From NCBI GenBank assembly GCA_002478865.1, contig DLJZ01000002.1:248001-312000 (forward strand): a DNA stretch of 64,000 nucleotides, written 5' to 3'. The DNA is from Hungatella sp. UBA7603. GTDB lineage: Bacteria > Bacillota > Clostridia > Lachnospirales > Lachnospiraceae. The position numbers and the translations under genes are program-made. A model generated the notes under the pieces. The model did no database searches, was not told the origin of the DNA, and saw nothing but the letters and a program-made list of their open reading frames with translations. Shown piece after piece: positions 1 through 64,000 of the stretch (position 1 is its first letter; every line of letters begins with the position of its first letter).

Positions 1-348
<348 letters not shown>

Positions 349-473
349 TCATACCTTCTCTGCCGTTTGTTAAATTTTTCCCAAACTGCAAAGAAAGAGC
401 CTCGGAAATGAACGGTTCCCCGCACTCATCACCTGGCTCTCTCATCTCTTAGGCTATTTATTAAATATAGATA

Positions 474-503
474 ATAGTAACATGATTTCATGTATCATGT
501 CAA
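474..503 (-). promoter_or_regulatory. glpK promoter with an operator-like dyad in its spacer
   Basis: On the minus strand TTGACA (498-503) and TACTAT (474-479) are separated by 18 nt. An inverted repeat, ACATGAT-7 nt-ATCATGT (480-500), fills the spacer and overlaps the -35 box, the layout expected of a repressor site. The regulator is not identifiable from the sequence. Confidence 0.55.
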
Positions 504-523
504 GTTTTAAGAGCACTATTTTA

Positions 524-3130
524 TCAATAAAGGCTTTCCCTTATGGTCTTAAAAGCCTGGATTATAAGAGTAGGAATAAAAGCAAATATGAGGATGGTTA
601 GAAACTGTCTCCCAGTGAGATCTGCCACATAAAAAAGAGTGTGGAGACCGGGGATAAATAACACCGCTGCTAAAAGCACAGCCCCCGCTTCAAAGGCCAT
701 GATGCTCCATAAGTTGCTCCATAATCCAATCTTTAATATGGAATGACTGCTTCGGCAGTTAAAGCCATGGAATAACCTCGCCAGAGTTAAGGTGGAAAAT
801 GCCATGGTGCTTGCCGCTGCTTCGCTACCTGTAACCAGTCCAGTGCCGTACGCACTCATGGTAAAGACCGCGATCAATGCCCCTTGAAAAAGAAGCTGGA
901 GGACAAACCGCTTGGTTAAGATTCCTTCTCTTGGATTTCTTGGTTTTTGCGCCAGCAAATCCGCTTCTGCCCGTTCCATACCAATGGCAATGGCAGGAAG
1001 AGAGTCGGTTAATAAGTTGATAAATAAAAGATGAACTGGGGCAAAGGGCACTGGTAGCCCCCGTATGGAGGTATATAAGACGCATAAGATCCCTGCCATG
1101 TTTCCAGATAGAAGAAACTTAATGGCATTTCTTATGTTGCGGTACACATTCCTTCCATTTGCTACTGCCTTTATAATGGTTGCAAAGTTATCGTCTGTTA
1201 GTATCATGGCGGAAGCATCTTTTGACACCTCAGTTCCCATTTTACCCATGGCAACTCCGATGTCAGCCTGCTTTAAGGCGGGTGCATCGTTGACCCCGTC
1301 TCCGGTCATCGCAACAATATGGCCCTTTTTCTGCCAGGCTCGAACAATTCTTATCTTATGCTCTGGGGATACTCTGGCGTAAACACTAATCTTTTCTAGT
1401 CTTTTGTCAAGGTCCTCATCGGTCATATCATCAAGCTCGGGACCGCTAATGGCTAAATCCCCATCTCCCATGATTCCGATTTTTTCTGCAATGGAGGAGG
1501 CTGTTACTTTATGGTCACCTGTTATCATAACAGGACGGATGCCGGCCTTTCTGGCATTTAATACGGCATTCTTTGTCTCAGGACGAGGCGGATCCATCAT
1601 GGCTACCATGCCTAAAAAGATATAACCTTGTTCTGATTTCTCAGATAGTTTCTCATTCTCTCCCACTTCCCTGCATACAAAGGTGAGGACCCTTAATCCT
1701 TGAATGGAGAATTCCTCATTTTGCTCCACCAGGGTATGAAGGTCTCCATCCCTTATGGGGCGAATGCCCTCACTGGTCCAGATGCCGGTAAGTCTTGGAA
1801 GAAGCACATCTTGTGCCCCCTTGGTGAAAAGCATCTTTTTGCCTTCGATAGGGTGAAGTGTGCTCATTAGCTTTCTCTGGGAATCAAAGGGAATCTCTCC
1901 GATTCTTGGATAATGAGACTTAATGACTGCTTCTTCTGCGCCAGCCCGCTCTGCCATTTGAAGCAGAGCCGCTTCCGTCGGATCTCCAAGTGGTTTTCCA
2001 TCATGGTACGAGGAATCATTATTTAAGACTGCATCATAGAGCAGATATTTATGTACTGGAATTTCTGGATTTAAAAGTTCGGGAGGGTAAAGGCGGTTAT
2101 TTACATAAACCTGTTGGACCGTCATACGGTTCTGAGTTAAGGTTCCTGTTTTATCGGAACAGATGACGGAAACGCAGCCAAGACTTTCCACTGCCTTTAA
2201 GTCTTTTATAATGGCATTTTCCCTGGCCATCTTTTGGGTTCCCATGGCTTGAACGATGGTGACAATGGAGCTTAATGCCTCAGGAATGGCTGCCACAGCA
2301 AGGGCCACAGCAAACATGAGGGAATCAAGAACCGGCATGCGCCGATATATGCTTAAGCCAAAGACAAGAACACAAATCAATAAGATTCCTGCTGCAAGCC
2401 TGCTGCCAAACTGATCTAAACTAATTTGAAGGGGTGTTTTCTTTTCTCCGGTATCATTCATTAAGGAGGCAATTCTGCCAATTTCGGTATTCATTCCTGT
2501 TCCGGTCACCAGTACCTTTGCCCTGCCTGCTGCCACCAGAGAACCGGAGAAAACCATGTTATTTTGCTCGGCAAGAGGTACCTTCTCATCCCGGATTTTC
2601 CCTGTTCTTTTTTCTACGTTAAGGGATTCCCCGGTAAGAGAGCTTTCATTGACCAGCATGGAGTAATTTTCAAGGATTCTTCCATCTGCCGCAACCATAT
2701 CTCCTGCTTCCAAAAGAAGGATGTCTCCCGGCACCAACTCCGCTGATAGAATCTGCTGAATGGTACCTTCCCTCATAACCACAGCTACTGGTGCGGACAA
2801 TGCCATTAAGCTGTCTAAGGTCTTTTCTGCCTTTTGATTTTCCACAGTTCCTAAGACCGCATTTAGTAATAGTACTGCAAAAATTACCCCGGTACTTTCA
2901 ACGTCACCAGATATCATGGAAATGATTGCTGCTATAATCAATATGATTACCAGCAGATCCTTAAACTGATCCAAAAAGACCTGGAATGCACTTTTACGCT
3001 TTTCTTTTAACAGTGCATTTTCTCCATATTTATCTCTACGCTTTATAATTTCTGCGGGATCTAGCCCAGACCACTTCGCTTGAAGCTGAGACAGGGCTTC
3101 ATCCTCTGATAATCGAAACCATTCTTCCAT
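524..3130 (-). CDS. Cation-translocating P-type ATPase, probably Ca2+ (P2 type)
   Basis: Membrane pump that exports a cation, most likely Ca2+, at the cost of ATP. The 868-residue length is normal for bacterial SERCA-like pumps. Visible parts are an N-terminal cation-ATPase domain (about 1-70), the TGES actuator motif (166-169), AIPEAL in membrane helix 4, the phosphorylation motif DKTGT with Asp326, a KGAQD nucleotide-binding motif and the hinge GDGVNDAPALKQAD. The helix-6 stretch NLLTDSLPAIAIG keeps the Asn and Asp of the calcium site. The start ATG follows an AAGGAGC site. The gene lies 68 nt after the siderophore-ABC ATPase gene on the same strand with no clear terminator between, so read-through is possible, although the functions are unrelated. 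Ca2+ specificity is inferred from family motifs; Mn2+ is an alternative. Confidence 0.88.
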   Translation of the reverse strand: MEEWFRLSEDEALSQLQAKWSGLDPAEIIKRRDKYGENALLKEKRKSAFQVFLDQFKDLLVIILIIAAIISMISGDVESTGVIFAVLLLNAVLGTVENQKAEKTLDSLMALSAPVAVVMREGTIQQILSAELVPGDILLLEAGDMVAADGRILENYSMLVNESSLTGESLNVEKRTGKIRDEKVPLAEQNNMVFSGSLVAAGRAKVLVTGTGMNTEIGRIASLMNDTGEKKTPLQISLDQFGSRLAAGILLICVLVFGLSIYRRMPVLDSLMFAVALAVAAIPEALSSIVTIVQAMGTQKMARENAIIKDLKAVESLGCVSVICSDKTGTLTQNRMTVQQVYVNNRLYPPELLNPEIPVHKYLLYDAVLNNDSSYHDGKPLGDPTEAALLQMAERAGAEEAVIKSHYPRIGEIPFDSQRKLMSTLHPIEGKKMLFTKGAQDVLLPRLTGIWTSEGIRPIRDGDLHTLVEQNEEFSIQGLRVLTFVCREVGENEKLSEKSEQGYIFLGMVAMMDPPRPETKNAVLNARKAGIRPVMITGDHKVTASSIAEKIGIMGDGDLAISGPELDDMTDEDLDKRLEKISVYARVSPEHKIRIVRAWQKKGHIVAMTGDGVNDAPALKQADIGVAMGKMGTEVSKDASAMILTDDNFATIIKAVANGRNVYRNIRNAIKFLLSGNMAGILCVLYTSIRGLPVPFAPVHLLFINLLTDSLPAIAIGMERAEADLLAQKPRNPREGILTKRFVLQLLFQGALIAVFTMSAYGTGLVTGSEAAASTMAFSTLTLARLFHGFNCRSSHSILKIGLWSNLWSIMAFEAGAVLLAAVLFIPGLHTLFYVADLTGRQFLTILIFAFIPTLIIQAFKTIRESLY

Positions 3131-3198
3131 TCATGACGCTCCTTCCCACTACTTTTACTATGGTATGAGCATCCCCCTTAATTTCATGAATGATGGAA

Positions 3199-3951
3199 TC
3201 AATAAATTGCGATTGGTCCATAGGGACCTTCCATAATATTTATGTTCGTTTCAAAAATATCCGTTAAAAGTTCCGGCTTCATAATATCCTCCACCGTTCC
3301 GAAAGCGGCTATTTGTCCATTTTTCATGGCACAGATCCGATCGGAATATTTGGCGGCAAAATTAATATCGTGAATAACGGTCAGAATTGTTCTTCCAAAT
3401 TCATTGGCGGCATGTCTTAGATGCTCCATCATCTGCACCGAGCGGGCCACATCCAGATTGTTTAAAGGCTCATCAAGAAGCACATATTCCGTCTCCTGGC
3501 ACAAAACCATTGCCACATAGGCTCTTTGTCTTTGACCGCCGGAAAGCTCATCCAGATACCTGTTTTCCAGATCCTTAAGATCTAAAAAATCAATATATTT
3601 TGATATAATGAACTCGTCTTCCTTGGTTAACCTGCCCTTCGAATAAGGGAAACGCCCAAATCCGGCTAACTGTCTGACCGTCAGTCTGGTTACGAAATGA
3701 TTTTCCTGTCGTAGAATCGTTAGAATCTTTGCAAGATCTTGTGATTTGGATTGTGAAACATTCATATTTGCTACTTTAATCTGGCCTTCATCCATATTCA
3801 GAAGTCTTCCTATCATTAACAGTGCCGTGGACTTTCCTGCACCATTTGGCCCAATTAAAGAAGTAAGGCCGGCTTTTGGTATTTCAATATTTAAAGGTCC
3901 AATTTTCACTTCATCTGTATACACTTTTTTAACATTAAGAATCTCAATCAT
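3199..3951 (-). CDS. Iron-siderophore ABC transporter, ATP-binding protein
   Basis: ATPase of an Fe3+-siderophore importer (FepC/YclP class). The 250 residues carry Walker A GPNGAGKST, the signature LSGGQRQR, Walker B YVLLDEPLNNLD and a switch His in VIHDI. The start ATG overlaps the stop of the upstream permease by 4 nt, showing translational coupling. It is the last of four genes in the order binding protein, permease, permease, ATPase, the same parts as the B. subtilis yclNOPQ petrobactin importer and Vibrio fatBCDA. The exact siderophore cannot be read from the sequence. Confidence 0.9.
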   Translation of the reverse strand: MIEILNVKKVYTDEVKIGPLNIEIPKAGLTSLIGPNGAGKSTALLMIGRLLNMDEGQIKVANMNVSQSKSQDLAKILTILRQENHFVTRLTVRQLAGFGRFPYSKGRLTKEDEFIISKYIDFLDLKDLENRYLDELSGGQRQRAYVAMVLCQETEYVLLDEPLNNLDVARSVQMMEHLRHAANEFGRTILTVIHDINFAAKYSDRICAMKNGQIAAFGTVEDIMKPELLTDIFETNINIMEGPYGPIAIY

Positions 3952-5018
3952 AACGTTCCCTTTCTCAGCATTACAACTAAAAATGTGATTCCACCAAATA
4001 ATTCAATGATAATAGAAACAACTCCCTGAGCTCTGAATATATGGTACATGAAGAAGTAGGAGCCGGTTAAAATGAGAAATCCTATGGCAAGAGCCATTGG
4101 GAACACATATCTGTGATCATAGGTGGGCGCTGCCTGATACGTCAAAGTAGCAACTAAAAATCCGTAAAAGGTGAGGGGTCCAACCAGAGAGGTTGAAATA
4201 GACATCAGAACAGAGACTAATATAAGAGTATAAATGACTCCAAGCTTATGATGAACCCCCAAAGAAGTGCTGGCGCTCTTTCCAAGGGACAAAACATTTA
4301 ACTTTTTAGAATGAGCAATCACAAGCACTGCAGCAATGATTACGATTGGAATTGCAACCGGAAAATATTTGGCATCTGCATTATTGACAGAGCCAAATAA
4401 TCTTGCCTGCAATACATCAAACTCTGACGGTGCCAGAAGCCTTCTCATGAAAGACGATACAGACTTTAGCCCGGTTCCAATAATAATCCCCACCAAAAGC
4501 ATAAGCTGTAAATTTCCATACTTTCCGGAAAGCAGCCAGCCATAAAGAATTAAGCACATCAAAACCATAACAACAACCTGAAACAGAAATGGCCCGACAC
4601 CACTGAAATTTATAAATGCTCCCGCACCAAAAAAGAACATAGTACTGGTATGTATGGTTGAGTAAAGCGCTTCAAACCCCAAAAGGGAAGGAGTAATGAT
4701 CCTGTTATTCGTACTGGACTGGAACGCAACCGTTGCTAAGCTTTGACAAACAGCCGAGATAATCATAGCTGTAATTGCTGTCAGCCTTCGTTTCACAACC
4801 GGGATAAAAGAAGGAGAACCAATGGGAACCGGATTGTTATAAACCAAAAGTCCATAGGTTGCAAATGAACCTAAAACAAACAAGGTCATCAGCAAAATCC
4901 AATATCGCTTCTCTTCTTTCCCGGAACGAAACGCTCTGGCTGATCGGTTCTTATCACCAGATCCGGACTTGATTCCGGCATTCTTCTTATTCTTATTCTT
5001 ATTTATTAATTCACTCAT
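3948..5018 (-). CDS. Iron-siderophore ABC transporter, FecCD-type permease 2
   Basis: One of two membrane subunits of the siderophore importer. The 356 residues open with a hydrophilic, Lys/Asn-rich tail of about 35 residues, followed by roughly nine or ten hydrophobic helices. The conserved FecCD region near the C-terminus (SLVGPLTFYGFLVATLTY) carries the Gly-Pro segment that contacts the ATPase. It overlaps both the preceding permease and the following ATPase gene by 4 nt, so the complex is probably translated as a unit. The charged N-terminal tail is longer than in typical family members; its function is unknown. Confidence 0.88.
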   Translation of the reverse strand: MSELINKNKNKKNAGIKSGSGDKNRSARAFRSGKEEKRYWILLMTLFVLGSFATYGLLVYNNPVPIGSPSFIPVVKRRLTAITAMIISAVCQSLATVAFQSSTNNRIITPSLLGFEALYSTIHTSTMFFFGAGAFINFSGVGPFLFQVVVMVLMCLILYGWLLSGKYGNLQLMLLVGIIIGTGLKSVSSFMRRLLAPSEFDVLQARLFGSVNNADAKYFPVAIPIVIIAAVLVIAHSKKLNVLSLGKSASTSLGVHHKLGVIYTLILVSVLMSISTSLVGPLTFYGFLVATLTYQAAPTYDHRYVFPMALAIGFLILTGSYFFMYHIFRAQGVVSIIIELFGGITFLVVMLRKGTL

Positions 5019-6034
5019 CTTAGCTTCCTTTGTTTCATTAGAATCACGATAAAAATAACCGCACCCACAGTTCCAAGTATTGAAGAGACAGGGACTTCAA
5101 ATGGCATTATAATGGTACGGGAGATAATATCGCAAAGAGTAATCGCTCCCATTCCAAGCACACAGACCCAGGGCAAATTGCTCTTAAGATCGTCTCCTCT
5201 GTACATGGAAACTATATTGGGTACAATCAAACCGAGAAACGGCAGGTTCCCTATTACAGCGGCAACAATACCAACTGCCACCGAAATCAGACCAGTACCC
5301 AAAATAACAATCTTATTATAATTGACTCCAAGGCTTGTCGCCACATCTTCCCCTAATCCGGCTAGGGTCAACCGATCCGCATAGACAAAAATCAGGATAT
5401 TAATGATGACTATCAACCATAAATATTCATAACGTCCAATCTGAACCGGAGCGAAAGAACCCACGAACCAGGACTCTATGCTTTGTGTCATTTGAAAAAG
5501 GAGACCAATGAAGGTGGTAATCGAGGAGATAACTGCTCCCAGCATCATTCCTATGATGGGAACAATTAAAGACGAGCGAAGTTTAACCTTTCTCAAGAAG
5601 AAAAAGAAAATCATAGTACCGATAAAAGAAAAAACAATGGCACCGCCCATTCTTTGCACCAGAGTTGGTGCAGGAATCACCAGATAAACTAGGATCAGTC
5701 CCAGACCTGCCCATTCAATTGTCCCTGTTGTGGTAGGTTCCACCATGCGGTTTTGTGTAATTAACTGTGTTACCAGCCCAGACATGGACATGGCCGCGCC
5801 CGTAAGCATAAGTGCTGCAGTTCTTGGAACACGGGTGATAAAAAACATCTGCATTCCGTCTTCTTGTCCTTTTATATCATATACCCCGGTAAAAAGAGAG
5901 ATGATTCCCAAAACAAAAACACAAGCAACCGCCAGTGTAAAAGATTTGGTCCATATTTTATTAAAATTCTGGGGCTGAGTATTCTCAGCCCCTGTGTTAT
6001 TATTTATTCGATCGTTCCGCATCTTACTATACAT
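5015..6034 (-). CDS. Iron-siderophore ABC transporter, FecCD-type permease 1
   Basis: Second membrane subunit of the siderophore importer, 339 residues. It shows the FecCD pattern: an N-terminal helix, an RVPRTAALMLTGAAMSMSG segment typical of the family, several further helices and the C-terminal IGNLPFLGLIVPNI ATPase-contact region. Its stop overlaps the start of the other permease. The first ATG (6034) has a close AGGA site; a second ATG at 6022 is also possible. It follows the binding-protein gene by 8 nt. Confidence 0.88.
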   Translation of the reverse strand: MYSKMRNDRINNNTGAENTQPQNFNKIWTKSFTLAVACVFVLGIISLFTGVYDIKGQEDGMQMFFITRVPRTAALMLTGAAMSMSGLVTQLITQNRMVEPTTTGTIEWAGLGLILVYLVIPAPTLVQRMGGAIVFSFIGTMIFFFFLRKVKLRSSLIVPIIGMMLGAVISSITTFIGLLFQMTQSIESWFVGSFAPVQIGRYEYLWLIVIINILIFVYADRLTLAGLGEDVATSLGVNYNKIVILGTGLISVAVGIVAAVIGNLPFLGLIVPNIVSMYRGDDLKSNLPWVCVLGMGAITLCDIISRTIIMPFEVPVSSILGTVGAVIFIVILMKQRKLR

Positions 6035-6042
6035 CCTTTATC

Positions 6043-7074
6043 CTACTTGCTCAAAGAAGTTGCAAGGTTATCAAATAACTCCAAATAGGTTTGTATGGAT
6101 TCGTTGGTGTATGTATCGTTTGGTGCATACACGATCTGTCCTTTTGAAATAGCTGTTGTGTTTTGAAGCGCTGGAGAATTGTTAATTACGTCTTGAGCCG
6201 GAACTGCATCCTTGGTAGAAGAAATTGCAGCGTCACGGTCCATTACAAAAATCCAGTCAGGATTACTTTGTGCAATCGCCTCAACAGAAATATCATCTCC
6301 TTTATGATCAGAAGAAGCACCGTCAACTTCTAATGCAGACTTCCAGCCAAACACTTCATACATCGGCCCCCATACTCGTCCGGAAAGAGGAGCTGAAAAA
6401 CCAATATCTCCACCAGAAACCACAACGGTCATAATTTTATCTGTTCCATTGTAGGCTGATTTTGCTTTTTCAATTGCTTTATCAAAATCAGAGGTAAGCT
6501 TTTCTGCTTCTGCGTTCTTGTCGAAGATCTTTCCTAAGGTGATGGTAGTATCTTTTAGTCCATTGACAAAACTGTCACCGGACGCACCAGCTTCTTTGGA
6601 AACCTCAAAATTGAGATCAATAATGGCAGCGTTTGGTACCAGTTTCTTTATTTCTTCATAATAGCTGGCAAATCTTTGTCCAACGATTACAAGGTCAGGA
6701 TTTGCTGCTGCAATGATTTCAAGATTTGGCTCTTTATGATCTCCGATATCCTGAACCTCGCCATCCGCTACATATTTTGAATCTGCAGGCATAACTCCTT
6801 TTGGAGCGGCTACTAACTTAATACCCCAATCAGATAAAGTTTCAAACGTTCTATTATCCAGTGCCACTACAGTCTTTGGATTTACAGGAACTGTAACAGT
6901 TCCGTGAATATCTGTGATTTCAACAGTTGTGGCTTTCGCTTCTGTAGTTTCAGCAGATTCACTTGCCTGCGCACTTGTTTCGGCAGACGTCTTGCTATTG
7001 CTTGAACAGCCAGTCAGCGCCAAAGCAAATACTGCTGCAAAGACAGTTAACTTGGGTAAAATAGATTTTCTCAT
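6043..7074 (-). CDS. Siderophore-binding lipoprotein of the ABC importer
   Basis: Extracellular substrate-binding protein (FatB/YclQ-like, PBP-helical-backbone family). The 343 residues begin with a Lys-rich signal peptide ending in the lipobox LTGC (Cys22), so the protein is lipid-anchored. A Ser/Thr/Glu-rich linker follows, then the binding fold with TVVALDNRTFETL and a PDLVIVGQR segment. It is the first gene of the operon, behind an AGGAGG site and a strong promoter with an operator-like palindrome, so iron- or metal-dependent repression is likely. Confidence 0.9.
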   Translation of the reverse strand: MRKSILPKLTVFAAVFALALTGCSSNSKTSAETSAQASESAETTEAKATTVEITDIHGTVTVPVNPKTVVALDNRTFETLSDWGIKLVAAPKGVMPADSKYVADGEVQDIGDHKEPNLEIIAAANPDLVIVGQRFASYYEEIKKLVPNAAIIDLNFEVSKEAGASGDSFVNGLKDTTITLGKIFDKNAEAEKLTSDFDKAIEKAKSAYNGTDKIMTVVVSGGDIGFSAPLSGRVWGPMYEVFGWKSALEVDGASSDHKGDDISVEAIAQSNPDWIFVMDRDAAISSTKDAVPAQDVINNSPALQNTTAISKGQIVYAPNDTYTNESIQTYLELFDNLATSLSK

Positions 7075-7137
7075 AAAATCCTCCTAATTATGTTGTAATC
7101 GGCAAACATCAATTTACAGTTACCGTGCCTAATTTAT

Positions 7138-7191
7138 GTTAGTACTAACTAACTCATCACGCAGTTTACCATATCAGACCATAATTGTCAA
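7138..7191 (-). promoter_or_regulatory. Siderophore operon promoter and downstream operator
   Basis: On the minus strand TTGACA (7186-7191), a 17-nt spacer and TAAACT (7163-7168) form a good housekeeping promoter. Just downstream lies the perfect 12-bp palindrome GTTAGTACTAAC (7138-7149), extended to GTTAGTACTAACTAACT (7138-7154) and covering roughly +3 to +19. A nearly identical 17-mer sits at the same place downstream of the Nramp promoter. GTTAG/CTAAC half-sites resemble DtxR/IdeR-family boxes, but with a 2-nt rather than 1-nt centre, so the regulator family is an inference. Confidence 0.65.
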
Positions 7192-7264
7192 CTGAACACC
7201 CGGCTTAAGAAGACCTGGCGTTCACGTGACCATAGCGAAATTTAATCGGATTATGAGATGCCTC

Positions 7265-7939
7265 TTATTTTATTTTCCCTCCATGAAAATAACATTCATA
7301 GACCGGAATATTTTTATAAAATATTTCCTCATGTCCTTGAAACCATTCCATATCACCACATAGTTTACAGCTATACAAGGAATCGTTCTCCTGATAAAAT
7401 GCCGGCCCTCGAAACGGTTGTTCCTTTGGTACTGCCAACAATGCTGCCTTTAAAAAATCCGCATTAAAGTGAGGGCTGGTAGTCCTTCCGCAGTAATTCA
7501 TTCCATAGATTGGTTTCCCCTTGTTCCATACGGCTTCTTGCCCCGAAAAACACTCTCCACCAAGATAGGTATCCAGATATAGAAGATCCCCATCCTCATA
7601 ACGAAGATCATGAGATTCTGGCCTTGTGGGTGACACTTCTGTTCCTTTGGCTGCATAGGTTTTGCATTTTGCCCGAACAAGAAAATCCTGTAATTCTAAA
7701 TTGTCACAAGGATTTTCCGAAACAAGAGCCGTATGGCACGAATCATTGTCCTTAACCAGATGATCCACAGTCACTCTAAAAAATTCCGAAATCGCTATGA
7801 TATTTGAGATATCAGGATATGACTGCCCGCTCTCCCACTTTGCTATGGCCTGCCTTGATACATGAAACTGTTCTGCTAATTCCTCTTGGGTGAGACCTTT
7901 ACTTTTTCTTAAAACCAATAATTTTTCTGAGAAAATCAT
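7265..7939 (-). CDS. XRE-family regulator with C-terminal DUF5680-like domain
   Basis: Probable DNA-binding regulator of 224 residues. Residues 5-60 form a Cro/CI-type helix-turn-helix (KGLTQEELAEQFHVSRQAIAKWESG). The C-terminal 150 residues resemble the DUF5680 module, with the recognisable stretch YEDGDLLYLDTYLGGECFSG, and end in a part with CKLC and YECYFHGG that may bind a ligand or metal. It starts at an ATG behind AAGGAGG. It is encoded beside the siderophore operon on the same strand and divergent from luxS, but no link to either is shown. The target and the signal are unknown. Confidence 0.8.
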   Translation of the reverse strand: MIFSEKLLVLRKSKGLTQEELAEQFHVSRQAIAKWESGQSYPDISNIIAISEFFRVTVDHLVKDNDSCHTALVSENPCDNLELQDFLVRAKCKTYAAKGTEVSPTRPESHDLRYEDGDLLYLDTYLGGECFSGQEAVWNKGKPIYGMNYCGRTTSPHFNADFLKAALLAVPKEQPFRGPAFYQENDSLYSCKLCGDMEWFQGHEEIFYKNIPVYECYFHGGKIK

Positions 7940-8077
7940 AGGAACCTACCTCCTTGCTTTTTTAATATATTAACATAGAACCGTGACTAACTTAAATCAC
8001 CTGACCATTGCTTTTTCTCCACATTTTGTTGCTTTTATGATAAAAACACTTTCTTTTCCACTTATTTGTAGAAACGG

Positions 8078-8106
8078 TTGCAGAAAAACGGAATTTTTAT
8101 TATAAT
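8078..8106 (+). promoter_or_regulatory. luxS promoter
   Basis: TTGCAG (8078-8083), a 17-nt spacer and TATAAT (8101-8106) form a near-consensus housekeeping promoter about 60 nt before the luxS start. No clear operator is seen. An imperfect GTGA/TCAC dyad near 7982-7999 lies further upstream, between the divergent genes. Confidence 0.6.
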
Positions 8107-8169
8107 TTCACCATAAGAAACCATAAATGAAACCAATGACCATCACCATATAAGAAAGGATATGATAAT

Positions 8170-8652
8170 ATGGAAAAGATCACAAGCTTTACCATTAATC
8201 ACTTAAAGCTTCTTCCGGGCATCTATGTCTCCAGAAAAGACCCAGTTGGGGAAGCACTTATCACAACATTCGATATCCGCATGACTCGCCCTAATTTTGA
8301 ACCGGTGATGAATACAGCAGAAATGCATGCCATCGAACATTTGGCTGCTACCTTTTTAAGAAATCATGAAACCTACGGCTCCAAGATTATCTACTTTGGA
8401 CCAATGGGATGCCGTACTGGCTTTTACCTGCTTCTAAGCGGAGATTACAAATCAAGAGATATTGTGCCGCTTATTACAGAACTGTATGAATTTATCCGAG
8501 ATTTTGAAGAGGAGATTCCAGGAGCTAGCGCCAGAGACTGTGGCAATTACCAGGATATGAACCTTAACATGGCAAGATATCTAGCTAGAAAGTTCCTTGA
8601 TACCGTTCTTTATGGAATTGAGGACGAACGTCTTCTTTATCCTGAATCTTAA
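8170..8652 (+). CDS. luxS: S-ribosylhomocysteine lyase (autoinducer-2 synthase)
   Basis: Cleaves S-ribosylhomocysteine to homocysteine and DPD, the AI-2 precursor, in the activated methyl cycle. The 160 residues have the full LuxS signature: metal ligands His53 and His57 in HAIEH and Cys124 in RDCGNY, the catalytic Cys81 in GPMGCRTGFY, and the N-terminal KLLPGIYV segment. The start ATG follows AGAAAGGA. The gene is monocistronic, with its own promoter and a strong terminator 2 nt past the stop codon. No pfs (SAH nucleosidase) gene is nearby. Confidence 0.97.
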   Translation: MEKITSFTINHLKLLPGIYVSRKDPVGEALITTFDIRMTRPNFEPVMNTAEMHAIEHLAATFLRNHETYGSKIIYFGPMGCRTGFYLLLSGDYKSRDIVPLITELYEFIRDFEEEIPGASARDCGNYQDMNLNMARYLARKFLDTVLYGIEDERLLYPES

Positions 8653-8654
8653 TT

Positions 8655-8682
8655 AATTTCCCCCGCTTCGGCGGGGGAAATT
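8655..8682 (+). terminator. luxS terminator hairpin
   Basis: A perfect 12-bp stem (AATTTCCCCCGC / GCGGGGGAAATT) closed by a TTCG tetraloop starts 2 nt after the luxS stop. The T tract is short (ATT), but the stem is very stable. Confidence 0.85.
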
Positions 8683-8697
8683 ACTAACTGATAAAAC

Positions 8698-8726
8698 TTG
8701 ACCATTTAGGTACAGTATGTTAATCT
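8698..8726 (+). promoter_or_regulatory. Promoter of the Rrf2-type gene with possible auto-operator
   Basis: TTGACC (8698-8703), a 17-nt spacer and TAATCT (8721-8726). A 3-5-3 inverted repeat, ACC-ATTTA-GGT (8701-8711), overlaps the -35 box. It has the same geometry as the dyad before cooS, suggesting the Rrf2 protein controls both. Confidence 0.4.
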
Positions 8727-8745
8727 TATAACACGGAGGTGTATC

Positions 8746-9147
8746 ATGCTCATAACGAAAGAATGTGACTACGCAATACGCATTATCCGGGCACTGTCAA
8801 ATGGAGAAACTGACAGCATTCCTTCTATTAGTGAGAAGGAACAGATCACCCTTGCCAATGCCTACAAGATTGCCAGAAAGCTTGAAAAATCGGGTTATAT
8901 TAAAAGCTATCGGGGAAGTACTGGGGGATATGCTCTCAAATGCGACTTGGAACAAACAACCTTATACGATATCATTACAGTTATCGATCCTAAGATGCTG
9001 CTGATTGAATGCATGCAAACTGGGTTTGATTGTCCCGTCCATTCTCATACAAGCCCATGTCACGTCCATTGTGAATTTGCAAGAATTCAAAAAAATCTAA
9101 ACCAGGACTTAAAAAAATATTCTTTGGCTAAGATTTTTTTAGAATAA
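8746..9147 (+). CDS. Rrf2-family transcriptional regulator
   Basis: Probable repressor of the CO dehydrogenase genes that follow. The 133 residues have the Rrf2 winged-helix start (ITKECDYAIRIIRALS), the recognition region and the wing YRGSTGGYAL. A loop with Cys at about 89, 95, 104 and 108 (ECMQTGFDCP, SPCHVHC) is where family members such as IscR and NsrR bind an Fe-S cluster, so redox, iron or NO sensing is plausible. It ends 53 nt before cooS on the same strand. A dyad similar to that in its own promoter lies in this gap. Confidence 0.85.
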   Translation: MLITKECDYAIRIIRALSNGETDSIPSISEKEQITLANAYKIARKLEKSGYIKSYRGSTGGYALKCDLEQTTLYDIITVIDPKMLLIECMQTGFDCPVHSHTSPCHVHCEFARIQKNLNQDLKKYSLAKIFLE

Positions 9148-9165
9148 ATTTTTTATCTTAATCTA

Positions 9166-9178
9166 TACTAAAATAGTA
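9166..9178 (+). promoter_or_regulatory. Operator-like dyad before cooS
   Basis: TACTA-AAA-TAGTA, a perfect 5-3-5 inverted repeat 23 nt before the cooS start, overlapping a TATACT -10-like box (9164-9169). Its core ACT-5 nt-AGT fits the centre of the known IscR type-1 site. A related ACC-5 nt-GGT dyad lies at 8701-8711. Confidence 0.4.
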
Positions 9179-9200
9179 CAGTTTTATAAGGAGGAAGAAA

Positions 9201-11084
9201 ATGAATCAATGTTATGGATGTAATACGTGTGAAAGTGCTGACAAGCCACTGGAAGCGTTTATTTCTGCGCTGCCGATGGAAACTTCCCATCACCGTGTGG
9301 AAAAACAGAGTACGAAATGCGGTTTCGGACTCCAGGGCGTATGCTGTCGCCTTTGTGCCAACGGCCCATGCCGGATCACACCAAATGCTAAAAGAGGGAT
9401 CTGCGGTGCGGATGCGGACACCATCGTGGCAAGAAACTTTTTAAGAGCAGTAGCTTCCGGAAGCGGCTGTTATATACATGTAGTGGAAAACACTGCCCTT
9501 AATCTCAAAAAAACAGCTCAGGCAAAAGGCGCATTAAAGGGAATGGAATCCCTGGAGCATTTGGCTGAGATTTTTGGCATTGAAGAAGCAGACATCTATC
9601 AGAAGGCAGAAAAGATTGCAGATGCGGTACTGGCCGATCTATACAAGCCAGAATACGTGGAGATGGCTCTCACTGAGAAGGTTGCTTATGCTCCTCGTGT
9701 TGCACGTTGGAGAGAGCTTGGCATTATGCCTGGCGGCGCAAAGAGTGAGGTGTTTAAAGGCGTAGTGAAGTGCTCTACTAACTTAAACTCCGATCCCCTT
9801 GATATGTTGGTTGACTGTTTAAGACTAGGTATTTCCACCGGTATTTACGGCCTTACCCTGACTAACCTGTTAAACGATGTACTTCTGGGTCAACCTCAGC
9901 TTCGTCTGGCTCCAGTGGGTCTTCGCGTTATCAATCCAGACTACATAAACATCATGATCACCGGGCATCAACATACCATTTTTGTAGACCTACAGGATAA
10001 ATTAATTTCTCCTGAAGCGATTGCAAAAGCAAAAGCAGTTGGAGCAAAAGGCTTTAAGCTGGTTGGCTGTACCTGTGTCGGACAGGATTTACAGTTAAGA
10101 GGAGCTCTTTACCCTGAAGTATTTGACGGTCATGCCGGCAACAACTACACCAGCGAAGCAGTTCTTGCTACGGGTGCAATTGATGCGGTTCTCTCTGAGT
10201 TTAACTGTACCTTACCTGGAATCGAGCCTATCTGTGACGAATTAAAGATCAAGCAGATTTGTCTTGATGATGTGGCTAAGAAGTCCAATGCTGAGTTAAT
10301 GAAATTTGACTTTGAGCACAGAGAAGAACAGAGTGAAAAGATCATTGATAAGGTAATTGAAGCTTATACCGAACGCCGCGGCATCATTCCTTTAAATCTC
10401 CTCCCAGAGCACGGAAATGACAATACCCTTACGGGTGTTAGTGAAGGCTCCTTAAGAAACTTCCTGGGTGGAAACTGGAAGCCTCTCATTGACCTTATTG
10501 TTGCTGGTAAGATCAAAGGAATCGCAGGCATTGTTGGTTGTTCTAACTTAACGGCTGGTGGCCATGATGTTCTTACGGTAGCCCTTACCAAAGAATTGAT
10601 TGCTAGAGACATCATCGTCTTAACCGCAGGCTGTTCCTCAGGCGGCATTGAAAACTGTGGTCTTATGACACCGGAAGCGGCTGAGCTTGCTGGCCCTAAC
10701 TTAAGAGAGGTATGTAAGACACTTGGAATTCCTCCTGTACTTAACTTTGGCCCATGTCTTGCCATCGGACGTCTGGAAATCGTAGCAACTGAAATTGCGG
10801 CTGAGCTTGGTGTAGATCTTCCAAAGCTTCCTCTGGTTCTTTCTGCTGCTCAGTGGCTAGAGGAACAGGCGATTGCAGACGGCTGCTTTGGTCTTGCCCT
10901 CGGCCTTCCCCTTCACTTAGGCTTACCACCATTTGTGACCGGAAGTGATGTTGCAGTTAAGGTATTAACAGAAGGCATGAAGAGCCTGACAGGCGGACAG
11001 GTGATTATTAATCCGGATGCAAAAGAAAGTGCTGATATCCTGGAACAAATCATCATGGAGAAGCGTGAGGGTCTTAATATATAG
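9201..11084 (+). CDS. cooS: Anaerobic Ni-Fe-S carbon monoxide dehydrogenase, catalytic subunit
   Basis: Oxidises CO to CO2 (or the reverse) at a Ni-4Fe-5S C-cluster. The 627 residues have the ligands of the D-cluster (Cys40, Cys48) and B-cluster (Cys49, 52, 57, 68) near the N-terminus. C-cluster ligands are the His of TGHQHTIF and Cys in GCTCVGQ, SEFNCTLPG, GCSNL, AGCSSGG and GPCLAIGR. An extra N-terminal CYGCNTC motif (Cys4, 7, 10) precedes these and is absent from the well-known C. hydrogenoformans CODH-II. The gene follows AAGGAGG. No acetyl-CoA synthase or Ni-insertion (cooC) gene is in the window, so this is a stand-alone CO/electron enzyme, not a visible Wood-Ljungdahl locus. Confidence 0.96.
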   Translation: MNQCYGCNTCESADKPLEAFISALPMETSHHRVEKQSTKCGFGLQGVCCRLCANGPCRITPNAKRGICGADADTIVARNFLRAVASGSGCYIHVVENTALNLKKTAQAKGALKGMESLEHLAEIFGIEEADIYQKAEKIADAVLADLYKPEYVEMALTEKVAYAPRVARWRELGIMPGGAKSEVFKGVVKCSTNLNSDPLDMLVDCLRLGISTGIYGLTLTNLLNDVLLGQPQLRLAPVGLRVINPDYINIMITGHQHTIFVDLQDKLISPEAIAKAKAVGAKGFKLVGCTCVGQDLQLRGALYPEVFDGHAGNNYTSEAVLATGAIDAVLSEFNCTLPGIEPICDELKIKQICLDDVAKKSNAELMKFDFEHREEQSEKIIDKVIEAYTERRGIIPLNLLPEHGNDNTLTGVSEGSLRNFLGGNWKPLIDLIVAGKIKGIAGIVGCSNLTAGGHDVLTVALTKELIARDIIVLTAGCSSGGIENCGLMTPEAAELAGPNLREVCKTLGIPPVLNFGPCLAIGRLEIVATEIAAELGVDLPKLPLVLSAAQWLEEQAIADGCFGLALGLPLHLGLPPFVTGSDVAVKVLTEGMKSLTGGQVIINPDAKESADILEQIIMEKREGLNI

Positions 11085-11095
11085 GAGGGTGGCAT

Positions 11096-11542
11096 ATGAA
11101 ACGGATATTCATAGATGCAGCCAAATGCGATGGTTGCAAGAATTGTTTTATAGCATGTATGCAGGCACACCGGACGGATGGAGGCTCTATTTACAACTTA
11201 AATCTTTCAGATCCTCACCACGAATCCCGCAATCACATTGAAAAAGGCAGCCAGGGAGGCTACACTCCTATCTTTTGCCGTCACTGTGACCAGCCGGAAT
11301 GCGTGATGTCCTGTATGAGCGGAGCGCTCAAAAAAGATAAGGATACCGGGCTTGTTCTCTATGATGAGTCCGCATGCGGGTCCTGCTTTATGTGTGTCAT
11401 GAACTGCCCCTACGGAGTGTTAAAGGCAGATACCAGCACAAAAACCAAGGTGATTAAGTGTGATTTCTGCGCGGACCAAGGATTTTCACCAAGCTGCGTA
11501 AAGTCATGTCCAACCGGAGCAATCTATGTGGAGGAGGTGTAA
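11096..11542 (+). CDS. cooF: CooF-type four-cluster ferredoxin
   Basis: Electron-transfer partner of CO dehydrogenase. The 148 residues carry four groups of cysteines suited to [4Fe-4S] clusters: CDGCKNCFIAC, CRHCDQPECVMSC, CGSCFMCVMNC and CDFCADQ followed by CVKSC. This is the pattern of CooF and of HycB-like subunits. It starts 11 nt after the cooS stop behind GGAGGG, and the next gene follows 2 nt after its stop. By context it carries electrons from CooS to the flavoprotein encoded next. Confidence 0.9.
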   Translation: MKRIFIDAAKCDGCKNCFIACMQAHRTDGGSIYNLNLSDPHHESRNHIEKGSQGGYTPIFCRHCDQPECVMSCMSGALKKDKDTGLVLYDESACGSCFMCVMNCPYGVLKADTSTKTKVIKCDFCADQGFSPSCVKSCPTGAIYVEEV

Positions 11543-11544
11543 GT

Positions 11545-12774
11545 ATGACACATGTAATCATTGGTGTTGGCGCTGCCGGAATCACAGCAGCTAAGACCAT
11601 CAGGGAGCTGGAGCCGGATGCCAGAATCATTATGATATCTCCAGATGAAACGGTGCATTCCCGCTGTATGCTTCATAAGTATATAAGCCATGAACGGGAT
11701 GAGAAAACTCTTTCCTTTGTTCCAGAAGACTTCTTTGATCGTTCCCGCATTACCTGGATCAAGAAAAAGGCAGTCGCGATCGATACCAAGAATCAGGAAG
11801 TAGGCCTTGAGGATGGGTCTAAGATCCCTTACGACCGTCTCCTCATTGCCACTGGTGCGGACAGCGTGATTCCTCCTATTATGAATTTCAGGGAGGCAAA
11901 AAATGTATTCGGACTTCGTCATCTATCCGATGCTCAGAAAATCAGAGCCTTTGCAGAGAAATCACAGCGGATATTAGTTGTGGGCTCCGGTCTTGTTGGT
12001 ATGGATGCCGCTTATGCGTTTCTGGAGCAAGGAAAGGACGTAACCGTTCTGGAAATGGCAGACAGGATTCTTCCAAAGCAGTTAGATGAAACCGCTGGAA
12101 GTACATATCAGAACTTGTTTGAACAACACGGCTGTAAGTTCATTCTTGGCAGAAAAACAGTGTTAAGCACCATGCCTGAAACCGATGAGATCACCTCTGT
12201 CATGCTTGATGACGGTTCTCTCATTGAGTGTGATATGGTGGTGGTAGCTGCGGGTGTAAGCCCTTCTGTGGCATGTATTGATGGCAGCGACATCAAGGTG
12301 AATCGTTTCATTCAAGTAGACGATTGCTTAAAGACCTCCAGCGACCATGTATATGCCGCTGGAGATGTGAATGGAATCGCCGGAATCTGGCCAAATGCCA
12401 TGAAGCAAGGGAAAACTGCCGGGTATAACATGTGCGGCAAACAAACGCCTTACGAAGATAAATACGGCATGAAAAACACCATGAACTTTTACGGCCTTAC
12501 CACCCTATCCCTGGGCGATGGAATCGCCTTAGAAGGGGATAAGGTCATCATTCGCGAGGATTCCAAAAGCTATAAAAAGGCCATTCTCCGTAACGGCTGC
12601 TTAAAGAGCATTCTGATTCAGGGCGACATTGACTATACCGGCATCTATCAGTACCTGATTAAAAATAATATTTGTCTGGATTCTGTAAAGACTGATGTTT
12701 TTCATCTCTCCTTTGCGGATTTTTACGGAATTGATCCGACTGGACAGTTTATCTATCAGACCGCAGGAATGTAA
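11545..12774 (+). CDS. FAD-dependent NAD(P)H oxidoreductase of the CODH unit
   Basis: Flavoprotein of the pyridine nucleotide-disulphide oxidoreductase type, 409 residues from the ATG at 11545. An upstream in-frame ATG at 11506 would overlap cooF and lacks support, whereas 11545 follows GGAGGAGG. An N-terminal FAD-binding site (IIGVGAAGITAAK), a second Rossmann site for NAD(P) (VVGSGLVGMDAAYAF) and a VYAAGDV FAD motif are visible. The gene order cooS-cooF-flavoprotein is known from several anaerobes, where CO electrons are thought to reduce NAD(P)+ or feed peroxide defence. There is no redox CxxxxC pair of the glutathione-reductase kind. Confidence 0.88.
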   Translation: MTHVIIGVGAAGITAAKTIRELEPDARIIMISPDETVHSRCMLHKYISHERDEKTLSFVPEDFFDRSRITWIKKKAVAIDTKNQEVGLEDGSKIPYDRLLIATGADSVIPPIMNFREAKNVFGLRHLSDAQKIRAFAEKSQRILVVGSGLVGMDAAYAFLEQGKDVTVLEMADRILPKQLDETAGSTYQNLFEQHGCKFILGRKTVLSTMPETDEITSVMLDDGSLIECDMVVVAAGVSPSVACIDGSDIKVNRFIQVDDCLKTSSDHVYAAGDVNGIAGIWPNAMKQGKTAGYNMCGKQTPYEDKYGMKNTMNFYGLTTLSLGDGIALEGDKVIIREDSKSYKKAILRNGCLKSILIQGDIDYTGIYQYLIKNNICLDSVKTDVFHLSFADFYGIDPTGQFIYQTAGM

Positions 12775-12841
12775 TTTTTTTGGTAATGTGCGTTTTCGTC
12801 AATTGAATCGTAAACTATTTTTTCAACTTTGAAGTAACATA

Positions 12842-12904
12842 AAACGGTACCCAGATAGGAATACACAGTAATGCAGTCTGTGTTTCACTATTAGGGTACC
12901 GTTT
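12842..12904. terminator. Nested bidirectional terminator between the CODH unit and the Nramp gene
   Basis: An outer 11-bp stem, AAACGGTACCC (12842-12852) with GGGTACCGTTT (12894-12904), encloses an inner stem ACACAG/CTGTGT. It lies between convergent genes and could stop transcription from both. The T-rich tails are moderate. Confidence 0.6.
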
Positions 12905-12949
12905 ATCGTTTCTTATACCTTCTATCAGAGGTATTTTAGATCCAACCCT

Positions 12950-14215
12950 TTATCCTTTTATCATACTGACCAGTAGCATTATATTCAGGATCGTCAGTAT
13001 GAAACCGATGACAATCAAAGTCAATTTATGTTTGAAGGAGTTTTTGTATTTTCCCATAACCCGTTCCGAGGAGGTTAAATAAATCTGCAAGAATACAGTG
13101 ATTGGAAGTTGGATACTTAAAAACATCTGGCTATAGATCAATCCTTTCAATGGATCTGTTATTAAAAAGATCAAAAGTGTTGCAGATACTAAAATCCCAA
13201 TCACTCCATACCTTGTATGGGGATCCTTCGGATCGTAAGGTTCATCAAACATTCCGGCAATGATAGAGCCTCCCGCCATACCTGCCGTGGTCGTCGATGC
13301 AATTCCGGAGAATAATAAGGCTCCTGCAAAAATCAGAGCTGCTGCCTTTCCTGCCAACGGCTCCAGCATGGTTGCCGCCTGGCCTAGTTCCGTTATGTGT
13401 ATTCCTTTATTAAAAAAGGTGGTGGCAGCCAATATGATCATAGCACTGTTGATTGCCCAGCCAATCAGCATGGAAAACAGGGTATCCGCAAACTCATATT
13501 TCAGCTGTAATTTTTTTACTGATTCATCTTCAAGGTTCCACTGTCTGCTCTGAATGATTTCCGAATGCAGAAATAAATTGTGAGGCATAACTACAGCCCC
13601 TAAAACAGACATGATAATGAGCATGGAGCCCTGAGGTATGCTTACCGTCGTCCAGCCAGCAACCGCATGGTTAAAATCAACATGAACCAGACTCAATTCA
13701 TATATAAAGGACAAACCTATGATGGAAACAAAACCTATGATCCACTTTTCCAGCTTCTGATAGGAATTTGTAAAAAGCATCCATAAGATTAGAGCCAATA
13801 TCATGACAGCGGCCAATTTAACAGGTATCTTAAATAAAAGATTAAGAGCAATGGCACCACCAAGTATTTCTGCAAGCGCTGTAGAAATTGCAGCCAAAAC
13901 TGCTGTTGATAAAACGATTTTTGACAGCCAGGGCTTTAGATTCTTGTTTGCAGATTCCGCTAAGCAATCTCCGGTCACAATCCCAAGGTGTGCCACATTA
14001 TGCTGAAGGATAATTAACATAATTGTTGATAACGTTACCATCCAGAGAAGCTTGTATCCATATTCTGAACCTGCAGCAATATTAGAAGCCCAGTTACCAG
14101 GATCGATAAACCCAACCGTTACTAACAACCCCGGGCCGACATAATGAAGTAATTCTTTTAATCCAAGTTGAGGATTATGACCTTTTCTTTTCTCTTTTCC
14201 ATTGGTATTTAGCAT
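12950..14215 (-). CDS. mntH: Nramp-family divalent metal (Mn2+/Fe2+) transporter
   Basis: Proton-coupled importer of Mn2+ or Fe2+, 421 residues, with about eleven membrane helices. The metal-site motif DPGNW in helix 1 and the MPHN motif in helix 6 (GAVVMPHNLFLHS) are both present, which places it in the true metal-transporting group. The start ATG follows AGGAGG. Its promoter carries a 17-bp operator-like sequence nearly identical to that of the siderophore operon, pointing to joint metal-dependent repression. The choice of Mn2+ over Fe2+ is not decided by the sequence. Confidence 0.9.
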   Translation of the reverse strand: MLNTNGKEKRKGHNPQLGLKELLHYVGPGLLVTVGFIDPGNWASNIAAGSEYGYKLLWMVTLSTIMLIILQHNVAHLGIVTGDCLAESANKNLKPWLSKIVLSTAVLAAISTALAEILGGAIALNLLFKIPVKLAAVMILALILWMLFTNSYQKLEKWIIGFVSIIGLSFIYELSLVHVDFNHAVAGWTTVSIPQGSMLIIMSVLGAVVMPHNLFLHSEIIQSRQWNLEDESVKKLQLKYEFADTLFSMLIGWAINSAMIILAATTFFNKGIHITELGQAATMLEPLAGKAAALIFAGALLFSGIASTTTAGMAGGSIIAGMFDEPYDPKDPHTRYGVIGILVSATLLIFLITDPLKGLIYSQMFLSIQLPITVFLQIYLTSSERVMGKYKNSFKHKLTLIVIGFILTILNIMLLVSMIKG

Positions 14216-14338
14216 TATTAAATCCTCCTTTTTGTTTTTTCTATCACATCAAACCCGATCTCATATATTCTATAATCTTTCATACCCTTACAGAATAAAT
14301 CTATTTTTTCAAAAAAGAAAGAGTTAATTAAGTTTTTT

Positions 14339-14397
14339 AGTTAGTTATCACTAATCAAGTCATGTCGCATTCTATTATCAATACTATTTTTTCTCAA
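14339..14397 (-). promoter_or_regulatory. Nramp promoter and metal-type operator
   Basis: On the minus strand TTGAGA (14392-14397), a 17-nt spacer and TAGAAT (14369-14374). Downstream, at about +8 to +24, lies ATTAGTGATAACTAACT (14339-14355), identical at 14 of 17 positions to the element at the same place in the siderophore promoter. Confidence 0.6.
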
Positions 14398-14699
14398 TTG
14401 CTCTTATCTTATGTAAACAAGGCCTTCAAACACATTATAAAATTAAAAAAATGGGGGTAAAATACCACATTTTTTTCCAAATATTTTTAAACTTATTTAA
14501 AGATTTTATTCATATAGATATCAAGTTTACTCTTAATCTAAATCCTTCCCCAATTGGTGAATGATTAAAAACATACCAATTGGTATGATCTATTATCAAA
14601 GGTATGATGAATTTTACTCAAAAAATGTACATTTTGCACAATATAAACTGAAAATATTGTAATATAATAATAAAATTCAGAATAAACGTAAAAATGATA
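14398..14699. other. AT-rich intergenic stretch with two CCAATTGG sites
   Basis: No gene is seen. A perfect 16-bp palindrome, CATACCAATTGGTATG (14572-14587), and a second CCAATTGG core (14550-14557) have centres 26 bp apart. They are candidate binding sites for the GntR regulator encoded at 14824 or for another factor. The rest is AT-rich with no clear structure. Confidence 0.45.
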
Positions 14700-14738
14700 T
14701 TTACATACATCATATGTTATGCTAGTCTATGGATAGAC
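14700..14738 (+). promoter_or_regulatory. Promoter of the GntR/sugar operon with dyad
   Basis: TTTACA (14700-14705), a 17-nt spacer and TAGTCT (14723-14728). A 14-bp dyad, GTCTAT-GG-ATAGAC (14725-14738), overlaps the -10 box and the start site, a position suited to repression. Confidence 0.4.
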
Positions 14739-14823
14739 GCAAGGACAAAATCACTAAATTAATTACAATAAATATAATATTTATATGCATTTTATCTATT
14801 GAACAATAAAAAAGGAGTAGAGC

Positions 14824-15531
14824 ATGCGTAGAAATTCAAATGAAATACAAAATATTGATGTACTTCCTATGGCGACTGCACAAAAGGTAAAAACAATGAT
14901 CATACAACGGGAAATGAAACCCGGTGACCGACTTCCTACGGAAAAGGAACTGACCGTACTATTTGGGGTGAGCCGGTCTACCTTAAGAGAAGCTATGAAG
15001 TTTTTAAGAGCAGAAAATGTTGTAGTCATACGTCAGGGAAGCGGAACTTTTGTCAGTGCCGGAACGGGAATTGGAGAAGATCCTCTGGGCCTGCATTTTA
15101 CGGATCAGAGATATTTGTTAAAGAACCTTTTCGAAACACGTATGCTCATTGAACCTCAGATTGCTGGTCTGGCCGTGCAAAGAGCTACGCCTTCTGATAT
15201 AAAGAATCTGGAGAGACTGGTTGCGGAGATGGATCAGATTCAGATTAACAGCACTTCTACAGCAGAGATGGATATTCAATTCCATACTGCTGTTGCAGAA
15301 TGTACCCATAATGAAGTATTGATTCGGGTGGTCCCTATTATTAACGAATCCATCCGGCGCAGTCATGTGGAAACTCATAATGACCTGGAAAGCTTTAAGC
15401 GGGCAAAACGAAGCCACAGGGGTATCTATAAAGCAATTGCCAGCGGCAACTATATGGAAGCTAAATTTCTGGCAGAAAGGCATGTATGGGAAACTTTAAA
15501 TGATGTAAGGGAGAGGGAGGAACCAACATGA
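14824..15531 (+). CDS. GntR-family regulator (FadR subfamily) of the sugar operon
   Basis: Probable repressor that senses the substrate or an intermediate of the operon it heads. The 235 residues have an N-terminal winged helix (PGDRLPTEKELTVLFGVSRSTLREAMKFL) and a C-terminal FCD ligand domain, with the Asp/His residues (EMDIQFHTAVAECT and HRGIYKAI) that usually bind a metal. Its stop overlaps the start of the next gene (ATGA), so it is co-translated with the importer. Confidence 0.88.
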   Translation: MRRNSNEIQNIDVLPMATAQKVKTMIIQREMKPGDRLPTEKELTVLFGVSRSTLREAMKFLRAENVVVIRQGSGTFVSAGTGIGEDPLGLHFTDQRYLLKNLFETRMLIEPQIAGLAVQRATPSDIKNLERLVAEMDQIQINSTSTAEMDIQFHTAVAECTHNEVLIRVVPIINESIRRSHVETHNDLESFKRAKRSHRGIYKAIASGNYMEAKFLAERHVWETLNDVREREEPT

Positions 15532-16883
15532 TACAAAGATTACTAGGTAAGAAAACAATGGCAATTGCCATGGCGGCTCTTATGGCGGCAGGAACGATGA
15601 CTGGCTGTTCTGCAGGAGGCAAGGGCAACACAGAAGCAGCTGAAACAACAAAGAAAGAGACTACAGAAGCAGTGCAAGCCACCTCGGTGGCAAAGGATGG
15701 ACAGGCACCTACGGGCGAAATAAAACCGTGTACCATTAAATTCCGTTACTGGGCAGATAATACGAATTATTCCCAGCTCATGCAGGATATCATTAAGAAA
15801 TTCAATGCAGAAAATGGAAAAGGGATTACGGTGGTTGGGGAAGAAAGCCCTTGGGATGGAGGTGCTTACTCGGAGAACTTATTTAATGCCAAGATGGGCG
15901 GGGGAGATATCGACTGCGCAACCTGGAAGTTAACGTCCACGCCATTATTTGTGAACAACGATCTCTTAGCTGATTTAACACCTTTCATTTATGCCTGGGA
16001 CAAAAAAACGGATATCGATGAAAATATTTATAACATTATGACAGAGGCTGGAGACATGGAACGAATCTATGTAATGCCTTGGAATATTCAGGTCCTATAT
16101 GTATATTACAGACCATCAATCTTCAAACAGGCTGGAATTGAGGTACCAAAAACCTACGAAGAATTTTTAGGGGCAATTGAAAAATGCACCATGGATACAA
16201 ACGGAGATGGAAAGACCGACGTATACGGCTTTGGTATGAGAGGTGCAAAGGGAGGCCAGGAACCATGGGGCAGTTTTGTTAATGGACGGGGAGGCAGTTT
16301 TAAGGACTTAACAACTCCGGAAGCGGAACAGGGGATGCAGGATTTTGTAGATATTTATAAAAAAGGCTATGTACCTCCTACGGCAATCAGTGACGGATTC
16401 AGTGAAATCATTGCTAATTTCCAGTCCGGGCTGACTGCAATGACCATTCACCATACAGGATCCAGCAAGGATATGGAAAAGGTATTTGGAGATGATGTAT
16501 CTGCGTTCCCATTCCCAACAGGCAAGGGACAGTGGACCTCAATGGGGGATACGGAAACCGTTATATTTAACTCCTGTGAGAACAAAGCGGCTGCTTTTGA
16601 GTGGGTGTCCTATCTGGCGGCTGGAGAAGGTCAGAAAATGTGGTGTGAGGGAACTGGAAATGTTCCTGTAAGCAAGAGTATTCAGGCATCTGATTTCTTC
16701 CAGAATAACCGCTTTATGAAAGCTTCCATTGATGGACAGGGTTATGCAGGGATTGTTCCGATTCTTGATACCACAACAGAATGGATTTCCACTCTTTGGC
16801 CAAACACAGTTTCTCAAGCGCTGACCGGAAGTATTACTGCCAAAGAGTGCATGAGGATCCTTCAGGATGGACTTTATCAATAG
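15528..16883 (+). CDS. Sugar ABC transporter, substrate-binding lipoprotein
   Basis: Extracellular solute-binding protein of cluster 1 (family 1, carbohydrate type), 451 residues. The signal peptide ends in a lipobox MTGC (about Cys26), followed by a Thr/Glu-rich linker and the binding fold from about residue 65. A DTNGDGKTDVYG loop is a typical calcium-like turn in this family. It begins within the stop codon of the GntR gene. The two permease genes follow. No ATPase gene is in the operon, so a shared MsmX-type ATPase elsewhere is expected. Confidence 0.9.
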   Translation: MIQRLLGKKTMAIAMAALMAAGTMTGCSAGGKGNTEAAETTKKETTEAVQATSVAKDGQAPTGEIKPCTIKFRYWADNTNYSQLMQDIIKKFNAENGKGITVVGEESPWDGGAYSENLFNAKMGGGDIDCATWKLTSTPLFVNNDLLADLTPFIYAWDKKTDIDENIYNIMTEAGDMERIYVMPWNIQVLYVYYRPSIFKQAGIEVPKTYEEFLGAIEKCTMDTNGDGKTDVYGFGMRGAKGGQEPWGSFVNGRGGSFKDLTTPEAEQGMQDFVDIYKKGYVPPTAISDGFSEIIANFQSGLTAMTIHHTGSSKDMEKVFGDDVSAFPFPTGKGQWTSMGDTETVIFNSCENKAAAFEWVSYLAAGEGQKMWCEGTGNVPVSKSIQASDFFQNNRFMKASIDGQGYAGIVPILDTTTEWISTLWPNTVSQALTGSITAKECMRILQDGLYQ

Positions 16884-16942
16884 AAACCTTATATGTCAGG
16901 GCTGCTTCTTATGCAGCCCATCCATTTAGGAGGAAAATACGA

Positions 16943-17815
16943 ATGGTTAAGAAACGAACAATATGGCCGTATGTATTAGTTGCTCCGGCTGTGTTAATTA
17001 TCCTGTGCGTCGTGTTTATACCCGTTATCAATGCCATTATTATGAGTTTTCAACACTATGATCTTAGAAGACCGAAGGAGATTGGATTTAACGGAATTTC
17101 AAATTATGCGGCAGCATGTAAGGATACGCTCTTTTGGGGTTCTCTCTTTCGAACCATCGTGTGGGTGGTGTGCGGAGTAGGATTTCAATTTCTGTTTGGC
17201 TTTATTCTGGCTCTTCTTTTAAACACGGAGTTTAAGGGGAGAGGAGTCGTCCGGGCGGTCAGTATGATTCCATGGGTTACACCAGGTGTTTTAATTGGTT
17301 TGATGTGGCGATGGATCTATGACGGGAACTTCGGAGTGCTAAATGATCTGCTGTTACAGTTTCATATTATTTCTAACAAGATACCGTTTTTATCCCTGGT
17401 AAAGACTGCATTCCCAAGTGTCATTGTGACAATTATATGGCAGGGAATTCCCTTTTTTGCACTCATGCTTCTCGCAGCTTTGCAGGGAGTACCGTCTGAT
17501 ATTTATGAGGCGTCAAGCATTGATGGGGCATCTTCCTGGCAGAAACTTATATTAATAACCATTCCTTCTATCAAAAATACTATTTTTGTGACCGTGCTGC
17601 TTCGTGTTATCTGGGTTGCCAATTCTGTAGATGTAATCTTTAATATGACAGAAGGCGGACCGGCCTATTCGACCCAGACGCTCAGTGTTTATATTTTTAA
17701 TAAGGGAAATGCGTTGAATCTTGGTTATGCATCAGCAATGGCATTATTACTGGCAGTCATTCTGTTATTTGCAGCTGTACCATATTTGAAAATGAATTTT
17801 AGGGAGGATACATAA
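16943..17815 (+). CDS. Sugar ABC transporter permease 1 (MalF-like)
   Basis: Membrane subunit of the sugar importer, 290 residues, about six helices. The cytoplasmic EAA loop is visible as YEASSIDGASSWQKLILITIPSI. The ATG at 16943 is chosen because it follows AGGAGG (16928-16933). An ATG at 16781 in the same frame would overlap the binding-protein gene and add an implausible hydrophilic stretch. Confidence 0.9.
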   Translation: MVKKRTIWPYVLVAPAVLIILCVVFIPVINAIIMSFQHYDLRRPKEIGFNGISNYAAACKDTLFWGSLFRTIVWVVCGVGFQFLFGFILALLLNTEFKGRGVVRAVSMIPWVTPGVLIGLMWRWIYDGNFGVLNDLLLQFHIISNKIPFLSLVKTAFPSVIVTIIWQGIPFFALMLLAALQGVPSDIYEASSIDGASSWQKLILITIPSIKNTIFVTVLLRVIWVANSVDVIFNMTEGGPAYSTQTLSVYIFNKGNALNLGYASAMALLLAVILLFAAVPYLKMNFREDT

Positions 17816-17817
17816 GG

Positions 17818-18654
17818 ATGAAAAATCAAATAGATATAAAAAAGATCGTTTGTGTTTACCTTCCTCTGACTGTGATTTTGATTTTTATTTTATTTCCGTT
17901 TTATTGGACTCTCATCACATCGGTAAAACCTGAGGACGAATTATATGGCATGGTAGTAACATACTGGCCAAGATCCTTTACCTTAGAGTCTTACCGGAAG
18001 CTTTTTACGACTACGGTGAATTTCCTTGGGGCCATTAAAAACAGCTTTGTTGTGGCCACCATGACGACCCTGGTATCATTAACGGCATCGACCCTTGCGG
18101 CATATGCATTTTCCAGATACCAGTTTGCCGGAAGAAAGATTCTGATGTGTACGTTCCTCTGCAACAATATGTTTCCAACCGTATTGCTGCTCATTCCACT
18201 GTATTCCATTATGCGTAAGATGGGGCTTTTATACACCCCCACCTCACTGGTTTTATCTTATACTACATTTACCATTCCTTTTTCCGTATGGCTTTTGTTA
18301 GGGTTTTTAAATGACCTTCCCATGTCGCTGGAGGAAGCAGCCCTGGTAGACGGCTGTAACAGAGGCGTCGCTTTTGTAAGAATTATTCTTCCGATTTTGG
18401 GGCCCTGCCTGGTTGCTACCGGAGTCTATATCTTTATGACATCTTGGAATGAATATACCTTTGCCGTAATGTTTACCAATGCAGAAACCCGTACCATTCC
18501 AGTTGCGCTAAAAAGCTTAATCGGACAGCTTGGCGTCCAGTGGGATTTACTTACAGCAGGAGGAATTATAACCATCATTCCTGTGTGTATTATGTTCTTT
18601 TTTGCACAAAAACGATTAGTGGAAGGCCTGACAGCAGGAGCTGTTAAAGGTTAA
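17818..18654 (+). CDS. Sugar ABC transporter permease 2 (MalG-like)
   Basis: Second membrane subunit, 278 residues, about six helices, with the EAA loop MSLEEAALVDGCNRGVAFVR and the SWNEYTFA segment typical of MalG-type permeases. It starts 2 nt after the stop of permease 1 behind GGAGG. With the binding protein it forms an importer lacking a dedicated ATPase. Confidence 0.9.
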   Translation: MKNQIDIKKIVCVYLPLTVILIFILFPFYWTLITSVKPEDELYGMVVTYWPRSFTLESYRKLFTTTVNFLGAIKNSFVVATMTTLVSLTASTLAAYAFSRYQFAGRKILMCTFLCNNMFPTVLLLIPLYSIMRKMGLLYTPTSLVLSYTTFTIPFSVWLLLGFLNDLPMSLEEAALVDGCNRGVAFVRIILPILGPCLVATGVYIFMTSWNEYTFAVMFTNAETRTIPVALKSLIGQLGVQWDLLTAGGIITIIPVCIMFFFAQKRLVEGLTAGAVKG

Positions 18655-18678
18655 TCCAATATTAAGGAGGAACTATTT

Positions 18679-19479
18679 ATGCAGTACGATTTAAAAGCAA
18701 AAGAATTGCGGGCAGAAATACTCAAAATGTTATTTGCCTGTCAGTCAGGGCATCCAGGAGGATCCCTATCTTGTGTAGAGATGCTTATGGCGCTTTATTA
18801 TGAGGTGATGAACGTGGATCCTGAGAATCCGAATAAACCGGATAGGGACCGCCTGGTATTAAGCAAAGGACATGCGTGCCCGGCATTATATGCTGTCCTT
18901 GCAGACATTGGTTATTTCCCAGTGGAGGATCTAGCGGGGCTAAGACAGATTGACAGTCACCTTCAGGGGCATCCAGACTGCACAAAGACGCCAGGAATTG
19001 ATATGAATACCGGTTCTTTGGGACAGGGAGCATCTCTTGCAATGGGCATGGCACTTGCGGCAAAGCACGGAGGGGAGTCTTATAATGTGTACGCGATTCT
19101 TGGCGATGGAGAATGCCAGGAAGGACTTGTATGGGAAGCTGCAATGGCTGCCGCACATTACAAGTTGGATAATTTGACATTTATGCTGGATTACAACAGG
19201 CTTCAGATTGACGGAAGTAACGAAGAAGTAATGGGCCTTGGAGGTATCATTAAAAAATTTGAGGCATTCGGGTTTGAGTGCATGGAAGTTGAAGGACATG
19301 ATATCATTGCCATAACAAAGGCCTTAAAGGCTAATGTATCAGGAAAACCGAAATTTATTTGTTGTAACACCATAAAGGGGAAAGGTGTTTCATTTATGGA
19401 GGGTCAGTATGGCTGGCATGGAAGACCAATGAATACAGAAGAATTTGGTCAGGCGATGAAAGAGCAGGAGGTAGTATAA
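18679..19479 (+). CDS. Transketolase, N-terminal subunit (thiamine diphosphate domain)
   Basis: First half of a split transketolase, moving two-carbon ketol units between sugars. The 266 residues carry the TPP and Mg2+ site ILGDGECQEGLVWEA with the downstream Asn of LDYNRLQ, and catalytic His in SGHPGGS, SKGHACP and QGHPDC. It is directly followed by the C-terminal subunit with no gap. Split enzymes of this kind are common in Firmicutes and often serve dedicated sugar pathways rather than the central pentose cycle. Confidence 0.92.
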   Translation: MQYDLKAKELRAEILKMLFACQSGHPGGSLSCVEMLMALYYEVMNVDPENPNKPDRDRLVLSKGHACPALYAVLADIGYFPVEDLAGLRQIDSHLQGHPDCTKTPGIDMNTGSLGQGASLAMGMALAAKHGGESYNVYAILGDGECQEGLVWEAAMAAAHYKLDNLTFMLDYNRLQIDGSNEEVMGLGGIIKKFEAFGFECMEVEGHDIIAITKALKANVSGKPKFICCNTIKGKGVSFMEGQYGWHGRPMNTEEFGQAMKEQEVV

Positions 19480-20409
19480 ATGGGAAAGTCTTTGAGAGTT
19501 GCTTATGGAGAATCCCTGGTAAAATTAGGGGCAGAAAACGAAAAAGTAGTGGTACTTGATGCCGATCTTGCACACGCCACCCAGACCTGTATGTTTAAAG
19601 AGGAATTTCCAGATCGTTTCTTTAATATGGGAATCGCAGAGGCGAATTTAATGTGTACGGCGGCAGGCTTTGCAAATAAAGGATATATTCCTTTTGCAAG
19701 TACATTTGCCCTATTTGGTGCAGGCCGTGCCTATGAGCAGATAAGAAATTCCATTTGCTACACCAATGCAAATGTAAAGTTTGGATTTTCACATTCCGGA
19801 CTTTCAGTCGGAGAAGACGGAGGAAGCCACCAGTCTTTCGAGGACATTGCACTCATGAGAGAGATGCCTCATATGACCATTTTTGTACCCTGTGATCCTG
19901 CGGAAACAGAGAAAGCAGTCATGGCGGCAGCGGAAATCAACGGACCAGTTTACATCCGTGTAGCAAGGCCGGTCTGTGACGATATTACTACATCTGATAC
20001 ACCCTTTATTCCAGGAAAAGCCAATGTAATGAAAGAAGGAAATGACTTCTGTATTATATCCTGCGGTCTGATGATTCCCGAAGCTTTAAAGGCAGCCAAA
20101 GAACTTGAGAAGGAAGGCATACATACTTGCGTTGTGAACATGCATACCATCAAACCCATTGATAAAGACATCATCTTAAAAATGAACGAAACCTGCAAAG
20201 GAATTGTTACATTGGAGGAGCACTCTGTGATCGGTGGCCTTGGATCAGCCGTTGCAGAGGTTCTGGCGGGTCATAGTGGAGCCAGATTTAAAAGTTTGGG
20301 GATTGAAGATAAATTCGGAAAATCAGGAAAGCCAGATCAGCTTTTTGAAGCCTATGGGCTGACAGCCGGGCACGTGGTAAAGACTTGCAGAGAACTTTTA
20401 AACTTTTAA
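19480..20409 (+). CDS. Transketolase, C-terminal subunit
   Basis: Second half of the split transketolase: the pyrimidine-binding domain with MGIAEANLMCTAAGFA (catalytic Glu) and a C-terminal swivel domain, 309 residues. FGFSHSGLSVGEDGGSHQ is the usual active-site loop. It starts at the base after the N-terminal subunit's stop and has its own AGGAGG site. The two proteins should form an alpha2-beta2 enzyme. Confidence 0.92.
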   Translation: MGKSLRVAYGESLVKLGAENEKVVVLDADLAHATQTCMFKEEFPDRFFNMGIAEANLMCTAAGFANKGYIPFASTFALFGAGRAYEQIRNSICYTNANVKFGFSHSGLSVGEDGGSHQSFEDIALMREMPHMTIFVPCDPAETEKAVMAAAEINGPVYIRVARPVCDDITTSDTPFIPGKANVMKEGNDFCIISCGLMIPEALKAAKELEKEGIHTCVVNMHTIKPIDKDIILKMNETCKGIVTLEEHSVIGGLGSAVAEVLAGHSGARFKSLGIEDKFGKSGKPDQLFEAYGLTAGHVVKTCRELLNF

Positions 20410-20432
20410 AAAATTGGAGGGTTATAGTAAAA

Positions 20433-20828
20433 ATGATTATAGCAGATTATGAATTTGCCGGAGAAGGCATGCAGAGAGTATTTGAGAATGAGAAATGGAC
20501 CGTTGGCATAAAAAACTGGAAACCTGCCAATGACGTTACAGGTATGGATTGTCTGGAAAGGCATAATAAAACGGATGAACTCTTTGTTTTAACGGAAGGT
20601 GCTTGCACCCTTATTTATGCCAATGAAACAGAGAAGGGTCTGGAGTTTGGCTCTGTTAAAATGGAGCCTGGGAAGGTATTTAACATACCAGCTACCTTGT
20701 GGCACAATACCATTACACAAAAAGATACAAAAATGATTTTAATAGAGGATTCCAATACTTCTATGGAAAACAGTGATATATTAATGCTTGATAAGGATCA
20801 AATTGCAGCTATTAGAAGTCTTGCATAA
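20433..20828 (+). CDS. Small cupin-fold protein of the sugar operon
   Basis: 131 residues from the ATG at 20433, which follows TTGGAGG; an earlier in-frame ATG at 20385 lies inside the transketolase gene and has no ribosome site. One cupin barrel with likely metal ligands in [14 protein letters not shown] (His and Glu) and LWHNTI (His). Cupins in sugar operons include ketol-isomerases (lyxose isomerase, archaeal-type glucose-6-phosphate isomerase) and mutarotase-like proteins, so an isomerase role is possible, but no family-specific motif was recognised. Confidence 0.7.
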
Positions 20829-20845
20829 AGGAAGATGAGGAGAAT

Positions 20846-21502
20846 ATGAAATTTTTTGTCGACACAGCCAACGTAGAAGATATCATAAAAGCCAATGATA
20901 TGGGAATCATCTGTGGAGTTACCACAAATCCTTCCCTGATTGCTAAAGAAGGGAGAGTCTTTGGTGAAGTTATTAAGGAGATCACATCTATAGTTGATGG
21001 ACCCATCAGTGGGGAAGTTAAGGCGACAACCGTTGATGCGGAAAGCATGATCAGGGAAGGAAGAGAGATCGCCGCCATTCATCCAAATATGGTGGTTAAA
21101 ATTCCAATGACAATAGAGGGACTCAAAGCAGTTAAGGCATTGAATGAAGAAGGCATCAAGACCAATGTAACTCTGGTATTTTCCGCTGCACAGGCTCTTT
21201 TGGCTGCACGTGCAGGAGCTACTTATGTCTCGCCGTTTCTAGGACGTCTTGAGGATATTTCCATGAAAGGCATTGTTCTGATCAAGGAAATAGCCGAGAT
21301 TTTTAAAATAGGTCAAATAAAAACCGAAATAATTGCTGCCAGTATCCGCAACCCCATTCATGTAACTGATTGCGCAAAAGCAGGTGCCGATATTTCAACA
21401 GTTCCTTATAAGATTTTGGAACAAATGGTGAACCATCCGCTTACTACTCAGGGAATTGCAAAATTTCAGGCTGATTATAAAGCAGTATTTGAAGAAAATT
21501 AA
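20846..21502 (+). CDS. Transaldolase-family aldolase (fructose-6-phosphate aldolase-like)
   Basis: 218 residues, the short (subfamily 3) transaldolase type that includes E. coli FSA and TalC-like transaldolases. The Schiff-base Lys lies in VVKIPMT, with FFVDTAN at the start and TTNPSLI and GRLEDIS as family motifs. The enzyme is either a transaldolase or an aldolase that splits fructose-6-phosphate or unphosphorylated ketoses; the sequence alone does not settle which. It is the last gene of the operon and works naturally with the transketolase upstream. Confidence 0.87.
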
Positions 21503-21572
21503 CTATAAAATACTTTTTAATACGATCTAAAGATACTTTATTGTATATTGGCAAATATAATAGTAAAAAAGA

Positions 21573-21641
21573 CCAGGTATGACCTTCCTTCTAATGTTAC
21601 TGCTTACAGTCCAAACTCTGCCTTTAACTGCTCATACCTGG
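21573..21641 (+). terminator. Possible terminator stem after the sugar operon
   Basis: CCAGGTATGA (21573-21582) pairs with TCATACCTGG (21632-21641), followed by CCTTTTCTTT. The 49-nt loop is long, so this is a weak call. One arm lies inside the gene remnant on the other strand. Confidence 0.35.
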
Positions 21642-21819
21642 CCTTTTCTTTCTCGTGAACCGGGAAGGAAGGATTGTACAAGCAATGCTGCATCACATCC
21701 CCATCAATTAATACTTCATCAATGGAGTCGTGTGTATTCCCTTTGCTGCTGTGATTATTCTCTAACCTTTTCTAATCTATTCATAAACCACTCTTCCTTA
21801 ATTCTTATAAAATAATATG
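21605..21819 (-). pseudogene. Remnant of a small protein gene, frameshifted
   Basis: On the minus strand an ATG at about 21819 reads MNRLEKVRE and stops. A 1-nt shift continues as an open frame of about 50 codons, with DEVLIDGDVMQHCLYNPSFP and the end KARYEQLKAEFGL at about 21605. The two halves look like one small protein of about 60 residues broken by a single-base change. I do not recognise the family, and end coordinates are approximate. Confidence 0.35.
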
Positions 21820-21946
21820 TTAGGAAGTATACCATTTTTCATTTGGTCACGCAATAGCGCCTGCTATTTTACTGGTACACTCATAATGTCAGTGTACTTG
21901 CCCCCGCCATGAGGTACAATGAACTAAAATAATATGGGGGAATATT

Positions 21947-22033
21947 ATGTTAAATTTCCATAATACGAAAGATAATCCATATCAGAATGGCTTAGCCATG
22001 GACCTCTGTCGGGTTTGGCATTCGGGGCAGTAA
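21947..22033 (+). pseudogene. Degenerate copy of the small Gly-rich membrane protein gene at 28562
   Basis: The ATG at 21947 opens a frame closely matching the intact 55-residue gene at 28562, including the shared YQNGLAM segment, but small deletions shift the frame and it stops after 28 codons. Homology continues past the stop to about 22065 in other frames. The upstream DNA (GTGTACTT ... TGAGGTACAAT ... AACTAAAATAA) is also conserved between the two loci, so the duplication included the promoter. Confidence 0.75.
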
Positions 22034-22076
22034 TTAATAAGCTTGAAATAGGGTGACATTTGGTCTGAGGGTAGAA

Positions 22077-24374
22077 TTATTGATTCTCTAATGAAATTTT
22101 ATCACGGTTATAATTAATTAAGGAACCAGATAAAACAATTGCTTTTTCATTATCGGTTAACGCTTCCCAATATAAGTGAATCTCTTTAATCGAGTCTCCG
22201 ATGATGTAACCAGTTATCTTCTTTTCGCCAGTGGAGATGGCTTTTTTAATATCAGGGATAAAGATATAATCATCTACTTCAAACTCTGGACTTTCTACCA
22301 TCTGGAATGGCAGCATACCCCAGTTGATCACATTGGAACGGTACCGTTTTGTGGCATACTCTTTACAGATGTTTGCTAATCCGCCTAACACTCTTTGGCA
22401 ACTGGCAGCTTGTTCACGTGCAGATCCATCACCTGGTTTTGTGCAGTAGATGACACTACCAATCTCTATGGATTGAAGTTCATGTTCCACATTTGGATAG
22501 ATGGATTTGATTTTATTATAAACAGCGCTTAACTCAGAAGGAACCACGTTATTTTCTACTCTGTCTATTTCTAAGGCAGCTACGGCTTTTGCTCTTTCCA
22601 CATATTCCGGATCTCTTCTTGATAAAGTATACTCTGCTAACCCAAGTGGGTTGGAGCGATAAGAAGAAGTTTCTCCAGAAGGAATCAGTTCATCTGTGGT
22701 TGTGACATCATCAAGAATCTTAGAGCAGACACGCAGGAGCACATGATCGCCCAAGGAACTCATATTTGGCCAGTCCTTAATATTAGGGCCATAGACTAAT
22801 TCATCTTCTTCATGAGGCTCCAAGAAGCCCTGATATACTCTTTTTTCATAAGCGGAACCATCAAAGGTGTAGTCGTATACTGGATAATCCTTTACAACAT
22901 CAGTTGCTGGAGTCAGTATGCCATTGTTGATAGTCGTAGCTGCAATGGAACGTGCATCCATTAACGCCACGGAAGTCATCTGTCCATTTCCTGGTTTGGA
23001 GCCATCTCGGTTAATGAAGTTTCTTGTTGTATGACGAATACTTAACCCATTGTTAGAAGGTGTGTCTCCCGCACCAAAGCAAGGGCCACAAAATGCAGTC
23101 TTAACAATAGCGCCAGTTGCCATTAATTCAGATACAATTCCTTTTTTGGCTAATTCCATATAAACTGGTACAGAAGATGGATAAATAGACAAACTGTAAT
23201 CTTTATCTATGGAGCCTGCACTGGATAATATCTCTGCTGCTTCCATAATATTATTATAATTTCCACCAGCACATCCAGCAATGATTCCCTGCTGTACCTT
23301 TAATTGATTATTCTGAATCTTATCGGTCAGCTTAAAGTCAATCTTAGGATTGTTAATCAGCTTTTTCGCTTCAACCTCTACGCCGTGTAAAATATCAGAT
23401 AAGTTTTCATTCAAAGCTTTGATTGAAAATACATTGCTTGGATGGAATGGTAAGGCAATCATTGATTCCACTTTGCTTAGATCCACATAAACAGCGCCGT
23501 CATAATATGCCACTGACTTTGGCTGCAGTTCTTTGTAATCCTCTGCTCTGCCATGAATGGTTAGATACTGTTTTGTATCTTCATCTGTCTGCCAGATGGA
23601 AGTTAAACAAGCGGTTTCTGTTGTCATGACATCAATGCCATTACGGAAATCGGTTGTAAGATTTGCGATACCAGGCCCTACAAATTCCATTACTTTATTT
23701 TTTACATAGCCATTTTTAAACACCTGTCCGATAATTGCTAATGCAATATCTTGAGGTCCAATTCCTGGCTGTGGTTTTCCATCTAAATAAATAGCTACAA
23801 CGTCTGGATATTCGATATCATAGGTATCCCCTAGAATCTGTTTTACCAGCTCGCCCCCGCCTTCGCCAACTGCCATGGTACCTAGTGCACCATATCTGGT
23901 ATGGCTGTCAGAGCCGATGATCATCTTCTCGCAACCAGCCATGGTCTCTCGCATGAACTGATGAATAACGGCAACATGGGGAGGTACAAAGATTCCACCA
24001 TATCGTTTCGCTGCGGACATACCAAAGGTATGGTCATCTCCGTTTATGGTACCACCAACTGCACAAAGTGAGTTGTGGCAATTGGTTAACACATAAGGAA
24101 TTGGAAACTCCGTCATCCCGGAAGCCTTTGCAGTCTGAATAATACCTACATAGGTCAGATCATGAGAGGTCATAGAATCAAATTTAAGTCTTAAGCTCTT
24201 CATGGAATCGGACTGGTTATGCTTTTTTAAAATGTCATAAGTGATCGTTCCTGTTTTTGCTAGTTCCTTATCAATTGGCTCCTTGCTGTAATTTTCTAAC
24301 TCTGCCACGTTCTCTTCAGAGATAAGTTCCTTATTACCAACAAGAAAAGCTCCTTTATTAAATAGATTTATCAT
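22077..24374 (-). CDS. Aconitase-family hydratase (YbhJ-like)
   Basis: 765 residues of the aconitase superfamily, with [4Fe-4S] cysteines in TTETACLTS and in [14 protein letters not shown], and the [11 protein letters not shown] substrate loop. Domain order is that of the aconitase A-like hydratase group, which includes E. coli YbhJ of unknown substrate. It is the last gene behind a CitMHS transporter and a PrpF-type isomerase, so its substrate is probably a cis-aconitate-like tricarboxylate and its product citrate or isocitrate. Ordinary housekeeping aconitase is less likely because of this context. It starts behind AGGAGG, 166 nt after the transporter gene. Confidence 0.85.
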
Positions 24375-24540
24375 TTTGTCCTCCTTGTGTTTACAATTAA
24401 AAGCCGCATGTTACTATTATTTTAAATGAATAACACGTTTGTAACATACTGTTGCTGTATTCTGTATTCATATAATTTGGCTGTCACAGATGCTGTGTGA
24501 TCCAGCTACTGTGACAGCCACCTTTTGCTTTAATATTAAA

Positions 24541-25908
24541 TTAATATAAGAATGGTACTGGAATCGCACCAATTAAGACTGCTATTACTAACTGGATAAA
24601 GAAACTTGGGATTCCCCATTTTAAATACTCTTTTTGATAATCAACAAAGCTTACTTCTGTACGATCTACCAATACATATAAGAAAGCAACCAATGGGCTG
24701 GCAAAACGAACGGCCTGTCCCATTAAAGATGCAACACCAATATCCACTGGAGTAGCGCCGAAACTATATGCAATCGGTGCAATTACAGGTAAGATACCAA
24801 AGTAGAACGCGTCATTAGGAAGGAAGAATAATCCAGGTAATGAGATTAAGGCAAGTAACAATGGAATATATCCACCCATGTTTGCTGGTAAGAGAGAAAC
24901 GATCTGTTGTGCCATTGCGGAACTAATGCCACTGCCGTTTAATATTCCCATGATTACGCCTGCACCAAATACCAAACTAACTGGTCCTAATGCTTCTGCA
25001 CCATTTGCAGTCAGTCTTTTTTGCTGAAGATTAGGATCTTTAAAGTTTACAATCACAGCAATTGCGGTACCGATTAAGAATAAGATTCCGCCATTTATAA
25101 CATCAAGAATCAGTAATACCATAATAAGAACGGTTAAAGCAAAGTTGAATGGTAATAATTTAGGTGCTTTTAATCCTTCTGGATCTTCATTAATGGAAGT
25201 GATAATATTTTCTAAGTCTTTATCATTAATAATGCTGGAACCAGCTGTGTATCCTAAACGTGCACGCTCTTTCTTTCCGTAGGAGTAAGCCATATAAATG
25301 GTTAATACGATGGCACCTAACATTCCAGGAATCAGTGGTACAAAAAATTCCTTAGGTCCGATGTTTAAAACCGGCATAGCTCGAGCCATAGGTCCACTCC
25401 AAGGAACCAGGTTCATGATGGAGTTAGGAATAGCGATTAATACAGCCAGATATAATTGCTTCATCTTCATCTTCTTAAACAGGGATAAAACAGCTGCGGT
25501 TACAATAAGAACTGTAGTCGTTCCATCACCATCTAAGGATACTACCATGGAAATTGCTGCAGTTGCTAAACAAAGTCTAAGCGGATCACCTTTTGCCCAT
25601 TTGATCAATACCTTGCTCAGTGGATCAAAAAGACCAACATCAAGCATGATAGAGAAGTATAAGATAGCAAATAATAATAGAGTAATCGTAGGTGCTACAC
25701 CAGATTTTACTTTAGTACCATTAAACTGGTAATAGAGACCTTCATAAATCCAATCAAACACATCAAGCATAGGAACTTTCATGTATGCCGCTACGATAAA
25801 TCCAAACCCCAATGGAACCAAAATCAAGCCTGCAAATGGAGAAATCTTTTTCTTTAAAAGCAAAACCATAAAAACGATAATCATTAAGTAACCCAACAAT
25901 GCTAACAT
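24541..25908 (-). CDS. CitMHS-family tricarboxylate transporter
   Basis: Membrane importer of 455 residues, with about twelve hydrophobic helices, matching the citrate-Mg2+:H+ (CitM/CitH) family. The conserved stretch VVSLDGDGTTTVLIV and PNDAFYFGILP are seen. It lies between the PrpF-type and hydratase genes, 28 nt after the former, and follows AAGGAGAG. It probably brings in the tricarboxylate (citrate-like or aconitate, perhaps as a metal complex) that the two enzymes process. Confidence 0.87.
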   Translation of the reverse strand: MLALLGYLMIIVFMVLLLKKKISPFAGLILVPLGFGFIVAAYMKVPMLDVFDWIYEGLYYQFNGTKVKSGVAPTITLLLFAILYFSIMLDVGLFDPLSKVLIKWAKGDPLRLCLATAAISMVVSLDGDGTTTVLIVTAAVLSLFKKMKMKQLYLAVLIAIPNSIMNLVPWSGPMARAMPVLNIGPKEFFVPLIPGMLGAIVLTIYMAYSYGKKERARLGYTAGSSIINDKDLENIITSINEDPEGLKAPKLLPFNFALTVLIMVLLILDVINGGILFLIGTAIAVIVNFKDPNLQQKRLTANGAEALGPVSLVFGAGVIMGILNGSGISSAMAQQIVSLLPANMGGYIPLLLALISLPGLFFLPNDAFYFGILPVIAPIAYSFGATPVDIGVASLMGQAVRFASPLVAFLYVLVDRTEVSFVDYQKEYLKWGIPSFFIQLVIAVLIGAIPVPFLY

Positions 25909-25936
25909 ACGACTCCACTCTCCTTAAATAAGTATT

Positions 25937-27079
25937 TTAGTTAAAAAACACAGTGCCAGTAAGAATTTTACGGGCTGTGCGGTAAGAAGTAACAGAATGT
26001 ACCTCCACACCACCATCATTTAAAATCTCATAATCTATACTGCCGCTAATCGTCCCACTACTATGACCTAATGTAAAGGTATTTGTTTCATGGTCAGATG
26101 TATGCTTTTTCACCAAACGGTTGGGAATCGTATCTGGAATAACGCTTGCTGCAAACGTGCACAATGCCCCTGTTAATGCAATGCTCTTATGTGCCTTTTG
26201 CATGCTCATCATTCGAATCGACAAATCATAGTCGGATTCACTGATCAAGGTTCCTTCCACATCTTCATAGTCCTTAGAAGGAGCTACTAATGTTAACTTT
26301 GGAACTCCTGGTGATTCTGTGGAACTATTCTCCACACTACTTACCAGCCCCATTTGTTTTGCTGCCATTCCTCTGATTCGTTCTAACTTCTCAAGTAATT
26401 CTTTATCACCGTCGATGTCACTTACCTTTTCATATCCTGTCAAGCCGATTTGTCTGGCATCAACATATACCAAAGGATTGCTTGCGTCAACGATGGATAC
26501 CTCTACCTCGCCAACTCCATCTACCTGGTAAACATCGATTGGATTTCCAGTAGGAAGCAATTTTCCTGTAAGGGAGCCTGCAGGTTTTACAAACTTTAAG
26601 TCTATTTTCAAACCTTTTCCTGGAACACCAGCAATTTGAAAATCTTCTGTATAAAGAAGCTCACCATTAGGGGTCGAAATGTTTTCTTCAATTACTTTTT
26701 TTGTGTTCGTGTTGTAGATTTTGACGGTTGTTACAGGATCTTTTATCTCCACCATCTTATTTTCGATTGCAAAGATTCCAACAGCAGAAGAGATATTTCC
26801 ACAGTTCCCTGCGTATGACACGATTGGCTTATCTACTGATACTTGCGCAAACGTGTAGTTTACATCCCAAGGATTCTCAATCTCCTTTGAAATGATTGCA
26901 ACTTTACTGGTTGTAGATACAGCACCTCCCAAACCATCAATCTGACGAATATCAGGACTACCCATGATTTTAAGAAGTACCTGATCCAGATCAGATGACA
27001 ATGCTTTTAAATCTTCTTCAAGTAAAAAGACCCCTTTGCTAGTTCCACCTCGGTAAATACTACAGTTTAATTCTCTCAT
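25937..27079 (-). CDS. PrpF-family isomerase (methylaconitate/aconitate isomerase-like)
   Basis: 380 residues of the PrpF family in the diaminopimelate-epimerase-like fold, which shifts double bonds or cis-trans geometry in unsaturated tri- and dicarboxylates. Typical parts are IYRGGTSKGVF at the start, GGAVSTTSKVAI and the catalytic-type Cys in YAGNCGNISSAVG. The ATG at 27079 is chosen over the TTG 3 nt upstream because it is a stronger start codon. Pairing with an aconitase-like hydratase and a transporter mirrors the set of E. coli ybhHIJ genes, which are not characterised in detail. Confidence 0.87.
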   Translation of the reverse strand: MRELNCSIYRGGTSKGVFLLEEDLKALSSDLDQVLLKIMGSPDIRQIDGLGGAVSTTSKVAIISKEIENPWDVNYTFAQVSVDKPIVSYAGNCGNISSAVGIFAIENKMVEIKDPVTTVKIYNTNTKKVIEENISTPNGELLYTEDFQIAGVPGKGLKIDLKFVKPAGSLTGKLLPTGNPIDVYQVDGVGEVEVSIVDASNPLVYVDARQIGLTGYEKVSDIDGDKELLEKLERIRGMAAKQMGLVSSVENSSTESPGVPKLTLVAPSKDYEDVEGTLISESDYDLSIRMMSMQKAHKSIALTGALCTFAASVIPDTIPNRLVKKHTSDHETNTFTLGHSSGTISGSIDYEILNDGGVEVHSVTSYRTARKILTGTVFFN

Positions 27080-27345
27080 CAATCCTCACTCCTTAACAAA
27101 TTACTATGGTGTTTATCCAAACAAATACAATGAGTACCTTTCAAAGAGTATCCATTGTTATTGTTCTTCTGAATCTACAGGAACATTCGTACTATAGTAG
27201 AACGCCTCTTCAAATTTAAATGCAAGACCCTAATTCTTTAACAACTTATCTGCTTGATTTCCCTCATTCTTCCGATCAAAAAATACGTTGTGGCATTATA
27301 AACTAAAATGAAACGTAATACGATAGCGAATCTGTATATTCTCTT

Positions 27346-27395
27346 TTGTATCCCTGTATACAATTTAACTTGTGTACTTGTATCCCTGTATACAA
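27346..27395. promoter_or_regulatory. Two tandem operators upstream of the tricarboxylate operon
   Basis: The 18-bp inverted repeat TTGTATCCCTGTATACAA occurs twice (27346-27363 and 27378-27395), identical over 21 bp and 32 bp apart, about three helical turns. TTGTAT/ATACAA arms are typical of GntR-FCD regulators, and such a regulator gene lies just upstream. A TATAAT box on the minus strand (27296-27301) follows downstream. The rest of 27083-27637 holds no gene. Confidence 0.65.
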
Positions 27396-27637
27396 TTTTA
27401 AAAATGACACGAATCGTGTCGAAAATTGTTTGCTAGCTAAGCGTATTATAGTATATGTTTTTCACATTTGCAATCACTATTACAAAAAAAAGTGTTTTTT
27501 TTGTGTTTTATTATGCACTTTGTATACACGATCTTTGATACTTATATAATTCCGTTAAAATATAATGCAATTTCTTCCATATAACATCAATTCTATCTAT
27601 CACAATTGCCTTGTAATATAGGTTTTACTCAAAAGGA

Positions 27638-28312
27638 TTAAAACAAATGGATTTCATTTGATAGAAATTCTTTAGCGTTTATGGTATGTTCCCGACCGAT
27701 TTGTTCCGCTAATTCCTCGTCTTTATTCTCAAAGGCTTCAACCAATGCTTTATGTTCATTCATTGCCACCCTTCGTCTTTTATTCATAACCAAGGTGAAA
27801 TTTCTAAGCTTCGATAAATATTCATAGATTTGTTTCATTTGATCAATGAGTCTTTGATTGTTACTTAAATACAAAATACTATTATGGAATTCATCGTGGT
27901 ATTTCCAGTATTCATGGATATCACCTTGATCGATGCACTCCTCCATCTTAATTAGCTTATTCTTTAGTTCTATGATTTTTACCTCTGATATATTCGAACA
28001 TGCTAATCGGAAAGCAAGCCCCTCAAGAACTTCCCTGATTTGGTAAATCTCTAATATATCTGATTTGGAGATTCCTTTTACAATAGTTCCTCTTCTTGGA
28101 ATATTTTCCGCCAGTCCTTCGATTTCTAATTGCCGAAACGCTTCTCTTACAGGAGTTCTGCTCACTCCCATTCCATCTGCTATGGCAGTTTCCACCAATC
28201 GATCCCCAGGCTCGAAACTTCCATCCATAATCGCTTTTCTAAGTCGTTCAAGTACGATTTGCCTGATTGGTCTTAAATCGGTAACTTCTATATTTTCAAA
28301 TATTTGTGTCAT
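27638..28312 (-). CDS. GntR-family regulator (FCD type) of the tricarboxylate operon
   Basis: 224 residues from the ATG at 28312, which follows GAGGTAGG; a TTG 42 nt upstream is rejected as it has no ribosome site. An N-terminal winged helix (PGDRLVETAIADGMGVSRTPVREAFRQLE) and a C-terminal FCD domain with EYWKYHDEFHNSI are seen. It lies on the same strand as the hydratase, transporter and isomerase genes, with two identical operator-like sites in the gap between, so it probably controls them in response to the tricarboxylate. Confidence 0.87.
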   Translation of the reverse strand: MTQIFENIEVTDLRPIRQIVLERLRKAIMDGSFEPGDRLVETAIADGMGVSRTPVREAFRQLEIEGLAENIPRRGTIVKGISKSDILEIYQIREVLEGLAFRLACSNISEVKIIELKNKLIKMEECIDQGDIHEYWKYHDEFHNSILYLSNNQRLIDQMKQIYEYLSKLRNFTLVMNKRRRVAMNEHKALVEAFENKDEELAEQIGREHTINAKEFLSNEIHLF

Positions 28313-28561
28313 TGTTCCTACCTCAGTCTTCTTATATTTATCATTACCCGGCAAAGAATTGCCCTTCCAGTTATGTTTGCAGAATCAAAAGATTAATAAA
28401 TGTTCTTTTATTAAATGTTATTTACCATTATAATCCGTTGCACTTTCTATGTCTATACTTATAATTAGACACCGTTATTGGCTTACTTTCTCAGAATATA
28501 CCAGTGTACTTCCCTCTCCCCCTGAGGTACAATAAACTAAAATAAATAAGGGGTACATAAT

Positions 28562-28729
28562 ATGTCAAATTTCTCTAATAATAAAGATGATTCTTATCAA
28601 AATGGCTTAGCCATGGGCCTCTGCATGGGGTTGGTCTTCGGGGCAATTATTAATAATCTTGGAATTGGATTGGTATTTGGATTGGCTCTTGGTCTGCTTT
28701 ATGACAAGGGGTTCTTTAAGAAGCGGTAA
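28562..28729 (+). CDS. Small Gly-rich membrane protein (55 aa)
   Basis: A 55-codon frame from ATG 28562 to TAA 28729 behind AAGGGG. A polar start (MSNFSNNKDDSYQNGLAMG) leads into a hydrophobic, Gly-spaced stretch (GLVFGAIINNLGIGLVFGLA) and a short basic tail, KKR. The GxxxG-like spacing suggests a glycine-zipper helix hairpin in the membrane. The frame is supported by a degenerate second copy at 21947 sharing both coding and upstream sequence. Function unknown; no family recognised. Confidence 0.7.
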   Translation: MSNFSNNKDDSYQNGLAMGLCMGLVFGAIINNLGIGLVFGLALGLLYDKGFFKKR

Positions 28730-28847
28730 TCCGATATGTTTGACATCAACACGTTACTTTTGGCAGGTATGGATCGTTCCACATCTGCTTTTTTTGTATT
28801 CTAATCTCTTAAATTCCAGAAAAAGGATATCTTAGGACTGCCCTGTC

Positions 28848-28895
28848 ACTCTATTTTTATTGAAACATACTATAAAATAGAAATACGTATTTCTA
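28848..28895 (+). promoter_or_regulatory. Promoter candidate of the glycosylation island, sigma-K-like, with 18-bp palindrome
   Basis: No good housekeeping promoter is seen before 28920. Instead AC (28848-28849), a 16-nt spacer and CATACTATA (28866-28874) fit the sigma-K pattern AC-N16/17-CATAnnnTA known in Bacillus. A perfect 18-bp palindrome, TAGAAATACGTATTTCTA (28878-28895), lies at the expected start site and could bind a regulator. The sigma-K reading is an inference from a short motif. Confidence 0.4.
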
Positions 28896-28919
28896 ATGAT
28901 AATATGAGGGGGCGTTTAT

Positions 28920-29204
28920 ATGGCTAACTATAAACCTATTACAAAAACGATTCTTGCTACTGCCGCCGATTCCGGACAAGTGATTATTGCCAAGCTTTCT
29001 ACAACAAGCTGGGGGCTTCTGCTGCTTCGAGGTACTGCTGTTTTTAGCAATACCATTTTAAGAAGCGGCGCTGTTGCTATTTGGGAAAGCACAAATCCGA
29101 CAACGGCTGAACCTAATCTAGTGACCTTTACCGATGCCAATGCAACTTATGGTATTACAACCAGAGCTGGCGTTGCTCTTCGATTGAAATTTTATTCCAA
29201 ATAA
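28920..29204 (+). CDS. Hypothetical small protein, first gene of the glycosylation island
   Basis: 94 residues, not recognised. There is no signal peptide. It is rich in Thr, Ala and Ser, with alternating hydrophobic and polar residues suggesting beta-strands, and a YGITTRAGVALRLKF end. It starts behind GAGGGGG and is the first gene after the sigma-K-like promoter. The next gene, a beta-sandwich protein, follows after 61 nt. The Thr/Ser-rich surface and the neighbouring glycosyltransferase make it a candidate glycosylation substrate or structural protein. Confidence 0.7.
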   Translation: MANYKPITKTILATAADSGQVIIAKLSTTSWGLLLLRGTAVFSNTILRSGAVAIWESTNPTTAEPNLVTFTDANATYGITTRAGVALRLKFYSK

Positions 29205-29265
29205 ACACTTAGGGGTGTTCAGGGCGCTGTCCTTTGGGCACCCCTTACAAAGGAGGTCATGAACA

Positions 29266-29553
29266 ATGTCAGATATATGCTTTACAGGCTGTCAAATTAT
29301 TTGTTCTGAGATTGTTACCGCGGATGTAACACTTCCTGCTAACCCTTTTTTGTTTCTCACAGGCATCGTATACAGTCCAAAAGGCGAACCTCTACCTAAT
29401 GCAGCGATTGAAATCCGCATTCTTGATCCTGAGAAACCAAATAAGACGATTCCACTGGGAGTCACCTTCACTCTTTTAGACGGTACCTATGGAATCACGA
29501 TTCCCAACATTCCTGGCAGACAATATGAGCTTCTGGCATTTTCATCCATATAA
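29266..29553 (+). CDS. Small one-domain beta-sandwich protein 1 (carboxypeptidase-regulatory-like)
   Basis: 95 residues. After a Cys-containing start of about 30 residues comes one domain with the pattern LTGIVYSPKGEPLPNAAIEI ... LG ... DGTYGI ... YELLAF. This is the pattern of carboxypeptidase-regulatory-like (CarboxypepD_reg) beta-sandwiches. It has no signal peptide and no anchor. Three paralogues lie at 31540, 31863 and 32177, on the far side of the glycosyltransferase gene. Start ATG behind AAAGGAGG. Confidence 0.75.
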   Translation: MSDICFTGCQIICSEIVTADVTLPANPFLFLTGIVYSPKGEPLPNAAIEIRILDPEKPNKTIPLGVTFTLLDGTYGITIPNIPGRQYELLAFSSI

Positions 29554-29588
29554 AAAAAGCCCTTAAGGCGTCCTTTTTGGAGGATACA

Positions 29589-31319
29589 ATGAAAAAAGTA
29601 AAAACTTCAGATGGATTCTTCGTTACCCGCATAAAGAAAGAACGAGAATATTATTACCTGGCGGATCAGACTAACTATAAGAATGAAATAACAAATCTTC
29701 TAAACACATTGGAGGACCTTAAATTTGATTCCTTGATTTTTTTATTTGGCATAGATACAGGTGCTTATCTGCCAGAATTAAAAAAGAAGCTGTGCCAGAA
29801 AAACCATGTTTTCATTTTTGAGCCGAACAAAACAATACACAATAACATTACCATGGATCTTGGGGACAATATTAAGTTGGTGTATTATCAGGAAGATGTG
29901 GTGAAACAGATCTTTGAAGAGACCATTGATTTTAAGAACCTGAACAATATTTTTTTCTATTCGTTTGGAAACTACAGCACGCTTTATAAAAAAGAATATG
30001 ACCAGCTCATTGAACATCTGGATTGGACAATTATAAAATCGGCCTCCCAGGTGTCTTTGGCGAAGCGTTTTAAAAAGATATTTATTAAAAACATGATTGC
30101 CAATCTAAAGATAATTCCTGAGTCCACCCCCATTCACCGCTATCTGTTCACCAACACAGGGGTTCCTGCCATCGTAGTATCTGGAGGGGCTTCTCTTGAT
30201 AAGAACATGGAAGATATGAAGCGGTATAAAGATCTGGTAAAGAATTGTTTTGTCATCACTGGAAGCAGAACGGTGGACGCCCTGATTAAAAATGGTATTA
30301 TGCCTGATATGATTGTTTCCGTGGATCCGGTAAATGCCAATTTTGATATGATGAAGGATCATCTGGACCTTAAGGTGCCTCTGGCCTTTTATGAATACAG
30401 CAACCGCTACCTTTTAAAAAACTATCAAGGAGAAAAGATATTTATCTCCCTGTTACTTTCCCGTACCATAAAGGGAATGGAACATTTAAAAGCTGTCTAC
30501 TGCGGCGGCTCGGTCTCCCATGCCTGTGTTGACATCGCAAGTATGCTTGGCTGCTCTCCAATTCTTTTGACCGGGCAGGATCTGGCTTATACCCATGAAA
30601 AGCATCATGCAGACAGCGCTACCTTTTCTTATGACAGCACTTTGGATTACCGGCCTCAGACCTTTGTAAAAGATATCTACGGCAATCTGATCGGAACAAC
30701 CGTCACCCTTGATTATTTTAGAAAGAACCTGGAACTTTATATCAGCCAGTATAAAAACCAGGATCGAGTCCGTTTTTATAACTGCTCTTATGGAGCCGAG
30801 ATCGAGGGGGCACCTCATAAAGAACTGGGCGATATTCTTCTCCAAACTGATTTTTCTAAGAAAAAGATTCCATGCCTTCCAAGCCATGAGCTGACTTTGG
30901 ATGCAAAGGAGACCATTGATTCTCTTATGGAATTTTTAGAAGACTCTTTAATAAAAGCGGGTCAAGGGCTGGAGCTATGTGAGCTTATTCGTTTGGAAAA
31001 CAAGACAAAATCCCTGGTGGAAGTGGAGGAAGATGATATTGACCTTCAGCGCATCCTCTACATCCTGCAACTTGTAAACTCCTTTGAGAACAATCCTTAC
31101 AGCAGCTATTTGGGAGGCTACTTCAGTGAATTTCTCTACGAGATAAAGGAAAAGAACATTTCCATGCAGGCTAAGGATTATGACAAGTTAACTTCTGACC
31201 TCCAATACCAGGCCAGCTTCTTTCAGGAGTACTTTTTAAAGCTGCATGGGATCCTGTCCGAAGTAAGGGAAACAGCCAGTTCCACGGTATCAGAATTCTA
31301 TGAATCGCATATAGTTTAA
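29589..31319 (+). CDS. MptE/Maf-type protein, probable nonulosonic acid glycosyltransferase
   Basis: 576 residues from the ATG at 29589, 5 nt after GGAGG; a TTG 12 nt upstream overlaps that site and is rejected. The middle (about 170-420) matches the MptE-like DUF115 domain of Maf (motility-associated factor) proteins, with IVVSGGASLDKN, FVITGSRTVDALI and PDMIVSVDP. Maf proteins transfer pseudaminic or legionaminic acid onto flagellin Ser/Thr in the cytoplasm. Here a full legionaminic pathway follows, but no flagellar gene is near, and small leaderless proteins flank it, so these may be the acceptors. Confidence 0.82.
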   Translation: MKKVKTSDGFFVTRIKKEREYYYLADQTNYKNEITNLLNTLEDLKFDSLIFLFGIDTGAYLPELKKKLCQKNHVFIFEPNKTIHNNITMDLGDNIKLVYYQEDVVKQIFEETIDFKNLNNIFFYSFGNYSTLYKKEYDQLIEHLDWTIIKSASQVSLAKRFKKIFIKNMIANLKIIPESTPIHRYLFTNTGVPAIVVSGGASLDKNMEDMKRYKDLVKNCFVITGSRTVDALIKNGIMPDMIVSVDPVNANFDMMKDHLDLKVPLAFYEYSNRYLLKNYQGEKIFISLLLSRTIKGMEHLKAVYCGGSVSHACVDIASMLGCSPILLTGQDLAYTHEKHHADSATFSYDSTLDYRPQTFVKDIYGNLIGTTVTLDYFRKNLELYISQYKNQDRVRFYNCSYGAEIEGAPHKELGDILLQTDFSKKKIPCLPSHELTLDAKETIDSLMEFLEDSLIKAGQGLELCELIRLENKTKSLVEVEEDDIDLQRILYILQLVNSFENNPYSSYLGGYFSEFLYEIKEKNISMQAKDYDKLTSDLQYQASFFQEYFLKLHGILSEVRETASSTVSEFYESHIV

Positions 31320-31348
31320 TAAATCTGCTAGGAAGAAAGAGGTTTTTT

Positions 31349-31513
31349 ATGGATAGCGAAAATAAGAGCGATATCATTGACAGTCGTTACAAAGAAATTA
31401 AAATCAACAAAATGATCGTAAACGGCAAAGAGCAGGATAGCAATATTATTGATGGTGATGACACTAAGAACATTCAGGAGCTAAACGTAACGGTATACAC
31501 GCAAAACCAGTAA
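31349..31513 (+). CDS. Hypothetical acidic 54-aa protein in the island
   Basis: Frame of 54 codons from ATG 31349 to TAA 31511-31513, starting 29 nt after the glycosyltransferase stop behind a GGAAGAAAGAGG stretch. It is charged (Asp/Glu/Lys/Asn-rich), begins MDSENKSDIID and ends LNVTVYTQNQ, with no membrane helix and no Cys. The position fits co-transcription. It is not recognised, and the coding call rests on its place in the operon and its ribosome site. Confidence 0.6.
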   Translation: MDSENKSDIIDSRYKEIKINKMIVNGKEQDSNIIDGDDTKNIQELNVTVYTQNQ

Positions 31514-31539
31514 CCGGTAAATAGGGGGGGACATCTGAA

Positions 31540-31848
31540 ATGAGCGGTTTTAGAAATAATTCATTTCTAATCAGCGGTTCAAAGCTTCTGCCATGGAGAG
31601 AAAACCACTATAATTTTAAACTTTGCAGAAAGAACCACCAGATTATTAAGGGAACTATTTACAACCAGGACCAGACTCCTTGCGCCGGTGCAACGGTTTT
31701 AGTCACTCAGATTGATAATGAAAAACAAGGACGTATGTTGCTTGGCTTTGTAGTAACCGATAAGGCTGGACGTTATCTTTTCTCCCTTGAAGCAAATCCA
31801 AAGATGAAGTATGAACTGACAGTTTTTGCTCCCATAATTTCTAATTAA
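31540..31848 (+). CDS. Small one-domain beta-sandwich protein 2
   Basis: 102 residues. After about 35 residues a domain with IKGTIYNQDQTPCAGATVLV ... LLGFVVTDKAGRYLF ... KYELTVFAPI follows, the same pattern as proteins 1, 3 and 4. No signal peptide. The start MSGF is shared in form with the MSGY start of the next gene. It follows a run of G (GGGGGG) as ribosome site. Confidence 0.75.
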   Translation: MSGFRNNSFLISGSKLLPWRENHYNFKLCRKNHQIIKGTIYNQDQTPCAGATVLVTQIDNEKQGRMLLGFVVTDKAGRYLFSLEANPKMKYELTVFAPIISN

Positions 31849-31862
31849 AAGGAGGTCTTCTC

Positions 31863-32192
31863 TTGAGCGGCTATACAGAACTGATTATTCCGCCTGACAA
31901 ATTCAATAACTGTAACGTGGCTCAGGTTCTGATTTCCATGGAAGCCTCCTGTGAAGTATTGCTAACGGGCACTGTCTATAATACATGCTGTGAAGCCATT
32001 GAAGGGGCTGTGGTAAGGATAACGGCAGTCAATTCCCTATGGCAGAGAAATATCTTGGGTTATGTCATTACCAATCAGTTTGGTGAATTTGCTGTGGTGG
32101 TGGAGAAAACTTCTAAAATAGATTATCAGCTTGATATTTACGAACCAATCCTAAGAGATGAGGAAGGGACCAAGACATGGCATACGCAGTAA
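31863..32192 (+). CDS. Small one-domain beta-sandwich protein 3 (TTG start)
   Basis: 109 residues starting at TTG 31863, behind a strong AAAGGAGG (31848-31854). The start is supported by the MSGY opening, which parallels MSGF of the previous paralogue. One domain: LTGTVYNTCCEAIEGAVVRI ... NILGYVITNQFGEFAVVV ... YQLDIYEPIL. It carries a Cys pair. It overlaps the next gene by 16 nt. No signal peptide. Confidence 0.75.
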   Translation: MSGYTELIIPPDKFNNCNVAQVLISMEASCEVLLTGTVYNTCCEAIEGAVVRITAVNSLWQRNILGYVITNQFGEFAVVVEKTSKIDYQLDIYEPILRDEEGTKTWHTQ

Positions 32193-32428
32193 TCAAAGGT
32201 TTGGTACGAGATACCAACAAGGCACCGGTTCGAAAAGCCGTAGTCATACTGGAACGTCTGGTCCCTGTCTTTAATGAAGATCTACAGGAAGAAGATTTTT
32301 CCGGAGTCTATCTGGGTCATACTCTGACCAACCGATATGGGGAATTCTGCTTTCGGGTTTCCGACAGAACCAGCACATACCGAATCAAGGTATTTGACAA
32401 TGGTCATGAGGAAGGAGGGTTCCAATGA
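32177..32428 (+). CDS. Small one-domain beta-sandwich protein 4
   Basis: 83 residues that are almost wholly one domain: IKGLVRDTNKAPVRKAVVIL ... YLGHTLTNRYGEFCFRV ... YRIKVFDNG. It is the shortest of the four paralogues and lacks their N-terminal extension. It overlaps gene 3 by 16 nt and legB by 4 nt, so the structural proteins and the sugar genes are translated together. Confidence 0.75.
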   Translation: MAYAVIKGLVRDTNKAPVRKAVVILERLVPVFNEDLQEEDFSGVYLGHTLTNRYGEFCFRVSDRTSTYRIKVFDNGHEEGGFQ

Positions 32429-33405
32429 AAAAGGTGCTTGTCACAGGAGCCGATGGTTTTATTGGGAGCCATCTAACGGAAGAATTAGTTCTTAAGGGGT
32501 ACCAGGTCAAGGCATTTGCCTGCTACAATTCATTTCATCAATTTGGCTGGCTGGATACGCTGCCAACCCACATCAAAGATGAAATAGAAATCATCAGCGG
32601 AGACATCAGAGATCCAAACGGCGTAAGATCTGCTCTTTCCCTCGTGGAATCTGTATTTCACCTAGCTGCCTTAATTGCCATTCCATACAGTTATGAGTCA
32701 CCGGATTCTTATGTAGACACCAATATAAAAGGTACCTTAAACATCCTACAGGCCGCCAGAGACTTAGAAACAAAAAAGGTATTAATCACTTCTACTTCCG
32801 AAGTGTATGGAAGTGCAGACTATGTTCCTATCGATGAGGAGCATCCAAAGAAGGCCCAATCTCCATATGCTGCTACAAAAATCGGCGCAGATCAGCTAGC
32901 CCTATCCTTTTACCGCAGCTTCTCCCTGCCAGTTACCATAGTCCGTCCTTTTAATGCTTATGGGCCCAGGCAGTCTGACCGGGCGGTGATACCGACCATT
33001 ATCAGTCAGCTTCTGGCTGGAAATAAGGAGATCCATTTGGGAAGTCTGACACCCACCAGGGATTTTAATTACGTTAAAGACATCGCTAACGGCTTTATAG
33101 AGATTGAAGCATCTCCAAATACTATAGGTGAAGAAATAAATATAGCAAGCGGTATAGAGATCTCCATTGGCGATCTGGCAAAAGAGCTTATCAAGCAGAT
33201 TAATCCAGAGGCAGAGATTGTCTGCGAGGACCAGAGACTCCGCCCGAAGATGAGCGAAGTCACCAGGCTTCTTGGCTCCAATGCAAAGCTTACCAGGTTA
33301 ACTCATTGGAAACAGGAGTATTCCCTATCACTTGGCCTAAAAAACACCATCGAGTGGATTGAAAAGAACCAAAATCACTTTCGGACAGATCGATATAACA
33401 TCTAA
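32425..33405 (+). CDS. legB: NAD-dependent 4,6-dehydratase of legionaminic acid synthesis
   Basis: Extended short-chain dehydrogenase/reductase, 326 residues, with GADGFIGSHL (NAD site), TSTSEVYG (active-site Thr) and the SPYAATK YxxxK motif. LegB removes water from a nucleotide-GlcNAc to give the 4-keto-6-deoxy sugar, the first dedicated step of the legionaminic route. The assignment rests on adjacency to legC and the later pathway genes. It overlaps the last beta-sandwich gene by 4 nt. Confidence 0.87.
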   Translation: MKKVLVTGADGFIGSHLTEELVLKGYQVKAFACYNSFHQFGWLDTLPTHIKDEIEIISGDIRDPNGVRSALSLVESVFHLAALIAIPYSYESPDSYVDTNIKGTLNILQAARDLETKKVLITSTSEVYGSADYVPIDEEHPKKAQSPYAATKIGADQLALSFYRSFSLPVTIVRPFNAYGPRQSDRAVIPTIISQLLAGNKEIHLGSLTPTRDFNYVKDIANGFIEIEASPNTIGEEINIASGIEISIGDLAKELIKQINPEAEIVCEDQRLRPKMSEVTRLLGSNAKLTRLTHWKQEYSLSLGLKNTIEWIEKNQNHFRTDRYNI

Positions 33406-33425
33406 GGAAATAGGAAGGGAGTCAA

Positions 33426-34574
33426 ATGATACATTTATCTGTTCCTGTTTTAAAAGGAAATGAAAGAAACTATATGGACGATGCCATAGCGAATGGTTGG
33501 GTCTCAACCGCGGGAAGTTATGTAACCAGATTTGAAACGGAAATGGCAGCTTACTTAAAGGTACCAGCCACGGCTGCCCTGCAAAGCGGAACTGCTGCCC
33601 TGCACCTTTCCATGCTCCTTTCGGGCATTGAGAAAGACCATGAGGTCATTGTCCCCACGCTCACTTTTATAGCTGCTATTAATCCCATTGTGTATTTAGG
33701 TGCCCATCCAGTTTTCATGGACTGTGACGACACCCTGAACATGGATTGCGAAAAGCTTTCTAAGTTTTTGGAAACGGAATGTACGAAGACAAAAGAAGGA
33801 CTTTTAAACCGTTCCTCTGGTCAGATCATAAAAGCTGTTTTAGTCGTGCATGTCTTTGGAAACATGGCTGATATGGAGACGCTTCTTCGCCTATGCAGCC
33901 AGTATGATTTAAAACTCATTGAAGATGCCACCGAGGCACTTGGTACCAGATACACCAAAGGCAGTTTAAAAGGGAAATTTGCAGGTACCATAGGAGATTT
34001 TGGAGCGTATTCCTTTAATGGCAATAAAATCATCACCACTGGCGGAGGTGGAATGATAACCGCAAAGAGGGATGAGGATCTTAAAAAAGCGGTTTATCTT
34101 TCTACTCAGGCAAAGGATGATCCCTTTTCTTATGTTCACAATGAAATCGGCTATAACTACCGGATGACCAATATCCAAGCGGCTCTTGGTGTTGGACAGT
34201 TGGAATGTCTGGAAGATTATATTAATACAAAGACTTATAATTATAATTACTATAAGAGTTTATTAAATGACAGGACTGACGTTTCACTGCTCCCATTTTG
34301 TGATTGGGCGAGAAATAACCATTGGTTTTATTCCTTGTTGTTAAATAGTAAGAGCTTAGACAGAGATACTCTTATGTCCCTTTTGAGGAAATCCAAAATT
34401 GAAGTAAGGCCAATCTGGAAGCTGAATCATACTCAGGTTATGTATCAAAACTGTCAGACCTACAAAATAGAGAAAGCTCCTTTTTACCAGAGTCATATCA
34501 TAAATCTTCCATGCAGCGTAAACCTTTGTGAAGCTGACATGGATTTTGTTGCCAATGCCCTGAAACTAGTCTGA
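33426..34574 (+). CDS. legC: LegC-type PLP aminotransferase
   Basis: 382-residue DegT/DnrJ/EryC1 aminotransferase that would aminate the 4-keto sugar made by LegB. PLP lysine is in YSFNGNKIITTGGGGM; QSGTAALH and EDATEALGTRY are other family motifs. It lies 20 nt after legB and follows GGAAGGGAG. Length and motifs are normal for LegC. Confidence 0.9.
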   Translation: MIHLSVPVLKGNERNYMDDAIANGWVSTAGSYVTRFETEMAAYLKVPATAALQSGTAALHLSMLLSGIEKDHEVIVPTLTFIAAINPIVYLGAHPVFMDCDDTLNMDCEKLSKFLETECTKTKEGLLNRSSGQIIKAVLVVHVFGNMADMETLLRLCSQYDLKLIEDATEALGTRYTKGSLKGKFAGTIGDFGAYSFNGNKIITTGGGGMITAKRDEDLKKAVYLSTQAKDDPFSYVHNEIGYNYRMTNIQAALGVGQLECLEDYINTKTYNYNYYKSLLNDRTDVSLLPFCDWARNNHWFYSLLLNSKSLDRDTLMSLLRKSKIEVRPIWKLNHTQVMYQNCQTYKIEKAPFYQSHIINLPCSVNLCEADMDFVANALKLV

Positions 34575-34596
34575 CGCTGGAAGGAGGATGGCTTAC

Positions 34597-35643
34597 ATGG
34601 ATGTGAAGAAGTTCTTTATTTCACCAGACGTTTCCATCAGGGAAGCCATAAGGCAGTTGGATGAGACGGCAAAGAAACTTTTACTTGTGGTGGTGGACGG
34701 CAAGCTGGCCGGTGTAGTTACAGACGGTGATATTCGCAGGTGGATTTTAAAAAATCAGGATTTATCCGTGGCAATAAATTGTATTATGAACTCCTCTCCC
34801 ATTTCCATTACAAAAGCGGAAGTTGGTCAGGCATTAACTATCATGAAGGAGAAGGGAATCGAAGGTCTTCCACTTGTGGATGAAAAAAAGCAGGTTTTGG
34901 ATATTCTTTTCTGGAATGATCTGGGTTTTGGTGATGGAGCAAAACCAGTTAAAAAAGAAGTTCCTGTTGTAATTATGGCGGGAGGAAAAGGTTCCAGGCT
35001 CTATCCCTATACGAAAATCATACCAAAACCCCTAATCCCCATTGGCGATACCCCTATCGTGGAACGGATCATGAATCAGATGATATCTTATGGGTTTACG
35101 GACTTCTATCTTACGGTTAATTATCGGAAGGAACTGATTAAGGCATATTTTAACGATGATAATCGGTATCATCTAAACTTTGTGGAAGAAAAGGAGCCAC
35201 TTGGCACGGCAGGGGCTTTGACTTTATTGAAGAAACAAATAACTGGCAGTTTCTTTGTTAGTAATTGTGATATTTTAGTTGATATTAATTATGAAAAGCT
35301 GCTTTACCATCATACGAAAAATCAGAATCAGATTACGGTTATCACCGCTATGAAGAATTATGAAATTCCCTATGGAGTGGTTTCTCTTGATGATGAGGGG
35401 CACATTCAAGCTCTCAATGAGAAGCCAAATTATGAATTTCTGGTTAGTACCGGGCTATACGTTCTGGAACGAGATGTGTTAGACCAAATTCCGGAAGATA
35501 TGCCGTTTGATATGCCGGATTTAATACGCCTTTGTCTTAATAACGGGAATCAGGTAGGCGCCTATCCGGTCATGGACAGCACTTGGCTTGATATGGGGGA
35601 ATTCAGTGAGATGAAAAAGATGGCGGAGAGAATGAAGGTATGA
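34597..35643 (+). CDS. ptmE: CBS-domain sugar-phosphate nucleotidyltransferase (PtmE type)
   Basis: 348 residues. Residues 1-115 hold two CBS repeats (VTDGDIRRWIL; GIEGLPLVDE). From about 122 comes a nucleotidyltransferase with MAGGKGSRLYPYTKIIPKP. This architecture is that of Campylobacter PtmE, the glucosamine-1-phosphate guanylyltransferase that starts the GDP-sugar route to legionaminic acid. The ATG at 34597 is preferred, since GGAGG directly abuts the ATG at 34588. The CBS pair may sense a nucleotide. It overlaps the next gene by 4 nt. Confidence 0.83.
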   Translation: MDVKKFFISPDVSIREAIRQLDETAKKLLLVVVDGKLAGVVTDGDIRRWILKNQDLSVAINCIMNSSPISITKAEVGQALTIMKEKGIEGLPLVDEKKQVLDILFWNDLGFGDGAKPVKKEVPVVIMAGGKGSRLYPYTKIIPKPLIPIGDTPIVERIMNQMISYGFTDFYLTVNYRKELIKAYFNDDNRYHLNFVEEKEPLGTAGALTLLKKQITGSFFVSNCDILVDINYEKLLYHHTKNQNQITVITAMKNYEIPYGVVSLDDEGHIQALNEKPNYEFLVSTGLYVLERDVLDQIPEDMPFDMPDLIRLCLNNGNQVGAYPVMDSTWLDMGEFSEMKKMAERMKV

Positions 35644-36320
35644 AGAAGCTGGTTGTAATTGGCGGTGGGGGCCATGGAGAAAGCGTTATTGATTCCATCC
35701 GTTCAACAAAGGAATTTGATATCATTGGAATCCTGGATGAAGGAAAACGCGTTGGTACCAGCGTCTCTGGAATTTTGGTTCTTGGAGGAGACGTGCTTTT
35801 GCCAGAGCTTTTTAAACAGGGGATTTGCTACGGTGTCATTGCTGTAGGCAGCATAGGAAACCCACAGCTAAGGATTCGAATTTATGAAACACTAAAAAGT
35901 GCCGGGTTCATAATTCCTAACATTATAGATAAAAGTGCAGTTCTATCCCCTGATGTGGAGATGGGAGAAGGTAATTTTATTGGAAAAGGTGTGATCTTGG
36001 GTGCCGGTGTAAGGCTTGGAACTGGATGCATCATTAACACGGGCTCTATCCTAGAGCATGGCACTGTCATTGGGGATTTTTCTCACGTTGCCCCAGGCGC
36101 GGTCCTTTGTGGCAATGTCCGGGTGGGGGAACATGTCCACATTGGTGCAGGAAGTACGGTAATTCAGAATGTCGCCATTAAAAGCAACTCCATGATAGGA
36201 GCAGGCAGTCTGGTATTAAGGGATATTTCTTCAAATAAACTGGCTTATGGAAGCCCGGCAAGGGAGGTTGGAACTTATGAGCAGCGTCATGATTATAGCC
36301 GAAGCAGGGGTAAATCATAA
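35640..36320 (+). CDS. legH: Sugar N/O-acetyltransferase (PglD/NeuD family)
   Basis: 226 residues. An N-terminal Rossmann-like part (VVIGGGGHGESVIDSI) is followed by a left-handed beta-helix with hexapeptide repeats (GEGNFIGKGVILGAGVRLG, GEHVHIGAGSTVI). In this operon the expected step is acetyl transfer to the 4-amino group of the LegC product. Its end overlaps legI by 44 nt. Confidence 0.84.
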   Translation: MKKLVVIGGGGHGESVIDSIRSTKEFDIIGILDEGKRVGTSVSGILVLGGDVLLPELFKQGICYGVIAVGSIGNPQLRIRIYETLKSAGFIIPNIIDKSAVLSPDVEMGEGNFIGKGVILGAGVRLGTGCIINTGSILEHGTVIGDFSHVAPGAVLCGNVRVGEHVHIGAGSTVIQNVAIKSNSMIGAGSLVLRDISSNKLAYGSPAREVGTYEQRHDYSRSRGKS

Positions 36321-37272
36321 TGGAGATTTGATTACAGCCAAAAGGCTGATTGATGCAGCAAAAGAGGCAGGAGCCGATGCCGTAAAGTTTCAGACATATC
36401 GTGCTGACCTACTGGCCGCCCCCAGCGCTAAAAAAGCAGACTACCAGTTTGAAAATACGGGAAAGAATGGTTCTCAATATGAGATGTTAAAAGAGCTGGA
36501 ATTATCTTATGACAACTTCAAGGAGCTTTTTACGTATTGCAACGACCAAAATATCAGGTTTTTATCTTCTCCCTTTGATGAAATAAGTATGGAATATCTA
36601 GACCATCTCGGCGTGGAGATCATAAAGATTCCCTCTGGTGAGATTACAAACTATAGATATCTTAAGAAAGCTGCTGCCTTAAAAAAGCCAATCATTCTTT
36701 CCACTGGTATGTCCACAATTGAGGAAATTAAGGAAGCACTGAACCACCTTGACGAAGGAGGGCAGGAAATCACACTTCTCCACTGCTCCAGTGCCTATCC
36801 AACTCCCATGGAGGACGTTAATCTAAATGCCATGTTTCACTTAAAAAAAGCCTTTCAAAAAAAAGTAGGCTATTCTGATCATACCATGGGTATTGAGGTT
36901 GCTGTTGCCGCAACTGCCCTGGGCGCATGTGTCATTGAAAAACACATCACCCTTGATAAGACCATGGCTGGCCCTGACCACAAGCTGAGTCTGGAGCCAA
37001 AGGAATTTAAACTTATGGTAAACAGCATTCGAAACATCGAAACAGCCATGGGAACTGGAAGAAAGGCACCGTCGACGGAGGAATTAAAAAACAGGGACTA
37101 TGTAAGAAAGTTTCTGGTAGCCGCTAAGGAGATTAAAAAGGGGGATTTATTTACTATGGATAATTTATGTGCCAAACGCTGTTCTCCTGGAATCTCTCCC
37201 ATGAGGCTTGTATCTATGGTTGGAACACCATCTAACAGGGATTATAAGACCGATGAGAGGATTGAAACATGA
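36277..37272 (+). CDS. legI: N-acetylneuraminate/legionaminate synthase
   Basis: 331 residues from the ATG at 36277 (GGGAGG 9 nt upstream); an ATG at 36247 lies inside the acetyltransferase gene with no ribosome site. The TIM barrel opens IIAEAGVNHNGD and the C-terminal part (about residues 270-331) is an antifreeze-like SAF domain. It condenses a hexose (2,4-diacetamido-2,4,6-trideoxymannose) with phosphoenolpyruvate. Overlaps legG by 4 nt. Confidence 0.92.
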   Translation: MSSVMIIAEAGVNHNGDLITAKRLIDAAKEAGADAVKFQTYRADLLAAPSAKKADYQFENTGKNGSQYEMLKELELSYDNFKELFTYCNDQNIRFLSSPFDEISMEYLDHLGVEIIKIPSGEITNYRYLKKAAALKKPIILSTGMSTIEEIKEALNHLDEGGQEITLLHCSSAYPTPMEDVNLNAMFHLKKAFQKKVGYSDHTMGIEVAVAATALGACVIEKHITLDKTMAGPDHKLSLEPKEFKLMVNSIRNIETAMGTGRKAPSTEELKNRDYVRKFLVAAKEIKKGDLFTMDNLCAKRCSPGISPMRLVSMVGTPSNRDYKTDERIET

Positions 37273-38429
37273 TACGCTTATGTGTGGTAACAGGCAGCCG
37301 GGCAGAATACGGCCTATTGCTTCCAGTGATCCGCAGAGTTATGGCTGATCCTGATTTCAAGCTTTTGTTGGTGGTAACAGGTGCTCATATGGATTACCGA
37401 TTAGGAGCGGATTACCGGGAAATGGAGCAAGATGGAGTGACCATTGATGAAACGGTGGAGATGAATCTGGCAAGCGACTCTTCCTACGGAATCTGTCAAT
37501 CCATGGGACTAGAGCTAATTGGAATTTCCAAAGCTTATGAACGGTTAAAACCAGACATGATACTTCTTTTAGGGGACCGTTATGAGATTTTTATAGCGGC
37601 TAGTGCTGCTAGTATCTGTAACATTCCCATTGCTCATATCCACGGCGGGGAACTGACTAGAGGGGCTTATGATGACTGTATGAGGCATAGCATTACAAAG
37701 ATGAGCTATCTTCATTTTACCAGCACCATGGAATATAGAAAAAGAGTCATACAACTTGGGGAATCACCTGACCGGGTATTTCACGTAGGGGCCTTGGGTG
37801 TGGAGAGGTTAAAAAAACTATCCTTGCTGTCTCGAAAAGAGCTGGAAGAATCTTTAAACTTATCTCTTGGCTCTTTATTGGCTCTGGTCACCTATCATCC
37901 TGCCACGTTGGAGTCAGCAGATATTGAGGAACAGGTGGAACCGCTTTTAAAGGTTTTGGATTCCCTTCCTGAATTATTTGCTGTATTTACGGGAAGCAAT
38001 TCGGATACTGGAGGGAGCAAGGTCAATGAAATGGTGGCTGATTATGCAAAACTAAACCCTCATCGGGCGGCATTTTACAGTTCTCTAGGTTCCCTTCGCT
38101 ATCTAAGCCTGATGAGCCAGTGCTCTATGGTTATTGGGAATTCCTCCAGTGGTATTATAGAAGCACCCAGTCTAAAGGTGCCAACGGTAAATATCGGAAC
38201 CAGACAAAAGGGCCGAATCATGGCTGATTCTGTTATAAACTGTGATACTTCTTATGATAGCATTCTCTCAGCCATTCTTAAGGCGAGGGATTTTAACTGG
38301 AAGGACTGCTCAACTTTAAATCCCTATGACAGTCCTGACACGAGTAAAAAGATTCTAGGCTTTATTAAGCAGGCGGTTCAGAGTGGAATTTGCCTGGAGA
38401 AAGATTTTTATGATATTGATTGGAGTTAA
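37269..38429 (+). CDS. legG: Hydrolysing nucleotide-sugar 2-epimerase (NeuC/LegG type)
   Basis: 386-residue UDP-GlcNAc 2-epimerase fold protein with TGSRAEYGLL at the start, LLGDRYEIF and GNSSSGIIEAP. LegG converts the nucleotide diacetamido-trideoxyglucose into free 2,4-diacetamido-2,4,6-trideoxymannose. Its presence points to legionaminic rather than pseudaminic acid, which uses PseG instead. Its start lies in the legI stop. Confidence 0.9.
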   Translation: MIRLCVVTGSRAEYGLLLPVIRRVMADPDFKLLLVVTGAHMDYRLGADYREMEQDGVTIDETVEMNLASDSSYGICQSMGLELIGISKAYERLKPDMILLLGDRYEIFIAASAASICNIPIAHIHGGELTRGAYDDCMRHSITKMSYLHFTSTMEYRKRVIQLGESPDRVFHVGALGVERLKKLSLLSRKELEESLNLSLGSLLALVTYHPATLESADIEEQVEPLLKVLDSLPELFAVFTGSNSDTGGSKVNEMVADYAKLNPHRAAFYSSLGSLRYLSLMSQCSMVIGNSSSGIIEAPSLKVPTVNIGTRQKGRIMADSVINCDTSYDSILSAILKARDFNWKDCSTLNPYDSPDTSKKILGFIKQAVQSGICLEKDFYDIDWS

Positions 38430-38431
38430 TC

Positions 38432-39151
38432 ATGTATCTGGACAAACGATTTCTTGCACTTATACCAGCCAGAAGCGGATCCAAAGGGCTTCCACATAAG
38501 AATATAAAAGAAATTAATCATAAGCCATTACTGGCATATACCATTGAGGCATGTAAGATGGCGGGGTTCTTTGATGATATTATTGTTTCTACGGATTCGG
38601 AGTTATATCGGGAAATAGCTCTTTATTGGGGGGCTTCAGTGCCATTTTTAAGACCAGCAGAGCTTTCTAAAGATAACACAGCTACAATGGATGTCATTAG
38701 CCACGCACTGGAGGAGATGACCACACTTGGTAAAACATACGATTATATTATGCTGCTCCAGCCTACCTCTCCACTTAGAAATGCAAGACATTTAAAAGAA
38801 AGCGCAGCCCGACTGTTTGAATCCCAGGCCGACTCTGTTGTTAGTGTCTGTCCCTTTGACTGTAACTGCTATTTGTCTGTACAGCTTATGGATTCCGGTG
38901 AAATTCTGATTCCTTCTCAACATGAGAAACAAATTAGAAGGCAGGATGTTTCTTCTGGCTATCGGCTAAACGGTGCTATTTATCTCACTTCTGTACCTTT
39001 TTTTTTGAAGTATAGGAATTTTTATGCTGGAGTGACCTATCCTTATTTTATGGACCCCCTTCATTCCATTGATATTGATGAGGAATATCAATTTTATATC
39101 GCGCAACTGCTTTTAAATGATGGGTTTAGAGATACATCTGATGAGGTATAG
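38432..39151 (+). CDS. legF: CMP-legionaminic acid synthetase
   Basis: 239 residues from ATG 38432, chosen over the TTG at 38420. Cytidylyltransferase with ALIPARSGSKGLPHKNI, the CTP-binding loop of NeuA-type enzymes, and LQPTSPLRN. It makes the CMP-sugar donor for the glycosyltransferase encoded at 29589. It is the last gene of the island; a terminator follows after about 100 nt. Confidence 0.9.
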   Translation: MYLDKRFLALIPARSGSKGLPHKNIKEINHKPLLAYTIEACKMAGFFDDIIVSTDSELYREIALYWGASVPFLRPAELSKDNTATMDVISHALEEMTTLGKTYDYIMLLQPTSPLRNARHLKESAARLFESQADSVVSVCPFDCNCYLSVQLMDSGEILIPSQHEKQIRRQDVSSGYRLNGAIYLTSVPFFLKYRNFYAGVTYPYFMDPLHSIDIDEEYQFYIAQLLLNDGFRDTSDEV

Positions 39152-39248
39152 GAAGTATGTGTATTAGAGACTATTTGTGAGAACAACGTCCCGGAGATTT
39201 TTAAATCTTATCCTTTTATATATAATCACACCTATTATAAACAATAAA

Positions 39249-39285
39249 AAACGACTGACATTGAATTGCAGATAGTCAGTCGTTT
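39249..39285 (+). terminator. Terminator of the glycosylation island
   Basis: 11-bp stem AAACGACTGAC / GTCAGTCGTTT with a 15-nt loop, followed by CGCGTTTAATTT. It lies between the island and a minus-strand gene and may act in both directions. Confidence 0.65.
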
Positions 39286-39392
39286 CGCGTTTAATTTAAT
39301 GTTATTAATTTTAGTTCCAATTTTATTATTTTTAGTTTCTATGTAATTAACGAATGTGAAAAGAATCTATAATTGGACATACCACTTATCAT

Positions 39393-39824
39393 TTAATTGT
39401 TATCGGTATTCAGGCTTATATTTCTATAAGTAAGGTCATCACGAGACTCAAATCCCAACTGCGACCAAAAATGATTTCCCAATTCATTGGTCGAATACAC
39501 CACCAGTGCTACCTTATTGATTTGCTGTAGTTTTAACGCCTCAAGCACCGCATTGACCAAAGCGCCACCTATTCCCTTATTCCTACAATTCTCCATTACC
39601 GCAGTATGGTAGATATAGCCCCTTCGACCATCATGACCGCATAATATCACCCCTGCAATTTCACCTTCATATTCTGCAACGAAACAAGTGTCTGGATTAC
39701 GGTCTAGGAACCGTCCGATTCCTTCTTTTGAATCATCTAAACTTCGCATTCCCATTCCAGGAGTCGTACACCATAAACGATACACCAAGTCATAATCATC
39801 TATCTGCATCAATCGAATCTTCAT
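39393..39824 (-). CDS. GNAT-family N-acetyltransferase
   Basis: 143 residues with the acetyl-CoA loop region (AVMENCRNKGIGGALVNAVLEAL) and GELEGVILCGHD-type beta strands seen as EGEIAGVILCGHDGR. The substrate is unknown. It overlaps the upstream VOC gene by 4 nt, and it heads no further genes downstream on this strand. Confidence 0.85.
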   Translation of the reverse strand: MKIRLMQIDDYDLVYRLWCTTPGMGMRSLDDSKEGIGRFLDRNPDTCFVAEYEGEIAGVILCGHDGRRGYIYHTAVMENCRNKGIGGALVNAVLEALKLQQINKVALVVYSTNELGNHFWSQLGFESRDDLTYRNISLNTDNN

Positions 39825-40279
39825 AGTTGCAGCCCCTCCATCTTATCTGGCACATAATCGCCTGTAACCTCTATCAAATTGTCATCTGGATCCGTAAATT
39901 GGAAATAATAATAAGGAGAAACATGACAAACATACTTAATCCCAGTTAAGTGATTCGTGATGTTCATAGATTTAATCCTATCGTACTCTTTTTGCAGATC
40001 TTCGGCCCAGAAGTTCAGTACAAATTTATGAGTATTAGGGGAACGTGCTATTTTTTCAAGATTATCAAACTCTTCCGTGTATTCCCCTTTTCGTATCACC
40101 TTATCTGGGTGTTCCACATCAAAATGACCGTTCATCAGCGAAATACAATTCCCCTCAAACTCAAACATGGCAAAGCGATTGGTGTTTTGTCTGGTTACAG
40201 GCATTTGAAGTAGTTTTTCATAGAAATGAATGGACTGATCATAATCATTAATAACGAGGTAAATCGATCCAAGATGCAT
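39821..40279 (-). CDS. VOC-family (glyoxalase/dioxygenase-fold) protein
   Basis: 152 residues with two betaalphabetabetabeta modules, the N-terminal one starting MHLGSIYLVINDYDQSIHFYEK and the C-terminal FTDPDDNLIEVTGDY. The family includes lyases, dioxygenases and antibiotic-binding proteins; no substrate can be named. It is coupled by 4-nt overlap to the GNAT gene. It lies 30 nt after another GNAT gene. Confidence 0.83.
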   Translation of the reverse strand: MHLGSIYLVINDYDQSIHFYEKLLQMPVTRQNTNRFAMFEFEGNCISLMNGHFDVEHPDKVIRKGEYTEEFDNLEKIARSPNTHKFVLNFWAEDLQKEYDRIKSMNITNHLTGIKYVCHVSPYYYFQFTDPDDNLIEVTGDYVPDKMEGLQL

Positions 40280-40309
40280 ACTTTTCCCCCAACCTTTTTA
40301 TTTAAAACA

Positions 40310-40927
40310 CTAATCCCACATCTGTCCTGGTAATTTTTCTTTTACCTTCTCTGGGAATTTCTTATCAAATTCTTCGGTTTCTTCTTTTGACGGATCAAAG
40401 GATTGATCAAACTTAAGAATTCCTCCCATACCTGCCAGTGCATCTTGTGCGAAAAGTTTCACCATAAAAGAGGTGAATTCTCCATCTCTATTTTCATCTA
40501 GGTATATCCCATATCTACTGGCTGATTCAAAACCAAATCTATGATAATAACGAGAGTTTCCTGTTATAAAGACACTCTCAAATCCAAGCTTTTCTGCTTC
40601 CTTCATACTATGTAGAATTAAGGTCTTACCAAGCCCTTCGCTCTGACAATCTGGTCTAACCGCCAAAGGTCCAAAGCCGACCAGATCAATTTTTTCCCCG
40701 TTGTCCGTTTTTAATTCTACTTTAGTATACATGATGGAAGCAACGATCTCTCCATTTCTTTCTATGACGAAATCAAGTTCCTTTATAAATCCTGGACTCT
40801 TTCTTAGTCTATGTGCTACCAGATGTTCATTGCATCCGGGTCTGTAAACATTCCAAAAGGCATCCCGTACAACGTGTTCTACCTCTAAATAATCCTTTTC
40901 TTCTTCAAGTCGAATGATATCTTTCAT
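40310..40927 (-). CDS. GNAT-family N-acetyltransferase (YhbS-like)
   Basis: 205 residues from ATG 40927, behind GGGGAGAGGAAA; a TTG 24 nt upstream is rejected. The stretch VRPDCQSEGLGKTLILHSMKEA is the acetyl-CoA motif, and NSRYYHRFGFESA follows as in YhbS-type acetyltransferases. Substrate unknown. Confidence 0.85.
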   Translation of the reverse strand: MKDIIRLEEEKDYLEVEHVVRDAFWNVYRPGCNEHLVAHRLRKSPGFIKELDFVIERNGEIVASIMYTKVELKTDNGEKIDLVGFGPLAVRPDCQSEGLGKTLILHSMKEAEKLGFESVFITGNSRYYHRFGFESASRYGIYLDENRDGEFTSFMVKLFAQDALAGMGGILKFDQSFDPSKEETEEFDKKFPEKVKEKLPGQMWD

Positions 40928-40972
40928 AATGTCACTATTTCCTCTCCCCAATATGTAAAACTGTATAGCCTA

Positions 40973-41722
40973 TTATTTCTGACCAAAATAAAGACCATGG
41001 ATACTAGCCCCTAAGATTGCTGGCTCTTCGCAGGTAGCAAGATGATATTTATATAATTGTTCCAAACTGTCCTCAGAGGCACCTTTCATCTTTTCACCTA
41101 GAGCATATATCATACCATCAGTGCCAATATTTTTTATTTTCGTGACACCTGATTGATTGGCCAAATATTCTATTTCCTCTGGATTTGTATATGTAAAAAT
41201 AGAGTCCGCCCTGTTATGAAAGATACGAACTGCATCCTCAATATTTTTCAATCCATCTTCAACATTAACCATAAACTGAGCGAATCGATTGATATAGGTA
41301 AGTACCAATACTCCACCTGGTTTTAAGACACGCAAGCACTCCTGTATGGCTCTCCTTTGATCTGTTTCTTCAGATAGATGATACATTGCACCCATACAAA
41401 GAACTACATCAAAGCTTTCCTCTGCCAGAGCAGACAAATCAAGTACATTCATAACTTGAATATCTTGAAGTAGGTCCGCTCTTTCATGCTGTTTCATAAG
41501 ATCAACATTATTAGGTACCAGATCACCGGAAATTACACTATGGCCCTGTTCCGCCAAATAAAAGGAGTATACCCCGGTACCAGCACAGGCATCTAGAATC
41601 TTACTGCCCGGTTTAAACAATCGGTTAAAGTATTCCACTGTAGTTAGATATTCTAATTTGTGACGTTTAAGCCTTCCATCTTCATCGTAATTGTTATAAT
41701 ACTCCACCACCGAATTTTCCAA
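40973..41722 (-). CDS. SAM-dependent methyltransferase (class I)
   Basis: 249 residues with motif I ILDACAGTGVYSFYLAEQG and the acidic residue of motif II in VISGDLVP, and motif LCMGAMYHLS. A small-molecule methylase is likely. The start is uncertain: TTG 41722 has a close AAGGAG site, and a GTG at 41710 or 41707 is also possible. No substrate is inferred. Confidence 0.8.
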   Translation of the reverse strand: MENSVVEYYNNYDEDGRLKRHKLEYLTTVEYFNRLFKPGSKILDACAGTGVYSFYLAEQGHSVISGDLVPNNVDLMKQHERADLLQDIQVMNVLDLSALAEESFDVVLCMGAMYHLSEETDQRRAIQECLRVLKPGGVLVLTYINRFAQFMVNVEDGLKNIEDAVRIFHNRADSIFTYTNPEEIEYLANQSGVTKIKNIGTDGMIYALGEKMKGASEDSLEQLYKYHLATCEEPAILGASIHGLYFGQK

Positions 41723-41786
41723 CTTCTCCTTACCCCCAATTATATGTAATCAGAACTTAATCACCTATTAAGCCCATTTCATACTC

Positions 41787-42254
41787 CTACTTCTCAGGAT
41801 TGGGATCTGGATACCAGGTATTACTTAAATCTGTCCCACGAAAGATCCGCTTTTCCCCATTTGACTTATGCATATACATATCTTCCTCTGGATAATAACA
41901 GGTATCTTCCGGTTCATTGGTTCCAACGTCCAAAATCTCCAGTATGTCACTGCCAGAATTATAAAAAGTATGGGCGATATTCTTCCCGGCTGGCTTGCCG
42001 ATAAAATCTCCCTTACTAACCTCCTTCTCCTCTCCATTTAACTTAAGAGTTCCCGTCCCGGAAAGTATGAGAAAAAACTCCTCCTGTTGGGAATGGCTGT
42101 GATATCTGGTACTGTAAGCACCTGGTGGGACATAATCTATGTTCACATATATCTTTTGGTTCCCAGAAGCTTCCCCTAATGATTTCGTCATCAACCCCAC
42201 CGCATCCTGCCAGATATATGGATCAGACAACCTGTTTATATTCTTAATATCCAT
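41787..42254 (-). CDS. Cupin-domain protein
   Basis: 155 residues, one cupin barrel with metal-ligand-type residues in YHSHSQQEEFFLILSGTG (His, His, Glu) and HTFYNSG (His). A mannose-6-phosphate-isomerase-like or sugar-binding role is typical of this class but not established here. It lies 64 nt before the methyltransferase on the same strand. Start behind AGGAGGGGG. Confidence 0.8.
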   Translation of the reverse strand: MDIKNINRLSDPYIWQDAVGLMTKSLGEASGNQKIYVNIDYVPPGAYSTRYHSHSQQEEFFLILSGTGTLKLNGEEKEVSKGDFIGKPAGKNIAHTFYNSGSDILEILDVGTNEPEDTCYYPEEDMYMHKSNGEKRIFRGTDLSNTWYPDPNPEK

Positions 42255-42315
42255 TCAATCCCCCTCCTAAATAGAAAAACAACACTTAGATTAACGAAAC
42301 GCTTTTACCAAACCA

Positions 42316-44148
42316 TTATTTCCCCATAAACACTACAATCGTTCTCGGTGGTACCAAAAAATTTCTTCCCTCAACTTTGGATTCCTCACCAGAACCATAC
42401 ATACCGTTTCGCTCTATCTCATCGGTATGAAACACAATATGCCAGGACTTCCCTTCCTTTAGACTAGGAAGATCAAATTTATGAGGTTCCCAGTGCATGT
42501 TAAAGATCACATAGAAGTTCTCATCCGTTGTCCCATCTGCTTTCATCCCATACTCACCACAATAGAAAACCCCAAGCTGTCGCCTGAAATTCTCAAATTC
42601 CGGGCACCAGGTTCTTACTCCATGATAAGACATATCAGGCAGACCACAAGCCAAATAGTCCATAAGCCTTGGTTCCTTACTCATACGAAAGACAGGGTGA
42701 GACTTTCGAAAGGCAATAAGCGCTTTAACAAATTCCAAAAGATCCTGGTTTTTCTTCACCAGATTCCAATTGAGCCATGTTAATTCATTGTCCTGGCAAT
42801 AGGCATTATTATTGCCTGACTGGGAATGTCCAAACTCATCTCCCGCCATAATTAGAGGAGTTCCCTGACTTAGAAACAGAAGCAAAAATGCATTGCGAAG
42901 CTGTTTTTTCCTCCGTTCCAAAATGGCCTTTTTTCTGGTAGGTCCCTCAATACCGCAGTTCCAGGAATGATTATAGGGATTTCCGTCCTGATTCTTTTCC
43001 CCGTTCCCTTCATTATGCTTGGTATCATAGGAAACCGTATCCATCATAGTGAACCCATTGGTAGAAGCCATATAGTTGATAACTGCACGGTCAGAAGGAT
43101 TATTCCTCATACGAAAAGCCAGATGTTTCATCTGGTCCTCATCCCCCTTAAGTACCCGTCGCATATCCACAAGAAAATCATCATTGCAGTCGGCCAGATG
43201 CTTTCTCTTCTCCCCAATCTTTTCCTCCCAGGAATGAGCCAAAAGCTTGATTTTGCTTAAGTAAGGGTCATTTCTTAGTAATTCCAGAGGTAAAAACCCA
43301 GTTAGGTGAATTCCATCCAAATGAAACTCTTCTGCCCAGAAACGTACCACATCAAGAACAAAAGAAGCCGGCTCCTTTCCGGTAAAATAAAGTTCCGTCA
43401 TGAGTTCCAGCCCTTCCTTATGAAGAGCTTTTACAAGATTCTTTAATTCCCGTCCAGGGTCGGTCTCTAAAGATGCATAAGCAGCCTTGGGAGAAAAGTA
43501 AAATCCGGGACCATATCCCCAATAATTTATTTTCCCGGTCGGTTTATCCACACCAAAGGGATTTCCTTGCACAACTTCTGGAAGAATCACTTCCTGAAAT
43601 TCATTGACCGGCAAAAGCTCTACTGTGGTGATTCCCAGATCCTTTAAGTATGGAATCTTTTCAAGGATTCCATGAAACGTTCCCTTCCACTTCACGCCAG
43701 AGGTGCTGTGCTTTGTAAACCCTCGACAATGAACGCGGTAGATGATCGAATCTTCATAAGAGATATATGGCAGCGAATCTCCCTCCCAGTCAAAATCAGT
43801 TCCTTTTACGGGAGAGAGAAAGATATCTTGTGCACGTTCTAAGTCGCCCCAAGCCTCCCGGCCCAAAAATCCGTTTCCATAAGGATCGGAAAAACGCGTT
43901 CCGTCAATATCAAAACAGTAGGAAAGACCGGATAGATCATTTAAAAGAACCGTCATGGAGAAGACATTTCCTCTTCGATATTCCGGGGGAAAATCAATGA
44001 TTTGTGACGGTTTAAGCTCCCCATCTTTAAATAGCAAAAGACGGCAGTGCTCTCCTTCTGCGGCTGTGCAAACATGAATCCCCTCCGGAACTATATGAAG
44101 TCCCATAGGATAAGTTCTTTCTCCGGCCTTAACCCTGTACTGTTCCAT
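42316..44148 (-). CDS. GH13 alpha-amylase-family protein, predicted catalytically inactive (GlgX/isoamylase-like)
   Basis: 610 residues with an N-terminal CBM48-like domain, a GH13 barrel close to glycogen debranching enzymes (SYDTKHNEGNGEKNQDGN, YSWNCG-like NHSWNCGIEG, GDEFGHSQSGNNNAYCQD) and a C-terminal beta domain. All catalytic parts are altered. The nucleophile motif, normally DGFRFD, reads DGIHLT. The acid/base motif, normally LIAEPW, reads LLAHSW. The transition-state Asp motif, normally CHDG, reads STNG. Region I, normally DVVYNH, reads TELYFT. It is probably a non-catalytic binding or scaffold protein. The frame is intact, so it is not an ordinary pseudogene. Confidence 0.85.
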   Translation of the reverse strand: MEQYRVKAGERTYPMGLHIVPEGIHVCTAAEGEHCRLLLFKDGELKPSQIIDFPPEYRRGNVFSMTVLLNDLSGLSYCFDIDGTRFSDPYGNGFLGREAWGDLERAQDIFLSPVKGTDFDWEGDSLPYISYEDSIIYRVHCRGFTKHSTSGVKWKGTFHGILEKIPYLKDLGITTVELLPVNEFQEVILPEVVQGNPFGVDKPTGKINYWGYGPGFYFSPKAAYASLETDPGRELKNLVKALHKEGLELMTELYFTGKEPASFVLDVVRFWAEEFHLDGIHLTGFLPLELLRNDPYLSKIKLLAHSWEEKIGEKRKHLADCNDDFLVDMRRVLKGDEDQMKHLAFRMRNNPSDRAVINYMASTNGFTMMDTVSYDTKHNEGNGEKNQDGNPYNHSWNCGIEGPTRKKAILERRKKQLRNAFLLLFLSQGTPLIMAGDEFGHSQSGNNNAYCQDNELTWLNWNLVKKNQDLLEFVKALIAFRKSHPVFRMSKEPRLMDYLACGLPDMSYHGVRTWCPEFENFRRQLGVFYCGEYGMKADGTTDENFYVIFNMHWEPHKFDLPSLKEGKSWHIVFHTDEIERNGMYGSGEESKVEGRNFLVPPRTIVVFMGK

Positions 44149-44178
44149 ACCATTTTCTCCTCTGCCACTTCGTCCCTT

Positions 44179-45990
44179 TTACTGGTTCTTGATCTGATCT
44201 GCCAGTTCATTTAAGTACATCCAGCGTTCCATCTTTTCTTCCAGAAGCTGTTCTTTCTCTGTCTTTTCATTCATTAAGGTATTTAAACGGGTGAAATCTC
44301 TGGCTGCATCGGACATCTGAACTTCCAACCCTTCCAAAGCCTCTTCCAACGCTCCAATTTCGTCTTCAATGGTATCCCATTCCTTTTGTTCCTTAAAGGA
44401 GAACTTAAGCTTTCGTTCTGATTTGGGCTTTTCCTGTTTCTTTTTCTCGCCGCTATCATCCTTTTTCGAAGTGGTATCCTTTTGCTCCGTTCCCTGTGGA
44501 TTTTTCTTCTCATAGGCAATCTGATAGTCTGTATATCCTCCCTCATACTGAACCACTTTCCCATCCCCTTCAAAGGCTAAGATACGCCTCATCACACGGT
44601 CCAGGAAATAACGGTCATGGGAAACCGCTATGACAATTCCTGAAAAGCTGTCCAGATAATCTTCTAAGATAGTAAGGGTCTGAATATCCAGATCATTGGT
44701 CGGCTCATCCAAAAGTAACACATTGGGGGCTTCCATAAGAATCCTTAACAGATACAGTCTTCGTTTCTCTCCACCAGAAAGCTTTTCAACGGTGGTGTAC
44801 TGAACGCTGGAAGGGAATAAGAACCTCTCTAACATCTGGGATGCGCTGACGCTTCCGTCCTTTGTTTGTACATACTCTGCCACATTTCTGATATAATCGA
44901 TGACCTTTAAGCTGCCATCCATATCTTCACTTTCCTGAGAGAAATACCCCATCTTTACTGTCTGCCCAACTGTAACGGTGCCAGCATCCGCCTCCTGCCA
45001 ACCGGCGATGATTTTCATTAAGGTGGATTTTCCACTTCCGTTTGGCCCGATAATACCGATTCGGTCATTCTTTAAAAAGATATAGGTAAAGTCCTTCATT
45101 AACACCTTATCTCCATAGGCTTTACAGATATGTTCCAGTTCCACGGTGGTTCGACCAAGGCGGCTGGATATGGAATCTAGTTCAACGGTCTGATCAAAGT
45201 CCAGACCTTTTTGATCCCGAAGGGTCTCGAACCGTTCAATATGAGCCTTTTGCTTGGTGGAACGGGCTCTGGCACCCCGCTGCATCCATTCAAGTTCCAC
45301 TTTTAAGATGGACTGGCGTTTTCTCTCAGAAGCAATCGCCATGTCCATACGTTCCGCCTTTAGATTGATATACCCCCCGTAATTAGCCTGATAGTTATAA
45401 AGCGTTCCCTTATCAAGCTCCACAATCCGGTTGGTCACACTGTCGAGAAAATACCGATCATGAGTTACCATTAAAAGTGCGCCCTTAAAACGGCGAAGAT
45501 AATCTTCCAACCAGTCTGCCATACTGCTGTCTAAGTGGTTGGTAGGCTCGTCGAGAACTAAAATATCCGTGGTAGATAACAAGACACTTACTAAAGCAAC
45601 TCGCTTTCTCTGTCCCCCGGAGAGGGTCTCAACCTTAGAATCAAAGTCAGTAAATCCCAACTTAGTAAGCATAATCTTGGCCTGGCTTTCCAGATCCCAA
45701 ACGTGTTCATGCCCTTCATTATCCCGGACAATGCTCTCTATGATGGTATCTCCATCCTGAAACTTGGGGTTCTGAGAGAGAAACCTGATATCCAAGTTCC
45801 TTCCCTTTACCACATTTCCTTCATCTGGCTCCTCAAGCCCGGCAACAATTCGAAGCAGCGTGGATTTACCCGTACCGTTAATGCCGATTAAGCCTATTTT
45901 ATCTCCTTCATTAATGCTGAAGCTGGTATCATCAAACAACAGCCGCTCTGTATACGATTTTGTTAAATGTTCTATAGTCAGTAAATTCAT
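44179..45990 (-). CDS. uup: ABC-F ATPase, Uup type
   Basis: Soluble ribosome-associated ATPase, 603 residues, with two ABC domains. Walker A GINGTGKST and GPNGSGKST and signatures LSGGQRKR and LSGGEKRR are intact. A C-terminal coiled-coil (about 500-603, rich in Lys/Glu) matches the ABC_tran_CTD of Uup, which binds DNA or RNA. It has no membrane part. It starts 27 nt after the exonuclease III gene's end and follows AGGATAAG. Confidence 0.88.
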   Translation of the reverse strand: MNLLTIEHLTKSYTERLLFDDTSFSINEGDKIGLIGINGTGKSTLLRIVAGLEEPDEGNVVKGRNLDIRFLSQNPKFQDGDTIIESIVRDNEGHEHVWDLESQAKIMLTKLGFTDFDSKVETLSGGQRKRVALVSVLLSTTDILVLDEPTNHLDSSMADWLEDYLRRFKGALLMVTHDRYFLDSVTNRIVELDKGTLYNYQANYGGYINLKAERMDMAIASERKRQSILKVELEWMQRGARARSTKQKAHIERFETLRDQKGLDFDQTVELDSISSRLGRTTVELEHICKAYGDKVLMKDFTYIFLKNDRIGIIGPNGSGKSTLMKIIAGWQEADAGTVTVGQTVKMGYFSQESEDMDGSLKVIDYIRNVAEYVQTKDGSVSASQMLERFLFPSSVQYTTVEKLSGGEKRRLYLLRILMEAPNVLLLDEPTNDLDIQTLTILEDYLDSFSGIVIAVSHDRYFLDRVMRRILAFEGDGKVVQYEGGYTDYQIAYEKKNPQGTEQKDTTSKKDDSGEKKKQEKPKSERKLKFSFKEQKEWDTIEDEIGALEEALEGLEVQMSDAARDFTRLNTLMNEKTEKEQLLEEKMERWMYLNELADQIKNQ

Positions 45991-46017
45991 TTCTTATCCT
46001 TTTCTCCTGTCTGTCCT

Positions 46018-46776
46018 TTAGCGGATCACTAACTCCACTGGGCAGTGGTCCGAACCTAAAACCTCTGTATGGATGGCTGCACGTTCAAGCCTGTCCTTTA
46101 AACTTTCTGAAACGCAGAAATAGTCAATACGCCAGCCCGCATTCTTTTGTCTGGCGCTGAAACGATAGGACCACCAGGAATATACCCCTTCTAAATCAGG
46201 GTTAAAATAGCGGTACGTATCAATAAAGCCTGCGCCAATGAGATTGGAGAACTTCTCCCTCTCTTCATCTGAAAATCCAGCATTTTTCCGGTTGGCTTTT
46301 GGGTTCTTTAAATCAATTTCTTTGTGTGCCACATTTAAATCACCACAGAAAATCACGGGCTTATTTTCTTCCAGCTTCTTTAAATAAGATAGAAACGCTT
46401 CCTCCCAAGTCATCCGGTAAGGAAGACGGGCAAGCTCATTCTGGGAATTGGGCGTATAGCAGGTGACTACATAATACTCTTCAAATTCTACGGCAATCAC
46501 TCTGCCTTCTTTGTCGTGTTCCTCTTTCCCAAGTCCATAAGCCACAGAAATTGGCTCCTCTTTTGTGAAGATAGCAGTGCCTGAGTATCCCTTTTTCTCG
46601 GCATAATTCCAGTACTGATGATAGCCAGGTGTTGGAAGATCAATTTGTCCTTCCTGTAGCTTACTTTCCTGGATACAAAATACATCTGCATCCATTTCAT
46701 TAAAATAATCCAAAAATCCCTTCTCCACACAAGCTCGAAGGCCGTTTACATTCCAGGAAATCATTTTTTTCATCAT
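46018..46776 (-). CDS. xth: Exodeoxyribonuclease III (AP endonuclease)
   Basis: 252 residues of the ExoIII/EEP family, cutting at abasic sites in DNA repair. It begins [15 protein letters not shown] with the metal-binding NVNGLRA motif, and has CIQESKLQ (catalytic Glu), FCGDLNVAH and SDHCPVEL (catalytic His). Two adjacent ATGs make the exact start uncertain by one codon. Same strand as uup downstream. Confidence 0.95.
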
Positions 46777-46830
46777 TTTTCACCTCAAATCAAAGATAGG
46801 ACTAGTATACCATTTTCCATTGGATTCGAA

Positions 46831-46864
46831 AAGGGGGCTGTGCATGAATTGCCACAGCCCCTTT
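46831..46864 (-). terminator. Terminator after argR
   Basis: Stem AAAGGGGCTGTG / CACAGCCCCCTT with a 10-nt loop, followed on the minus strand by TTTT, directly beyond the argR stop. One extra C is unpaired. Confidence 0.75.
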
Positions 46865-46865
46865 C

Positions 46866-47330
46866 TTAACAATTATTTTCACGAAACTGTACTGCCAGTT
46901 GTTGGGTCGTCCCTTCCCTTGTAATAACAAAAATAGTATCATTTCCGGCAATGGTTCCCACAATCTCACTCCAATGCAACTCATCAATGATGGCACAGAC
47001 TGAAGCCGCCATCCCAGGCTCGCAGGTTATTACGATAATATTCCCGGAATACTCTACCCTTTTTACTGCCATAGAAAAAAGGACGAAAAGCCTGTGGGAG
47101 ATCTGATGCTTTGGAACCCTCCGGCTCTTAAGGTAGCCATCTCCGTCTGCTCCCTTTATTAAATTCATTTCACGGATGTCTCTAGATAAAGTCGCCTGAG
47201 TTACTTCAATTCCTTCTAATTCCAAACGCTCTTTCAGCATGGCCTGGGTTGTTATGGAATCGCTCTCTATTAATCGAAGAATCACCTTCTGCCGCCTTTT
47301 TTTCATAGTTTCATATTCAAATTCATTCAT
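46866..47330 (-). CDS. argR: Arginine repressor
   Basis: 154 residues from ATG 47330; AAAAGG lies 8 nt upstream, and the GTG at 47339 is rejected. N-terminal winged helix (VTQATLSRDIREMNLIK) and C-terminal arginine-binding trimer domain with TIAGNDTIFVI are typical of ArgR/AhrC. It probably controls the arginine deiminase and transport genes to its right, where ARG-box-like sites occur. A terminator follows. Confidence 0.95.
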   Translation of the reverse strand: MNEFEYETMKKRRQKVILRLIESDSITTQAMLKERLELEGIEVTQATLSRDIREMNLIKGADGDGYLKSRRVPKHQISHRLFVLFSMAVKRVEYSGNIIVITCEPGMAASVCAIIDELHWSEIVGTIAGNDTIFVITREGTTQQLAVQFRENNC

Positions 47331-47357
47331 GATATCCACCTTTTGGCATGTACCTTC

Positions 47358-47702
47358 CTAAACGACTTCAACCCCAGGTTCTACATCACGATCCGGTATC
47401 ATAAGAGACAAGTCCCCATTTAAGTCCTCTGCTAACATAAGGATCCCTTCTGACTTAAGGCCAGCCATTTTCATGGTCTTTAGATTATCAAGGATTAATA
47501 CTTTTTTCCCAATCACCTCGTCCGTCTTATAATACTCCTTGATGCCGGAAAGAATCTGACGCCTTTTATCTCCCACTTCTACCTGAAAGCACAAAAGCCT
47601 GTGAGAATGATTCACTTCCGTACACGCAACGATTTTCCCTACCTTGAATTTCATTCTGATTAAATTATCGTAGGTAACATATTCATTTTCTTTATATTCC
47701 AT
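47358..47702 (-). CDS. tRNA-binding-domain protein (CsaA/MetRS C-terminal type)
   Basis: 114 residues from ATG 47702 behind AAAAGGAGG; a longer reading frame to 47786 overlaps the AraC gene and is rejected. An OB-fold tRNA-binding domain is visible: FKVGKIVACTEVNHSHRLLCFQVEVG and GIKEYY. It is like the C-terminal part of methionyl-tRNA synthetase or CsaA. It lies 27 nt before argR. The role is unknown beyond a likely RNA-binding fold. Confidence 0.8.
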   Translation of the reverse strand: MEYKENEYVTYDNLIRMKFKVGKIVACTEVNHSHRLLCFQVEVGDKRRQILSGIKEYYKTDEVIGKKVLILDNLKTMKMAGLKSEGILMLAEDLNGDLSLMIPDRDVEPGVEVV

Positions 47703-47724
47703 GATACTGCCTCCTTTTCTTACG

Positions 47725-48969
47725 TTAATTGACAAGCTCTGCCTGGACCATTCGAAATTGATTTGGTAATACATGCCTAAGCTCAATAAAATTCCTGCGG
47801 AATGTCTTTACCGTGCTGTACCCTACCTCAATTGCTATGTCTGTAATGGGCATATCCGAACAAAGCATCAGCTCACAGGCTTTGTTAATTCGAAGTTTGT
47901 TCAAAAAGTCATAAAAATTAGTTTCAACCTGGATCATTAAGTGCCGATTCATATCCTCAATGGAGATACCAAATCGGTCAGCAACGAAAGAAGCCTGGAT
48001 TTCCTCCTGAAAATTTCGGGAAATATATTCCACTAGCTGGTAAGCCAGTTTTCTTTCTTCTATGTTCATAATGTTTAAGACTTTTTGATAGGTCTTCCGG
48101 TAATTGGTGATCTTATTTTCCATTCGGTGGGAAAATACTTTTGAAATATGAGCCGCATCAACATATCCAAGAATAGGCGCCATATCCTCCAGAGTTAAAT
48201 CTGTATACAAAAGATAATTGAGCGTTTTCATAATTCGCATTTCATTCACCAGTTCATGAAACGTCAGCCCAGTCTTTTCGTAGATATACAGCCGAATCGA
48301 AGACCTGCTTAAATAGAACTGCTTTGAAATCTTTTCCAATGTCATTTTTTCACTTAAATGCATATAGATATAGCGCAGAATCAGGATTCTGTTATCACAG
48401 GTTTCCACCTTTTTACAGGACACCTCCTTCCTGGAATCAATGGCACGGCAGAATGCTATGATCAGGGAAGAAATCTGCATAATCACATTCATTTCCTCAT
48501 AGGATTTACGTTCTCGAAAATCCATGACAGATTCGATGCCCACCTCCTCCCTGATTCTGAGGAACAGATATTCTACCTCTTTTTCCATGTCTCCCTGAGG
48601 AAAAGCGTAAGGCGTTTCTTCCAGTTTCTTTAATACCGAAAGATTATCACGAATACTGGAAGAGGATTTCAACGTATCCGCCACCACATCATAATTATAT
48701 TTCACGATTTCAAAGCTTAAAGGTTCCTTAACATCAGTAATCTGGGTGCATTTCCAGGGTAATACAGAGAGCAGTACACCAGCCTTTAATTCATAGGGAA
48801 CCATGTCTACCACAATGCTGCCTTTTCCTTCCTTTACAAAAATAAATCTGGGACTTTTGTGATATATGGGAAAAGTTCCTTCTATGATTGTTTCGTAATC
48901 AAAGGTGCATATTTTCTTAATATCAATCTTTGAGCAGAACTGGGTTTGCAGTTCAATATACTCCTTCAT
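47725..48969 (-). CDS. AraC-family regulator with two DNA-binding domains
   Basis: 414 residues. Residues about 1-110 look like a cupin-type sensor. A first AraC helix-turn-helix pair (MTLEKISKQFYLSRSSIRLYI and MAPILGYVDAAHISKVF) is followed, from about 300, by a second (IQASFVADRFGISIEDMN and ITDIAIEVGYSTVKTFRRNF). Two complete AraC DNA-binding modules in one chain are uncommon. It lies downstream of the arginine deiminase operon on the same strand and may regulate it. Confidence 0.83.
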   Translation of the reverse strand: MKEYIELQTQFCSKIDIKKICTFDYETIIEGTFPIYHKSPRFIFVKEGKGSIVVDMVPYELKAGVLLSVLPWKCTQITDVKEPLSFEIVKYNYDVVADTLKSSSSIRDNLSVLKKLEETPYAFPQGDMEKEVEYLFLRIREEVGIESVMDFRERKSYEEMNVIMQISSLIIAFCRAIDSRKEVSCKKVETCDNRILILRYIYMHLSEKMTLEKISKQFYLSRSSIRLYIYEKTGLTFHELVNEMRIMKTLNYLLYTDLTLEDMAPILGYVDAAHISKVFSHRMENKITNYRKTYQKVLNIMNIEERKLAYQLVEYISRNFQEEIQASFVADRFGISIEDMNRHLMIQVETNFYDFLNKLRINKACELMLCSDMPITDIAIEVGYSTVKTFRRNFIELRHVLPNQFRMVQAELVN

Positions 48970-49075
48970 CTTATCAAATCCTTCCAGATTTTTTGCAGCA
49001 CAGCCGTATAATTTTTCGCATATTCATCGGTTATGCTGTTATATAAATCATTTTATTCACACTTTGTTAAAAGCT

Positions 49076-49109
49076 ATCCCATTTTACTTGAGAGCAAATA
49101 AAATGGGAT
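49076..49109. terminator. Terminator between arcC and the AraC gene
   Basis: 11-bp stem ATCCCATTTTA / TAAAATGGGAT with a 12-nt loop. On the plus strand it is followed by TTTTTATT; on the minus strand, where arcC transcription ends, the tail is weaker. It may act in both directions. Confidence 0.6.
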
Positions 49110-49115
49110 TTTTTA

Positions 49116-50054
49116 TTATTTACGAATGATTCTGGTTCCTGTGTTTCCACTGAGCGCTTCTGAAACTTTTTCCAGCGAGCAGATGACAGAGATTCCATCT
49201 TCTTTATTTTCAATAAACTTCATGGCTGCTTTTACCTTTGGAAGCATGCTGCCGGCGGCAAAATGACCTTCCTTTACATATTGCTCTGCTTCCTTTAACG
49301 TGATCTGGTCTAGATCTTTCTGATCAGGCTTTCCAAAATGAAGGGATACCCGGTCCACGGCGGTCAGAATTACAAATGCATCTGCATCTACCAGTTCTGC
49401 TATTTTTTCTGCTGCCAGATCTTTATCAACCACCGCTGCTACTCCATGGTAAGACCCGTCTGCTTCCTTCACCACAGGAATCCCACCGCCTCCTCCGGCA
49501 ATGACCACATGATTGGCATTAATTAAAGTGTTTAAGGAGATTCGCTCATAGATACTCACCGGCTGGGGTGACGGAACTACCCTTCGGTAACCCCGTCCGG
49601 AATCCTCCACATATTTCTGGCCCGTCTCTGCCATGAGACGGTTTGCTTCCTCTTCATTATAATATCCGCCAATGGGCTTGGTTGGATTCTTAAATGCCGG
49701 ATCCTGGGGATCAACGATTACCTGTGTCAGCATGGTAATGACCACCGTATCGTTAATGCTGTTCTTTACCAGTGCCTGATCAATCGCCTGCTGCAAATGG
49801 TATCCTATGTATCCCTGACTCATAGCTGTACATTCCGGAAGGTGCATCTCAGGCACCAGCCCTGCTTCATGCCCTTTCTCAAAGGCCAGATTGATCATCC
49901 CCACCTGAGGACCGTTCCCATGACAGACAATCACTTCATATCCTTCTTTTACAATATCTACAACTGCCTCCGCTGTGATCCTTACACGTTCCAGCTGCTC
50001 CTCTGATGTATTCCCCAGCGCATTTCCGCCGAGTGCAATTACGATTCGTTTCAC
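49116..50054 (-). CDS. arcC: Carbamate kinase
   Basis: 312 residues from a GTG at 50054, which sits a normal distance after AGGAAGG. Final step of the arginine deiminase pathway: carbamoyl phosphate + ADP to ATP + carbamate. The amino-acid-kinase fold shows KRIVIALGGNALG, VCHGNGPQVG and IAGGGGGIPV. It follows arcB with the start 14 nt beyond its stop, in the order arcA-arcB-arcC. A longer TTG reading frame (to 50075) is rejected. Confidence 0.95.
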   Translation of the reverse strand: MKRIVIALGGNALGNTSEEQLERVRITAEAVVDIVKEGYEVIVCHGNGPQVGMINLAFEKGHEAGLVPEMHLPECTAMSQGYIGYHLQQAIDQALVKNSINDTVVITMLTQVIVDPQDPAFKNPTKPIGGYYNEEEANRLMAETGQKYVEDSGRGYRRVVPSPQPVSIYERISLNTLINANHVVIAGGGGGIPVVKEADGSYHGVAAVVDKDLAAEKIAELVDADAFVILTAVDRVSLHFGKPDQKDLDQITLKEAEQYVKEGHFAAGSMLPKVKAAMKFIENKEDGISVICSLEKVSEALSGNTGTRIIRK

Positions 50055-50068
50055 CCTGACCCACCTTC

Positions 50069-51061
50069 CTAACAAAGTGTTGCATACATCACTGCTTTAA
50101 TCGTATGCATACGGTTTTCTGCTTCATCAAAAACCTTGGAATATTTCGCTTCAAAGACTTCATCCGTCACTTCCATCTCTGAGAGTCCAAATTTCTGGTA
50201 GATATCTTCCCCGATGGCTGTGCTTCTGTCATGAAAGGAAGGAAGACAATGCATGAAGATTGCCTGATCTCCTGCATTCGCCATTACTTTTTCATTGACC
50301 TGATAAGGGCTTAGTAATTTAATACGGGTCTCCCATACCTCATCCGGCTCTCCCATGGATACCCAGATATCCGTATAGACCACATCTGCCCCTCTGGTTC
50401 CTTCTTCCACATCTTCGGTCAATGTAATGGTACACTGGTTTTCTGCTGCGATTTCCCTGCATACAGCAACTAAATCTTCTGCCGGCCATAAATCCTTTGG
50501 GGCACAGGCGGTAAAGTTAAGCCCCATCTTGGCACATGCCACCATTAAAGAATTTCCCATATTGTTTCTGGCATCTCCCATAAAGGTGAAGTTGATTGTC
50601 TTTAGGTAGCCAAAATGTTCTTCTATGGTCAGAAGATCTGCAAGCATTTGCGTGGGATGGAACTGATCTGTTAACCCGTTCCACACCGGCACTCCTGCAT
50701 AATCAGATAGTTTCGTAACCAGCTCCTGACTAAAACCCCGGTATTCAATTCCATCATACATTCTTCCAAGAACTCTTGCCGTATCCTCAATGCTTTCCTT
50801 TTTTCCCATCTGAGAGCTTCCTGGATCAAGGTAGGTGACTCCCATCCCCAGATCATTGCCCGCTACTTCAAAAGAACATCTGGTTCTAGTAGAAGTCTTT
50901 TCAAATAATAAAACGATATTTTTTCCCTCAAGATATTTATGAGGTGTATTGGTTCTCTTTAGGTTCTTGAAGTTTTTGGAAAGATCAATGAAGTAACGGA
51001 TCTCCTCCGATGTAAAATCTAATAATTTTAAAAAACTGCGACCTCTCAAATTAACTGGCAT
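50069..51061 (-). CDS. arcB: Ornithine carbamoyltransferase (catabolic)
   Basis: 330 residues; splits citrulline with phosphate to ornithine and carbamoyl phosphate. STRTR (carbamoyl phosphate site), FHPTQ and HCLPS (catalytic Cys) are all intact. The catabolic role is inferred from its place between arcA and arcC. It starts behind AAGGAG, 20 nt after the arcA stop. Confidence 0.95.
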
Positions 51062-51080
51062 CTTATTTATCTCCTTCTTT

Positions 51081-52319
51081 TTAGTAATTTACAGGTTCCC
51101 GGTCCAAAGGCATACTCATGCAGCGAGGACCCCCTCTGCCTCTGGAAAGTTCCGCACTTGGAATTTCAAGTACGTTTAAACCCCGTTGTTTTAATAGCTC
51201 ATTGGTTTTTCTGTTACGCTCATATGTAACAATGGTTCCCGGTGAAATGCACAATGTATTAGAACCGTCGTTCCACTGCTCTCTTTCGGCCGCAATCATA
51301 TCTTCACCACCGCACTTAATAAGCTCTACCTTTTCAATTCCAAGACTGTGTTCTAGAATGGTCTCAAGGTCCGAACTTAATACGTCCACATTAATTTCAC
51401 CTTTTTTGCTTCCTTTTACGATCCGGTATACACGAAGCGGTCCAAGAATCCCAGGATGAACGGTGAATTTGTCATAATCAATCTGAGTAAATACCGTATC
51501 CAGATGCATAAATGCACGTCTGTTTGGGATATCAAATCCAAGAATGGTCTCAATGGTACTGTTTTCATTATCAAAAATATTCTTTGACAGCATCTCAAGA
51601 GCATCTGCTTCCGTTCTCTGGGAAATTCCCACTGCCAGCACCTTATCATTAATATTTAAGATATCTCCGCCCTCAATGTGGAACGCATTGTAACGATCGT
51701 AATACTTCTCAACCCTATCCTTAAAATCCGGATGATATTTAAAAATGTACTCCCCGTAAATGGTTTCCCTGTTTCTTGTTACAGAATACATGTGGTTCAA
51801 GCTGACTCCTTCTCCGATGCATGCAAAAGGATCACGAGTAAAATAAAGGTTAGGCATAGGATCGATTACCAGCTTAGAGGGATCACTCATAATGTCAACC
51901 AGGGAATCGTTCTTATTATAATTCAGTTCCTTTAATACAATTCCTTCCATAGATTTCAGAACAAGTGCTTTGCTGTCAGCTTGATACTGCATCATATAAT
52001 CATAAATTTTCTTTCTATATAATCCGGTACTGATTCCAGCCTCATTAATCCACTGCTTTATGAATTCCTCCTTAATCTCTTGACTTAAGTCCAACACCTC
52101 TGCCATAACATCTTCCAGATACAATACCTCAACGCCATGATTTCTTAATATTTCAGCAAATGCATCATGTTCCTGCTGGGCTGCCTCTAAATAAGGAATG
52201 TCATCAAAGAGAAGCCTCTCTAACGTGTCTGGAGTCAGATTTAACAATTCCTTTCCGGGTCTGTGAAGCAAGACTCTTTTTAATTGGCCAATTTCACTTT
52301 TTACATTAATACCCTGCAT
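51081..52319 (-). CDS. arcA: Arginine deiminase
   Basis: 412 residues from ATG 52319, spaced 9 nt from AAGGAGG (52329-52335); an upstream in-frame TTG is too close to that site. Converts arginine to citrulline and ammonia. FTRDPF, HLDTVF (with the catalytic His nearby) and the nucleophile Cys in GGPRCMSMP at the C-terminus are present. First gene of the arcABC operon, giving ATP and acid resistance. Confidence 0.96.
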
Positions 52320-52437
52320 AATCAAAATCCTCCTTGTGTGTTTTTCATTGGCATATGTCTGAGGTTACACATCTAAGCGCTCGCGACTCACAAAGATTAC
52401 CACCAAAAAAGAGAGTTTGGAATAAACTTTATGAACT

Positions 52438-52467
52438 ATTTTTATGCATAGTTTACAATTTGCACAA
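52438..52467 (-). promoter_or_regulatory. arcA promoter with ARG-box-like site
   Basis: On the minus strand TTGTGC (52462-52467), 17-nt spacer and TAAAAA (52439-52444). ATGCATAAAAAT over the -10 box is close to the B. subtilis ARG-box core (ATGAATAAAAAT), which suggests direct ArgR control. An AACTAT/ATAGTT dyad (52434-52453) overlaps it. Confidence 0.5.
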
Positions 52468-52505
52468 AACCTTTCCCAAACTTTATACATCTTGCCTAAA
52501 ACTTC

Positions 52506-52534
52506 TTGACAGTAAATTTACAATTTGTTATGCT
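52506..52534 (+). promoter_or_regulatory. Promoter of the plus-strand membrane LuxR regulator
   Basis: TTGACA (52506-52511), 17-nt spacer and TATGCT (52529-52534), about 40 nt before the start chosen for the gene. It is divergent from the arcA promoter, 39 bp away. Confidence 0.6.
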
Positions 52535-52572
52535 AAAAATTAATTCCAATGATGAAAAGGTGGCATAAAAAA

Positions 52573-53580
52573 ATGCTCTACTTCTATGATAATATACTTG
52601 TAATTTTATTTTCAGGCGTCTGCCTTCTGGCATTCTGCAGCTGCTTACGCAAACGGAATAAAACCTCTGCCTATATCGCGGGGCTGTTTTTCTGCCTGTT
52701 ACTCAACCAGCTGTCTACATCCATGGTCGAATTCCTGCCTGAATTCGCCCGTATTTATGATGCTCTTTATGAGACCATGCCCATATTCAATACCATCAAT
52801 GCCATCTCTATCGCCGTCGGTCTGCTGAGCCTCTCCTATGAGTGCGTACCGGATAGACCAATCCCATCATACGAATACTTCATCCTGGTTGGATTCGGCC
52901 TGCTCTTACTCTTGGTACCCACCTTAACGAACACTCTCTTCCACCTATTTTTATACAGCTCTGCCCTTCTTTTCTACCTGCTTTACAGAGGAATCTGGTT
53001 CTGTTTCCTGATTCATCAAAAGATTCCCAAATCTCTCCATGCACATAATCCTAGCATGATCCATATACTTTCCTTTATTGCCCCTTTGCTTCTTCTGCTG
53101 GGACTGGCGGAGAACTATGTTAACATATTTGATCTATGTTCCCATAGAGGCATTTACTCCTACCGGATTTTTTCATTTGATTTCCTGTTCGGCCTGATTT
53201 CTATATTTTGTATCCGTGCTTATGCACAAAAAGAAACAGCCCCGCAAACATGCGAGGCTCAAATTCCATCCTTATCATCTATCATAACAGAATCTGTGCC
53301 CAGCATTTCCCGGGGCACAGAGATCGGTATCTTTCATACCTTTTGCAGCGCCTATTCTCTTACTCTGAGAGAACAGACCATCCTTGCAGAGCTACTGCAT
53401 CACGCAACTTATCAGCAGATTAGTGATAAGCTGCTCATTTCTTCCTTTACCGTAAAGTCACATGTACATCATATCTGCCAAAAAACAGGAGTGATATCCA
53501 GACAGAACTTATGCGAATTTTATGAAAGCTACAAAAATTCCCTGCGGGATGATAATCTTCATTCTCTTCCTTTTTCATAA
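52573..53580 (+). CDS. Membrane-bound LuxR-type regulator 1
   Basis: 335 residues from ATG 52573, behind AAAAGGTGG; the ATG at 52549 has no ribosome site. The N-terminal 210 residues form about six or seven hydrophobic helices, followed by a linker and a LuxR-type helix-turn-helix (LTLREQTILAELL ... YQQISDKLLISSFTVKSHVHHI). It is a one-component membrane sensor with a DNA-binding tail. It is divergent from arcA and its 3' end overlaps that of a second regulator of the same design by 22 nt. The signal is unknown. Confidence 0.82.
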   Translation: MLYFYDNILVILFSGVCLLAFCSCLRKRNKTSAYIAGLFFCLLLNQLSTSMVEFLPEFARIYDALYETMPIFNTINAISIAVGLLSLSYECVPDRPIPSYEYFILVGFGLLLLLVPTLTNTLFHLFLYSSALLFYLLYRGIWFCFLIHQKIPKSLHAHNPSMIHILSFIAPLLLLLGLAENYVNIFDLCSHRGIYSYRIFSFDFLFGLISIFCIRAYAQKETAPQTCEAQIPSLSSIITESVPSISRGTEIGIFHTFCSAYSLTLREQTILAELLHHATYQQISDKLLISSFTVKSHVHHICQKTGVISRQNLCEFYESYKNSLRDDNLHSLPFS

Positions 53581-54548
53581 AAATTGCGATATTTTAAAAT
53601 CAACTGGGACCGATTCTTTGAATCTGTCTTATCATAAATACCGTGGGCATGGAATTTCACCGTTCCGACAGACAATCCTAATTCATTTCCCATTTCCTGA
53701 TAGGTCTTGTCTTTTAATAGTAAATAAAGCACATCCCGCTGGCGATTACTCAACGCAAATTTGGTGACAAACAAATCCTCCAAAACTGCAACCGCTGCTG
53801 CCTCCTGTCCCGTTTCTTTCAAATGCTTCTCTTCTATTAAAGGCTGCTCCTCTTTCATGGAAGTCAGTTTGGCAAATCCACCTTTAATTACTTTCACTGC
53901 CAATATCACAAAGAAAAGATCTTCGCTTACGTTGTGCTCCATAAACACCTTCAGATGAAGGGTATTGACCACATACTGAAAATGAAAAATAACCAGACTG
54001 TCCTCAATCAGAATCATTCCTGCAAAAACACCAGCAAGGATAAAAGTCGGCAAGTATTGCTTCATACGCATCCGATATTCCGGTTCCCTGCTTATAGCGC
54101 AGGTTAAAAAAAAGTATGCCGAAAAACCTGCCAGGTAAATCTGCCGGATGGTATAGAATATCCAATGCTGTCTTACCGATGCATTCAAATCTCCAACATA
54201 AACCGTAACACAGATGAGCGGTAAAAGCACCACTGCGTGAAACACCCCGAACTTCTTCTCCAGTACATCCGCAGTTAAGAATAAATACAACGTACTTATT
54301 ATGACTCCACAAATCATCTTAACTCCCAAATAGGTCAGAACATTATAAGTCCCCTGGAAAAAAGGGATTCTAACCAGAAATTCCGACATGAAAATAATTA
54401 TGGCGTTCACGCAGTAAAAATACATCAGTATGCCCATTCCCAACTGACGAACATGCTTTGTTTTACAGTATACCGTTACATTTATCGTACATGCACAGAC
54501 AAATACCATAATCAGTACGATATCAAAAATAAATATAATCGTTCTCAT
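53559..54548 (-). CDS. Membrane-bound LuxR-type regulator 2
   Basis: 329 residues, about six or seven N-terminal membrane helices and a C-terminal LuxR helix-turn-helix (LSNRQRDVLYLLL ... YQEMGNELGLSVGTVKFHAHGIYDK). Same plan as the neighbour at 52573, with low overall identity. The ends of the two genes overlap by 22 nt, tail to tail. It lies just upstream of the ArcD-like antiporter gene's end, on the same strand, and may control arginine catabolism or transport. Confidence 0.82.
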   Translation of the reverse strand: MRTIIFIFDIVLIMVFVCACTINVTVYCKTKHVRQLGMGILMYFYCVNAIIIFMSEFLVRIPFFQGTYNVLTYLGVKMICGVIISTLYLFLTADVLEKKFGVFHAVVLLPLICVTVYVGDLNASVRQHWIFYTIRQIYLAGFSAYFFLTCAISREPEYRMRMKQYLPTFILAGVFAGMILIEDSLVIFHFQYVVNTLHLKVFMEHNVSEDLFFVILAVKVIKGGFAKLTSMKEEQPLIEEKHLKETGQEAAAVAVLEDLFVTKFALSNRQRDVLYLLLKDKTYQEMGNELGLSVGTVKFHAHGIYDKTDSKNRSQLILKYRNFYEKGRE

Positions 54549-54680
54549 TGAAACCTCACATTATCCGAACAGCTTATCACCCCTAAGATCCCATGTTACG
54601 GTAACCGGTATTTTTTATTACCCAAAAACTGATCATACCATTTCAAAATAATCCCTGTCAATTTACTTCCAAACAAATGA

Positions 54681-56102
54681 TTAAATAGCGATCCTGCCGG
54701 TCACCAGCATAACAATGGATGTTACGGCACCTGCTATGATAAACAAGATCACAATGACCTCTTTTTTTGTAAATACATTTTCTTCCCCATGTTCTTTTCT
54801 TGCCTTTATGTAGAGAAAGATTCCAATGATATAAACAAGCATGCACATCAGAAAATATCCAATACCGGCTGCCCAGATGGCCCATGCATAAAAAGCTGTA
54901 CCCAAAACCCCCACAGCCAGCTGCAAGAGTTCTCCCTTTTCCTGGCGATGCTCATAGGAAAGTTTGATCTGGTAAACACAAACCAGAATCCAGGTAATAA
55001 ATATGGCCGCCGTACATAAGGAATAAGCAAAATTGTATGCTTTATCCGTAAACAGCAGGGTGAAAATAAAAACCTGAGAGAGAGCAGACATAAACACCAG
55101 GGAGAATATGGGCACATTCTTATCATTTACTTCCCCAAATTTTTTAGGAAGCAGATTCTGATTTGACATCAGAAGTGTTGTTTCAACCGGAAGCATGGTC
55201 CAGGATAACCAGCAGCCTGCAACAGAGATAATCATTGCAATATTGATAAAGGCTGCTCCCCACGGCCCTACGATCGAGGATAGAAGATATGCCATGGTTG
55301 GCTGCTTTAATTGACAGATTTCATCACGGCCCATCAGACCGTAGGGAAGCAGAGAAAGGAGCAGATAGATACCCAAAAGTCCTATTAACCCCAATACGGT
55401 AGCTTTTCCGGCTGTTGATTTGGTCTTTGCCCGATCCGACATCATGGCTGCTCCTTCAATTCCTACAAACACCCACATGAGCACCATGATACTGGAGTTT
55501 ACCTGAGACAGGACATCTTTTAATGAAAAGTTTCCTGAAACAGTTCCCCAGAAATCCGCCGTGAATACATCTGCCTTAAAAGCAATGATTGCCGCTATCA
55601 TGAAGAGAAGAAGCGGAACCAGCTTGCAGACGGTAATGATCGTATTTAAAACAGCCGCACTTTCAATTCCCTTATTTACCACAAAACACATCAGCCACAA
55701 AACCACACTTGCCACAATGATAGAAAGCAGATTGCTTCCATTTCCCAATGCGGGGAAAAAATAGCTCAATGCACTCATCATAATAGTTGCAAAGGCAATG
55801 TTTCCAAGCCACGCCGATAACCAGTATCCCCAACCACTGATAAAGCCGCCAAAAGGCCCAAAGGTTTCCGTTGCGTAGCTGAAGATTCCGCTTAATTCGG
55901 GGCGTTTACGAATAATGTTGGTAAGTGCCAGACACAGCATTAAAACGCCTGTTCCGCTAATAATCCAAGCAACGATGGCCGCTCCCGGGCTTGTCCCTTT
56001 TGCCATATCCGATGCAATGCCAAATATCCCACTTCCAATGGAAGAGCTGATCACCAGTGCAGTCAATGCAATCAGTCCCAATTTTTTCGTATCCTTTTCC
56101 AT
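54681..56102 (-). CDS. arcD: Arginine/ornithine antiporter (ArcD-like, APC family)
   Basis: 473 residues, about twelve helices, APC superfamily. It opens GLIALTALVISSSIGSGIFGI with the glycine-rich substrate loop typical of the family, and has FVGIEGAAMMSDRAK. By analogy and by context with arcABC it exchanges arginine for ornithine. Start behind GTAGGAGG. ARG-box-like sites lie upstream at 56243-56311. Confidence 0.85.
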   Translation of the reverse strand: MEKDTKKLGLIALTALVISSSIGSGIFGIASDMAKGTSPGAAIVAWIISGTGVLMLCLALTNIIRKRPELSGIFSYATETFGPFGGFISGWGYWLSAWLGNIAFATIMMSALSYFFPALGNGSNLLSIIVASVVLWLMCFVVNKGIESAAVLNTIITVCKLVPLLLFMIAAIIAFKADVFTADFWGTVSGNFSLKDVLSQVNSSIMVLMWVFVGIEGAAMMSDRAKTKSTAGKATVLGLIGLLGIYLLLSLLPYGLMGRDEICQLKQPTMAYLLSSIVGPWGAAFINIAMIISVAGCWLSWTMLPVETTLLMSNQNLLPKKFGEVNDKNVPIFSLVFMSALSQVFIFTLLFTDKAYNFAYSLCTAAIFITWILVCVYQIKLSYEHRQEKGELLQLAVGVLGTAFYAWAIWAAGIGYFLMCMLVYIIGIFLYIKARKEHGEENVFTKKEVIVILFIIAGAVTSIVMLVTGRIAI

Positions 56103-56242
56103 AAAAACCTCCTACGTATTGATTCTTTCATCGTATAGAAATTTGGAAAAAGATGTCTGACTCCAACGGACTATTTTCTTGTAATTTAGCACTTAATTTT
56201 TTTGATTGTCCTAATGCCTTTTATGATAAAACCATAGAATAT

Positions 56243-56311
56243 GCGTGAATATCCTGATTCCTGCTAAAAGGGGATTGTTTATGCATGAATATTTGGATAT
56301 AGATAAATTCA
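56243..56311 (-). promoter_or_regulatory. ARG-box-like sites upstream of arcD
   Basis: GCGTGAATATC (56243-56253), GCATGAATATT (56283-56293) and an inverted ATTCA (56307-56311) resemble TGAATA-type ARG boxes. They lie about 140-210 nt before the arcD start. The rest of 56103-56418 shows no gene. Confidence 0.35.
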
Positions 56312-56418
56312 TTCGTTTCTCTGTCTGATACAAATCAACAACAAAAATCCGGTTTTATTTCCTTTTCTCTGCCTTTCCTATTTAAAACAGTTTCAATAAC
56401 AGGTCACATTTCCAATAA

Positions 56419-56467
56419 AAAGGAGCACCTGCTTTGTGTTCTTATCCCACAAAGCAGGTGCTCCTTT
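56419..56467 (-). terminator. Terminator after the cbiMN operon
   Basis: A perfect 20-bp stem (AAAGGAGCACCTGCTTTGTG / CACAAAGCAGGTGCTCCTTT) with a 9-nt loop, followed on the minus strand by TTATT. One of the strongest hairpins in the window. It can also stop transcripts from the opposite side. Confidence 0.88.
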
Positions 56468-56518
56468 ACTCATGACTCCTAGTCATTCCTAGTCATCTCA
56501 AAATGCATACCAATTAAG

Positions 56519-56830
56519 TTATTTATCCTGCCATTTTTTCCGTTCTACAAACCGTCCCATGAAAAAGGCAAGTACTCCTACTCCAATTCCTGTCTGAAGG
56601 CAGAAGATCAGGCTTTCCACTTCTCCCGGAAGTTCTCCGCCAAGCATGGTTTCAAGTACTGGTGTAAACCATGGTTCATACTCCGTTCCGCGGATCTCAG
56701 AGATCATCTGACTTCCTGCATCATCAGAACCACCAAATTCCGCCCCCTTGATTGCAAAGAGAGGAATCATTGCAATGAGACAAACAAGTAACAAAAGTAC
56801 TGCCATAATTTTTTTATTCTTTGCTGTCAT
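56519..56830 (-). CDS. cbiN: Cobalt transport protein CbiN
   Basis: 103 residues, two hydrophobic helices with an extracytoplasmic loop containing GSDDAGSQMISEI and YEPWF, as in CbiN. It helps the S component CbiM load Co2+ in the CbiMNQO energy-coupling factor transporter. It starts 1 nt after the cbiM stop, behind AAGGAGG. Confidence 0.9.
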   Translation of the reverse strand: MTAKNKKIMAVLLLLVCLIAMIPLFAIKGAEFGGSDDAGSQMISEIRGTEYEPWFTPVLETMLGGELPGEVESLIFCLQTGIGVGVLAFFMGRFVERKKWQDK

Positions 56831-56831
56831 C

Positions 56832-57581
56832 TTATCTTACCTCCTTGGAAAATCCCATGGACTTTAACTCTGGAAGAGCATAGGTTTCAAGAGCCATTAT
56901 AATAACCGCTGTAAGAATTCCTTCAATGATAGCTAATGGAAGCTGAGTGGGGGCAAATACACCTAAGAACTTGATTGCAGAAGCACCGACTCCGCCAACC
57001 TCAGAAGGATAGGCAAAGGCAAGCTGTATGCTAGTCACACAGTATGTAAATAAATCTCCAATCATGGCGGCTAAAAATACGCTGACCAGTTTATTGACCT
57101 TTAAGCTTCTGCATAATTTATAGATCCCAAAAGACACGAACGGTCCTGCAATGGCCATGGAAAAGGTATTGGCTCCAAGGGTAGTAAGTCCTCCGTGTGC
57201 CAGCAAAATCGCCTGAAAAATCAGTACGATGATTCCCAAAATGCTGACGGCTGACGGCCCAAACAAAATGGCCCCAAGACCGGTTCCTGTCATATGGGAA
57301 CAGCTTCCTGTCACAGAAGGAATTTTTAAGGAGGAAATCACAAAAACAAAGGCTCCCGACATGGCAAGTATTGTGATTGCTTTTCTGTTCTCCCGAAGAG
57401 TTTTCTTAATGGAGAAAAACCCGGCTGCCAAAAATGGAATACAGATTGCTCCCCAGGCAATGCAATATCCCGCTGGTAAATATCCCTCCATTATATGCAT
57501 GGCATAGGCGCTTGGAACGATTCCAAAAGCCAGTGCAAATGCGGTTGCAAGCTTCATGATACTTTTTTCTTTCTTACTCAT
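56832..57581 (-). CDS. cbiM: Cobalt transport protein CbiM
   Basis: 249 residues, about seven helices. The mature start [13 protein letters not shown] holds the His-rich N-terminal metal-binding loop of CbiM, after a signal-like segment of about 27 residues ([12 protein letters not shown]). First gene after the cobalamin riboswitch, so it is shut off by vitamin B12. Start ATG behind AAGGAGA. Confidence 0.93.
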
Positions 57582-57725
57582 TTGTTATTCTCCTTCCAAT
57601 AAAATAAGCACCCTACATCCGACGATTCCCACTCATCAGACAGGCGCTTTTTAAGGAAAATCTTTCTATCACAAAAAGATCTCCTCACATGGGTCATCAC
57701 TCGTAACCAATGTGCAGCGAAATGA

Positions 57726-57882
57726 AAGGCAGGTCTTCTGACTCATGGATCAACGCAACAGTTTCTCTTCCCAGTTTCCCAGTGATTCATTAAACTGTGC
57801 TCCCCACTTACAGCGGCGGGACCGTAAGGGACTTTCACCCTTTTCCCTATTATCCTGCGGAGAATTTTCACAGGCACCTTTC
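57726..57882 (-). promoter_or_regulatory. Cobalamin riboswitch before cbiM
   Basis: Reading the minus strand, the conserved parts occur in order: AGGTGCC (57873-57879), GGTGAAAGTCCC (57828-57839), GCCGCTGTAA (B12 box, 57808-57817), then GGGAAACTGGGAAG and AGAAGACCTGCC (57728-57739). This is the standard cobalamin aptamer. It lies about 145 nt before cbiM and regulates cbiMN. The cbiO gene ends just upstream at 57916. Confidence 0.93.
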
Positions 57883-57915
57883 ACAAAATACTCTCTTATT
57901 TTAGTCCTAATACCA

Positions 57916-58773
57916 TTATCTGTCAATTTCTTTCGCTCTGCACGAATTTGCCTGTAAGAGGCTCTCAAGCTCCCTTGCATCTTTGGGGCAGACAACTTCC
58001 TCTTGTAAGACTCCATGCCTTACCAGACTTTCAAACACATCCATAATAACAGGTTTTCTTAAATTTGCTTCCTCCAACACATCAGGGGAATCAAATACCT
58101 CTCTCACCCGACCATCTGCAATCATACGCCCCCCGGAAAAAACAAGCGCGCGCTCTGCCCATTGGAATGCGAAATCCACATCATGAGTGGAAATCAATAG
58201 AGTTTTCCCCAAATGAGTCATTTCATCCAGAACTTCCTTTAACATCTTTACATTGACTGGATCAAGAGACGCAGTCGGTTCATCAAAGAGAATCACTTCC
58301 GGCTCCATAGCGATGATATCCGCTATGCTTACCCGTTTTTTCTCTCCTCCGCTTAGATAGTGGGGGGGCCTGTCCTTCATCTCGGTTAAATTCATGGAAG
58401 CCAATGATGAATTAACCCGCTTCACCACTTCCTCCTTGGAAAGCCTTAGATTCATTGGTCCAAAGGAAACCTCTGAAAAAACCGTAGAGGCAATGATCTG
58501 ATTGTCTGCATCCTGGAATACGATTCCAACATTCCTTCGCAGTTCATTGATCTCCTTTTTACCGATTTCCTTATCCCGGTAGAGTATTCTTCCGGAATCT
58601 GGAGTAAGAACCCCGTTAAGAGTGAGAAATAAAGTAGATTTTCCAGCTCCATTGGAACCGAGCACCACAATCTTTTCTCCCTTTTTAACCGTTAGATCAA
58701 TCCCTTTTAATGCCTCTTTTTCCTGACCGTAGGAATAACGCAATCCCTCTGCCTTTAAAAGAACTTCTTCCAC
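57916..58773 (-). CDS. cbiO: Cobalt ECF transporter ATPase CbiO
   Basis: 285 residues from GTG 58773, 7 nt from AAGG (58781-58784); a GTG at 58779 is too close to the site. ABC ATPase with GSNGAGKST, LSGGEKKRVSIA and VILFDEPTASLDP, and an energy-coupling-factor type C-terminus. It pairs with CbiQ. It comes before the riboswitch and is probably not controlled by it. Confidence 0.9.
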   Translation of the reverse strand: MEEVLLKAEGLRYSYGQEKEALKGIDLTVKKGEKIVVLGSNGAGKSTLFLTLNGVLTPDSGRILYRDKEIGKKEINELRRNVGIVFQDADNQIIASTVFSEVSFGPMNLRLSKEEVVKRVNSSLASMNLTEMKDRPPHYLSGGEKKRVSIADIIAMEPEVILFDEPTASLDPVNVKMLKEVLDEMTHLGKTLLISTHDVDFAFQWAERALVFSGGRMIADGRVREVFDSPDVLEEANLRKPVIMDVFESLVRHGVLQEEVVCPKDARELESLLQANSCRAKEIDR

Positions 58774-58791
58774 AGCCACACCTTCTTTCTC

Positions 58792-59562
58792 TTATGGTAC
58801 CAATAGGAAAATCAGTAAGAGAGCCATAAAATAACAGAGAGCGGCTACAATCTGCCACCTGGCTACCCTTTTTTCCTCTGTTAAAAACAAAAGCTCTCCA
58901 TCATAACACCTGGCTACCATCGCATCGTAATAAGTACTTGCCTTTTTTAAGGATACTACAAACAGATTTCCTGCACTGCTTCCAAAGGAACGGCAGGATG
59001 TCTTAAAATCACGGTATCCAAGTCTTGATACGGCTGCCTGCTTCATAAGGCGCTGGGTACCTGTCATAACAAAGATAAACCGGTAAATCATATGCATCAG
59101 CTCTATAAACAGCTTTGGCACACGAAGGTGTTTTAAAACACCAATCACTTCACTGGCCGGAGTGGAAAGAACCAGCATATACATGGCACTTAATGCCGCA
59201 ATCGCCTTTAAAACCAGTTTAAATGCTGTCACTCCTCCTGCTTTCGATACCCAAACATAATGCCCAAACCCATGAAACAGCACGTAACCAAATGGCTTTG
59301 AAGAGAATTCAATCACAATCGCAACCGTTCCAAGAATCAGAAAACCAAGTGGTATTTTAAGAAGCTTTAAGTATTTAAAAAGGGGCAAACCGCCAAACCA
59401 AACCGTAACAGCCGACATGGTCAAAAGCACCGTTATGGAAATCCCTAGATGGTTTGCTCCAATACAAAATAGTAAAGCTCCTGCTGCCACCGCCGCCTTA
59501 AAACCAGGACTGATCCCCCTCATACGGGATTCATAGGCATAGGAATCAATTGTCTCCATCAT
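58792..59562 (-). CDS. cbiQ: Cobalt ECF transporter transmembrane protein CbiQ
   Basis: 256 residues, five or six helices, with the coupling motif VSRLGYRDFKTSCRSFGSS near residues 180-200, which contacts CbiO. Start behind GGAAAGGAGG. First gene of the cbiQO unit. Confidence 0.9.
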   Translation of the reverse strand: MMETIDSYAYESRMRGISPGFKAAVAAGALLFCIGANHLGISITVLLTMSAVTVWFGGLPLFKYLKLLKIPLGFLILGTVAIVIEFSSKPFGYVLFHGFGHYVWVSKAGGVTAFKLVLKAIAALSAMYMLVLSTPASEVIGVLKHLRVPKLFIELMHMIYRFIFVMTGTQRLMKQAAVSRLGYRDFKTSCRSFGSSAGNLFVVSLKKASTYYDAMVARCYDGELLFLTEEKRVARWQIVAALCYFMALLLIFLLVP

Positions 59563-59582
59563 TTCACCTCCTTTCCAAGCTG

Positions 59583-59611
59583 ATTATAAGCCAGGAATGT
59601 CCATACTGCAA
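59583..59611 (-). promoter_or_regulatory. cbiQO promoter
   Basis: On the minus strand TTGCAG (59606-59611), 17-nt spacer and TATAAT (59583-59588), about 20 nt before the cbiQ start. It is a strong, riboswitch-independent promoter. Confidence 0.65.
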
Positions 59612-59646
59612 GAAACTACTGTGATTTTTTTCCTTCTTGGGAAAAC

Positions 59647-59724
59647 AGAGACAAAGAAAAAGACCGATTAAGTTCTGGCTGTTTTACCAACCAAAGCCTA
59701 AACGACCTTTTTCCGTTTGTCTCT
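59647..59724 (-). terminator. Terminator after the ABC-F gene
   Basis: AGAGACAAA (59647-59655) pairs with TTTGTCTCT (59716-59724), with further AAAAAG/CTTTTT pairing inside. It begins 3 nt after the ABC-F stop and lies before the cbiQ promoter. The loop is large. Confidence 0.6.
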
Positions 59725-59727
59725 ATA

Positions 59728-61368
59728 TTATTGATTCTCTTCTGACTGCTCTTCTGTCAAAGTAAATACCTGTCTCTTACGAGCCATCTCATCACTTTCA
59801 AGATATTCGTCATAGGTGGTGATTTTATCAATCAACTGACCGTTTACAATTTCCATAATACGGTTTGCTGTTGTCTGTACGATCTGGTGGTCACGAGAGG
59901 AGAAAAGAATAACTCCCTGGAATTTTACAATGCTATTGTTTAAGGCTGTAATGGATTCCATGTCCAAGTGATCCGTAGGCTCATCCAACAACAGTACATT
60001 GGAAGCAGATATCATAAGCTTTGAAAGCATACAACGAACTTTCTCACCTCCTGATAATACCTTAACCTTCTTAACGCCATCTTCTCCTGCAAAAAGCATA
60101 CGTCCAAGGAAGCCACGAACATAGGTCGCATCCTTTTCTGGAGAATACTGGGTCAGCCAGTCAGCAATGGTATCATCGTTATCAAATTCTGCCGAGTTGT
60201 CCTTAGGAAAGTAGCTTTGGCTTGTGGTAATGCCCCACTTATACTCTCCCTCGTCAGGCTCCATCTCTCCTGCAAGAATCTTAAACAAAACGGATTTTGC
60301 AAGTTCATTGGGTCCTACAAGAGCTACTTTATCCTCACGATTTATGGTAAAGGAAATATTATCAAGAATCTTAACACCATTAATGGTTTTAGAAAGATTG
60401 GTTACAGATAATACCTCATTTCCAATCTCACGTGCTGGACGGAAATCAATGTATGGATATTTACGGCTAGATGGCTTAATGTCATCTAACTCGATCTTTT
60501 CAAGAGCGCGCTTTCTGGAAGTTGCCTGCTTTGATTTAGAAGCATTGGCGGAGAATCGCTGAACAAATTCCTGAAGTTCTTTGATTTTCTCTTCCTTTTT
60601 GCGGTTTGATTCCTTCATCTGCTTTACCATAAGCTGACTGGACTCATACCAGAAATCATAGTTTCCAGCGTAAAGCTGAATCTTGCTGTAATCAATATCT
60701 GCGATATGGGTACAGACTTTATTTAAGAAATAACGGTCATGGGATACAACGATAACCGTATTATCAAAGTTAATAAGGAACTCCTCCAGCCATGCAATGG
60801 CATCTAAATCCAAATGGTTGGTAGGCTCATCCAAAAGAAGAATATCAGGATTACCAAACAGTGCCTGAGAAAGAAGTACTTTAACCTTTTCCGCACCATT
60901 TAGGTCTTTTACATATTTATAGTGTAAATCAGTATCAATTCCAAGTCCATTTAAAAGGTTAGCAGCATCTGACTCTGCCTCCCATCCATTCATGGCAGCG
61001 AATTCACCTTCTAAATCTGCTGCTTTAATACCATCTTCATCGGTAAAATCTTCCTTCATATAGATGGCATCTTTTTCTTTCATGATCTCGTAAAGTCTGG
61101 TGTTACCCATAATTACGGTATCAAGTACCTGGAACTCATCATATCTATAATGATCCTGCTTTAAGAAGGATAGTCTCTCTCCTGGTGTTATTACGATATC
61201 TCCAGATGAAGTCTCCAGTTCACCGGAAAGAATCTTAAGGAATGTGGATTTACCGGCCCCGTTAGCACCGATTAAGCCGTAGCAGTTTCCTTCTGTAAAC
61301 TTAATGTTTACATCCTCAAACAAAGCCTTCTTCCCGATTCTTAATGTTACGTTATGCGCACTAATCAT
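59728..61368 (-). CDS. ABC-F ATPase (YbiT/YkpA-like)
   Basis: 546 residues from ATG 61368; an upstream in-frame start at 61443 adds unsupported residues. Soluble double-ABC protein of the translation-factor type. The first Walker A is GANGAGKST; the second reads GPNELAKSV. The first signature is LNGAEKVKVLL and the second LSGGEKVRCML, variations known in the YkpA branch of Firmicutes. The inter-domain linker is rich in Lys/Glu and may contact the ribosome. Confidence 0.87.
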   Translation of the reverse strand: MISAHNVTLRIGKKALFEDVNIKFTEGNCYGLIGANGAGKSTFLKILSGELETSSGDIVITPGERLSFLKQDHYRYDEFQVLDTVIMGNTRLYEIMKEKDAIYMKEDFTDEDGIKAADLEGEFAAMNGWEAESDAANLLNGLGIDTDLHYKYVKDLNGAEKVKVLLSQALFGNPDILLLDEPTNHLDLDAIAWLEEFLINFDNTVIVVSHDRYFLNKVCTHIADIDYSKIQLYAGNYDFWYESSQLMVKQMKESNRKKEEKIKELQEFVQRFSANASKSKQATSRKRALEKIELDDIKPSSRKYPYIDFRPAREIGNEVLSVTNLSKTINGVKILDNISFTINREDKVALVGPNELAKSVLFKILAGEMEPDEGEYKWGITTSQSYFPKDNSAEFDNDDTIADWLTQYSPEKDATYVRGFLGRMLFAGEDGVKKVKVLSGGEKVRCMLSKLMISASNVLLLDEPTDHLDMESITALNNSIVKFQGVILFSSRDHQIVQTTANRIMEIVNGQLIDKITTYDEYLESDEMARKRQVFTLTEEQSEENQ

Positions 61369-61531
61369 CTTTAATTTCCTTTCTGTGATCTGCTTATGAA
61401 AATAACCATAAAAAAAGGCCCACTGGACCCCTTGCTCTGTCATCTCTCTTATTTTACATGAAAATCCCGAATTTGCAAGCCTTTTATCAAAAAAGCCTTG
61501 CTTATCCGGGATTTTACGGCATTCTTCTTTT

Positions 61532-62170
61532 TTACTTGGCAGCTTCTACCTTTAATGGGAAATTAGACGTACTTCCAGCATCATAAGTGACTGTTACATA
61601 GATAACCTTCACTTTCGCTTTGCTTCCATTGCTGTCATCATCAGCCTTTCCAAGAACATCGGAATCAAGACCTTCTGCGTTATCTTTTAGAAAGCTTAAA
61701 TCCTTGCCGTCCTCTGTTTTAATGGTAAAGGTACTCATCGCCTGATCCGTTACGGTTCCTGTTGCCTCCAAAGGCTTCATATCTTCCTGGGCATCTAATA
61801 CAAGCAGAATTTTGGCATTCTTTGCATCTGCCCCTGAGATCTCTCCTTTATAAACCACAGAAATCTCTACTCCTTTTTCTAACGCATAGGAGGTTTCAAC
61901 CGCTGCTTCGTTTAAATCAAGTGGGATCTGATCCTTGCCGTTAGATACGGTAATCCCCTTCATGTTATCGGTGACACTTTCCACCTTGCCGTTCAATATC
62001 TTAAATTCTCCGGCATTCCCCGGAGCTTCTGTGCTTGCCTGGGCCGTACTTTCTGAGTTTTTTGTCTCAGCAGTCGTTGCGGTCGTTTCTGTATTGCTTG
62101 CTGATTTTCCACAAGCTGTAAATACCAGGGCGGCACATAATACCAATGCTGCAACCAAAGTTTTCTTCAT
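61532..62170 (-). CDS. Lipoprotein of unknown function (DUF5666-like)
   Basis: 212 residues. A signal peptide ends in a lipobox FTAC (about Cys20), then a Ser/Thr/Glu-rich linker to about residue 50. The remainder has two similar beta-rich parts (FKILNGKVESVTDNMKGITV and ATGTVTDQAMSTFTIKTEDG), like DUF5666/OB-fold repeats. Function unknown. Confidence 0.75.
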   Translation of the reverse strand: MKKTLVAALVLCAALVFTACGKSASNTETTATTAETKNSESTAQASTEAPGNAGEFKILNGKVESVTDNMKGITVSNGKDQIPLDLNEAAVETSYALEKGVEISVVYKGEISGADAKNAKILLVLDAQEDMKPLEATGTVTDQAMSTFTIKTEDGKDLSFLKDNAEGLDSDVLGKADDDSNGSKAKVKVIYVTVTYDAGSTSNFPLKVEAAK

Positions 62171-62517
62171 AAGCTTCCTCTTCTTTCTTTTATAAAATAA
62201 CCTATGATGTCACCTTCAGTATACCATCCGTTTGTGAAAAATCCTTATCTTTTTTCTTAATTTATTCACTTAACTTCCTAAAATTGGTATTTTCCTGGTT
62301 AAAACCCAGGTTTTAGAGACTTTAAGTCTCATCACCCTTTACCACCTTAATGTAGCCAAAACCAGGCATCATACATTCAGAAAGTAATATAATCTTCTAT
62401 ATATAATTCATCTTGCATACCATTGACATGTTACCTACTGCCAGCGGATCAGCTAAAACACCTTTAAATATCTACTTTTTTACCGCTCATTTTTCATTAC
62501 TAATATACATATTTCCT
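62171..62517. other. Intergenic region with two inverted repeats
   Basis: No gene seen. A hairpin of CCTGG/CCAGG (62294-62310) and a palindrome GAGACTTTAAGTCTC (62316-62330) lie side by side; they may form a weak terminator for the EamA gene. The remainder shows nothing notable. Confidence 0.35.
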
Positions 62518-63414
62518 CTACTTGGATATATTAAGCTCTCCGTTCCCCTTATGAAACAAATTTTGTATTTTTACTTGTGAGAATACAACACCGGAAAAAA
62601 TCAAAACTGCTCCTATGTATCCTTTGATGTCCAGAATCTCATGTAGAAATATAAAAGACAAGATAGCTGAAAATACAGGTTCCAGTGAAAAGATCAAACC
62701 AATTTTTTCAGACGATGTGTATCGTTGTGCAATTGGCTGGATAACAAACCCATATGCACTGCAAATAAGTCCAAGTCCAAGTATTGCACCCCATTGCTCG
62801 GCTGTCTGCGGCAGTGAGGGTTTTTCTAAGCACAGCATGAATATGGTACCCAAAAAAGAAGCTACTCCTAATTGAATGATACTGATAAGCAGCGTATCTT
62901 CTTTTTTTGCAATCCGATCCAGGACAATAATGTATATTGCATAAAATAATGCAGCAAACAGGCAATATGCCGCCCCTTTGTCCAATCCAAAGGTATCTTT
63001 TACCGTCAATAAAAATAGTCCCACAATCGCCAATAGGATACTAATCACAATTGTCCTGTTGGGAAATCTACGCTTTAGGATACTTTCTAAAATCGGGACA
63101 ATAATAACAGTAGTGCTGGCCAGAAAACCCGCTGTAGATGCCGTTGTGTGATTGACACCAATTACCAGGCCGGCAAATAGCAGAAACAGCAATATACCCA
63201 TTAGAATTCCCTTCCATAAAACCGCTGCTGTAAGATTACGGAAGCGAGGCAAGAAAACTAACGCCATACAAATAAATGCTATACCAAACCGCAAAGCAAT
63301 CAGATTAAATGGACTAATACCATCAAGACCGACTTTCATCAACAGGTAAGAAGACCCCCACGCAAGCGAAACGGTTCCCATGAGGAATTCGGCTTTTCGA
63401 CTATTCATCTTCAT
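62518..63414 (-). CDS. EamA-family (DMT) transporter
   Basis: 298 residues from ATG 63414, with AAGGA 11 nt upstream; starts at 63438 and 63408 are possible. Ten helices in two EamA repeats (LMGTVSLAWGSSYLLMK and GAAYCLFAALFYAIYIIV). Metabolite exporter or importer of unknown substrate. It overlaps the end of the ybaK gene, so both are likely co-transcribed. Confidence 0.85.
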   Translation of the reverse strand: MKMNSRKAEFLMGTVSLAWGSSYLLMKVGLDGISPFNLIALRFGIAFICMALVFLPRFRNLTAAVLWKGILMGILLFLLFAGLVIGVNHTTASTAGFLASTTVIIVPILESILKRRFPNRTIVISILLAIVGLFLLTVKDTFGLDKGAAYCLFAALFYAIYIIVLDRIAKKEDTLLISIIQLGVASFLGTIFMLCLEKPSLPQTAEQWGAILGLGLICSAYGFVIQPIAQRYTSSEKIGLIFSLEPVFSAILSFIFLHEILDIKGYIGAVLIFSGVVFSQVKIQNLFHKGNGELNISK

Positions 63415-63886
63415 TGACGTACCAGTCCTTGCATACATCTACCCAAGACACAGGCAACACATGCTTTTCCAATTCTTCTACTGAGAGCTTGACGGTACTG
63501 TTCAAACTGCCGCCTGCTGTATAAACAATTTCAAACCGTTTGAGAGATATATCTAAATAAACTTTTACCTCCTGATGAATAGCAAACGGACATACCGCTC
63601 CCGGAACATGTCCAATCAAAGCTTCCACCTGATCCCTGGGCATCATAACGGTCTTTTGATGGAAACAGGCTTTGTATTTTCTATTGTCTACCTTCGCATC
63701 GCCAGCCATGACCACCAAAACAGGCTCCCCATTTTGAATGAACGACATTGTTTTTGCAATATGGGCAGGTTCACAGCCGATTGCTTGTGCCGCATGTTCA
63801 ACAGTATCTCCTATATGTTCCCGAATAACTACACGTTCGGCCAAACCGGCATTCTCAAAATATTTTTTTACTTTTTCGTAAGACAT
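63401..63886 (-). CDS. YbaK/EbsC-type aminoacyl-tRNA deacylase
   Basis: 161 residues with the YbaK-fold: EHAAQAIGCEPAHIAKTMSF (Lys of the active site), VMAGDAKVDNRK and PGAVCPF. The family removes mischarged amino acids, typically Cys from Cys-tRNA(Pro). Start behind GGAGTG. Confidence 0.87.
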   Translation of the reverse strand: MSYEKVKKYFENAGLAERVVIREHIGDTVEHAAQAIGCEPAHIAKTMSFIQNGEPVLVVMAGDAKVDNRKYKACFHQKTVMMPRDQVEALIGHVPGAVCPFAIHQEVKVYLDISLKRFEIVYTAGGSLNSTVKLSVEELEKHVLPVSWVDVCKDWYVNEDE

Positions 63887-63901
63887 TGTAATTGTGCACT
63901 C

Positions 63902-64000
63902 CTATACTTTTTTACCAATTGCATACATGGCAGAAATTATTTTTGCAAGAATTATATTCTTATCATCTGTAACCGTTACTTCACTAATCGCCAGCATCTT
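63902..64000 (-). CDS. C-terminal end of a probable hotdog-fold thioesterase (partial)
   Basis: The last 32 codons and stop of a minus-strand gene entering from the right edge. The end reads ISEVTVTDDKNIILAKIISA, a beta-strand pattern like the C-terminus of PaaI-type thioesterases. This is a weak family call. It lies 15 nt before the ybaK start and is probably co-transcribed. Confidence 0.4.
   Translation of the reverse strand, partial: KMLAISEVTVTDDKNIILAKIISAMYAIGKKV

Follow-up and report, generated by a model that had tools for sequence, protein, structure and literature searches.

Maf glycosyltransferases are, to our knowledge, known from flagellin. In Campylobacter jejuni a Maf is named as a putative legionaminyl transferase for flagellin (PMC9298399), and a 2026 survey assigned to flagella the loci of Clostridium taeniosporum, C. 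cellulovorans and C. gasigenes in which Maf and CMP-legionaminic acid (CMP-Leg) genes lie outside the flagellar region, two of these three assignments also drawing on chemotaxis neighbours (PMC13317340). Legionaminic acid is also described from spores, in the crust of Bacillus subtilis, where neither transferase nor acceptor had been identified according to a 2020 study (PMC7439481). The mother cell is reported to make the crust glycans, which become attached to proteins that include CgeA, described as a glycoprotein of the spore and the site of surface polysaccharide assembly (PMC11708026). For the spore appendages of C. taeniosporum, sigma-K promoters have been predicted and a glycoprotein is described among the components (PMC5749712). 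The literature that we searched names no spore-linked Maf.

The operon described here lies in a window of 64,000 nucleotides (contig C18, 248001-312000) of a Hungatella assembly of 3.1 Mb that is 67.9% complete (G000). Like the flagellar Maf/nonulosonic acid (NulO) islands of Aeromonas, Campylobacter and Clostridium, it combines a PF01973 Maf with CMP-Leg or CMP-Pse genes, consistent with cytoplasmic transfer; it differs from them in having no adjacent flagellin, in the separate clade of its Maf, in its small beta-domain proteins and in its sigma-K-type promoter. With the sps/cge system of B. subtilis it would share the production of legionaminic acid in sporulation for the spore surface, read here from the genes, and the small crust glycoprotein CgeA would be the analogue of the operon's small proteins. 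However, no Maf appears in the accessible description of the B. subtilis system, whose legionaminic acid transferase was reported as unknown in 2020, whereas the present operon unites transferase, sugar genes and candidate acceptors. The ribbon appendages of C. taeniosporum (P29a, P29b and GP85) would be similar in their reported sigma-K promoter predictions and glycoprotein, and one Maf of that species belongs to the present clade, but the appendage proteins are larger and have collagen-like or DUF11 parts.

The ORF listing of the window contains 14 ORFs at 28920-39151, all on the plus strand and in the order given here, which confirms the tightly packed operon described in a first-pass annotation of this DNA:

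28846..28874, plus strand: sigma-K-type promoter (TCAC, 16 bases, CATACTATA), from a cross-species footprint
28879..28894, unstranded: perfect palindrome AGAAATACGTATTTCT, candidate operator at the expected transcription start
28920..29204, plus strand: s94, Ser/Thr-rich (23.4%) protein of 94 residues, proposed main acceptor, predicted beta domain from residue 33
29211..29245, plus strand: stem-loop between s94 and s95, folding in 22/22 genus rows
29266..29553, plus strand: s95, CarboxypepD/TTR-like protein of 95 residues, by profile match
29589..31319, plus strand: maf, Maf-type (MptE-like, PF01973) glycosyltransferase of 576 residues, non-flagellar clade
31349..31513, plus strand: s54, acidic small protein of 54 residues, by kept order and purifying selection
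31540..31848, plus strand: s102, CarboxypepD/TTR-like, by profile match and predicted structure
31863..32192, plus strand: s109, CarboxypepD/TTR-like, by profile match
32177..32428, plus strand: s83, CarboxypepD/TTR-like, by profile match
32425..33405, plus strand: legB, NAD-dependent 4,6-dehydratase (TIGR04180, 490 against a cut-off of 475 bits)
33426..34574, plus strand: legC, aminotransferase (TIGR04181, 461 against 420 bits)
34588..35643, plus strand: PtmE-like gene, CBS plus nucleotidyltransferase (PF00483 and PF00571 above cut-off)
35640..36320, plus strand: neuD/legH, LegH/NeuD-type acetyltransferase (TIGR03570, 210 against 160.8 bits)
36247..37272, plus strand: neuB/legI, LegI/NeuB-type synthase (TIGR03569, 467 against 400 bits), ORF start possibly later
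37269..38429, plus strand: neuC/legG, LegG/NeuC-type hydrolysing 2-epimerase (TIGR03568, 439 against 236 bits)
38420..39151, plus strand: neuA/legF, LegF/NeuA-type CMP-sugar synthetase (best match TIGR03584 (PseF), 181 bits, below its cut-off of 205.7)
39250..39284, unstranded: 10-bp stem, terminator candidate, by folding

The seven sugar genes had all been read as legionaminic-type. Five of them (LegB, LegC, NeuD, NeuB and NeuC) exceed their NCBIfam cut-offs, but the cytidylyltransferase and the PtmE-like nucleotidyltransferase, for which we take PtmE to be the appropriate name, reach none. LegB and LegC above curated cut-offs, with NeuB/C/D-type partners, mark a legionaminic acid pathway. 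The other NeuB-family match in the genome is weak (E 1.2e-7). The terminator of the first-pass annotation stands as a stem, but its A/T tail, judged by eye, is better suited to converging minus-strand genes, and the stem is absent from the output of a terminator scan whose total was below chance (6 versus 9.3).

The six small ORFs are under purifying selection, with dN/dS of 0.02-0.33 in 15 of the 18 small-gene comparisons with computable dS (three loci compared); together with the order kept in related loci, this shows that they are real genes. By eye none has a hydrophobic leader, in keeping with the absence of signal peptides noted earlier. Although s95, s102, s109 and s83 match CarboxypepD_reg weakly, none reaches the PF13620 gathering score (best 27.1 against 32.3 bits, for s102). 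The s94 protein has no Pfam match of its own; in its alignment of 36 rows, 9 reach PF13620 at E<=1 (best 0.0028), and its profile matches those of the other small proteins (probability 95.3, E 2e-8). A model of s102 gives a five-strand domain (pLDDT 83, pTM 0.61) and that of s94 the same strand order (pLDDT 81, pTM 0.58); fold matches are weak. From these models and profiles, five of the six small proteins appear to be single domains of the transthyretin (TTR)/CarboxypepD type, preceded in four of the five, but not in s83, by an N-terminal tail of about 30 residues. The most conserved of the six is s94, and its Ser plus Thr content compares with 10-15% in the other five. A scan of eight window proteins gave no Pfam match at E<=1 to DUF3992, which we take to be the domain of endospore appendages (ENA).

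The Maf matches PF01973 (MptE-like/DUF115) with 142 bits against a cut-off of 34.6 (E 1.7e-41), as its earlier assignment to the MptE/Maf type would predict. It also matches structure 5mu5_A, a Magnetospirillum Maf, over 61 positions only (E 1.9e-4), and its closest named relative found is from Lacrimispora algidixylanolytica (92% identical). CMP-NulO genes adjoin it, and it would transfer nonulosonic acid from the CMP form. In a midpoint-rooted tree of 46 Maf sequences (44 different) the present type forms one separate group of 24 rows (22 different) with support 100/100, including the Mafs of five loci, L120-L124, described below and 12 proteins from Clostridium, Lachnotalea, [Clostridium] fimetarium and Romboutsia picked from 120 listed matches. 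The C. taeniosporum Maf P0211 is a member of this clade. Small proteins surround the present-type Maf in 28/28 loci and flagellin in 0/28, three of these loci (L008, L052 and L121) being on short contigs of 3-10 kb; around other Mafs, inspected high scorers and not a random draw, flagellin is found in 15/20 loci and small proteins in 0/20. The first-pass annotation had proposed a self-contained, non-flagellar Maf/nonulosonic acid module with small proteins, against which the same set beside flagellin or pilin genes in relatives would have counted, and the 28 loci bear it out for flagellin.

Across the genus the Maf occurs in 23 of 25 genomes, the source genome included, and is missing from G017 and G022. 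The 14-gene order is identical in 20/20 other same-genus loci with enough contig, including one with broken frames (L049); contig ends truncate two further loci. A search of 99 genomes found the Maf outside the genus in 13, at E 1.3e-47 or weaker. L120 has the same 14-gene order, as does L121 up to its contig end; L122 and L123 retain the small proteins, Maf and PtmE-like gene with rearranged sugar genes; and in L124 best hits identify s102, s95, s94 and Maf. The set extends beyond the Lachnospiraceae, because L122-L124 belong to other families and Clostridium and Romboutsia Mafs fall in the clade. As these five loci were found through the small proteins, their co-occurrence with Maf is partly by choice, and a survey of 391 genomes of the class is a fairer test: five genomes have small-protein hits at E<=1e-20 (25 at E<=0.001), and the same five have a present-type Maf (at least 903 bits), with a profile that includes the L120-L124 Mafs and three candidates scored per genome. 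The next Maf, from G701 (391 bits), adjoins flagellin (L190). Among 398 genomes of the phylum the present-type Maf occurs in the source genome only, the next best scoring 261 bits.

In L124 the sugar genes are different. PseB, PseC, PseG and PseI are above cut-off, PseH is the best match of a further gene but below cut-off, and KdsB-type models are the only ones that the cytidylyltransferase matches, again below cut-off. By these profile matches the pathway that accompanies the same Maf and small proteins in L124 is of the pseudaminic type, so the sugar need not be legionaminic acid; the earlier identification of the sugar holds for the pathway in the window but not for this relative.

The promoter candidate proved real as a cross-species footprint. 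TCAC-N16-CATANNNTA stands 5' of s94 in 22/22 genus rows, even though the 16-base spacers have diverged (11 clusters, less than 75% identical). The footprint, and not the word, is the evidence: the word by itself is weak, because a count in the complete genome G024 gave 14 copies of it and 9 of its reversed control, and just 6 of the 14 copies sit within 300 bases before an ORF with a ribosome site, these six including the present operon and one Cys/Asn-rich small protein. For sigma-K the printed consensus reads [a/c]AC[a/c]-N16-CATA-N3-TA (PMC5749712), compared with which the AC-N16-CATA of the operon is one base short in spacing, and a C. difficile sigma-K site is given as AC and CATATAAT boxes (PMC3789822). 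The operon promoter thus resembles the sigma-K (mother-cell) type, and we infer that sigma-K itself uses it. The printed spacing has one match in the window, elsewhere than at the operon, against 1.86 expected, and a sigma-70 scan of the window gave sites not above chance (27 versus 28.3). In L120-L123, AC-N15..17-CATANNNTA words are found 48-127 bases 5' of s94, but these AT-rich loci contain other sigma-K-like matches too, and in L121 and L123 the word is not the sole one; L124 has no sigma-K-like word clearly before its first gene.

All 16 bases of the palindrome are kept in 21/22 rows, and its 14-bp core starts 14 bases after the start of the -10 box in 22/22. The core is present in 23/25 genus genomes (once in 22, twice in G001) and was not found in the two without the operon. 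The stem-loop between s94 and s95 has z-scores of -1.7 to -5.8 against mononucleotide shuffles (22 rows); dinucleotide shuffles of this window's copy give z -1.6, with 16/200 equally good. It is a possible mRNA processing or stabilising element that could provide extra s94 mRNA.

The combination in one cluster of a NulO pathway, a Maf, small proteins and a late-sporulation-like promoter suggests that the cluster probably sugar-coats spores. In the explanation that we favour, and hold with reasonable though not high confidence, the operon would act during sporulation, O-glycosylating small proteins of the spore surface with nonulosonic acids. The mother cell would transcribe it late in sporulation from the sigma-K-type promoter. 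LegB, LegC, LegH, LegG, LegI and LegF, together with the PtmE-like nucleotidyltransferase, would then make CMP-legionaminic acid in the mother-cell cytoplasm, and Maf would transfer legionaminic acid onto Ser/Thr residues of the co-made leaderless small proteins. The most likely main acceptor is s94, because it is encoded by the first gene, is the most conserved of the six and is 23% Ser/Thr; the related single-domain proteins s95, s102, s109 and s83 may co-assemble with it or also be modified. With the forespore lying inside the mother cell, no export of the glycosylated proteins would be needed, and their deposition on the spore could form a layer or appendage of acidic, hydrophilic glycoprotein. 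The first-pass interpretation is thereby partly supported, and strengthened as regards expression and the non-flagellar setting; its proposal of production in the mother cell gains the conserved promoter, with sigma-K the probable user.

Flagellin is what Mafs are known to glycosylate, and the present Maf could act on it, the small proteins being unrelated passengers or accessory factors. Flagellin matches at E<=1e-30 are found in 24/25 genus genomes (G005 has one weak match only), the source genome has its copy on the contig of the operon, about 63 kb further on, and a PF01973 search of that 67.9% complete assembly found no second Maf. The survey assignment of non-flagellar-region loci in three Clostridium species to flagella (PMC13317340) points the same way, as does the C. 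taeniosporum member of the clade. This is nonetheless quite unlikely given the neighbourhoods of the 28 loci, the separate Maf clade and the mother-cell-type promoter. In addition, G017 and G022 have flagellin without the operon, and G007, G016 and G002 each have a second NeuB at a distance of 11-14 kb from flagellin, which suggests a separate flagellar supply there.

A mother-cell NulO system might instead have a Maf that decorates other spore proteins or glycan, with the small beta-domain proteins serving as scaffold, chaperones or sugar-binding parts. We think this possible but unlikely, because other Mafs have their known substrate flagellin nearby in 15/20 loci inspected and the constant neighbours here are the small proteins, of which s94 is unusually Ser/Thr-rich. 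The operon could also belong to a glycoprotein system of vegetative cells, either cytoplasmic or exported by a non-classical route, that has nothing to do with spores; its promoter would then resemble the sigma-K type by coincidence. The promoter word alone is not rare, the operon contains no sporulation gene and the palindrome where transcription would start may point to a regulator of its own, but both promoter boxes are fixed around a divergent spacer in all 22 rows. SpoIVA is present in 9/10 genomes tested, the miss being the incomplete source genome (68% complete), which also gave no strong sigma-K match (only a weak sigma match, E 2.4e-17). Seven of these nine, all the tested operon-bearing genomes besides the source, stand against the vegetative reading, although the other two, G017 and G022, have SpoIVA without the operon; we consider this reading very improbable.

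Glycosylation of small spore-surface proteins therefore remains our preferred reading. Its most far-reaching form, in which a separate, non-flagellar Maf lineage of clostridia works in the mother cell and adds either legionaminic or pseudaminic acid, as interchangeable sugars, to small transthyretin-like subunits, building a sialic-acid-like glycoprotein coat or fibre on the spore, we put at about even; some loci now read as flagellar would then be reassigned. If the preferred reading is true, a Maf lineage is tied to sporulation, and a cytoplasmic glycosylation route has been re-used for a second surface. It would provide a named transferase and candidate acceptors for spore nonulosonic acids, both of them reported as unknown for B. 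subtilis in 2020. Sialic-acid-like sugars alter adhesion and recognition, so the reading leads to a prediction, open to test, for the spore surface of clostridia that are common in soil and gut.

Two sequence features lie at the start of the operon or a short way upstream of it:

Window 28562-28729: hydrophobic open reading frame of 55 aa, directly upstream of the operon
Window 28879-28894: palindrome found genus-wide, a candidate operator

The 14-bp core of the palindrome occurs as a single copy in 22 of the 23 operon-bearing genomes, and lies at the operon start wherever its position was checked. The 55-aa frame is present in only 4 of the 22 other loci searched, which are the closest loci, and has dN/dS values below 0.1 in two comparisons. 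Within the operon, the s94-s95 intergenic stem of one subgroup (L042-L048, loci from the same genus) contains an insert of ~100 nt, giving a long hairpin.

Outside the genus, the pseudaminic version of the operon in the relative L124 includes a larger protein, whose gene is flanked by small-protein genes:

L124 9763-11457: protein of 564 aa with a Big_2 match and weak beta-helix matches

Other clostridial families have lone open frames of ~110–210 aa that match the profile of the small proteins only weakly (L105-L119); Maf is absent from the five stretches around such frames that were inspected (L125-L129, examples of this group).

The list of sigma matches places the two halves of sigK 3–12 kb apart on a single contig in 19 of the 25 genus genomes. 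At L196 (G024:C1:2134200-2139800) the halves are separated by ~4.5 kb, which holds a serine-recombinase-like frame (556 aa) and an alpha-galactosidase-like frame, both named by eye. This arrangement resembles a skin element. A 2013 statement (PMC3789822) limits the sigK skin element among clostridia to C. difficile, whereas sigK appears to be split in most of the genus genomes here.

In three genomes (G007, G016 and G002), a flagellin gene lies 11–14 kb from a second full NeuB, suggesting that some species have a separate flagellar supply of nonulosonic acid.
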